From positions 1 through 35,920 of the forward strand of contig JAJYCL010000028.1 in assembly GCA_021778415.1 (NCBI GenBank): a stretch of 35,920 bases of DNA, in the 5' to 3' direction. Of the stretch, positions 1 to 35,920 are shown one piece after another (position 1 is the first letter of the stretch; each line of letters starts with the position of its first letter). A program made the position numbers and the translations under genes. The notes beneath the pieces are model-generated. The model was not told where the DNA came from. It made no database searches and saw nothing but the letters and a program-made list of their open reading frames with translations. The DNA comes from a bacterium. GTDB taxonomy: Bacteria; Vulcanimicrobiota; Vulcanimicrobiia; Vulcanimicrobiales; Vulcanimicrobiaceae.

Positions 1-1
1 C

Positions 2-358
2 TTTACGCATGCCGGATTCGGATACGATTTTTGGGCAACGGTTGCTCCACATGGATTTATCGAACTTACGGCGATTCAACTCGCCGGAGCGGCCGGCTTG
101 CTTTTAGGCGCGGCCATTGTTGCACCAGGACGATTGCGGCGACGCGATGCGATCAAAGCGAATGCGGCGCGGGCCGGTGTACTCTTTGCCGGAGTAGCCA
201 GCATGCTGCTTGTCGCCGGAACCATCGAAGGATTTTTCTCTCCGCTACGCCTTCCACCGGAAATTCGCATAGCCTTTGGACTTATCACGGCGGTCGGATT
301 GCTGGCGTATTTTGGCTTTGTCGGACGAACGTCGTCTATAAAGCGCCTCGCCCCTTAA
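2..358 (+). CDS. SpoIIM-family (stage II sporulation protein M-like) membrane protein, 3' end only
   Basis: The reading frame is open at the left edge, so the N-terminus is missing; 118 residues remain before the TAA stop at 356-358. The fragment holds the family-typical segment around VAPHGFIELTAIQLAGAAG, followed by two hydrophobic stretches and the ending IEGFFSPLRLPPEIRIAFG, which matches the C-terminal half of SpoIIM/DUF95 proteins. In non-sporulating bacteria this family is an integral membrane protein of unknown biochemical role that is usually encoded beside MoxR and DUF58 genes. Here it faces the DUF58 gene and overlaps it tail-to-tail by 23 bases (336-358). The family call is good; the function is unknown. 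Confidence 0.75.
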   Translation, partial: FTHAGFGYDFWATVAPHGFIELTAIQLAGAAGLLLGAAIVAPGRLRRRDAIKANAARAGVLFAGVASMLLVAGTIEGFFSPLRLPPEIRIAFGLITAVGLLAYFGFVGRTSSIKRLAP

Positions 359-1667
359 TTTTTAGATACTCGTCGATGAGCGCCATCGACATCGCTTTTG
401 CCGGAACATCGATGGTATGGACGCCCGCTCTGGCAAGGCGAGCAGTCGCGACGGACCGTTCATGAGCAAGATCGAGCGCGACGCCGACACGGGCCGCATC
501 CAATGCCGATTTGACCGGTTGATCCAGGGCGCTTCGTACAGCCCCGTCATTCATAAAAACAACCACGACGAGATTACGACGCGCAAGCGTGGCAATTTCT
601 AAAAGCAGATCGCTCTGTGCAATTGGATCGATGGCGTCGGTAAAAAACACGATTAAACTACGTTTTTTGAGATACTGTCGCAACGCACTAAACGCGCGTG
701 TATAATTTGCTTCCTCGAAGCGCGGCTCGATATCGCACAGTGCATCGCTCATCGCGCGACGCGATGGTGCCGCCTGGCTCGGTGCGGCTGCATACATCAC
801 ATCAGCGGCAAAGGCCATGGCCCCGATGCGATCATTGGCTAGGCCGGCAATGGCCGCAAGACTCAGGGCCGCACCAATCGCGTAATCGAATTTCCTCTGT
901 TCATCGATACGTGCGGTCATCAGTCGTCCGGCATCAAGCAACAAGACAATATTCTGGCTTCGTTCGACCTCATGCTGCGTGACCATCAGCTTCATTCGCC
1001 GCGCCGTTGCTTTCCAATCGATGCTGCGGAATGCGTCTCCAACGGTATAATCCCGCAGCGATTCAAATTCCGTCCCTTGCCCGCGCAAGCGCATGCGCCG
1101 TAAACCCGCTTCGATCACGCGATTGCGCACATGTAAGGTGCGATAACGCTCCACGGCCGAGAGATCCGGGTAGACGCGAAATGGAGAGACAGCCGAGACA
1201 CGTACGCGACGACGGATCATGCCGATGCGATTTTCAAACCAAAAATAGAGATCGCCAAACTCATCACGGCCCCGCGCCACGGGAAAAACCGCTCTCTGAG
1301 TGCGAGCAACGCTACGAGCCGGAACGGAAGCGCAAACTTCGTCCTCTACCAAACGAAGCGTACGGACCGGCGTCTCCAGAAGTCCGACGCGAACGTCCCA
1401 TCCACTCCGATTCTCAATCTCGTAGACCAACTCGGCACGCATTCGCAACGCCAGTCGCTCGGGCCGCAATCGCGTGGCGCGCAGAAAATCACGTTTCGGG
1501 CCCACGACGAGATCGACGATGCATAGAATACCCCACGCCGCAAAGACAAGCATTCCGAATAACGCGAGAAAGCCTACGGCAGGCGACGCGGCAAGCAAAA
1601 TCGCCGCAAGACCAAGACTGGCGTAACTGCGATTTGAAAACCATCCCGGCAAACGAAATTTATTCAC
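336..1667 (-). CDS. DUF58 domain protein (vWA-like partner of MoxR)
   Basis: 443 residues with two N-terminal membrane segments (about residues 16-55), a beta-rich middle, and the DUF58 core at about 198-223 (GTEFESLRDYTVGDAFRSID, then WKATAR). A von Willebrand A-like strand follows at 240-250, where the metal-site motif reads DAGRL rather than DxSxS, a common weakening in this family. DUF58 proteins pair with MoxR AAA+ ATPases in cell-envelope or stress functions that are not firmly defined. The start is a GTG lying 8 bases inside the end of the MoxR gene, which suggests translational coupling. The 3' end overlaps the convergent SpoIIM-like gene. Confidence 0.88.
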   Translation of the reverse strand: MNKFRLPGWFSNRSYASLGLAAILLAASPAVGFLALFGMLVFAAWGILCIVDLVVGPKRDFLRATRLRPERLALRMRAELVYEIENRSGWDVRVGLLETPVRTLRLVEDEVCASVPARSVARTQRAVFPVARGRDEFGDLYFWFENRIGMIRRRVRVSAVSPFRVYPDLSAVERYRTLHVRNRVIEAGLRRMRLRGQGTEFESLRDYTVGDAFRSIDWKATARRMKLMVTQHEVERSQNIVLLLDAGRLMTARIDEQRKFDYAIGAALSLAAIAGLANDRIGAMAFAADVMYAAAPSQAAPSRRAMSDALCDIEPRFEEANYTRAFSALRQYLKKRSLIVFFTDAIDPIAQSDLLLEIATLARRNLVVVVFMNDGAVRSALDQPVKSALDAARVGVALDLAHERSVATARLARAGVHTIDVPAKAMSMALIDEYLKIKGRGAL

Positions 1668-2607
1668 GTGGAACAGGAATGCTCTTGAGAATATCGCTCA
1701 ATATATCGACGCTACGGAAACCTTCGATTTCGGCTTCGGGGATAACGATGAGTCGATGGCCGAGAACAAGCGACGCCACGCGTTTGACATCATCGGGACT
1801 TGCAAATGTGCGCCCTTCGATCGCCGCATTCGCCTGTGCTGCAATCATCAACGCAACGGATGCGCGCGGCGAGGCCCCGAGTGTCAAGCGGCTATGCGAT
1901 CGCGTAGCTGCCACAATATCGTAGATATAGCCGCGAACGGATTCGGCGACGTGAATATCGTGAATCGCTTTTTGCGCAGCGAGTACATCGGCCGAGGTGG
2001 TAATCGCAACAATACTTTCCAACGAGCGAGGATCAAAGCCCTCGGCTACGCGACGCAAGAGCAAAAGCTCGGCGTCTCGAGTTGGATATGAAGCGGCGAC
2101 TTTCACAAAAAAGCGATCTAATTGCGCTTCGGGAAGCGGGTACGTGCCTTCATACTCCACCGGATTTTGCGTCGCGCAGACGAAAAACGGTGCGGGCAAC
2201 TGCAGCGATGTCCCGTCGATCGTCACACGGCCCTCTTCCATCGCTTCCAGAAGTGCGGCCTGCGTTTTTGCAGGCGTCCGATTGATTTCGTCGGCGAGGA
2301 CGACGTTCGCAACGATCGGCCCGGAACGCACCGAAAATGCCGCCGACTGTGGATTAAAGACGGTCGTTCCGACAATATCCGAAGGCATAAGGTCCGGCGT
2401 AAATTGTATTCGCCGATACTCTAACCCTAAGAGCGCGGCAAACACGCGCACCAACAGTGTCTTTCCGGTGCCGGGAACGCCTTCAATGAGCGCATGACCG
2501 CGGGCGAGTAAAGCGATGAGGAGTGCGTGCGTCGATGCCTCGGCATCGACAACGTATCGATCCACCTCGGAGCGAATTCGCGTAGCAAAAGCGTGCGCGT
2601 CGGTCAT
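1660..2607 (-). CDS. MoxR-family AAA+ ATPase
   Basis: 315 residues, a normal length for MoxR. Visible motifs are Walker A GVPGTGKT (43-50), Walker B VVLADE followed by INRTPAKTQAALLEAMEE (102-125), and sensor 1 ATQNP (145-149) followed by the family-typical YEGTYPLPEAQLDRF. MoxR ATPases act as chaperone-like or metal-insertion helpers with vWA-domain partners; the DUF58 protein encoded just downstream is the probable partner. The ATG start overlaps the stop of the DUF4350 gene as ATGA (2604-2607). The client protein cannot be read from the sequence. Confidence 0.93.
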   Translation of the reverse strand: MTDAHAFATRIRSEVDRYVVDAEASTHALLIALLARGHALIEGVPGTGKTLLVRVFAALLGLEYRRIQFTPDLMPSDIVGTTVFNPQSAAFSVRSGPIVANVVLADEINRTPAKTQAALLEAMEEGRVTIDGTSLQLPAPFFVCATQNPVEYEGTYPLPEAQLDRFFVKVAASYPTRDAELLLLRRVAEGFDPRSLESIVAITTSADVLAAQKAIHDIHVAESVRGYIYDIVAATRSHSRLTLGASPRASVALMIAAQANAAIEGRTFASPDDVKRVASLVLGHRLIVIPEAEIEGFRSVDILSDILKSIPVPRE

Positions 2608-3695
2608 GTAAGTTCCTTCCGTAGTCGGGCGTGAAGATTTGCGACGCGGAGAATCTGCGCCTCCGTGGGTCGCGCCACGTTCGTGAGTCGATCGAGATCC
2701 GCAAGAAGAGCCAAAACGGGACCCGAGGTTGCCCGTTGCCGGGATACGCGGCGATGAGCATCTTCGACATAGGAGCGAATCGTTAATGCCGATGCTCCGG
2801 CGCGTCGAATGAGCGCGCTAAAGCTGGTGAGATAGGCTCCGGAATCGCGCTCGTCCGGCACCTCCACATCGAAAGGCGGAGCGAAGCGAATGTTTCCGCC
2901 GATCAGCCACAACACAACCATGAAGCACAACAGAGCTATCGAAAAGCGAACCGCTTGCGGAAGCACCTGCCACATGGTGGTATCTTGCGCATATCCATGA
3001 ACACGTTCATCGATGTACAGCGGCCCATGCGTTGTTAAGAGATTATAGGCAAGCCGCGCATTATCGACGTGCGCGAGCCACGCATTCGAGAAAATTTTCG
3101 GAGCGGTAAGCGCAATCACCTCACCCCGGCCGTACGCATATTCGATGCCGACGTATCCGCGTTCCGTCGCAAGAATCGGAAGCACCTTGGGATTATTCCG
3201 TCCGAAAACGGCCGAAACCGGCGCCACCACGGAGTGGACGCCATCCACAAGCGGGAAATCTATCGCCGGTCGTACATAGGAAATTTGCGGAATAGGATGG
3301 CTTGCCGGTAGGCCGATGACGGAATCTTCTTTGCCGCCATTGACGGGATCGGCGACGACAAGCCGGCCGCCGCGCTGCACAAAGCGCTTGAGTGAAATGA
3401 TATCCTTTGCGTTCAGGGGATGGAACGAGACGCCGGCGATAACATCGCTCTCGTACGAACTAATAAACAGTGTACCGGCGGATTTCGGAAGAAACTCGAG
3501 ACGGCGTTCAAAGCGAACCGGTTTCTTCCCCTCTTGTGAGAGCACTTCAAAGAGTGCACGATAGCCATTCGCCCTCGTATCATAGGTCGAATAGAACGAT
3601 GGTACGGGAGTATTTTTTTGCCGAGCAATCAACGCCACGATTAGCACGATCAAGCAGAGAACTAAGACAACGACATCGCCGCGTACGCGTTTCAT
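2604..3695 (-). CDS. DUF4350 domain membrane protein
   Basis: 363 residues from the ATG at 3695, chosen because it forms an ATGA overlap (3692-3695) with the stop of the DUF4129 gene; a longer in-frame start at 3746 would intrude further into that gene. There is one membrane segment at about 8-24 and a second at about 251-266. Between them is an extracytoplasmic alpha/beta domain that begins YSTYDTRANGYRALFEVL, typical of DUF4350, with the later segments GGRLVVADPVN and YGRGEVIALTAP. The C-terminal tail after the second segment is cytoplasmic and helical. DUF4350 proteins occur in MoxR/DUF58/DUF4129 operons and have no assigned biochemical function. Confidence 0.82.
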   Translation of the reverse strand: MKRVRGDVVVLVLCLIVLIVALIARQKNTPVPSFYSTYDTRANGYRALFEVLSQEGKKPVRFERRLEFLPKSAGTLFISSYESDVIAGVSFHPLNAKDIISLKRFVQRGGRLVVADPVNGGKEDSVIGLPASHPIPQISYVRPAIDFPLVDGVHSVVAPVSAVFGRNNPKVLPILATERGYVGIEYAYGRGEVIALTAPKIFSNAWLAHVDNARLAYNLLTTHGPLYIDERVHGYAQDTTMWQVLPQAVRFSIALLCFMVVLWLIGGNIRFAPPFDVEVPDERDSGAYLTSFSALIRRAGASALTIRSYVEDAHRRVSRQRATSGPVLALLADLDRLTNVARPTEAQILRVANLHARLRKELT

Positions 3696-4465
3696 ACGGA
3701 TGGCACCCCAAGAATTTGCGCGCAGGATCGTCGTGCCGCATCCCACATCGGTTCATCAACCGGGCTTTCGGCGTACGCAGAAGTTGTAAAGGCTCGCGCG
3801 ACGAGATCATACGATCCGAGGAGGCCAGGTTGTGTCTGCGCCAATCGCCTACGCACGTCGCCAACCGTTGCGCTCGCCTCATCGCTTACAATACCGCCAA
3901 GATCGAGGGCGACAATCACCGCAAGAAACGCCAAATGCGAAGCGACGCCTCGTTCGCCTGCTGTCGCAGCTTGACAGGCTCGACCAAAGAGGTCACGCGC
4001 ATCGCGCGCCAAGCTCAGCGCTCGGACATCGTCTCGCCGTTGGGGTTGGGCGCGTGCAGAAAGGACGAGCTTGAGCGACAATCCGAGAACGAGCACGATG
4101 ACGACGGCAATCAACAGATCGCCAAGCGAATGCTCGAAGCCTGGCCCCAGCTTTGTCCGTGCAAAGAGTGCCTTCAAGAGCTTCGACCATGCGCGCCACG
4201 CCATATCCCAAAGCCGTTGCCACCAACTCTTTTGCACATGGGCGATCTGCGTGGTCCGGGGATAGCGCAAAGTGTTGCTCAGTTCTCGTACTGCCAGAAC
4301 CTGCGGGTCGAAACGCGGCGGTGGAAACGGATGCGCTCGAAGAGTGCGTAAACGCAGACTGGTCGCGGCAGTCGTTGAGCTGGGATGCGCCTCATCGGCC
4401 CGCATCCGAGGATGTGGCGAAGCGTGAAGAACCGAGGCCAAGGCAAATGCGACGACGGACAGCAC
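3692..4465 (-). CDS. DUF4129 domain protein
   Basis: 257 residues from a GTG start. An N-terminal hydrophobic stretch (about 1-16) looks like a signal peptide or anchor. A tryptophan-rich amphipathic region (WWQRLWDMAWRAW) precedes a clear membrane segment (LLIAVVIVLVLGLSLKLVL). The C-terminal 60 residues carry the DUF4129 pattern with ARAFTTSAYAESPVDEPMWD. DUF4129 domains are found next to transglutaminase-like, MoxR and DUF58 genes; the molecular role is not established. The gene lies 6 bases after the stop of the upstream membrane-protein gene and overlaps DUF4350 by 4 bases, so it belongs to the same operon. Confidence 0.78.
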   Translation of the reverse strand: MLSVVAFALASVLHASPHPRMRADEAHPSSTTAATSLRLRTLRAHPFPPPRFDPQVLAVRELSNTLRYPRTTQIAHVQKSWWQRLWDMAWRAWSKLLKALFARTKLGPGFEHSLGDLLIAVVIVLVLGLSLKLVLSARAQPQRRDDVRALSLARDARDLFGRACQAATAGERGVASHLAFLAVIVALDLGGIVSDEASATVGDVRRRLAQTQPGLLGSYDLVARAFTTSAYAESPVDEPMWDAARRSCAQILGVPSV

Positions 4466-4471
4466 GATATC

Positions 4472-5452
4472 TTATATTGCGACGGCCGCAGGCGCGACCG
4501 GAAATATCCCGTTCGTGCCTTCGAGGCGAATCCTCACATCGAAATAGTAAATCACCACAAAAATCGTTACGAACGAGGAAAGCACCGCGTTAATAATTGC
4601 AGCAACAATAATATAGAGAATTGCCGAGTGAAGTACGAGCAACATGAGTAACGCGATCATTGCAATCACTGAGGATCCGCCAATCTGAACGCCGGCGATT
4701 GCCAGTGCGAACAGTAACGAGCGCCAAATTTCTTTACGGTTTATGATGCGCTTAAAGCCGGATCCGATAGCCGCGCCAACGGTTGCTTTCTCTACCAGCA
4801 ACGCGATATAGGCAAAACCAAACGCAAGAATAAGAACGATCAAGAAGAGAAATGCAGCGAGGATGGCAATTCCAGCGAGGACAAAAAAAACGATTGCCAA
4901 TGGCAATGCGCTTTTTATGAGCATCGCGCCAGGAATCGCAACGACAACCGCAATGAGAATCGTGGCGATATACCAAATGAGGAGAGCGAAAAACGCAATA
5001 AATCCAATGCCGATCATTGCCGGTAGGCGCCGTAAGCCGGCCATAAAGCAGTCGCCGAATTTTAGCGGTTCTCCCCGATACAATCGATGAACGCCAACGG
5101 CAATCGCCCCGGTCCCAACGGGCGAGAGAAAAAGCGCTAACAAGAACACAATCCCTGCAATGAGCAAGACCGTAGGCTGTTGCGCTTCAATTTTTTTCAA
5201 GTCATTCGTTTGTTGCGGAGAAGGTGAGGATTTCTTTGCATCCCCGATGTGCTGCAAGATCGAAAGTGACGTCGTAAATTGATCGACCTGCGTTGACGCA
5301 TTCAAAGACTGCACCGCCGCAATCGGCGCAAAAACAACGAGGATCAGCGCCGTGAAAATAACGGCATTTTTCACGTACATCGTAACGGCGCGGTCCAGCA
5401 TTTCTCCGATGCCAAGAGGCCGAAGAGCATACGTCAACGGGGGAGTATCCAT
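4472..5452 (-). CDS. Polytopic membrane protein of the glycerophosphoryl-diester-phosphodiesterase membrane-domain type
   Basis: 326 residues. The N-terminus LRPLGIGEMLDRAVTMYVKN is the hallmark of the membrane-only family often annotated as 'glycerophosphoryl diester phosphodiesterase membrane domain'. About six long hydrophobic segments follow. No catalytic phosphodiesterase domain is present, so enzymatic activity should not be assumed. It is the first gene of the leftward DUF4129-DUF4350-MoxR-DUF58 operon and is divergent from the MOSC gene across only 52 bases. These proteins are plausible membrane scaffolds, but the role is inferred from context alone. Confidence 0.75.
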   Translation of the reverse strand: MDTPPLTYALRPLGIGEMLDRAVTMYVKNAVIFTALILVVFAPIAAVQSLNASTQVDQFTTSLSILQHIGDAKKSSPSPQQTNDLKKIEAQQPTVLLIAGIVFLLALFLSPVGTGAIAVGVHRLYRGEPLKFGDCFMAGLRRLPAMIGIGFIAFFALLIWYIATILIAVVVAIPGAMLIKSALPLAIVFFVLAGIAILAAFLFLIVLILAFGFAYIALLVEKATVGAAIGSGFKRIINRKEIWRSLLFALAIAGVQIGGSSVIAMIALLMLLVLHSAILYIIVAAIINAVLSSFVTIFVVIYYFDVRIRLEGTNGIFPVAPAAVAI

Positions 5453-5493
5453 AGGGCCGCGGTTCTGTGGGAGCGTAAGCCGGTCCTAGGGAA

Positions 5494-5508
5494 ATGCGTA
5501 GGAAATGA
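5494..5508 (+). promoter_or_regulatory. Possible four-codon leader ORF coupled to the MOSC gene
   Basis: The bases read ATG CGT AGG AAA TGA (M-R-R-K-stop), and the TGA overlaps the MOSC start codon as ATGA. A near-repeat of TAGGGAAATG (5487-5496) and TAGGAAATG (5499-5507) duplicates a Shine-Dalgarno-like plus ATG unit. This may be chance or a small translational coupling device; the spacing of each purine run to its ATG is shorter than ideal. No clear -35/-10 pair is visible in the 52-base divergent gap. Confidence 0.25.
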
Positions 5509-6134
5509 TCGGTACAATTGTAGCGCTCCGGCGGTATCCCATTAAATCGCTGGCTCCCCAAGATCTTCTTTCGTGCGCGGTTGAATCCGACGGGCTAGAA
5601 GGCGACCGCCGCAAAGCCCTCATCGTCGCCTCTGAACATGCTCGCAGATCGAAACCCTATCGTGGAAAGGAACACGACGAGCTTCACTATGCCACGTCCG
5701 AGGAAGAAGCAATGGCACTCGCGCGCGACCGGGGCGTGGAAACGACCATCGCTCACGGAGCTCGCTTTTTCGACGACGGAAGCGTCTCGCTCATAACGGA
5801 TCGCTGGCTCGCGCAACTGGCCGCTCACCTAGGATATGATCCCGGATACGAACGTTTCCGGCCGAATATTTTTGCCGAGGCTTCTGACGCATGCCCCGAC
5901 CGTGAAGAAGCCCTGCTTGGCCGTCGACTCCAGATCGGTGCGTGCATCCTCGACGTTGTTGCGACGATCAAACGATGCGTCGCCGTAACCTACCATCAGC
6001 AAGGCGGTGAGCACGACCCGCAGCTCTTGCGCGTACTCGCTCGGAAACGAGAAAACGTCATGGGCGTGTACTGCGATGTTGTGAAGACGGGCGTTATTCA
6101 GCGTGATGATCGCATTCTGCTCATCCCGAGATAA
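5505..6134 (+). CDS. MOSC domain-containing protein
   Basis: 209 residues. The N-terminal part (IVALRRYPIKSLAPQDL, then VESDGLEGDRRKALI) matches the beta-barrel start of MOSC proteins. The C-terminal part contains the conserved Cys segment RCVAVTYHQQGGEHDPQLLR and the ending GVYCDVVKTGVIQRDD. MOSC domains carry sulfur or bind molybdenum cofactor in molybdenum cofactor sulfurase and YcbX/YiiM-like proteins. No molybdoenzyme gene is seen nearby, so the substrate is open. The ATG at 5505 has AGGAA just upstream but unusually close. It is probably first in a short rightward group with the next two genes. Confidence 0.85.
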   Translation: MIGTIVALRRYPIKSLAPQDLLSCAVESDGLEGDRRKALIVASEHARRSKPYRGKEHDELHYATSEEEAMALARDRGVETTIAHGARFFDDGSVSLITDRWLAQLAAHLGYDPGYERFRPNIFAEASDACPDREEALLGRRLQIGACILDVVATIKRCVAVTYHQQGGEHDPQLLRVLARKRENVMGVYCDVVKTGVIQRDDRILLIPR

Positions 6135-6175
6135 CTAACGTCCGACGTGTATGCTTTCGGGGATACTTCATCGCT

Positions 6176-6820
6176 GTGCGGAGTTCTGCTGAACGAGGCT
6201 CGTCGCTTTTAGACGTTCTGCTTGCTAGTGCGATTGGTGCGATGATCGCACTCATTAGCATCGGTGTGCTTCGACTTGGACTCAGTCTCACGGTACAGAC
6301 GACAACCGCAGCGGGCAATTTTACGCACATGCGAACCGTCACCGATCGGCTTCACGCTCGTTCGGCTAGCGCGTGGTCCGTCTTCGTTCCAACGATCGAT
6401 ATTTTTCATCATTTTAACGGCGACGGACACGAAGTCGATTTTTTTACAGAAACTGCCAATCACGTTCCGCTCTTCTGGGCTGAACGGTACGACGCAAGCA
6501 AAGGAACGCTCACCGGATACTCCTACGCAACTCCGGGCGATCCGCCCACGATTCACGATGATCCTCTCACCGATGTTCGTTCCTTTACGGCGCACTATGG
6601 GCACCTTGAGGATCTGGCGCTCGAATCGTCACCACTGTATGATCCGCTTTTCGCGCATGCCACGCTGCACAATGCAGATCTGACGTTTAGCAGCGAACCC
6701 GGAATGCACGGCGGCAATGCGTTCGTGTCCCTCCACATTCGTATCGGAAAAGTCGACCAAGACATCATACTGGCCGCCGCAACGACGCCAACCGGCTTTA
6801 CGGTCATCGTCCCGTACTAA
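6176..6820 (+). CDS. Pseudopilin-like protein with a type IV prepilin-type N-terminus
   Basis: 214 residues from a GTG start. Residues 7-13 read RGSSLLD, followed by a continuous hydrophobic helix (VLLASAIGAMIALISIGVL), which fits a class III (prepilin peptidase) signal cut after Gly8. The usual Glu at mature position +5 is Asp here, and position +1 is Ser rather than Phe. The rest is a soluble globular domain with no recognisable family, somewhat like minor pilins (PilW/GspJ type) in having a long C-terminal domain. No other pilus or type II secretion gene is in the window, so the machinery would be elsewhere. The GTG start depends on the signal and is otherwise weakly supported. Confidence 0.6.
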   Translation: MRSSAERGSSLLDVLLASAIGAMIALISIGVLRLGLSLTVQTTTAAGNFTHMRTVTDRLHARSASAWSVFVPTIDIFHHFNGDGHEVDFFTETANHVPLFWAERYDASKGTLTGYSYATPGDPPTIHDDPLTDVRSFTAHYGHLEDLALESSPLYDPLFAHATLHNADLTFSSEPGMHGGNAFVSLHIRIGKVDQDIILAAATTPTGFTVIVPY

Positions 6821-6934
6821 TCGTGCACCATCGGTAACACCGGCAAAAAAGCCGCGTTAAATCAAGTCGTTAGAATCTTAACTTCTCTTAAATCGCTGGA
6901 CGGAGTACCCGGGAATTGTGTACGCTCCGGCGCG
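6821..6934. other. Intergenic region between the pseudopilin-like and methyltransferase-like genes
   Basis: This 114-base gap is the longest in the window. It contains a short inverted repeat CGGC-AAAAAA-GCCG (6841-6854), then an AT-richer stretch rich in TTAA-like words (about 6856-6893), and ends in a GC-rich leader before the ATG. The hairpin has only four pairs and no T-run directly after it, so a terminator is doubtful. A promoter for the downstream gene is likely here by position, but I cannot point to a convincing -35/-10 pair. Confidence 0.3.
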
Positions 6935-7513
6935 ATGGAATTCATTTCTCACGTTCTTTCGCATATCCATCAGCCGTCGCGCATCCTTTGCGACGCGTCG
7001 TGTTCTCGCATATCCGATGCACTCGGGCGAGCCGGACATGAGGTTGTACCTCTGGCCCACCGAGAATTTGCAGCAGACCACACCTTTGATATCGTTCTCC
7101 TTGACAGGACGCTGCACAAAGTCGCCGACGTCGATGCCGCATTGTTCGGACTCGCTCGACACTTGGCACCCGAGGGGAAAGTCATTGTGTATGATTGCGC
7201 CCGAGAGACGATGGATCGACGAACGGCCCGTTGGCTGTACTCGCGCCGAGCAGAGCTCCATCGCGAAGAGGAAAGAACGTTGCCTCAAAATGCCGACGCA
7301 TTGTTTTTACAATGGCACGAAGAAAGATCCCATTATCTTGATGGTCTAACTATGGAGCGATCGTTGCTCTCGTTGTTTGATGGCTATATTCATCGCGAAG
7401 TGTATTGTTGCGTGGAGCTAGCCGACCCCGATGGCGAGGTTGCAGAACGCGCCGCTATCAACGAAGGCGTGATTAACGCCGTGGGGTTCACCTTCGTAGG
7501 AACGACGGAATAA
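6935..7513 (+). CDS. Class I methyltransferase-like protein with a degenerate SAM-binding motif
   Basis: 192 residues. The central part (FDIVLLDRTLHKVADVDAAL, then ARHLAPEGKVIVYD) matches motifs II-III of class I SAM-dependent methyltransferases, including the 'D-x-V-hydrophobic' strand and the 'hxPGGxhxhhD'-like turn. Motif I, normally hhDhGxGxG, is ILCDASCSR here, without the glycine loop. It is also short for the family. It could be a divergent enzyme or a non-catalytic derivative. It ends 10 bases from the convergent recR gene. The fold call is moderate and the function unknown. Confidence 0.5.
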   Translation: MEFISHVLSHIHQPSRILCDASCSRISDALGRAGHEVVPLAHREFAADHTFDIVLLDRTLHKVADVDAALFGLARHLAPEGKVIVYDCARETMDRRTARWLYSRRAELHREEERTLPQNADALFLQWHEERSHYLDGLTMERSLLSLFDGYIHREVYCCVELADPDGEVAERAAINEGVINAVGFTFVGTTE

Positions 7514-7523
7514 GGCATCGCGC

Positions 7524-8132
7524 CTAATGATCCATGGTCCGGCGGCCTTCTAGGGCGCGGGCGATCGTCACCTCGTCGGCGTAATCAAGATCGCCGCCGA
7601 TCGGGAGCCCACTTGCCAATCGCGTGATGCGAGGCCCAAGCGGCGTGAGCAAGCGTGAAAGATACATGGCCGTTGCTTCACCTTCGGCATTTGGGTTTGT
7701 CGCGATAATGATTTCCGTTGGACGTTCGCGTCCGATTCGCTCGAGGAGCTCTTTGACGCGCAGATCGGCCGGGCCAACGCCATCCATCGGTGATATTAAA
7801 CCGCAGAGGACGTGATAGCGGCCGCGATAGATATCCGCCCGTTCGATTGCGAAAATATCTTTTGCTTCGGCGACGACGCAAAATGTCTGGGCATCTCGGC
7901 GATCGTCAGAACAAATCGCGCACGGGTCGTTTTCCGTAAGCGAAAAACAACTGGTGCAAAACCGAACCTTGTCTTTCATCGCCATAATCGCATCGGCCAA
8001 CGCTTGCGCTTCGTGGCGAGGGCGATTCAAGAGATGAAAAACCAGTCGTGCCGCAGTTTTCGGACCGATGGTCGGAAGCTTCGAGAACTCGTTGATCAGC
8101 GCAGCCACCGGCTGCGCAAGCGTGCCCGACAC
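7524..8132 (-). CDS. recR: Recombination mediator protein RecR
   Basis: 202 residues, the family's normal length. In order: helix-hairpin-helix (KLPTIGPKTAARL, 18-30), a four-cysteine zinc finger (C59, C62, C71, C74), and a Toprim domain (VVAEAKDIFAIE, then YHVLCGLISPMDGVGPADL, and the ATNPNAEGEATAMYL strand). RecR works with RecF/RecO to load RecA at gaps. The start is GTG at 8132, directly after the ybaB stop (TAG at 8133-8135). One small deviation is Cys where YHVLGG usually has Gly. The dnaX-ybaB-recR order is widely conserved. Confidence 0.96.
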   Translation of the reverse strand: MSGTLAQPVAALINEFSKLPTIGPKTAARLVFHLLNRPRHEAQALADAIMAMKDKVRFCTSCFSLTENDPCAICSDDRRDAQTFCVVAEAKDIFAIERADIYRGRYHVLCGLISPMDGVGPADLRVKELLERIGRERPTEIIIATNPNAEGEATAMYLSRLLTPLGPRITRLASGLPIGGDLDYADEVTIARALEGRRTMDH

Positions 8133-8441
8133 CTACATCAAGCCGGGAATGTGCATACCGCCGGTCACCGATGACATCCGCTTCTGCGACGCTTCCGACG
8201 CTTTCTCGATGGCATCGTTAAATGCCACGAGTAACACATCTTCCAACGTTTCAACATCCGTCGGATCGACGACATCGGCTGCGAGCTTGACTCGTGTCAC
8301 GCGTTGATCGCAGGTCATTTCAATGGTGACCTGGCCGCCGGCTGCGCTTCCCGTAACGGTTGTCGCGGCCAATTCTTCTTGGGCGCGAGCCATCTCGGTT
8401 TGCATTTTTTTGACTTGCGCCATCAGTTGCGCTTGATTCAT
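8133..8441 (-). CDS. YbaB/EbfC-family nucleoid-associated protein
   Basis: 102 residues, typical for the family. The N-terminal MNQAQLMAQVKKMQTEMARA helix, the VTGSAAGGQVTIEMTCDQRV strand region and the C-terminal MSSVTGG-like tail match YbaB/EbfC. These small dimeric proteins bind DNA with little sequence preference. The gene sits between dnaX and recR, as in most bacteria. Its ATG overlaps the dnaX stop as ATGA (8438-8441), which argues for coupled translation. Confidence 0.94.
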   Translation of the reverse strand: MNQAQLMAQVKKMQTEMARAQEELAATTVTGSAAGGQVTIEMTCDQRVTRVKLAADVVDPTDVETLEDVLLVAFNDAIEKASEASQKRMSSVTGGMHIPGLM

Positions 8442-10048
8442 GATTCGCGGATCCGTTCTTGAGCGTATTGAAACAATGCATCAGGGTCAAAATTTTCGTC
8501 GTTCGGTTCGGACGCTTCGGCCGGACCCGGCGCTGCGGTCGCCTTGGAACGCGGAGCCGCAGCTTCCAATGTCGTCCGAATCGTGAGCGCGACTCCCAGG
8601 ACATCGGCAACAGCTTCGGTCAGCGCTGCGAGATGCTCGGTGAGGACTTCCGTTGCCCATGCGTCGGGCATGCGTAACGTGACGACCGTCCCATCGATTG
8701 CATCGACGACGGCGCGAGAGAGAGCAATGCGTAACGGTGGATGCGTCGCCTCCGCTTTCGCTCGAATATGCGACCACGCTGCGCGAACGCGTTGCAGTGT
8801 AAGCTCTTTTCCGGTATCCTCGGCACCGCCCGACGCCGGTATCGGCGCGGGAACTTTTGCTGGGGGACGCTCGGGCGGCTTGGCACGCGATTGCGGAGGA
8901 GCGGGTGCAACGCGCGGACTCGGCACCGGTGCCGTCGCCGGCTGCGCCTGTGGCTCCGCCTGAACAGTGGGTGCATCGCTAAAGATGAGCCGCAGCAACG
9001 CCGTCTCAATTTCCAAACGAGGATTCCCCGACGTTCGCGTTGCCGCCAACGCATCAGGAAGCAGTCGTAGAGCGCGAAGAATCATCATCTGCGACATTTC
9101 GGGAGCGCGTTGCGCCGAGCGTTTCGCATCTTCCGGGGCGAGATCGCGCGCCAATAATGCCGGATCGATTTGCGCAACCAGCAAGTTCCGGAACTCGGCG
9201 ACGAGAGCACGTGCGAGGACGTGCAGATCGGCTCCCGCATCACTCGCTTCTTCGATGGCACCAAGGGCTGCCGCAGCATCGCGGTCGATGCACGCCTGAA
9301 GCACACTGTTCGCATAATTTCGCGACGTGGCTCCGAAGGCCAAATCCAACGTCGCCAACGAGATATCGCCTTGGCCGAACGCTGCGGCCTGTTCGAGCAT
9401 CGTTAGCGCATCGCGAAGGCCGCCATCGGCTCGATACGCGATTGCCGCCAAAGAATCGTCATCGATGGCGATGCCTTCGGCAGCGGCAATTGTGCGCATG
9501 CGTTCGATCATGGTGGGGATGGCAATGCGGCGAAACGCATAGCGCTGGCAACGCGAAAGAATCGTAACGGGAAGTTTCTCCGGTTCCGTCGTCGCCAAGA
9601 TGAACACCGCGTGCGCCGGGGGCTCTTCCAGCGTTTTCAAGAACGCGTTTGCGCCTTCTTTGGTGAGCATGTGCGCTTCATCGATGATGTAGACTTTTTT
9701 GCGCATTACCGACGGCGCGAATTTTACAGCATCCCGTAAGGCGCGAATTTCATCGATGCCACGATTACTCGCAGCGTCGATTTCCAAAACATCGAGCGCG
9801 CTCCCCTCCAACATCGAAAGGCACAACTCGCACGTATTATCAGGCGATGCCGTCGGGCCGCCGATACAGTTCAGACAGCGCGCCATAATCTTGGCGGCCG
9901 ACGTCTTGCCAGAGCCGCGCGGTCCGGAAAAAAGATACGCATGGGCGACCTTACCCGATTCGAGGGCATGGCTCAGGGTGGTGACCACGGCATCTTGTCC
10001 GACAAGATCGGTAAATGACTTGGGGCGCCAGGTACGGTAGAGAGACAC
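8438..10048 (-). CDS. dnaX: DNA polymerase III subunit gamma/tau
   Basis: 536 residues from a GTG start. Clamp-loader features are RTWRPKSFTDLVGQ at the N-terminus, Walker A GPRGSGKT (42-49), a zinc knuckle (C58, C61, C73, C76), Walker B VYIIDEAH (119-126), and the sensor segment LATTEPEKLPVTILSRCQR. A Pro/Ala-rich linker (about 365-425) leads to a C-terminal tau-like domain (VRAAWSHIRAKAEATHPPLR onward). It loads the sliding clamp and couples polymerases at the fork. I saw no A-rich slippery sequence for a gamma product. It is first in the dnaX-ybaB-recR unit. Confidence 0.96.
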   Translation of the reverse strand: MSLYRTWRPKSFTDLVGQDAVVTTLSHALESGKVAHAYLFSGPRGSGKTSAAKIMARCLNCIGGPTASPDNTCELCLSMLEGSALDVLEIDAASNRGIDEIRALRDAVKFAPSVMRKKVYIIDEAHMLTKEGANAFLKTLEEPPAHAVFILATTEPEKLPVTILSRCQRYAFRRIAIPTMIERMRTIAAAEGIAIDDDSLAAIAYRADGGLRDALTMLEQAAAFGQGDISLATLDLAFGATSRNYANSVLQACIDRDAAAALGAIEEASDAGADLHVLARALVAEFRNLLVAQIDPALLARDLAPEDAKRSAQRAPEMSQMMILRALRLLPDALAATRTSGNPRLEIETALLRLIFSDAPTVQAEPQAQPATAPVPSPRVAPAPPQSRAKPPERPPAKVPAPIPASGGAEDTGKELTLQRVRAAWSHIRAKAEATHPPLRIALSRAVVDAIDGTVVTLRMPDAWATEVLTEHLAALTEAVADVLGVALTIRTTLEAAAPRSKATAAPGPAEASEPNDENFDPDALFQYAQERIRES

Positions 10049-10072
10049 AGCCCGGAGAAGTACGAAGCCGCG

Positions 10073-10100
10073 TTTGAGTGCGCCTGCCTCAGGGTATCTT
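10073..10100 (+). promoter_or_regulatory. Possible sigma70-like promoter for recQ
   Basis: A -35-like TTTGAG (10073-10078) and a -10-like TATCTT (10095-10100) are separated by 16 bases in the gap between the divergent dnaX and recQ genes. Each hexamer is an imperfect match. If used, transcription would begin near 10107 and leave a leader of about 50 bases, which suits the GTG start at 10157 and not the ATG at 10115. Confidence 0.35.
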
Positions 10101-10140
10101 TACCATGACGTCCTATGATTGTTGCGGTACGTCGACATTT

Positions 10141-10150
10141 GGAGGAAGGA
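10141..10150 (+). promoter_or_regulatory. Strong ribosome binding site that decides the recQ start
   Basis: The purine run GGAGGAAGGA ends 6 bases before the GTG at 10157. It is the best Shine-Dalgarno match noticed in the window and argues that recQ starts there. The ATG at 10115 would add 14 residues unlike the family and has no such site. Confidence 0.7.
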
Positions 10151-10156
10151 ACCGCC

Positions 10157-11839
10157 GTGGATCTGCTCGCTGCGCTTCGTGAGAAGTTCGGCTTCTCGTC
10201 ATTTCAACCGGGACAAGAGGAAGTGCTCCGTCGCGTCCTCGGTGGCGAGAACACCCTTGCGATCTTGGCCACCGGGGCCGGCAAGTCGCTGACCTACCAA
10301 CTCCCGGCACTCTTGCTCGAGGGCACGACCGTCGTCGTGAGCCCGCTCATCGCCCTGATGAAAGATCAAATCGACATGCTCGGCGAGCATGGGATCACCA
10401 ACGTTCTAGCCTTCAACTCGACGTTAAGCGAGGACCAAGAGCACGCGGCGATCGCCCGCCTGCGGCAGGGCGACATCAAGATCGTCTACGTCACCCCCGA
10501 GCGCCTTGAGGACGAGTGGTTTCTGGCGACGTTGCGAACGCTGAAAGTTCCCCTGTTTGTCGTCGACGAGGCCCACTGCATTAGCCAGTGGGGACATGAT
10601 TTTCGACCCGCCTACCTCGCACTCGGCAATGTCGTCAAGCGACTGGGCAACCCGACAATCCTGGCGCTTACCGCCACGGCCACCCCGGCCGTTCGCGATG
10701 ATATTCTGCACCAGTTAGGCATCGATAACGTTAAACCGATCGTGCGTGGATTCGATCGCCCGAACCTCGTCTATGAAGCTCGACGAGGGGATAAAACGGG
10801 CGATAAACTCAAGCTGCTTGCCTCGCTTTTCAGCGGGAAAGATGCGCTCAAAGGGACCGGCATCGTCTACACAGCGACGATCAAGAACGCCCTGGAAGTC
10901 CAGGCGTTTCTGTCGGCGGAACTCGGCGTTCCCTGCGAAGTGTATCATTCAAAACTTCACAAGCACGATCGTACGCGCGTTCACGAGCTGTTTATGAACG
11001 AAGAGATTCGTGCCGTCGTCGCGACCAATGCGTTCGGGCTTGGGATCGACAAACCGAATATTCGTTTTGTCGTCCATTACGATCTCCCGGGCTCGATCGA
11101 AGCCTACACACAGGAAGCGGGGCGGTCCGGACGCGACGGGCTTGCCTCACGTTGCATTTTGCTCTATCGCATGAGCGATACCCGCGTTCAGAATTATTTT
11201 CTTACCGGCAAATATCCCGATGTCGAAGAAGTGCAACGTGTCTTTGGAACCATTGAAGTCTTCGGTGAACAAAGCGGCGGCGTTACGATGGTCGATCTTC
11301 GCCGAATCTTACAGTTACCGCTGACCAAGCTCAAAGTGATCTTGGCGCTACTCAAAAAATCGGGATACATTGAAACGTCGGGGAAATCGGCGTACGGACT
11401 CACCGAGGCCGTACGAAAGAATCGCGAATTAGTTCTTTCGCTCGCCAATTACGATACGAAAAAAACCTACGATCAATCGAAATTAGCGATGATGTTGCAG
11501 TATGCCGAGACGCGTTCGTGCCGAAGGCGCTTCATCCTCAACTATTTCGGAGAAGATTTTAGTCCGCTCAACTGCGGTGCTTGCGATAACTGCCTAAAGG
11601 CGAGATCGCAAGGCGATGCTCTTCGAGCTGCCGGCGCAAACGAAAAGGCCGCGCTCGTTGGCGATTCCCGTCCCACCGGCCCCTACCGCATCGCCGACGT
11701 CGTTCAGCATGCGAAATTTGGGCAAGGCACTGTCGAACGCGCCGAGAAAGACCTCATCACCGTTCTTTTTCCTAGCGTTGGATATAAAACATTACTTGCC
11801 AGTGCCGTCTCTAAACCGACCGAACTCCGCTCCGCGTAG
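10157..11839 (+). CDS. recQ: ATP-dependent DNA helicase RecQ with a C-terminal PcrA/UvrD-like Tudor segment
   Basis: 560 residues from GTG 10157. Superfamily 2 motifs are FGFSSFQPGQEEVL, Walker A ATGAGKS (38-44), DEAH (137-140) followed by the RecQ aromatic loop CISQWGHDFRPAY, LTATATP, and the motif VI region YTQEAGRSGRDG. The RecQ zinc site is C455, C473, C476, C479, then a winged-helix-like region. An HRDC domain is not visible. Instead, residues about 510-550 (ADVVQHAKFGQGTVERAEKD, then VLFPSVGYKTLLA) resemble the C-terminal Tudor fold of PcrA/UvrD (DUF3553-like). RecQ unwinds 3'-tailed DNA in recombination and repair. It is divergent from the dnaX-recR unit and overlapped at its end by the next gene. 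Confidence 0.93.
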   Translation: MDLLAALREKFGFSSFQPGQEEVLRRVLGGENTLAILATGAGKSLTYQLPALLLEGTTVVVSPLIALMKDQIDMLGEHGITNVLAFNSTLSEDQEHAAIARLRQGDIKIVYVTPERLEDEWFLATLRTLKVPLFVVDEAHCISQWGHDFRPAYLALGNVVKRLGNPTILALTATATPAVRDDILHQLGIDNVKPIVRGFDRPNLVYEARRGDKTGDKLKLLASLFSGKDALKGTGIVYTATIKNALEVQAFLSAELGVPCEVYHSKLHKHDRTRVHELFMNEEIRAVVATNAFGLGIDKPNIRFVVHYDLPGSIEAYTQEAGRSGRDGLASRCILLYRMSDTRVQNYFLTGKYPDVEEVQRVFGTIEVFGEQSGGVTMVDLRRILQLPLTKLKVILALLKKSGYIETSGKSAYGLTEAVRKNRELVLSLANYDTKKTYDQSKLAMMLQYAETRSCRRRFILNYFGEDFSPLNCGACDNCLKARSQGDALRAAGANEKAALVGDSRPTGPYRIADVVQHAKFGQGTVERAEKDLITVLFPSVGYKTLLASAVSKPTELRSA

Positions 11840-13475
11840 CCTGATTTTCGCGTTGCTCTTCCCGGTAGCGGCCTTTGCGCTTGCCGGGCTGGCCAGCGCG
11901 CAAGTCGTACCATCGCCGACGCCGTCGGCGACGCCTTTGGCCACACCGTCCGTGCTCCCATCGCAGGCGCCGAGTCCGTTGCCGAGCCCGACGGCAATGC
12001 CGACGCCGACGCCAACGCCGCCGCCGGTGATGCTCCAGCCGAATTCAACCCAAGTTCCCGTCGGACAATCGATCAACGTCCAGATCAATGGTGCCTACGG
12101 TGCGGTAACGATCGCGATTGCCGATCCAACGATCCTCTCGGCATCGGTCGATCCTTCAGGCCAAACGCTCACCGTCGTTGGCAAGACACCGGGAAGCACC
12201 ACCGTCACGATCACGGATGCGCGAGGCATTTCGGCTCTTCTCTCCGTCCGCGTCGCTCTTTTCGCGGGCACCATACCGGACTACGTGCGGGTGAGACTTA
12301 CCGGAGATCCGGCCTCGCTCGATTTTCTTCGCGAACAAATTCTCGCCGCAGTTGAGCGCAAACTCGTCCTACAGCCGGGAGCGCAAGTTATCGTCTCGGC
12401 CGACGATCTCCATCTTCGCGATGCGCTGGCTCAAGATCACACGCTCTCGACAACCTTACCCGTGATGTTGCAAGGCGAAGCCTATTTTGATGTGCAGGGA
12501 ACGGTTCGCATTGCCGTTGAGAATCTTGCCACACCGCAACTTCCCGCACATTCATTGATGATCAGTGATTTTCCCGAACGACTTTTGCACAATGGAATAC
12601 TTTTTGCGACGACGCTCGACGCCCGGCGACCTTCACGTTTTCTCTACTTTCATTACAACCCACCGGGGCAGCCGGGAAGGCGCATCGTTCTGCGTGCAGT
12701 GAACACGTCGGCCGAACCAACGCTCGTGCAATTCATCGAAGGCAGAGCGGGCCCCGACGCCAATGAGATGGCTGTCGGTCATCAAGCGACAAAAGATTTC
12801 CTCGTCCATCTTGCGCGCGGCGAGGGACGAGTCGTTCAAATCCCGGGAAACGGTAGCGTCGAACTAGTCGAACAACAATTATCACCGGGATCCATCGTTT
12901 GTAATCTCATGCAACTCCGCGTCATGGAAGGCGGACGCGTGAATCTCACGCTCTTTGCACAGGCGCTCGATGCCAGCCCCGATGAAGCCCTCACATCCCT
13001 TACGCAACTCGATGGAATTCACGCCCATGCCCGCGGCGTCTATCCCATTCCGGATTTTCATTATGAAACCTCATGGTCGGTCGACGATCCTTATCTCGAA
13101 CTCCCCGTCGGCCTCATTCCACTTCCCAATCTTTCAGTCGGCCGCGCTCTCGCAGGTGACTATGGCGTGTTGCAAACGTTTCATGTAACGATTCAAAACC
13201 CATCGAACGAACCGCAAGCCATTGCCCTCTATGAGAATCCTCGCGGTGGGCGTGCGACGGGAACATACGTCATTGATGGCGTGCTCGTGCAATCTCATCA
13301 AGTTCCGGCGTTTTCGCGGTACAAGGTGCGCCAATACGTCGTTCCCGCTCACGGATTCATTCGCGTCTCGATTCGAACAATTCCCGAAGGCGGATCGAGC
13401 TATCCGGTACGATTAATCTTTGCGCCCGATGATGGAAGTGTAGCGCCCGGCCTACCCGGCTCGCCGATCTATTAG
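11802..13475 (+). CDS. Secreted protein with a Pro/Thr/Ser linker and an Ig-like domain; function unknown
   Basis: 557 residues from the GTG at 11802, chosen because it gives a clean signal peptide (about 1-33, ending ASA before Q34); a TTG at 11796 is an alternative. Residues 36-76 are a low-complexity P/S/T linker. Residues 77-152 (LQPNSTQVPVGQSINVQI through GSTTVTITDARG) look like a BIG2 or pilus-formation-protein N-terminal Ig-like domain. The remaining 400 residues are beta-rich, without a family I recognise. It is probably exported to the periplasm or surface. Its start lies inside recQ by 38 bases, so it may be co-expressed with recQ, although no functional link is evident. Confidence 0.7.
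   Translation: MPSLNRPNSAPRSLIFALLFPVAAFALAGLASAQVVPSPTPSATPLATPSVLPSQAPSPLPSPTAMPTPTPTPPPVMLQPNSTQVPVGQSINVQINGAYGAVTIAIADPTILSASVDPSGQTLTVVGKTPGSTTVTITDARGISALLSVRVALFAGTIPDYVRVRLTGDPASLDFLREQILAAVERKLVLQPGAQVIVSADDLHLRDALAQDHTLSTTLPVMLQGEAYFDVQGTVRIAVENLATPQLPAHSLMISDFPERLLHNGILFATTLDARRPSRFLYFHYNPPGQPGRRIVLRAVNTSAEPTLVQFIEGRAGPDANEMAVGHQATKDFLVHLARGEGRVVQIPGNGSVELVEQQLSPGSIVCNLMQLRVMEGGRVNLTLFAQALDASPDEALTSLTQLDGIHAHARGVYPIPDFHYETSWSVDDPYLELPVGLIPLPNLSVGRALAGDYGVLQTFHVTIQNPSNEPQAIALYENPRGGRATGTYVIDGVLVQSHQVPAFSRYKVRQYVVPAHGFIRVSIRTIPEGGSSYPVRLIFAPDDGSVAPGLPGSPIY
11910..12026 (+). repeat. Low-complexity coding repeat for a Pro/Thr/Ser linker
   Basis: Imperfect iterations of words such as CCGACGCCG encode a run of P, T, S and A between the signal peptide and the Ig-like domain. 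The pattern is in frame and is best read as a surface-protein linker. It could be a site of length variation between strains. Confidence 0.6.
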
Positions 13476-13486
13476 CGTCGGCGCTA
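13473..13486. terminator. Palindrome carrying both opposing stop codons; possible bidirectional terminator
   Basis: TAGCG (13473-13477), loop TCGG, CGCTA (13482-13486) is a perfect five-pair inverted repeat. Its left arm begins with the TAG of the rightward gene, and its right arm holds the TAG (read on the minus strand) of the leftward glycosyltransferase gene. There is no T-run on either side, so intrinsic termination is uncertain. Confidence 0.3.
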
Positions 13487-14521
13487 GCCCGTAGCAACGG
13501 TGGCGTAGACGTCGGCCATCGCTCGGGCACTTGCATCCCAACTGTAACGATCTTGTGCACTTGCACGCACGAGACTCGCTCGATGCTCCCAAGCATCCGG
13601 ATTCTTTAGCGCGTCGCGAATCGCATCGATCCAAAGATCATCGGCATCCGGATGTATTGTTGGTGCATTACCGCCAATTACTTCGGCAAGTGAGCCCGCA
13701 TCCGAAGAAATCAGTGGAGTTCCCGCGCACAGCGCCTGCGCTGCAGCATATCCGAAGCCTTCGTAGTACGAGGGGACACACACGACATCACATGTTGCAT
13801 ATAAACCGAGAACATCGGCGCGCGGTGCATAGCCACGAATATCGACGCGATCAAGCACGCCGAGTTCGTTGGCGAGACTCATGCACTCGTCGACGTAAGG
13901 AGTAAACGGCCCAACGGCAATAATTCGAGCGTCGGGGATATGTTTCAATGCACGGATGATGAGTGCGAGATTTTTGCGCTTCTCAATTGTTCCCACGACA
14001 AGAATCGTTTTTTCGGCAGTCGGCTTGCGCGCCAATTCAATAAACTCCGAACTGACCCCCGGATAGACAATCGCAATGCGATCCGCTTCGCGATCGCTAA
14101 GATCAAGAACCTCGATGAGTTCTTTTTGCGAAAATCGCGAGATGACGACGATGCGATCGGCGGTACGATAACGTTGCGACGCAAAGCGCCCGAAATAATA
14201 GCGAGCGTACGGACGAGTATGAGATTGAACGCGCAACCAGGCCACATCAAAAACGGTAACCATCGTCGGCATACTTTTGGACAGCGGCATGGTTCCCGAT
14301 GCACAATGCAAGAGATCGGCACCCGAGGCACGCGCGCGTTGAGGAAGGAGAATCTGGTCCCAATAGACCCGCCGATCAAATCGCCAAGGATCGACCGTCG
14401 GATCGGAAAGCTCAACAACATCCATACCGGCAAGACGAAGCGCGGCGGATAGGCCCTGCACATATTCTCCGATGCCAGTCGCCGTCCCAACGGCGAGTTG
14501 CGCATCAATGGCAACTTTCAA
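13484..14521 (-). CDS. Glycosyltransferase, GT-B fold, family 4-like
   Basis: 345 residues from a TTG start that overlaps the upstream stop as TTGA (14518-14521). The N-terminus has the family 'G-I-G-x-Y' loop (ATGIGEYVQGLSAALR). The C-terminal nucleotide-sugar domain has VGTIEKRKNLALIIRAL and YYEGFGYAAAQALCAGTPLI. The usual E-x7-E pair reads E-x7-Q here. The SDAGSLAEVIG turn is intact. It probably transfers a sugar from a nucleotide donor in envelope glycan synthesis; donor and acceptor cannot be told. It is last in a three-gene unit with a TPR protein and a beta-barrel-like protein. Confidence 0.88.
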   Translation of the reverse strand: MKVAIDAQLAVGTATGIGEYVQGLSAALRLAGMDVVELSDPTVDPWRFDRRVYWDQILLPQRARASGADLLHCASGTMPLSKSMPTMVTVFDVAWLRVQSHTRPYARYYFGRFASQRYRTADRIVVISRFSQKELIEVLDLSDREADRIAIVYPGVSSEFIELARKPTAEKTILVVGTIEKRKNLALIIRALKHIPDARIIAVGPFTPYVDECMSLANELGVLDRVDIRGYAPRADVLGLYATCDVVCVPSYYEGFGYAAAQALCAGTPLISSDAGSLAEVIGGNAPTIHPDADDLWIDAIRDALKNPDAWEHRASLVRASAQDRYSWDASARAMADVYATVATG

Positions 14522-15372
14522 TGAACGAGATGCTCCAGCGTCCGAACGAAGGATGCCGATGGATCGATCGCACGGGCACGCCGTAAGTAGTTTTGCGCTT
14601 CAGCTCGATGGCCGAGTGCGACGGCAACCACGCCCAGGCCTGCCAACGCATTGACGGATTGAGGATCGATGGCTAGGGCCCGCGCAAAGTATCGACGAGA
14701 AAGCGTCGGTTGCCCATTCAGCCAAGCCTGAGTTCCCGCAGCCAGGAGATAGGTTTGCGAATAGGGCGAAATACGCGCGGCCCGCTCATAGCAAGCTAGG
14801 GCCAGCTCCGTCCAGCGTGTTCGCGCATGGCCTTTCGCGCCCAAACTCGCCGTCGCAGCGATGACGCCGCTCTGCCATTCTTGCAAGGCAAGGAGATCGG
14901 GATGAGCGCCGAGGGAACGGATCCGCGCGATTGCGCTCTGGAGATACGCATAGCCGCGCTCGGGATTCTGGCGAGCCAGCCGCGTTGCGAAGGTTGCTAT
15001 TGCCACCGGATCCGGTGCCGCTAGTGCAAACTCCGATGCAAGCTGCACATGACCTCGACGATCCTCAATTTGCATAAGTAATTCGTTACGCCACGATGTC
15101 GGGGGCATACGTATCGCAATTCGCTCAGCAGTTTCGAGATGATTCGAGGCCAACGCATCTCGACTGAGGTCTTCTGCTAAAAATGGTGCGGGATCGATGG
15201 CAAAGATCCGCGATTCAATGTCTCGCGCCATGCTATGCGAAAGAAAAGCGATGCCCTTGTGCGGAACGAACCGAGTCGCCATTGCATCGGAACTGCATTG
15301 CACCAATGCGAGAAGTGCACACGAAAGGCCGAGCGTCGCAGCAAGTGCGGCTCGCAACATGTTCGACGGCAT
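14518..15372 (-). CDS. TPR-repeat protein with an N-terminal signal or anchor
   Basis: 284 residues. An N-terminal hydrophobic stretch (about 6-25) looks like a signal peptide or membrane anchor, with a Cys near its end (LALVQC) that is not a clear lipobox. The C-terminal third has at least two TPR-like units: the helix pair around CYERAARISPYSQTYLLAAG and the pair RRYFARALAIDPQSVNALAG then AQNYLRRARAIDPSASF. TPR domains mediate protein-protein contacts. The gene begins 1 base after the stop of the barrel-like gene and overlaps the glycosyltransferase start, so the three are likely co-translated. A role in assembling or exporting a glycan is only inferred. Confidence 0.68.
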   Translation of the reverse strand: MPSNMLRAALAATLGLSCALLALVQCSSDAMATRFVPHKGIAFLSHSMARDIESRIFAIDPAPFLAEDLSRDALASNHLETAERIAIRMPPTSWRNELLMQIEDRRGHVQLASEFALAAPDPVAIATFATRLARQNPERGYAYLQSAIARIRSLGAHPDLLALQEWQSGVIAATASLGAKGHARTRWTELALACYERAARISPYSQTYLLAAGTQAWLNGQPTLSRRYFARALAIDPQSVNALAGLGVVAVALGHRAEAQNYLRRARAIDPSASFVRTLEHLVH

Positions 15373-15373
15373 G

Positions 15374-16414
15374 CTAAAACTTGATGGTCAGGTTGACGTC
15401 GTTCCCGGATTGCGGCAACGACAAGGTCGGCAACACGTTATCCTGATAGAACGTCCGCTTCGCGGATAGTGTAATCGCACTGCTCGAATGCGGCAATCGG
15501 TAGGTCACATTACCAAGGTAGGTATTGTTGCGTGCATCAAGACCGAATGGAATTCCGCCGCCATAACTCCCGAATAAATGGGTTTGCCCATAGCCGACAC
15601 CGAGAGAAAACCCGCGATGGAGCGGAAGAGCCAGCGTTGCGCCGACACTCTGTTGCTGAAAATCGACGGCGCCCGGAGTAAGAAATGATGGGTTATTTAA
15701 TGGCAATGTCGTGAGCGACTGCGGCGTCAGCGACGTGATGCGCTGATAGTCGCTTTGAACATCGAGATGAATATTTGCGCGTAAAGCATGAAGGTTGAGC
15801 AGCGATCCCACACGCAAGTTTTGCCCTGTCGACGAACGCGAGGACTGCCCCAACAGGTGCAGATTCAACTGCGCACCATGAAACGGCACAGAGATCGCCA
15901 CCGGGGAGGGGCGGTTAATCAATGCTGAACTCCAGGGGAGCGCCGCTTTCGCCGCGGTGACATCGACAAATCCGGGCGTATAGGCACCTCCGGCGCTAGA
16001 ATCCACGGTCAGAAGATGAGGCTGGCTGCCAAGATCGACGGATGGTATGACTGCCGCAAGCGCCTTGGGGACCGGAGACGTGTTGCCGAGAAGCGTCAGG
16101 CGGACGATCAGCGGGCGGCTACGGAGCGGCGGGGGCGCCATCGAGTAACCGAAGGCGACACGAGCGAGCGCGAACGAAACCTCCGAGTGACCACGGAGAA
16201 AACGCGTCGGCGCGTCCCGGTCAAAAACACGCGATGAACGCAATCCGAAGAGCGAGGAAGGCGGGACCGCGAACGGAGAGGCCGGCCGAATCGACTGACC
16301 AAAGAGACCGATGGAGATCGCATCTTGGAGGCTCGGTGCAGCAGCTAATGGCTGTCCGCCGCAGAGGGCAATGACAGCGACGAGAACAGCGGCGAGCGTG
16401 CGACGGGAAATCAT
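15374..16414 (-). CDS. Putative outer-membrane beta-barrel protein, family unknown
   Basis: 346 residues with a good signal peptide (MISRRTLAAVLVAVIALCGG, cleavage near QPLAAA). The C-terminal half has alternating polar/hydrophobic strands rich in aromatic and glycine residues (GFSLGVGYGQTHLFGSYGGG, YLGNVTYRLP) and ends in Phe (NLTIKF), the usual BamA recognition signature of outer-membrane proteins. No named family is recognised. It is first in the unit with the TPR protein and the glycosyltransferase, with a possible -10 box just upstream. A porin or glycan-channel role is possible but unproven. Confidence 0.6.
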   Translation of the reverse strand: MISRRTLAAVLVAVIALCGGQPLAAAPSLQDAISIGLFGQSIRPASPFAVPPSSLFGLRSSRVFDRDAPTRFLRGHSEVSFALARVAFGYSMAPPPLRSRPLIVRLTLLGNTSPVPKALAAVIPSVDLGSQPHLLTVDSSAGGAYTPGFVDVTAAKAALPWSSALINRPSPVAISVPFHGAQLNLHLLGQSSRSSTGQNLRVGSLLNLHALRANIHLDVQSDYQRITSLTPQSLTTLPLNNPSFLTPGAVDFQQQSVGATLALPLHRGFSLGVGYGQTHLFGSYGGGIPFGLDARNNTYLGNVTYRLPHSSSAITLSAKRTFYQDNVLPTLSLPQSGNDVNLTIKF

Positions 16415-16441
16415 GGCGTTGCTTCGTTCCTTCGGCCTTCT

Positions 16442-16447
16442 AGTATA
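16442..16447 (-). promoter_or_regulatory. Possible -10 box for the barrel-TPR-glycosyltransferase unit
   Basis: Read on the minus strand the hexamer is TATACT, five of six matches to TATAAT, 27 bases before the ATG at 16414. A GAAGGA-like purine run lies between them at about 16427-16433. No convincing -35 hexamer stands 16-18 bases upstream. The 88-base gap 16415-16502 is the only sizable break between the outer-membrane array and this unit, so a promoter is expected there. Confidence 0.35.
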
Positions 16448-16502
16448 TCCCGAGCCTACCCCGATTACTACCGCTTGCCTGCGCCTTTTTCACCAGCTTT
16501 AC

Positions 16503-16892
16503 TCACAATAAGCGACGAGCAATGAGAACAGCCGCATAATCGTCGACCGGAACGGGCGGTGTCTGCAGTCCCAGAGGGATCAGCCGCCGCCACCCCGTCG
16601 GGGGATTCTCGGCAAAATAGAGCTCCCGAGCCCGCAGGCTCGTTTCATGCTCATCGACCATGTGGATGTCGGCCCCGGCGAGGGCCGGGAGCTCACGGAG
16701 CAACGTACTATTTGTTCCGCTTCCCATGGCCACCAGCGTAATCTCCCAGGTGCTGCGCAAGCGGGCGACGACCGCATCGATCTCATGGGTTGCAGCGATG
16801 CATCGCTCGACGATCGAGCCATCCTCGATGCGAAGAACGGCGAGTCCGGTCTTTCGTGTTCCAGGATCGATTCCCAGAATACACTCGGTCAT
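16503..16892 (-). CDS. YqgF/RuvC-like RNase H-fold protein
   Basis: 129 residues. The N-terminus ILGIDPGTRKTGLAVL has the first catalytic Asp (D9). VDEHETSLRARELYF (E81 region) matches the YqgF 'DERLTS..A' motif, and VDDYAAVLIA (D117/D118) gives the C-terminal acidic pair. YqgF/RuvX proteins process the pre-16S rRNA 5' end or resolve junctions; this short divergent form may be a specialised paralogue. It overlaps the DUF3084 gene as ATGA (16889-16892) and is the last gene of the array. The pairing with DUF3084 recurs in cyanobacteria, as far as I recall. Confidence 0.8.
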   Translation of the reverse strand: MTECILGIDPGTRKTGLAVLRIEDGSIVERCIAATHEIDAVVARLRSTWEITLVAMGSGTNSTLLRELPALAGADIHMVDEHETSLRARELYFAENPPTGWRRLIPLGLQTPPVPVDDYAAVLIARRLL

Positions 16893-17869
16893 TGCAGTGT
16901 CGCGGAGCGTTGTAGCGTCAAGACAACCGGGATACCAAATGTGTGCGGGTAGACATCATAGGCGGCAAATGCAGCGAGAATATAGGTCCCTTTTCCCGAG
17001 GTGACCATGCTCTGCATCTTATCGAGCGTCGGAAGAAATGAGAGGGCTTGTACGTTGCTCCCCAGGTACTCGGGGAGCGCCAAGCCTTCCAACGGAATTG
17101 GCAATCCTTGCGTTTTCTGCGGCGCAATTGCCTGTCGCGCAATCTTTGCTTCCAACTGCTGCACCGCAAGATTCATGTTCACATTTTTTCCGGCTGGAAT
17201 CGTCAACGCATTCAAAAACGTCCCTTTACGATACACGAGGCGGTCCGGAACATACTGAATCTGAAAATGAATCCGATCTTTTTCGTAGAGATTCTGATAC
17301 GACGTCGCGAGGAGCAACACATCATCATTTTTGGCGAAGGCAACCGCTTTACGAACATTTGGGCCAAGCAACGCAGCCTGATTTTTGGGTTCGATGAATG
17401 GCTTGAGATCCAATTGCGTATAAATCGAGTTGACGTACGACGCCGCTTTGTGAAGAAAATCGGCCGTCACTTCGTAGCCCGTCGATTCCGACGATCCTTT
17501 GGGAATAACGGCCGGAAACGGGACCATCAATTGCCCCGTCGCAACCACCAAATGCCCGTTATTGAGCTTTTGCTGCAATTCGGTTTCCCGAGATTGCAGC
17601 GCTTCGATACGGCTGTTAATTTCATTCATATGGAAAAACGCCGTTTGGACTTGCTGCGAAGCGAGAATTGCACCGATCGTTACCGCGAGTGCAATTACGA
17701 CGCCGGTGCCGACAGCGATAATCGTTGACGTATATTTTGGACGGATCTTGAATAAGGTGAGGCGCTTGCGTCCGACTTGGTGTCCGACGCGATCCCCGGC
17801 ATAGGCGATCGCCCCAGCGAGAGCGGCGATAAAAAGAACGATCCCCAGGCCACGCATCGTATCTAACAT
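16889..17869 (-). CDS. DUF3084 domain membrane protein
   Basis: 326 residues. The first membrane segment (about 6-25) is followed by the DUF3084 signature AYAGDRVGHQVGRKRLTLFK then IRPKYTST, and a second segment (about 48-72). A predicted coiled coil (about 75-108, with EINSRIEALQSRETELQQKL) leads into a soluble extracytoplasmic domain of about 215 residues. The family is uncharacterised and found mainly in cyanobacteria and other diderm Terrabacteria. Its ATG shares one base with the lptF stop (TAATG at 17869). Its location at the end of the LPS export genes suggests an envelope role. Confidence 0.85.
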   Translation of the reverse strand: MLDTMRGLGIVLFIAALAGAIAYAGDRVGHQVGRKRLTLFKIRPKYTSTIIAVGTGVVIALAVTIGAILASQQVQTAFFHMNEINSRIEALQSRETELQQKLNNGHLVVATGQLMVPFPAVIPKGSSESTGYEVTADFLHKAASYVNSIYTQLDLKPFIEPKNQAALLGPNVRKAVAFAKNDDVLLLATSYQNLYEKDRIHFQIQYVPDRLVYRKGTFLNALTIPAGKNVNMNLAVQQLEAKIARQAIAPQKTQGLPIPLEGLALPEYLGSNVQALSFLPTLDKMQSMVTSGKGTYILAAFAAYDVYPHTFGIPVVLTLQRSATLQ

Positions 17870-18984
17870 TATGTCATTGCCGCCATTCGAACGCGTTGCA
17901 AACCAAAAAACGAGAACAATAAATTAGGCACCCATGCCCAGAACATCGCCGTCGGTAGCAGCGCTTCTCCAAAGTATGAACAGATCGTGGCGACGACGTA
18001 ATAGATAAAGACGATGCCGATTGCAAGGCCGAAACCCAGACTCGCATTTCCGCCACCGCGCGTCTGCCGCATACCGAACGGCACTGCCAACAACGCGAAG
18101 ACAAAACAAGCAAATGGCCGCGCCAGCTTCTCCTGGTAGGTCATAACGTATTTACGTATTTGGTTCTCGGTAAGTTGTCCCGACGCTATAATTTGAGCAA
18201 TTTGCGACCGGCTCATCTGCTCCGGATCGTCATGCTTGATGCGCTGCATGATGCCTGAAGGGGTCTCGCCGAGCGCGACAACAAGACTCGGCGTATGCGG
18301 CTGCTGCGTAACCGTTCCATCGGAATTAAAGCGGTAGGTCGAAACGTCGGTGAGATTCCACTGATTCGCCTCGAAATCGGCTTTGTTTGCAAATGCAACG
18401 AGGGTCGGAGCGTTTGCCTTATCGTATTGAATCAGCGTAACGTTCAATAGCGCTTGCGATGTCGTATCGTATCCGGTAGCGACGGAAATTTGACGCCCCC
18501 CGCCTGGTAGCGGAGCCGTTACGGTAAGGTCGCGATTAAACGCCGAGACATGCTTGATAACGGTATTTTCAATTTCGGTGCTTTGATCTTGGGCAAATGG
18601 CTGCACCCATTCTTGCATTGCTAACGTGACGAATGACATCACCAAGCCGCAGGCAAGGATCGGTAGCACGATGCGCATCAACGCGATACCGCCGGCTTTC
18701 ATGGCAATAATCTCGGATTCGCCCGACAGTCGCTGGAGCATAAGCAAGGTGCCCAAAAGCATCGCCATCGGAATGACCAAAACGGTGGTCGATGGGAGCG
18801 ACCAGAGAAAAATTTCTATCGCCGCCCAGAGCGGCGCATGATCGTTTGTGATGAGTTTCCCGATGTTGAGTATCTCATTGGCTGCCAACAACGATGTGAA
18901 CGCGAGCAAGCCGACAAGAAACGGCCCGGAAAGTTCGGAAATCACATAGCGATCAAGGATCCCTAAGCGTAGCGAACGGGTCAC
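17869..18984 (-). CDS. LPS export permease, LptF/LptG family
   Basis: 371 residues, the usual LptF/G length. The N-terminus LDRYVISELSGPFLVGLLAF is typical. Three membrane segments occupy about 16-120, then a periplasmic beta-jellyroll-like region (about 130-275, containing AMQEWVQPFAQ and RQISVATGYD). Three more segments follow at the C-terminus (ARPFACFVFALLAVPFGMR onward). With LptB it extracts LPS from the inner membrane and hands it to the periplasmic bridge. The GTG start overlaps the lptB stop as GTGA (18981-18984). Whether it is LptF or LptG cannot be decided; only one permease gene is present here. Confidence 0.9.
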   Translation of the reverse strand: MTRSLRLGILDRYVISELSGPFLVGLLAFTSLLAANEILNIGKLITNDHAPLWAAIEIFLWSLPSTTVLVIPMAMLLGTLLMLQRLSGESEIIAMKAGGIALMRIVLPILACGLVMSFVTLAMQEWVQPFAQDQSTEIENTVIKHVSAFNRDLTVTAPLPGGGRQISVATGYDTTSQALLNVTLIQYDKANAPTLVAFANKADFEANQWNLTDVSTYRFNSDGTVTQQPHTPSLVVALGETPSGIMQRIKHDDPEQMSRSQIAQIIASGQLTENQIRKYVMTYQEKLARPFACFVFALLAVPFGMRQTRGGGNASLGFGLAIGIVFIYYVVATICSYFGEALLPTAMFWAWVPNLLFSFFGLQRVRMAAMT

Positions 18985-19721
18985 AGGCGGAAACCTTCAC
19001 CTAAATAGAATGTCCTGGCAATCGGAGACTCCATCACCTCTTGAGCCGTTCCGGCAACTTCAATTCTGCCCTTATTGAGAATGTAGGCTCGATCGACGAT
19101 CGCCAACGTCTCGCGCACTTGGTGATCCGTGATGAGAACGCCGATACCCCGATCTCGCAATTGACGAATCAACGCTTGAATATCCGCGACGGCAATCGGA
19201 TCAATCCCGGTAAACGGTTCATCAAGCAAGAGAAATGCCGGATCCGTGGCTAAAGCCCGGGCAATTTCGACGCGGCGACGCTCGCCGCCAGACAACGAAT
19301 CACCGCGCGCGTTGACGAAATTCGCCAACCCGAATTCGCCTAAAAGTTCGGGCAATCGCCGATCTTGCTCGGCTCGCGAGACACCGTGCTGTTCCCAAAT
19401 GAGACGAATATTATCGCCGACGGAGAGCTTACGAAAAATCGAGTTTTCCTGGGCCAAATACCCGAGGCCGCTTCTCGCTCGCCGATACATCGGGGCGCCG
19501 GAGAGATCGATTTCGCCATCGCTTCCCTCAAGCAATACTCGCCCACCATCGGGCTTGACGAGACCGACGACCATGTAGAATGTCGTCGTCTTGCCGGCGC
19601 CGTTTGGGCCGAGCAAACCAACGACTTCTCCGGTATGAACGTCGGCGCTCACCCCGTCTACGACGGTCCGTTCGCCATACCGCTTGAGCAGATGATCGAT
19701 GACGATGCGCTGTACACTCAT
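18981..19721 (-). CDS. lptB: LPS export ABC transporter ATP-binding protein LptB
   Basis: 246 residues. Walker A GPNGAGKT (38-45), Q-loop YLAQE (88-92), signature LSGGERRRVEIARALA (143-158), Walker B FLLLDEP (163-169), then FTGIDPIAV and switch histidine in LITDHQVRE. The FTGIDP wording after Walker B is diagnostic for LptB among ABC ATPases. It powers LPS extraction by the LptF/G permease encoded next. The ATG start overlaps the lptC stop as ATGA (19718-19721). Confidence 0.95.
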   Translation of the reverse strand: MSVQRIVIDHLLKRYGERTVVDGVSADVHTGEVVGLLGPNGAGKTTTFYMVVGLVKPDGGRVLLEGSDGEIDLSGAPMYRRARSGLGYLAQENSIFRKLSVGDNIRLIWEQHGVSRAEQDRRLPELLGEFGLANFVNARGDSLSGGERRRVEIARALATDPAFLLLDEPFTGIDPIAVADIQALIRQLRDRGIGVLITDHQVRETLAIVDRAYILNKGRIEVAGTAQEVMESPIARTFYLGEGFRL

Positions 19722-20263
19722 TGCAAGCGAACCTTTGTAAAACTCAAATTCGAATCTACACGATTCCCGGTGGCGTGCAATCCTTTAGGATCAGTCATCA
19801 CAACGTGCCCTTCGCCGCGCAGGTGGTCAGTTCCGCGATTCACGATCAGCGTATCGCAATCGAGCACAAGGCCCGTCGAACTCACCGTATGAACATGCCC
19901 TTCGAGCTCGATTTCATCCTTGAGCTGATCCACTATGGCGGTCGGCGCAACGGCGATCAATCGTCCCCCGTGCCCGTCGTGAAAGATAATACGCGCATTA
20001 TGAAGGCGCGATGTCGCCGCACCGGCGACCTGTGTGCCTTCCAAGGAGCGCGCAAAAATTTCATAAAGTGTGCGGCTTCCCCGCGTTTGTACGATATGAA
20101 TCGGGCGATCCGCGGTCCCTTTTCCCACGAAATGCAGCGGCGGAACGCCGCCGGTCGCACTCGCCGTAGGGCTTGGTGATACCGCCATCGGTGATCGTTC
20201 CGGCTTGGGATTACAGCCGATGAATGCGAGCACGACAAAAACGCATGCACTCGTGCGATTCAC
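19718..20263 (-). CDS. LptC-like periplasmic LPS export protein, probable lipoprotein
   Basis: 181 residues from the GTG at 20263, chosen because it overlaps the O-antigen ligase stop as GTGA (20260-20263) and gives a short signal ending in a lipobox-like FIGC (Cys17). The open frame continues further upstream, but that part lies wholly inside the neighbouring gene. The body has LptC/OstA-like beta strands (TLYEIFARSLEG, LKDEIELEGHV, TGLVLDCDTLIVN, LRGEGHVVMTDPKGLHATG). LptC joins the LptBFG pump to LptA. Size and position next to lptB favour LptC over LptA; no separate LptA is seen in the window. Confidence 0.75.
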   Translation of the reverse strand: MNRTSACVFVVLAFIGCNPKPERSPMAVSPSPTASATGGVPPLHFVGKGTADRPIHIVQTRGSRTLYEIFARSLEGTQVAGAATSRLHNARIIFHDGHGGRLIAVAPTAIVDQLKDEIELEGHVHTVSSTGLVLDCDTLIVNRGTDHLRGEGHVVMTDPKGLHATGNRVDSNLSFTKVRLQ

Positions 20264-21462
20264 GCGACCGACTCCACGAGTCCGTGACGAAGCATCGCTA
20301 TCGTTAGCCCCATGAACGGAAGCCAAAGGCCGAACAGGACGATTGAAACCGTGTCGATGAGCCCCTGCGATAGCGTACCTGCAAACGCCGCGATACACGC
20401 AACGCCGAGAAGTCGCGCGCGTGGCGTGGCACGAATATACGCAGCATAGACGTCCGAAGCGAACCGCTTCCACACAAAGAGAAATGCGCAAAATCCGACT
20501 ATGCCGGTTTCCGCCAAGAGCGTCAGATAAATGGAGTGTGCGTGATACGCCGCGGCGTCGGCATCCGGTGCACGAACGAGTTGATAGACCGGACCAAAGT
20601 TAAACGGGCCTACCCCTGTCAACGGAAACCGTTCAATCATGCTCAATGCCGCTTGCCAAATCGGCGGACGAGTGAAATTTTCACTCGGATCGTGATGCGC
20701 ATTAAAAACAATAAATGTTATCCCCATCGCAAGGATCAAGCCCAGAAGAGCGGCGATGCGTCGTCGCCCACGTAACAGCAAAAACCCTGCCACCGCGAGC
20801 TCAACGCCCATCGCCACGAACGCTGTTCGTGAGAACGTCATCGCGAAGGCAATCGAACCGACGCAAACGCTTATCCAGGCCAGGATGCGCAAGAGCGACT
20901 GCTGCGTCGTCACGGCGATTCCGCACCCCAACGGCAAAAGCATCAAAAGATATCCCGCAAGTTCACCAGGCAGAACGAACGTGCCGACAGCACGCCCATG
21001 AGCGATGATATAGAGAGCGTTCGGATGCTTGCTCAGGACGAACACGATGGCCAGGAGCGACGCAATTGTCGAGGTCACAACTAGCGTCCAAAGAAGCGCT
21101 TTTGCCACCTGGGGACGGTCATAAAATCGTTCGACGCCTGTATGCCAAATGATACCAAGACCGAAAATTCCTAAGAACAACAGCCCGCCTCGTGGATCAA
21201 ATCCGAACAGCGCGGCAAGAAGTCCACTTCCTAACCATAGCAATAACGGGACAACGAGGGGATTTTTCTCCCCTTTCACCCGCAATAAGAGGAGCACGCC
21301 ATAGACGGCTTCGCATCCCATGAGAACAAGCAGAAAAATAGCGACGCCCGGCGGAATCAACGAAACGCCCGGAACCGGAATACCCATAAGCATAATAAAT
21401 GATGCGAAAACGGGAAGCGCTGCAAATGGAATCGCGACGGCAATCGGGAGTATCCGTATCAT
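20260..21462 (-). CDS. O-antigen ligase (WaaL/Wzy_C) family membrane protein
   Basis: 400 residues with about ten or more membrane segments. The family's core is visible: FSRTAFVAMGVELAVAGFLL, the loop LTGVGPFNFGPVYQLV, and AYHAHSIYLTLLAETGIVGF with the conserved His before the last segments. The family covers O-antigen ligases (glycan onto lipid A-core) and Wzy-type polymerases, which sequence alone cannot separate. Placement between lipid A and Lpt genes favours a ligase acting at the periplasmic face of the inner membrane. The start overlaps the LpxB-related stop as ATGA (21459-21462). Confidence 0.82.
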   Translation of the reverse strand: MIRILPIAVAIPFAALPVFASFIMLMGIPVPGVSLIPPGVAIFLLVLMGCEAVYGVLLLLRVKGEKNPLVVPLLLWLGSGLLAALFGFDPRGGLLFLGIFGLGIIWHTGVERFYDRPQVAKALLWTLVVTSTIASLLAIVFVLSKHPNALYIIAHGRAVGTFVLPGELAGYLLMLLPLGCGIAVTTQQSLLRILAWISVCVGSIAFAMTFSRTAFVAMGVELAVAGFLLLRGRRRIAALLGLILAMGITFIVFNAHHDPSENFTRPPIWQAALSMIERFPLTGVGPFNFGPVYQLVRAPDADAAAYHAHSIYLTLLAETGIVGFCAFLFVWKRFASDVYAAYIRATPRARLLGVACIAAFAGTLSQGLIDTVSIVLFGLWLPFMGLTIAMLRHGLVESVA

Positions 21463-22601
21463 CGCTGGGCTATCTCGACGATGCGATGCGCAATCACCTT
21501 GCTTGCTCCTCGTCCACCCATGCGTTGACGACCGATCTGCGACATACGATCACGTTGATCCGGGTTTCGCAAGATGGCCTTCATTTGCTCGGCAGCTCGT
21601 TCGAAGGGTCCCGTTAAGATTGCTACGGCGTCGCCAAGAAGGCCCCGTTGCCGCGTTCGATACCAGCCGTGCTCATCGGAATCATAGGCAAGAATCGGAA
21701 TCCCTGCGGCAGCGGCGGCTTCGTTCGCCGTACCGGCCTGCCCAAGCACGATCGTTGCCTGGGTAATCGCCGCACCCAACGGGCCGCGCCAACCGGTAAT
21801 GACGGACGATGCCGATAACGCGATGCGAAATGGAATATGCGGATCCCGATCATCTTGGAGCACCGTAAAGCCTGCGGTTTCCAGCGTGCGCACGAATCGT
21901 TCCTGAGATAAGCCGGGAGCCAATGAGAGAACACCTGAAAGGTTCGGTTCATCCGGAGCTATTCGGCGTACAATCTGTACTAAGTCAACGCAACGATCAT
22001 ACGCATCTTCTCGACTTCCGGGCAACATGAGAATGCGCGGAGTTCCCGCGTAGGGTGGACGCGCGTCATCCGGATCATACAAATCGGCGATACTATTCCC
22101 CGGGGACTCACACGCCACGCCCTTGGCACGCAGATCATCGGCGGTTGCACCGTCGCGAACGAAGACGCTTACTGCCTTACGAAGGATCGTCCGTTCGCCA
22201 GGGCCATACGGCGCAACATAGACGCTTTTTGCGGTGCCGACATAGATCGTCGGCGAGCCTGCTTGCAATGCCATAAGGAGCGCATACGTATCACCAACCG
22301 CCACAACGGCTTGATAGGATCGTCCAGACTTGCGTAGGAACGCACGTTGCGCAAACGTCAACCCAAGTAATCCCGCGCGAAGATCGCGCACGATATTTCT
22401 AAAATTTCCCATTGCGATCAGCCCGCCGCTCGGCAATTGGCGCTGCGGCCCAACGGGTAACGTCGCCGTGTTATCGGGAGGGATTCCAACTAATGCCAAT
22501 TGTTCGCATTGCGCATTCGGATAAAGCGCAAGAACCTCTTTGGCTAAGCGCTCGACAATTGCGGCCTCGCCATTTCCATTAGAGACAAAAAGAATTCGCA
22601 T
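21459..22601 (-). CDS. Lipid-A-disaccharide synthase-related protein (LpxB paralogue type)
   Basis: 380 residues with a GT-B layout. The N-terminus MRILFVSNGNGEAAIVERLA resembles the 'SNGHGED' start of the LpxB-related family (TIGR03492 type) known from cyanobacteria. IYVGTAKSVYVAPYGPGER and LMLPGSREDAYDRC are present, and VLGQAGTANEAAAAAGIPIL is the donor-site loop. It is distinct from the true LpxB encoded two genes upstream in the same array. The donor and acceptor are unknown; a second lipid glycosylation step is a reasonable guess. The ATG shares one base with the preceding stop (TAATG at 22601). Confidence 0.82.
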   Translation of the reverse strand: MRILFVSNGNGEAAIVERLAKEVLALYPNAQCEQLALVGIPPDNTATLPVGPQRQLPSGGLIAMGNFRNIVRDLRAGLLGLTFAQRAFLRKSGRSYQAVVAVGDTYALLMALQAGSPTIYVGTAKSVYVAPYGPGERTILRKAVSVFVRDGATADDLRAKGVACESPGNSIADLYDPDDARPPYAGTPRILMLPGSREDAYDRCVDLVQIVRRIAPDEPNLSGVLSLAPGLSQERFVRTLETAGFTVLQDDRDPHIPFRIALSASSVITGWRGPLGAAITQATIVLGQAGTANEAAAAAGIPILAYDSDEHGWYRTRQRGLLGDAVAILTGPFERAAEQMKAILRNPDQRDRMSQIGRQRMGGRGASKVIAHRIVEIAQR

Positions 22602-23329
22602 TACGGCGCGCCAAGTAACGGCAACAATGCGAATTTTTCTATCAGAAAACGATTCGTCGCCGGATCGCGGCGCAACTCGGTTTGCGAAACATATTGCCCA
22701 TAGGGGCCGGCGTGAACAATTGGAACTCCATTGACAATTTCAGGTTCAAAGAGCGTATCGTGGCTATGGCCACCAAGAATCAAAGTCGTTCGCCCAACGG
22801 CTTGAGCGAGCTTACGATCGAGACGTAATCCCAAATGCGAAAGCACGATGAGCACATCGCGATCGACTAGACGCGACGCGTAGTCGCCAACGACATCCCA
22901 CGGCTGCAAAAATCGCCATCCGAAAACGCGTTCCCATGCGCTCCTTTCCGGATACTGCATAATCAATAACCCTAAGACATGAATACGCGCATCATCGTGG
23001 TCGAAAACTAACGAACGAGCAAAGGGAAGCGTGCGCCCTTTAGTATCGATGAGATTGCTACAAAGGAGAGGATACCGCATCTTGTTCGCACGCGCCGTTA
23101 GGAGTGGGAAAAGATAGTGGAATTCGCGATTACCGATTGCTTGCACATCGTACTTTGCAACATCGATTTCATCGATGATCGGCTCGCTACGGCGATAGAC
23201 GGTTTGACTGCCTCGCAATGAATCGCCGCAGTCAAAAAGAAATCCCGGTGCGGCTTCACGAAGCGATGCAAGGCGACCAGCAAATCCTCGATGGTCGTGA
23301 AGATCGGATGTATGGTAGAGGCGGATCAT
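22601..23329 (-). CDS. Metallophosphoesterase with LpxH-like GNREF motif; candidate UDP-2,3-diacylglucosamine hydrolase
   Basis: 242 residues of calcineurin-like fold. Metal ligands are visible: SDLHDH (D9, H11), CGDS (D36), GNREF (N67), LSHLG (H165), GGHSH (H188, H190). The overall layout and the ending VNGVPIVHAGPYGQYVS resemble 5'-nucleotidase/UshA catalytic domains. However, the usual GNHE is GNRE, with Arg68, as in LpxH (GNRDF). No signal peptide is present, so it should be cytoplasmic, where LpxH acts. It sits between lpxB and the LpxB-related gene, and no lpxH or lpxI is seen in the window. The fold is certain; the LpxH role is an inference. Confidence 0.8.
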   Translation of the reverse strand: MIRLYHTSDLHDHRGFAGRLASLREAAPGFLFDCGDSLRGSQTVYRRSEPIIDEIDVAKYDVQAIGNREFHYLFPLLTARANKMRYPLLCSNLIDTKGRTLPFARSLVFDHDDARIHVLGLLIMQYPERSAWERVFGWRFLQPWDVVGDYASRLVDRDVLIVLSHLGLRLDRKLAQAVGRTTLILGGHSHDTLFEPEIVNGVPIVHAGPYGQYVSQTELRRDPATNRFLIEKFALLPLLGAP

Positions 23330-24438
23330 GCGCCTTTTGCCAGACGAAACGCTTCTGCTGCAATGTGCGCCGCAGAATTTTCTTTACCAAGTTTACCGTG
23401 CAGCTCTTGCATATCCTGACGCGTCTTCGAGGGGCTGCGCAGAACGCTCTCCATCTCTGCAGCGAGCGCCTGCGGCGTTGCATCGTCCTGTAAAAGTTCT
23501 TTGACAACTTCACGTTCGAGAATCAGATTTGGAAGCGCGATAAAGCGCCCGGAATAGACGCGCCGCGCGTGTCGAACCAAAAGACGCGAAAGGACATACA
23601 AACTGACCGAGGGCACACCCAAGAGACTCGCTTCAAGAACCGCCGTCCCCGACGCGACCCAGGCCGCATCGGCCTTCTCAAGCGCTGCACGACCACCATC
23701 GACAATCGTCATTTCTTGGAGCCCGCTGCGTGCAATTGCCACTTCGATATCACGACGCGCCTGTTCATTCGCGGCGCCGACGATCGCGTGAAGCTTGGGT
23801 CGATTCATGCGCAGGCGTCGAACGGCGCCGAGTAAGCGCGGAAGATGCGCACGAATTTCGGCACGACGACTTCCCGGAAGCAACGCGACGACTCCGGCAT
23901 CTGCGGGCGGAGTCGCCCGCTCGGCGCGAAGTTCGTACGAACCGGAAAGCGGATGTCCGTGGAAGAGCACCGGCAGACCTAAGCGTGCATAGAAATTTGC
24001 TTGATGCAGATAGCCTGGGCACGGCGTCGTTAATTCCGCCACCAGTTTTGCCTGCTTCGGTCGATCCAACCACGCGCCGGGCGGAAAGACATACAAAATA
24101 GGCCCCGCATAGTGGTATTTTTCGCGCAACTGCGCCGCCAAACGCATATTAAAAGCACCAAAATCGACAAGCACCAAAAGATCCGGCGGCGATTGCGCTA
24201 GCCGCTTGGCGAGCGACCACATCGTCGTGAGAAGCTTTGGGATGCGCGGAATGGCGGCCAAAGGCCCCATCGATGCCCAACCCGTGTGATCGATCGGCAC
24301 TGAAAAATTCGCATCGCGCATTCGTTGCGCGCCGATTCCCTCGAACTGTGCGTCAGGATCGATCCGAAGGAGTTCTTTGGCCAACGTTACGGCAACGAGT
24401 TCGCCGGATGGTTCCCCTGTCGAGAAAAAATAACGCAC
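23326..24438 (-). CDS. lpxB: Lipid-A-disaccharide synthase
   Basis: 370 residues, the usual length. Family motifs are FFSTGEPSGELVAVTLAKEL, FEGIGAQRM, LVLVDFGAFNMRLA, YVFPPGAWLDRPKQAK, VLFHGHPLSGSY, LLPGSRRAEIRAHLP and WVASGTAVLEASLLGVPSVS. It joins 2,3-diacyl-GlcN-1-P (lipid X) to UDP-2,3-diacyl-GlcN, giving the disaccharide core of lipid A at the inner membrane's cytoplasmic face. The start is GTG, one base after the lpxA stop. It overlaps the phosphoesterase start as ATGA (23326-23329). Confidence 0.95.
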   Translation of the reverse strand: MRYFFSTGEPSGELVAVTLAKELLRIDPDAQFEGIGAQRMRDANFSVPIDHTGWASMGPLAAIPRIPKLLTTMWSLAKRLAQSPPDLLVLVDFGAFNMRLAAQLREKYHYAGPILYVFPPGAWLDRPKQAKLVAELTTPCPGYLHQANFYARLGLPVLFHGHPLSGSYELRAERATPPADAGVVALLPGSRRAEIRAHLPRLLGAVRRLRMNRPKLHAIVGAANEQARRDIEVAIARSGLQEMTIVDGGRAALEKADAAWVASGTAVLEASLLGVPSVSLYVLSRLLVRHARRVYSGRFIALPNLILEREVVKELLQDDATPQALAAEMESVLRSPSKTRQDMQELHGKLGKENSAAHIAAEAFRLAKGA

Positions 24439-24439
24439 G

Positions 24440-25204
24440 TCACTTGATCACGCCGCGCTGCGACGCCTCGATAAATGAGATTAAATCATGACCGCATGTT
24501 GTCGTCACAATCGCTCTCATTGCTTCGAGCGCTTGCGAAACGTTGTTCTGCGGATCATATAGAATTTTATAGAATCGTTTGATCTCATCGCGTTGCTCCG
24601 AACTAAATTCACCACGTCGCAAGCCGACACTATTGAGTCCGTAGGGGCGTGGAGGCGCTCCCTCAACGAGAAAAAATGGCGGGACATCCTTCGTTACTTT
24701 TGACGCTCCGCCGATCATGACATATTTTCCAATACGCACAAATTGGTGGATTCCAGCCATTCCACCGATGACGGCGTTATCGCCGACCTCGACGTGGCCG
24801 GCAAGTTGTGCAAGATTGGACATGACGACACCATTCCCAACAATGCAATTATGGGCGATGTGGGTGTATGCAAGAAACAAACAATCGTCGCCTACGGTGG
24901 TGTATTCTCCCTCGCCGGTGGCACGTTGAATTGACGAGTATTCGCGAATGACTGTTCTGTTACCGATTTTCGTGAATGCTTGCTCGCCCTTGTATTTCTT
25001 ATCTTGGCTCGAAGCTCCAATCGTCGCGAACGGATAAATTTCGCAATTTTCGCCGATTTCGGTCCAACCATTGACTACGACGTGAGCCTGAAGGATCGTG
25101 CCCGCACCGATGGTTACGTGCTCTCCAACGATGCAATAAGGGCCAACCTCGACCGATCTGCCGACGTTTGCATTGGGGTGAACGATCGCCGTCGCGTGGA
25201 TCAT
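24440..25204 (-). CDS. lpxA: UDP-N-acetylglucosamine acyltransferase LpxA
   Basis: 254 residues from the ATG at 25204, which overlaps the fabZ stop as ATGA (25201-25204); longer in-frame starts lie inside fabZ. Left-handed beta-helix hexapeptide repeats run from about 1 to 175, with the catalytic His at 118 (THIAHNC), GGMAGIHQF at 148-156, and the helical C-terminal domain after PPRPYGLNSVGLRR. It transfers a 3-hydroxyacyl group from ACP to UDP-GlcNAc, the first step of lipid A synthesis. At the position of the E. coli G173 'hydrocarbon ruler' there is Lys169 (GGASKV), which may alter acyl-chain choice. Confidence 0.95.
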   Translation of the reverse strand: MIHATAIVHPNANVGRSVEVGPYCIVGEHVTIGAGTILQAHVVVNGWTEIGENCEIYPFATIGASSQDKKYKGEQAFTKIGNRTVIREYSSIQRATGEGEYTTVGDDCLFLAYTHIAHNCIVGNGVVMSNLAQLAGHVEVGDNAVIGGMAGIHQFVRIGKYVMIGGASKVTKDVPPFFLVEGAPPRPYGLNSVGLRRGEFSSEQRDEIKRFYKILYDPQNNVSQALEAMRAIVTTTCGHDLISFIEASQRGVIK

Positions 25205-25674
25205 GCGTGCAACACGCTCGCGTCGGCACGGAAATATGACGTATCGCTCACAATTGAGAACATAAGTTCTGCAGAACATGCAAACTCGCCGTCGACGTTT
25301 GCTTCCGCGCTCACAAAGCCGATATTCCTCCGATGACGCACGAGGCGCACGTGCATGGAAAAACGATCTCCTGGAACGACGGGGCGACGAAAACGGGCCT
25401 TATCGATGCCCGCGAGATACGGTGTTTTTACCGCAAACTCACCTGGCGCAAGAACGATGCAGCCGCCTAGTTGCGCTAAAGCTTCGATCATGAGCACGCC
25501 GGGAAAGACCGGGTTGGTCGGAAAATGCCCGGTAAAATACGGCTCATTAAAGGTGATATTTTTAAAACCGGTCGCAAAATTCATCGCTTCGTATGTCTCG
25601 ATTCGATCTACGAGCAAAAAAGGATAGCGATGTGGCATGATATCCATTATCTGCCGAATATCGAGCTGTGGCAT
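25201..25674 (-). CDS. fabZ: 3-hydroxyacyl-ACP dehydratase FabZ
   Basis: 157 residues. Hot-dog fold motifs are IMPHRYPFLLVDRI (12-25), the catalytic His50 in GHFPTNPVFPG, and Glu64 in MIEALAQLGG. It dehydrates 3-hydroxyacyl-ACP in fatty-acid elongation and so competes with LpxA/LpxD for the same substrate, which explains its recurring place in lpx clusters. The ATG lies 3 bases after the lpxC stop. An extra tail of about 10 residues (YFRADASVLHA) follows the usual end. Confidence 0.95.
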   Translation of the reverse strand: MPQLDIRQIMDIMPHRYPFLLVDRIETYEAMNFATGFKNITFNEPYFTGHFPTNPVFPGVLMIEALAQLGGCIVLAPGEFAVKTPYLAGIDKARFRRPVVPGDRFSMHVRLVRHRRNIGFVSAEANVDGEFACSAELMFSIVSDTSYFRADASVLHA

Positions 25675-25677
25675 AAC

Positions 25678-26505
25678 TTAAATGCTCCCTACTCCAAGAA
25701 CGTAATGGTCGCGCAATGCTTTTGTTACTCGAGAGTGCAACGCATGACCTGATTTCACGGCGATCACTTGGGCCTGCAATCGCGCTCCTAACAAGGCAAA
25801 ATCGCCCAACAGATCGAGAATTTTGTGCCGCACCACTTCATTTGGCCATTGCAACGGCTGCATCGGGCCATCGGCATCGAAGACCAGCGCATTATCAAGA
25901 CTGCCCCCCAGCGCCAAACCGCGCGCCTTGAGCGCTTCAACCTCGGCAAGATAGCCAAAGGTTCGCGCCGCCGCGATCTCGCCGGCATATCGCTGCGCGT
26001 CGCAAAGAAAATCGAGATACTGCGCTCCTATCGGAGCGGGGAAATCCGCTACAAAACGGATCCGCAACGCGTCAGCGGGGAGAATGACGACCAGGCGGTC
26101 TCCGTCGGCGAAGAAATGCGCAGTCGAGGGGACGATCGTGGGTGCGGGTTCGCCAAGATCGCGCACTCCCACTTGCTCAAGCAAGGCGACATACTCCCGT
26201 GCGCTGCCATCTAAAACGGGGATCTCCGGGCCATGAACGTTGATGTGGAGATCAGAAACGCCGAATGCGTATAACGCCGACAAGAGATGTTCAACGGTTG
26301 AAACCGAGGCTGCTCCACGACCTATAACCGTTGCCCGCGAGGTTTCGACGACATTCTCGGCCGTCGCCGGAACGTGCTCGTCACCGAGCTCGAACACCAA
26401 TCCGGTTCCGGCAACTGCCGGGCGCAAAACAACGGTTGCCTCGACACCGGAATGTAACCCGATTCCGGCAATCGTCAGCTCACTCGATAGCGTACGTCTA
26501 TTCAT
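25678..26505 (-). CDS. lpxC: UDP-3-O-acyl-N-acetylglucosamine deacetylase LpxC
   Basis: 275 residues from the ATG at 26505, which gives the standard start MNRRTLSSELTIAGIGLHSG; two earlier in-frame ATGs (26526, 26517) would add only a few residues inside lpxD. Zinc ligands and catalytic residues are visible: E72-H73 (TVEHLLSAL), H227 and D231 (RHKILDLLGD), and the late SGHALHS with His254. It catalyses the committed, zinc-dependent deacetylation in lipid A synthesis. It is slightly short at the C-terminus compared with E. coli (305 residues). It overlaps lpxD by 8 bases. Confidence 0.95.
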   Translation of the reverse strand: MNRRTLSSELTIAGIGLHSGVEATVVLRPAVAGTGLVFELGDEHVPATAENVVETSRATVIGRGAASVSTVEHLLSALYAFGVSDLHINVHGPEIPVLDGSAREYVALLEQVGVRDLGEPAPTIVPSTAHFFADGDRLVVILPADALRIRFVADFPAPIGAQYLDFLCDAQRYAGEIAAARTFGYLAEVEALKARGLALGGSLDNALVFDADGPMQPLQWPNEVVRHKILDLLGDFALLGARLQAQVIAVKSGHALHSRVTKALRDHYVLGVGSI

Positions 26506-27532
26506 TCGTCCGCGCATCTTTTGCACGCTCGAGGGCCGTCACGCGATCGAAAAGCTTCGGAATTTTTCGGAGCGCGACTTCAAAACGCAGCCGCTCACGA
26601 TGATCCCGCGCAGGAGCGCCGGAAACGAACGCGCCGTCGGGAATATCGCCCCAAATTTGCGACGCGCCGGCAATGGTTACGCGGGATCCGACGGTGATGT
26701 GTCCCTTAAAACTAGCTTGCCCGCCAACTTGCACATAGTCGCCGATGATCGTCGAACCGGCCATTCCGGTCTGTGCAGCAAAGGCATTGTGTCGTCCTAG
26801 TCGGCAATTGTGCCCGATTTGCACCAAGTTATCGACCTTCGTTCCCTCGCCGATGACGGTGCTTCCCGTTTGCGCCCGATCAACGCAGGTGTTAGCGCCG
26901 ATTTCAACATCGTCATCCAAACGTACATTGCCAACCTGCGGAATCCGCTCGAGTCGGCCATCGACAATCGACCAGCCAAAGCCTTCGCTTCCGATCACCG
27001 ATCCGGGCGCGAGAACGACTCGCGCGCCAAGAACGCAGTCTTCCATGACGGTCGAACGCGGTTGTAACCAAGAATCGTTGCCAATAGTAACCCGAGGGCC
27101 AACGTAGGCACCCGCTTCGATCGTTACTCCGGCTGCAATGGTCGCACCGGGCCCAATACTTGCATGCGGTCCGACGTACACATCGTCGGCGACGCTCGCC
27201 GTTGCGTCAATCGAGGCGTGCACATCACGATACGGTCCGCGCAAACGCGGAGGTCGTGCCAACGCTAACAATGTCGCGAGAGCCGAGCGAGCGGACTCGA
27301 CAACCAACAACGGCTTTGTCGTCGTGATGTCGCCGCCCAGCGCGGAACGCTCAACTAAGATCGCGCCGGCATCGGAGGCCATCGCCGCCGCCAAATACTT
27401 GGCATCGGTCGCAAACGTCATCGTTTGCGAATGAGCATCGTCAATTGACGAAATCGAAGAGACAACGAACGACGCGTCACCGACAATCTCGCCGGCGACG
27501 CGCTGTGCACATTCTGCGAGTGTTCCGAGCAC
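26498..27532 (-). CDS. lpxD: UDP-3-O-(3-hydroxyacyl)glucosamine N-acyltransferase LpxD
   Basis: 344 residues from a GTG start. The N-terminal uridine-binding domain (about 1-100) is followed by a beta-helix of hexapeptide repeats (about 105-310). The signature segments are APGSVIGSEGFGWS, VDRAQTGSTVIGEGTKVDN, and the catalytic His241 in VQIGHNC, then AAQTGMAGST. A helical C-terminal extension (RERLRFEVALRKIPKLF) matches the family. It adds the N-linked hydroxyacyl chain in lipid A synthesis. It lies 17 bases downstream of the last ompH-like gene, in the bamA-ompH-lpxD order common in diderms. Confidence 0.95.
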   Translation of the reverse strand: MLGTLAECAQRVAGEIVGDASFVVSSISSIDDAHSQTMTFATDAKYLAAAMASDAGAILVERSALGGDITTTKPLLVVESARSALATLLALARPPRLRGPYRDVHASIDATASVADDVYVGPHASIGPGATIAAGVTIEAGAYVGPRVTIGNDSWLQPRSTVMEDCVLGARVVLAPGSVIGSEGFGWSIVDGRLERIPQVGNVRLDDDVEIGANTCVDRAQTGSTVIGEGTKVDNLVQIGHNCRLGRHNAFAAQTGMAGSTIIGDYVQVGGQASFKGHITVGSRVTIAGASQIWGDIPDGAFVSGAPARDHRERLRFEVALRKIPKLFDRVTALERAKDARTNE

Positions 27533-27549
27533 GCTCGGGGTACTCTGCT

Positions 27550-27954
27550 CTACGGGGACGGAGTCGGCGTCGACTTCTCGGTAATTCCGAGTTCTTTCTC
27601 GACGTCGTCAGTAGTATCTGTCCCACCGTAGCCGACACCCTGTCGTGTTACGGCGAGTTTAAGGCCACGCGCGGCAGCAACTTTCTTAGCGGCATCCTGA
27701 AGCTGGTTTGTTAACGCCAAGGTTATCGCGCCGTACTTTTGCTCCAAGGCGAAAGCCTGCCGACGTTTTTGATCGGCAGAGACTTTCGATGACTGAATTT
27801 TCTGTTCGTCCAGAAAAAGGTTCTGCTGATCGTTTTGATAGACCGGCCAATTTTGGGTAATGCGATCGACATCGACAATCCCAATTGGGCTGCTATTCGA
27901 GCACCCTGCGAGAAGGGCGGCACTAAGGGCGAGAAATAGGGCTTGCTTTTTCAC
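27550..27954 (-). CDS. OmpH/Skp-like lipoprotein, single module
   Basis: 134 residues from a GTG start overlapping the previous stop as GTGA (27951-27954). A lipoprotein signal ends in LLAGC (Cys18). The mature part begins IGIVDVDRITQNWPVYQN, the characteristic first strand and helix of OmpH/Skp. It continues with a helical arm of about 60 residues and ends with the strand KLAVTRQGVGYGGTDTTDDV, typical of the Skp body. A short P/T tail ends the protein. Skp-type chaperones hold unfolded outer-membrane proteins for BamA. Lipid anchoring is unlike soluble E. coli Skp. It is the third OmpH-type gene in a row. Confidence 0.75.
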   Translation of the reverse strand: MKKQALFLALSAALLAGCSNSSPIGIVDVDRITQNWPVYQNDQQNLFLDEQKIQSSKVSADQKRRQAFALEQKYGAITLALTNQLQDAAKKVAAARGLKLAVTRQGVGYGGTDTTDDVEKELGITEKSTPTPSP

Positions 27955-29249
27955 TCGTGTAGGCTTTCGATGGCTTTGGTGACATCGGGGGTCAAATCAT
28001 AGCCCCCTGGGGTTGCGGATGGATCTGCAATGGCGACACTCAGGCCGCGATCCTTCGCAATTTTTTGCGCGGTTTGCGTCACTCGGGCGACAATTTTCGC
28101 ATAGAGATCTTGGCGCTGTTGCTGGACGGTGAGTAATTGTTTGGCGGCATCGGCCGAGCCAAGATCGCCGCCGTTTTTTAGTGCGGCGTACTCGACTTGA
28201 ATGTCCGTTTTTGTTTTATTAAAGGCATCCATTGCGGCCTGAGCATCGGCGTTAAACTTATCGGAGAACTCCGATTGAATCGATGCTAAACGCTGTTTAG
28301 TTGCATCGGATAGATTCGCCGGCAACGTCGCCGGCGCCATGTTTTTCAGGTTTGCGACCACTTGCGATTGACGGCTTTGCAATTTCGCCGCTGTCGCTTG
28401 TTGCATCGCCGCCGACTCTCGAGCCATGCGCTGATTCATCGTCGAAAGCAACGTTTTTCTATAAGCATCAAACTCTTGTGAATCGGCTTTTCTCAACGCA
28501 GTAAGATTCGCAGCTTCCCGCGCGTCGATTGCCTTTAGTTTCGCCTGTATGTCTTTACGCGCGGCGTTATCGAGCGCGAGGTTGGCCATTCGCGTTTGAA
28601 GCGCAAGTCGCTCGCCCGCGTCCTCAGACGATTCTTTCAGCGATAAACTCGATTCGCGTTGAGCGAGTTCCTCGCTTTTTGCTTGCAGCTTACTACTAAT
28701 TTCTTTTCGCAACTGATCCATCGTTGCTTTCATCGTCGCGCTATCTTGCGCCATCACATCGTTACGATAGGCTTGCAGATCTTGTCCGGCTTGCATATAG
28801 GCCGCTTGTTGTTTTCCGGAAGCCGACGCTGCGAGGGAGTTGGCGATATTTGCGGCGTTAGGAACGCCTGCTGCCGCAAGTGCCTGGCCGATTGCGATCG
28901 ATTCCTCGTGCAAATACTGATTTTGCTTACCGCTTATATATTTTTGTGTTTGTGCTTGAGCGGCCGTAAGCTGGGCGTTTAGCTTGTTGATTTGGGTTTC
29001 GATTTGGGCAGCAGTCAAATGAGCAGTCGTTCGAGCCGCAAAATTCAGCGCGGACAACGACTGATCAAGAGCCTGCACCTGAGGGTACATTGGGTCGTGC
29101 TTGGCCGCTTGCGCGACGTCGACATACCCAATGCCCTTGATATTTGGCGCGTTGACATTGACGTGGGAACATCCCGCGACAAGCACAGCCAACGCCAAGC
29201 CCGAAATACGACGGATCAAAGTGCTACTTGCCGAGCTCGTTTTGGACAT
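27951..29249 (-). CDS. Long coiled-coil OmpH/Skp-like lipoprotein
   Basis: 432 residues from the ATG at 29249, which overlaps the upstream gene by 26 bases; a TTG at 29219, just after the upstream stop, is an alternative that also keeps the lipobox. The signal ends in LVAGC (Cys27). IGYVDVAQAAKHDPMYPQVQ is an OmpH-type opening, and the C-terminus (TAQKIAKDRGLSVAIADP, then GYDLTPDVTKAIESL) is an OmpH-type closing strand. Between them lie some 300 residues of Ala/Gln/Lys-rich helix, far longer than a Skp arm. It may be an elongated periplasmic holdase or spacer; the role is inferred. Confidence 0.7.
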   Translation of the reverse strand: MSKTSSASSTLIRRISGLALAVLVAGCSHVNVNAPNIKGIGYVDVAQAAKHDPMYPQVQALDQSLSALNFAARTTAHLTAAQIETQINKLNAQLTAAQAQTQKYISGKQNQYLHEESIAIGQALAAAGVPNAANIANSLAASASGKQQAAYMQAGQDLQAYRNDVMAQDSATMKATMDQLRKEISSKLQAKSEELAQRESSLSLKESSEDAGERLALQTRMANLALDNAARKDIQAKLKAIDAREAANLTALRKADSQEFDAYRKTLLSTMNQRMARESAAMQQATAAKLQSRQSQVVANLKNMAPATLPANLSDATKQRLASIQSEFSDKFNADAQAAMDAFNKTKTDIQVEYAALKNGGDLGSADAAKQLLTVQQQRQDLYAKIVARVTQTAQKIAKDRGLSVAIADPSATPGGYDLTPDVTKAIESLHE

Positions 29250-30027
29250 CTTGAGTGATGTTCGTTCCACCATAGACCACATCGCCTTGATCGATGATCA
29301 GCAAAAGATTTTTCTTTTGAGCGATACTGGCATTTGCGGCTTTGAGCCCGTCCAACACCGGCTGGACCATTTCTTTTTGCTTTGCCTTTATGACTTTGTC
29401 ATAGTCGGCAGCTACGGCTTTTTTGGCCGCATCGTCTTTGGCCGCCGCAAATCGTTGTTGATACACTTTTTGCGTATCGTTCACGAATTTTTGGAAGTCC
29501 GCATTCGCTTTTTGAACTTTTGGAAGATTATCAATCGCGCTCTGATCCACGAAGCCGATTTCCGATGGTGGCGGCGTTGCCGAAGGCTGAGCAATGGCCT
29601 GCCCTCCCTGCAGAAGCCCGATAACATCTTTCGTGATATCGACACCACCATAAACGATGATGCGCTTATCGACGACGATCGAGAGCTTCTTCGTTGCACT
29701 CACGTTGGCGATTGCAAGCTGAGCACGGGCGAAAATCGGCCCTACGAGCTCCTGCTGGCGATCATTGAATTTCTGCTGAAACTCAAGTGAAATTGTTTGG
29801 CGTTCGGAATCAGATTTTGCCGCCTTAATACGCGCCGCAAACTGTGCATCCAATCCTTGCTTGAATTGAGCAAGTTTCCGATTTGCATCAACGAATGCCG
29901 GCAGGCTTCCGACTTGGGCCTGATCGATGAAGCCGATATCGGTGAGATCTGCCGCAATTGCATGCGGTGCCAGCAATGCAGTGGCAACAAAAAGTGCGAG
30001 TCCGAAGCGAAGAAAGCGAAGTTTCAT
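29224..30027 (-). CDS. OmpH/Skp-like periplasmic protein with two tandem modules
   Basis: 267 residues from the ATG at 30027, which has AAGGA upstream and gives a clean signal peptide (1-26, ending AIAA). A longer open frame reaches into bamA, but its extra residues are unlike any signal. Two OmpH modules are present: residues 31-140 (IGFIDQAQVGSLPAF through VVDKRIIVYGGVDITKDV) and 157-265 (IGFVDQSAIDNLPKV through IIDQGDVVYGGTNITQDV), joined by a P/S/T linker. Each has the strand-helix arm-strand layout of Skp. A protein with two modules could act as a built-in dimer in the chaperone trimer-like arrangement. It follows bamA directly. Confidence 0.8.
   Translation of the reverse strand: MKLRFLRFGLALFVATALLAPHAIAADLTDIGFIDQAQVGSLPAFVDANRKLAQFKQGLDAQFAARIKAAKSDSERQTISLEFQQKFNDRQQELVGPIFARAQLAIANVSATKKLSIVVDKRIIVYGGVDITKDVIGLLQGGQAIAQPSATPPPSEIGFVDQSAIDNLPKVQKANADFQKFVNDTQKVYQQRFAAAKDDAAKKAVAADYDKVIKAKQKEMVQPVLDGLKAANASIAQKKNLLLIIDQGDVVYGGTNITQDVQNELGK
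29233..29937 (-). repeat. Internal duplication of the OmpH module
   Basis: The two modules, encoded by 29608-29937 and 29233-29559, share opening (IGF-V/I-DQ) and closing (VYGG-x-[DN]-IT-x-DV) motifs at about the same spacing of 110 residues. The middle arms differ, so the duplication is old. Confidence 0.7.
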
Positions 30028-30049
30028 ACTGTCCTTACGTTTGACGAGG

Positions 30050-32308
30050 TTAGAAGCTTTGGCCGATGCCAAAGCTAGTATGCGTTCCGTCTGCTCCCTT
30101 GGCGAAATCGAGTCGGATAACTTGATTACCAAGTAGCTGAGGAATTGAGAAGCGTAGCCCGGCACCGTAGTCATAGTTGTAGTTCCAGTTACCCGGATAG
30201 CTGAGGATACGATTCGTATTGGGATCCAAAAGCGGCGAGGCTCCTCGGATGCGGTACGCACCTTGATCGAAAAACACGGCTATTTGGAATTTGCGATCAG
30301 CGGTGAGCGGTTTACGAATCTCGGCTTGGAACAATCCCGTATCGGTTCCATAAAACACGCTGTTGTAACCGCGTAATTGTTGATCGGAGAACGTGTAAAG
30401 CGCACTATAGGGAAGGACACCCGTCGAGAGTCTCCCCTGGAAATGCAACCCGAGCGTCGAGTTTTTCAACACCGGGAAGAAACGCGTTGCATCAAGCTGC
30501 GTCTGCGTAAAGTTGAAGTTCGAGCCAATCGACGGACTTGAGATCGTCTCACCGAAATTGATCGTATGGCCCTTCGTTGGGTCGAAGTAATCGTTCAACG
30601 TGTTCGTCGAGCTTCCCAGCGTTACCGTATAAAGATTATACGGAAGGCCGGTATTCGTATTAGCAATGGACGTAGCCGCGATACCAAACGATGTCGCGCC
30701 ACTCGTCGGATTGATATTCGAGAGCGGCCCCGGCGTTGGACCAACGACGACGTTGGGTTGAGCCGACTGGAAGTAGTATGGTGACGGGACAGTCGTCGAA
30801 GATTTAATCGACGAAAGACTCGTGCCAATCGACAACTGCGTGAAATAATTCAGGCGTCGACCGACTTGCAACGAAATGCCCGTGGATTGCGATTGCGCAG
30901 TCGCATAACTTCCGCCGATTTGCGATCCCGTCGAGACGAGCGTCACCGGAATCGACGACGTGGGCTGGTTGATTGACGGGATGCCGCCGCCGTTGCCAAC
31001 CTGATAGATCGGATAGAAGTACGTCGAACCATTGGCGAAGATCGAGGCTCCAAGACTATAGAGCTGCGATTTTTTCGTCTTGCCGAAGTAGGGAATCGAG
31101 GCTGACAACTGCGTGGTATAGGTACGTGATCCGCGTTGCAGCTGCAACTGCAGATTGTTTCCCGTTCCATGCAAATTGTTGTCCGAGTACCCCAGTGTTC
31201 CGTACAGCCCTTGGCCGGTAATGCCGCCTTGATACCCTACGCCGACTTGCGCCTGCGCGGTCTTCTGCTCGGTTACGTGCCAAACGACGGCGACGAGATC
31301 GGGGCGCTTGGGATCCGGACCGGGTTTGACATCCGGCTCGACTTTCGAGAAGAAGCCCAGGTTGTTGAGACGCTCGTAATCGCGTTTGATTCCATCTTTG
31401 GTTAATAGCGATCCCGGTTGCAGTTGCAACTGGCGACGGATGACATCGTCTTTCGTTCGCTCGTTGCCGGTGATCTGTACGACCGCAACGCGTGCAACGT
31501 CGATCGTGTACTGCACATCTGCGGTACCGGCTTTTTGGTTGATCGTATCTTGCTTGATCCCGCCTTCGAAATTGCCGATGTACAAACCGGCTTTTTCGTA
31601 GAGCTTGTTAAGGGCTTCGTAATCCTTATCGCGCATCGAATCGGAATACTCGACGCCGGGCTTCACCGATATCGCCGCCAAAATTTTTGCCTGCGGCAAA
31701 ATGTACGTTCCGGAAAGTAATACTTTGGCGACGGTGAGACCCTCGATTACGTCGATCGTGACCACGCCCGTTTTAGGGTCGATGGAAAGATTCGTAATAT
31801 GCGATGGGAGCTGGCCTTGGTATCCGATCCGCTCGTAATAGGAATTGATCTTTTGAAGATCCTGACGAAACGTATCGGTATTAAAGACCTGGCCGACCGT
31901 CGTATCCATAAGGGCTGCAAGCGTATCGCTCGGCACCTTTTTGTTTCCGACAAACGTGATTTTCGTCACGACCGGGTTTTCGATCACGCGGTAGGTGATG
32001 GCGACGCCATTCCCACGTGGGCGAATCAGCGGGGCGGGAACGGCAGCGAAATATCCCAGCGCGTTGATTCGCGCCAGATCGCTCTGAATAACCGCGGGTT
32101 CGTACGGTTGACCGGGACGAACTTGGATCACGTCCATAATCGTCTGAGTCGGAACGTGAAGATTCCCCGAGATATCGACCGAAACAATTCGCGGTACATC
32201 AGCCGAGCGTACCGGCTGCGCGAATGAAACGATGAGGCAGATAATTGCGAGTACGAAACCCGCACTCACCAGAAGTGCGCGACGTGCGCGCGCTTGGTTA
32301 ACCGTCAT
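30050..32308 (-). CDS. bamA: Outer membrane protein assembly factor BamA (Omp85 family)
   Basis: 752 residues. A signal peptide (about 1-36, ending VRSA) precedes four POTRA domains at roughly 40-112, 113-190, 191-270 and 271-348, each starting with a V-x-I-x-G-N/T-like strand (IVSVDISGN, VTKITFVGNKK, VAKVLLSGTY, VAVVQITGNERT). E. coli BamA has five. The C-terminal barrel begins AQAQVGVGYQGG, has the lid-loop motif LRGYNS (QLRGY in place of VRGF), and ends in Phe (GIGQSF). It folds and inserts outer-membrane proteins. A GGGAAG-type Shine-Dalgarno lies upstream of the ATG. It follows tamB after 75 bases and precedes the ompH genes. Confidence 0.93.
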   Translation of the reverse strand: MTVNQARARRALLVSAGFVLAIICLIVSFAQPVRSADVPRIVSVDISGNLHVPTQTIMDVIQVRPGQPYEPAVIQSDLARINALGYFAAVPAPLIRPRGNGVAITYRVIENPVVTKITFVGNKKVPSDTLAALMDTTVGQVFNTDTFRQDLQKINSYYERIGYQGQLPSHITNLSIDPKTGVVTIDVIEGLTVAKVLLSGTYILPQAKILAAISVKPGVEYSDSMRDKDYEALNKLYEKAGLYIGNFEGGIKQDTINQKAGTADVQYTIDVARVAVVQITGNERTKDDVIRRQLQLQPGSLLTKDGIKRDYERLNNLGFFSKVEPDVKPGPDPKRPDLVAVVWHVTEQKTAQAQVGVGYQGGITGQGLYGTLGYSDNNLHGTGNNLQLQLQRGSRTYTTQLSASIPYFGKTKKSQLYSLGASIFANGSTYFYPIYQVGNGGGIPSINQPTSSIPVTLVSTGSQIGGSYATAQSQSTGISLQVGRRLNYFTQLSIGTSLSSIKSSTTVPSPYYFQSAQPNVVVGPTPGPLSNINPTSGATSFGIAATSIANTNTGLPYNLYTVTLGSSTNTLNDYFDPTKGHTINFGETISSPSIGSNFNFTQTQLDATRFFPVLKNSTLGLHFQGRLSTGVLPYSALYTFSDQQLRGYNSVFYGTDTGLFQAEIRKPLTADRKFQIAVFFDQGAYRIRGASPLLDPNTNRILSYPGNWNYNYDYGAGLRFSIPQLLGNQVIRLDFAKGADGTHTSFGIGQSF

Positions 32309-32383
32309 GAAATCGTGTCTTCCCTATGCGTGCATCGGTGCGTCGAGGGCACCGAAAGGTGAACGCGCGAGGTGCTCTCGGCG
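32309..32383. other. Gap between tamB and bamA
   Basis: These 75 bases hold the ribosome binding site of bamA near 32318-32323 and otherwise no feature I can support. No hairpin with a T-run is visible, so read-through from tamB into bamA seems likely. Confidence 0.4.
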
Positions 32384-35300
32384 TTACATCCCGGCGGGCC
32401 CTGTTCGCGTTGTGGGGGGTTGCTCCTTGCTACTTCGGCGCCATCCAAAGAGCCGGCGGAGGGTAAAACTAAAGCCCGACCCCGATTGCAAGGGGATTGA
32501 AAGCGACCCATTCGAGGCGAAAAAGACGGGGCGAAGGCCGGCCGAGACCGATGGGGCGACCGTTTGGGTATAGAACGCCAGCTGTGCAATCGTCGAGGGC
32601 TTTGGGGCATACTCAATGCCCAGCGTCTGAAGACTCACCAGCCCGAATGTCGAGCTATAGCTTAAGGAAAAGCCGTGCGAAAGCGGCCGATTCACCGAAA
32701 CCGCCAAATTGCCAAAATAATCGAACGAGAGCCCGACATTCCCAAGGCCGAGGGATTTTCCGAGGGCATTCCCTAGCGGCCCCAGGAGAGCCGAGGTAAA
32801 TTGCGCGTTGACAAGGTTAAAGGCTTCCTGACCAATCGTCGTCCCGCCCCCGCCGCGCAGACTCGCCGAGGAGCCGCCGACGCCGGCAAGCCCGCCGAGC
32901 GGGGTCAGCATTGCCAATAACTGATCCCGGGAATACCCGGGCGGGTTGGACTGTAAATCGACAGTGAGATGATCGATGGGACCGGAAACGGCCACGGTGA
33001 TCTCCGTCGCTCCGAAGGCTGAGCCCGCAGAACTCGACTCCGTGACCCGCGTCTGCGCCGAGGCCGTGAGATTTGGAACCAAGCCGCGGTCGGGATGAAA
33101 GGCCACCCGGGCGCGAACGACGCTAAACGCTCGGTCAAGGTACGTCAGCGTCCCCCCCGAGGCGACAAACGATCCCTCGAGTGTCGGTTGTGCCAGCGTC
33201 CCGCGCAACGCAACCGAGCCCGTTCCGGCGATATCGAGGCCGGCGCCGTACCCGCTTCCTACGACACGAACGTTCTGTCCGGCCCGAAGAGCGAGATCAA
33301 AGGCCAAATCAAACGCGCGAGCTCCCGTTGTCGCGACCGCCGGAACAAGAAATGCCGCAAACGGAACCGCGGCATTGCTGATCGCGATATCGCCCGAGAG
33401 CAACGCTTTCGAAGAGGCAGCGTGGGTGAGAGCCACGTTGAAATCGAGTGCCCCCCGACCGACGCCGGGTATATCCAGACGAGCCCCTTGCCCGCGAAGG
33501 TGGGCGCTGTACGGCATTCGTTTCGGATCATTGAGGCCCGCGGCGAGATCTACGATTCCGTCACCACGAACAACCCCGCCGCCGACCATTGCGTGAAGCG
33601 ACGAAATGGAAATCTTCGTCCCTGAAAAGAGCAGACCGGCTCCGATCTGACCGATGCTCGTTGCGTTGTATGGCCCGGCGTAGCTCCCATCGCTGAGGGA
33701 AATGTGGCCGATTGCCTGGGGCGAGCCCACCAAGCCGGAGAGACCGATTCGCCCATTGAGCTGGCCCCCGAGCGTTGTTTTCGATCCTAAAAGCGGAGCG
33801 AAGACCTTGGCGTGAAGTTTATCGACGGCCAGATCGAACGACAGCCGATCAGTTGCGCCGCCGATGGAGAAGGGCCAAAGACGCAACGGCAGGCTCCCCG
33901 CCAATGTGACCATACCCGAGGTGCCGAAATTTGCTTCAACATCTTGGACTTGGAGTTTCGAGCCGACCAGTTTCCCCGATCCCACGAGGGACGGCAAGAC
34001 AACGCCATAGACATCGAGATTCTTCGCATCCACTGCTCCGGTGAATGTGGGTTTCGCCGTTGTTCCTCGGATGAGAACCGTCGAATCGACGGAGCCCGAG
34101 ATGGGCAAAACGCGGTGCGACGAACGAGCGATGACATCGTGAATCTGCGCGGCGTGAACCGCGACGGTAAGAGCAAGCGGCGACGTCGGTTGCCATCCGA
34201 AGCTACCGCCGGCCGTCGCCTGCAGTCCTACCGCGCTCAAGGTTGCGTTACTCAAGGTAAAGCGATCGCCGGAATCCGACAAACCAACCGAAAGTTGGTC
34301 GATGGGCGTGGCTCCAAACGACCCGCGATGTAACACCGCATTTGCCTGTAGCTGAAGATTCGGCAAACGTCCGTGAGCCGTCACCTTTCCATCCAGCGAA
34401 CCCAGCAGCGGAACAGACGCCGCACCGACAAGCGTACGGTATAAGGAAAGATCCAAGTCCTTCGCCGTAAGCGTTGCATCGTACCGGGCCGAGGCTAAAA
34501 GACGCTCCAGCCGCGCCGTCGGCGCAACGCTCAACGAACCCTGAACGGCAAATTGTCCATGACGCCCATGGACGGCAAGCGTGCCATCGACCGTATCGTG
34601 CGACGAGGTCCATTTGGCCGCAGTATGCCCGAACGGAAATCGACGAAACTGCAGGTGATGAATATCGATGACGCCGTCGCTTGAAATGCGATGTTGCGTT
34701 GACAGCAAGGCGACATCAAGTGAGCCGTTGCCGCCAAACGTATCGCCGGTATCGAAAAGATCGTTGAAATCCGCGAGGTGTGCCGTATGAGCAACCACCG
34801 CTAGCGCGCTGACGTCCCTATGCGAAAGGGCAAAAAATTGCGCGTTCGTCGTACCGACACGAAGCGTTCCGTCGGTGACGGTGACTCCCTGAGGGTCGGC
34901 AATCAGTGTCGCCCGCGCGTCATGGACGGACTGCCCGAGAACCAACGAGATGGGAATATCGACCGGTCCATCGACCAGCGCGCGAGGCCCCCGTCCGGTC
35001 ACATGAAAATCCGACCGAAACGTTCCCGAAAGCGCATTCGTGCGCACCCCGAATGCGTGTACGACCGTCGCGAGATCAGCAGCCGGAACATGCGTCGTCA
35101 GGTCGTAACTCGGGGACGGTTGCCCGAGACTCCACACCCGGCCGGCAAACGCCGCGGGGAGCCCATCGATCCGTCCAAGACCATGGGCAACGCTCAACGT
35201 CGTGCCCCGCAACCCTACTGCGGCACTTCCGGCAACCGCGTATCCACCGACGCGACCATTACTCAAGGACGCAGTGAAATCGGCATTTTGCGGATTGGCC

Positions 35301-35920
35301 GAATCGACCGTTCCGAAGGCGGTCACGCGTCCGGTCGCATCCCCGGGTCGCAAACGTCCCAGGCTTGCCAGATCGATTCCCCGAGCAGCAAAGGATATCG
35401 GACCGCCTGAAGCTCCTCCGAGCAGACTCACGCTACCACCCCCGGCAGAGGCAAAAAGCCGATCGACGACCGTTGCACCATGAACAAACTCGACGTGACC
35501 GGATATGCCCGTCACAGGAACTCCGTCGACGGCAACGCCTTGCAACCGCGCCTCCGGAACCCAGACCCCGAGCCCCCGGCTATCCAAGGCGAGAGTCACC
35601 GGACCGTCCGATTGTCCAGTCATCGTCGGCGAGCCCAAGGGCAGGGGAAATGCCGCCAGATTGGCATGCGCCCGACCGGCGAGAAGCAATTGGCCATTTT
35701 GCGAGAGGCCCCGTCCAACGAAATTTCCCCACGGAAAATCGGCAACGACCGGATCGATGGCGAGCGTCTGGAGACTCCCGCTTGCGCTTCCGTTTATCCG
35801 TGTGGCGGCCATAGAACCCACCGTGCCGCCGGTGAGCTGGGCCCGCATCGCGAGGGCGCTCGCGGCTCGGTGCGTTCGCAACGCAACGGCCGCATCGAGC
35901 CGACCGGCAAAAGGAGCATC
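32384..35920 (-). CDS. tamB: Translocation and assembly module protein TamB (DUF490), 5' end outside the window
   Basis: 1178 residues are visible and the frame is open to the right edge, so the N-terminal anchor is missing. The sequence is a long series of beta strands rich in G, S, A and V, as in AsmA/TamB-type lipid-conducting proteins. The C-terminal DUF490 region is clear: GGTLTYLDRAFSVVRARVAF, then VAVSGPIDHLTVDLQSNPPG and YSRDQLLAMLTPLGG, and the barrel-like ending FSLSYSSTFGLVSLQTLGIE. TamB spans the periplasm and helps outer-membrane protein assembly or phospholipid transport. The last 25 residues (RRSSKEQPPTTRTGPAGM) are a basic, unstructured tail. It heads the array seen here and is followed by bamA. 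Confidence 0.9.
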   Translation of the reverse strand, partial: DAPFAGRLDAAVALRTHRAASALAMRAQLTGGTVGSMAATRINGSASGSLQTLAIDPVVADFPWGNFVGRGLSQNGQLLLAGRAHANLAAFPLPLGSPTMTGQSDGPVTLALDSRGLGVWVPEARLQGVAVDGVPVTGISGHVEFVHGATVVDRLFASAGGGSVSLLGGASGGPISFAARGIDLASLGRLRPGDATGRVTAFGTVDSANPQNADFTASLSNGRVGGYAVAGSAAVGLRGTTLSVAHGLGRIDGLPAAFAGRVWSLGQPSPSYDLTTHVPAADLATVVHAFGVRTNALSGTFRSDFHVTGRGPRALVDGPVDIPISLVLGQSVHDARATLIADPQGVTVTDGTLRVGTTNAQFFALSHRDVSALAVVAHTAHLADFNDLFDTGDTFGGNGSLDVALLSTQHRISSDGVIDIHHLQFRRFPFGHTAAKWTSSHDTVDGTLAVHGRHGQFAVQGSLSVAPTARLERLLASARYDATLTAKDLDLSLYRTLVGAASVPLLGSLDGKVTAHGRLPNLQLQANAVLHRGSFGATPIDQLSVGLSDSGDRFTLSNATLSAVGLQATAGGSFGWQPTSPLALTVAVHAAQIHDVIARSSHRVLPISGSVDSTVLIRGTTAKPTFTGAVDAKNLDVYGVVLPSLVGSGKLVGSKLQVQDVEANFGTSGMVTLAGSLPLRLWPFSIGGATDRLSFDLAVDKLHAKVFAPLLGSKTTLGGQLNGRIGLSGLVGSPQAIGHISLSDGSYAGPYNATSIGQIGAGLLFSGTKISISSLHAMVGGGVVRGDGIVDLAAGLNDPKRMPYSAHLRGQGARLDIPGVGRGALDFNVALTHAASSKALLSGDIAISNAAVPFAAFLVPAVATTGARAFDLAFDLALRAGQNVRVVGSGYGAGLDIAGTGSVALRGTLAQPTLEGSFVASGGTLTYLDRAFSVVRARVAFHPDRGLVPNLTASAQTRVTESSSAGSAFGATEITVAVSGPIDHLTVDLQSNPPGYSRDQLLAMLTPLGGLAGVGGSSASLRGGGGTTIGQEAFNLVNAQFTSALLGPLGNALGKSLGLGNVGLSFDYFGNLAVSVNRPLSHGFSLSYSSTFGLVSLQTLGIEYAPKPSTIAQLAFYTQTVAPSVSAGLRPVFFASNGSLSIPLQSGSGFSFTLRRLFGWRRSSKEQPPTTRTGPAGM

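Follow-up and report, generated by a model that had tools for sequence, protein, structure and literature searches.

What three consecutive genes of the Skp family do between bamA and lpxD, and why the middle one is so long, are the questions raised by this region of a genome of the Vulcanimicrobiaceae. What is known of outer-membrane biogenesis comes, to our knowledge, almost entirely from Proteobacteria, in which barrels are carried to BamA by the soluble proteins Skp and SurA. Diderm Terrabacteria, as far as we know, lack the Bam lipoproteins and often also LolA and MlaC. The window (the whole stretch of DNA analysed, 35,920 nucleotides) contains an operon with the gene order TamB-BamA-P1-P2-P3-LpxD-LpxC-FabZ-LpxA-LpxB, tightly spaced and with overlaps:

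32384..35881, minus strand: TamB (Pfam TamB, 8e-31)
30050..32308, minus strand: BamA, directly upstream of P1 in the same operon (Pfam POTRA 2e-46, Omp85 5e-22)
29224..30027, minus strand: P1, secreted tandem OmpH/Skp protein of 267 aa (ORF, Pfam OmpH, AF2, Foldseek)
27951..29249, minus strand: P2, named SkpL, lipoprotein of 432 aa in which a single OmpH head carries a very long helical hairpin (ORF, AF2, orthologues, profiles)
27951..27954, minus strand: 4-nt overlap of the P2 stop and the P3 start (GTGA, from the sequence)
27550..27954, minus strand: P3, single-module OmpH/Skp lipoprotein of 134 aa with a GTG start (ORF, Pfam OmpH 1.4e-7, profile match)
26498..27532, minus strand: LpxD, next gene downstream of P3 and start of the lpx block (Pfam LpxD, 1.6e-10)

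The P1 and P2 genes share 26 nt. Since the 4-nt overlap between P2 and P3 is also present in 23 of about 48 loci of relatives, translation of these two genes is likely coupled within the operon. Searching the genome (an assembly of 2.59 Mb with 95.6% completeness) gave no OmpH gene besides P1-P3, and no Bam lipoprotein was seen in the window operon. The genome contains one SurA-type domain, and therefore Skp is not the sole candidate for a periplasmic chaperone. Beside lpxB, the window shows an ORF (22601-23329) encoding a metallophosphatase-like protein (DLHDH...GNRE...SHLG...GGHSH) with no Pfam match at 1e-5, which could be a candidate UDP-diacylglucosamine hydrolase of lipid A synthesis. 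Genes encoding an LptF/G permease, an ABC ATPase and a Wzy/O-antigen ligase follow the lpx block (17869-21462).

It is practically certain that the three proteins belong to the Skp family, and the earlier reading of this DNA as four OmpH modules in three consecutive genes is borne out by the ORFs, Pfam and profile comparisons. Against Pfam OmpH (PF03938, curated cut-off 32.4 bits), P1 matches in three stretches above the cut-off (E=1.6e-17), P3 reaches 32.2 bits, 0.2 below it (E=1.4e-7), and P2 alone lies under it with 23.1 bits (E=9e-5); 39 of the 47 P2 orthologues match OmpH at E<=0.01, the best at 3.5e-10. P1 contains two modules in tandem:

29602..29949, minus strand: P1 module 1, residues 27-142 (profile match to module 2, E=1e-36)
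29227..29571, minus strand: P1 module 2, residues 153-267 (AF2 model, profile comparison)

Both had been proposed in the earlier note, and the AF2 model of P1 (pLDDT 92) shows both. In Foldseek the best eight PDB matches of P1 are all Skp/OmpH (E 0.04-0.6, probabilities 0.66-1.0). P3 was likewise correctly taken as a single-module lipoprotein: it has the lipobox LAGC and matches the second P1 module (P1C) at E=5e-22 in profile comparison. The arms of the P1 modules and of P3 are short, about 27-40 residues per leg, and that of P2 is several times longer, which does not agree with the proposal of a size-graded set. Like Skp/OmpH/HlpA of E. coli (1SG2, 1U2M; PF03938), the P1 modules and P3 show the head motif, a short hairpin and C-terminal strands, and the bamA-lpxD neighbourhood and export are also shared. 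The differences are the doubled module of P1, in tandem, the lipoprotein nature of P2 and P3, and the P2 arm, several times longer and with a conserved tip.

All three proteins are predicted to be exported to the periplasm. P1 shows a signal peptide ending in AIA-ADL and no lipobox by sequence prediction; six cysteine matches found with a loose rule in P1 proteins of the class lie inside the hydrophobic part of the signal peptide, e.g. LLACLIAAPAVL, and were rejected as lipoboxes. P2 and P3 contain lipoboxes:

29169..29180, minus strand: P2 lipobox VAGC, Cys27 (Cys in 29/30 class orthologues)
27901..27912, minus strand: P3 lipobox LAGC, Cys18 (kept in 9/9 sampled class orthologues)

The 30th P2 class orthologue has a mis-called start, MLAGC. 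The sequences thus support one soluble and two tethered members, as suggested before. Outside the class, P2 shows a lipobox-like cysteine in 7/17 proteins and otherwise an N-terminal hydrophobic segment, although some of these TM-type anchors could be cleaved signal peptides instead. From these N-termini, SkpL seems to retain a membrane anchor that is a lipid in some relatives and a TM helix in others. The genome also has a match to LspA. As TM forms exist and 38 genomes of the phylum gave no LolA match, a location of SkpL at the inner membrane is favoured. The missing LolA is no proof of it, since loci with Halanaerobiales-like gene content encode lipoprotein SkpL, and Halanaerobiales have LolA (PMC5007114).

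P2 consists of a head split between both ends of the chain and an arm inserted between them:

29070..29144, minus strand: N-terminal part of the P2 head (GYVD ... HDPMY), residues 36-60 (profile match to the P3 N-end; 'HP' signature)
28587..29087, minus strand: N-terminal leg of the P2 arm, residues 55-221 (AF2 helices 55-73, 80-126, 132-209 and 211-221)
28050..28568, minus strand: C-terminal leg of the P2 arm, residues 228-400 (AF2)
27954..28049, minus strand: C-terminal part of the P2 head, residues 401-432 (Pfam OmpH C-end; P3 profile match)

In profile comparison the C-end of P2 matches P3 at E=1e-12 and the N-end at E=1e-5, and the 'HP' head signature is present in nearly all SkpL. The AF2 model (pLDDT 87, pTM only 0.59) shows head strands at 39-43 and 403-407 and a single hairpin, 55-221/228-400, with the turn at 222-227. 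The OmpH ends and the lipobox were described correctly in the earlier note, whereas the insert has about 345 residues (55-400) and not 300. Its expectation of a Skp fold holds for P1, with two modules and Skp matches, and more weakly for P2: the head strands are there, yet the top 50 Foldseek matches of the whole P2 model are generic coiled coils only, with no Skp. Apolipoprotein and Nsp8 matches of the P2 profile in the PDB were rejected as matches of helix composition, and a nested extra OmpH module was ruled out as the origin of the arm, which alone has no OmpH match. P2 fits a group, SkpL, defined by an OmpH head at both ends, a long helical insert in which each leg has 100 residues or more, a tip motif in mid-chain, a gene position downstream of BamA between an ordinary Skp and LpxD, and a lipid or TM anchor at the N-terminus. 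Each leg of the P2 hairpin has about 165 residues and would measure, if straight, about 23-25 nm (1.5 A per residue), which is about the width of the periplasm. Breaks in the helices at 127-131 and 303-314 could let the arm fold back. Among 47 P2 orthologues the N-terminal part of the arm ranges from 167 to 210 residues (median 179), and the two legs show little variation in length and change in step with each other (r=0.66, without correction for kinship).

The turn of this arm contains a conserved motif, roughly LNLxLKL:

28557..28619, minus strand: P2 arm-tip motif, residues 211-231, AGERLALQTRMANLALDNAAR (conservation; tip profile)

Residues 211-230 of P2 reach 3.06/3.03 bits of conservation, level with the head (3.09/2.97), and most of the shaft has 1.8-2.7. 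When profiles of head-less arms from Eremiobacterota and Negativicutes were compared, the match, centred on the tip stretch, scored 40.4; the highest score among 60 column shuffles was 16.2, and the reversed control gave 10.7. A profile built from the tip only was tried on 13 held-out long-arm proteins, and 10 of them match it mid-chain with 11.1-32.2 bits, where the background does not exceed 5.1; the three highest scorers appear to be close kin of profile members and the others are more distant. This profile scores at least 11 in 45/48 eremiobacterial P2 orthologues, some of which were used in the profile, and the motif is located at 0.45-0.52 of the chain in the orthologues. It is absent from P1 and P3 (maximum scores 3.4 and 7.0). 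Folding of the turn, and not docking, could also explain this conservation.

The trio was searched in 50 further loci covering 15/16 families of the phylum search (presumably Eremiobacterota/Vulcanimicrobiota). It is present in 30/30 loci of the window's class, the window counted, and in 18/18 loci of other families with a contig reaching far enough; the arrangement, for which the earlier note had proposed a search of related genomes, is thus phylum-wide, with 48/48 readable loci. In one of the loci (L065) P2 is split by a frame change. In families f13, f15 and f16 (L074, L075, L077-L081, L084) one more short OmpH lipoprotein gene is inserted, which brings the array to four genes with five modules. 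Family f9 (L198/L199; near-complete genomes G010 and G006) shows BamA followed by one divergent OmpH-related protein of 522-527 aa; here the trio is lost or merged and, since this family manages with one merged protein, it is not indispensable everywhere. A contig search with a single P2 sequence as query gave no matches. Outside the window's class, loci L069-L082 and L084 contain a conserved gene of about 590-610 aa between LpxD and LpxC, often with '...LGGQVVFRI...' after the signal peptide.

A search with deep-branching P1 sequences also drew Selenomonas and relatives. All 28 of 28 Negativicutes loci show a single-module Skp, a long-arm SkpL of 319-387 aa and a short Skp3 of 142-159 aa directly before LpxD. 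The SkpL legs have 110/141 residues there, judged by sequence landmarks. Compared with the Negativicutes long-arm profile, P2 of Eremiobacterota gives E=3.7e-19 (3.8e-26 globally), and the matches of P3 (4.6e-7) and P1 (7.5e-5 and 1.8e-3) are much weaker, all being single-comparison E-values. By these profiles SkpL is a distinct branch of the Skp family. An equivalent trio occurs in numerous further diderm Bacillota. In a sample of 119 Bacillota genomes, the majority presumably monoderm, about 13 show matches that span most of the length of the SkpL model, and some of these sequences had gone into building the model. In two loci of 32-33% GC and Halanaerobiales-like gene content (L154, L202), members 2 and 3 both have lipoboxes, just like P2 and P3 of the window. 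No full-length SkpL match was found in 39 Cyanobacteriota or 41 Bacteroidota genomes; the profile matches obtained there cover the C-terminal head or short stretches, and were rejected as ordinary Skp or unrelated helices.

Three Skp copies have been described for Negativicutes and Halanaerobiales clusters (PMC5007114, PMC5491611), and the claim that most diderms have one skp beside bamA fails for these diderm Firmicutes, as it does for Bacteroidota, which have skpA and skpB (PMC10994853). The diderm Firmicutes array (vpar_0528-0530) shares with the window the order TamB-BamA-Skp x3-LpxD, and the order ordinary, long-arm, short was found here in Selenomonas and others. It differs in its single-module first member and in a middle member that is usually TM-anchored, compared with lipid-anchored in the window. 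Bacteroidota likewise show two Skp copies beside LpxD (L127), and SkpA of the T9SS extended translocon (8GL8) is the top structural match of P1, but SkpA and SkpB have short arms. The openly accessible literature that was searched gave no description of the long arm or its tip. New beyond the earlier note are the equivalent trio in diderm Bacillota and the conserved arm-tip motif.

A tree built from 105 heads and 114 columns places the SkpL heads of Eremiobacterota in a single group (99/90) and almost does so for P3; in it the two P1 modules (P1N and P1C) are not cleanly separated, and Bacillota Skp1 and Skp3 show no clean groups. Because of this grouping the paralogues appear older than the phylum; the presence of the cluster in both phyla may be due to vertical descent or to transfer between them. 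Within the window's class, P1N and P1C (29227-29949 and orthologues) pair together (98/97), and in other families they are apart, on 114 columns only, which suggests concerted evolution or two duplications. Among the loci read, the tandem duplication inside P1 is found only in Eremiobacterota.

A role of the trio in outer-membrane assembly is probable, and trimer formation and chaperoning of OMPs would be expected from its family and location. The preferred reading, to which about an even chance is given, is a divided, membrane-tethered Skp set working with the adjacent BamA and TamB, in which P1 would act as a secreted double-module Skp, P3 as a short lipid-tethered Skp, and SkpL as a fixed guide and not a free shuttle. 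The SkpL head would sit on the membrane via the N-terminal lipid (a TM helix in relatives), the hairpin arm, with about 165 residues per leg and roughly 23 nm if straight, would reach across the periplasm, and the tip would dock on a far-side partner, e.g. the BamA POTRA domains, TamB or a nascent barrel. Spanning with tip docking, which is drawn from geometry, is put forward tentatively, at rather less than an even chance.

The main rival, which is unlikely, makes SkpL structural and not a chaperone, an envelope scaffold or spacer holding BamA/TamB or linking the membranes. An arm of fixed length with a conserved tip would be apt for a spacer, and there is a precedent in SkpA, a structural component of the type 9 translocon independently of chaperoning (PMC10994853). 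BamBCDE homologues are absent in diderm Firmicutes (PMC5007114), and MlaD of Veillonella parvula is a transenvelope bridge (PMC10665443). The last resembles SkpL in idea only, as a fixed bridge replacing a soluble shuttle in diderm Terrabacteria; protein and cargo are unrelated. However, P1 and P3 look like ordinary Skps beside BamA, and the partner of a spacer is only conjectural. Less likely again are ordinary Skp paralogues divided by cargo size, the long arm forming a larger cage for large barrels and the lipid keeping it near the membrane; the three products do differ in size and E. coli Skp tentacles enclose cargo (PMC10994853), but caging predicts neither a sequence-specific conserved tip nor a near-constant arm length. 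That P2 and P3 serve, for instance, LPS export or the lipid A pathway of the downstream genes, and not OMP assembly, is suggested by lpxD-lpxC-fabZ-lpxA-lpxB directly after them and is very improbable, as conservation is equally strong on the bamA/P1 side and for lpxD, and the Bacteroidota Skp of L127, for which we know of no LPS or lipid A role, also adjoins LpxD.

Under the preferred reading of a tethered Skp set with a fixed guide, a conserved, membrane-tethered and very long Skp with a specific tip is a concrete candidate for barrel delivery in diderm Terrabacteria. SkpL would be testable in Veillonella parvula, which is genetically tractable and for which three skp genes in the cluster are reported. 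A wider proposal, somewhat doubtful, is that SkpL may be an ancient periplasm-spanning OMP guide, anchored at one membrane with its tip to BamA-TamB at the other, a tethered counterpart of Skp that a common ancestor of Eremiobacterota and diderm Bacillota would already have had and that the pathway of the Proteobacteria type would lack. For the debate on whether these phyla descend from a last common ancestor with two membranes, SkpL provides a further character.
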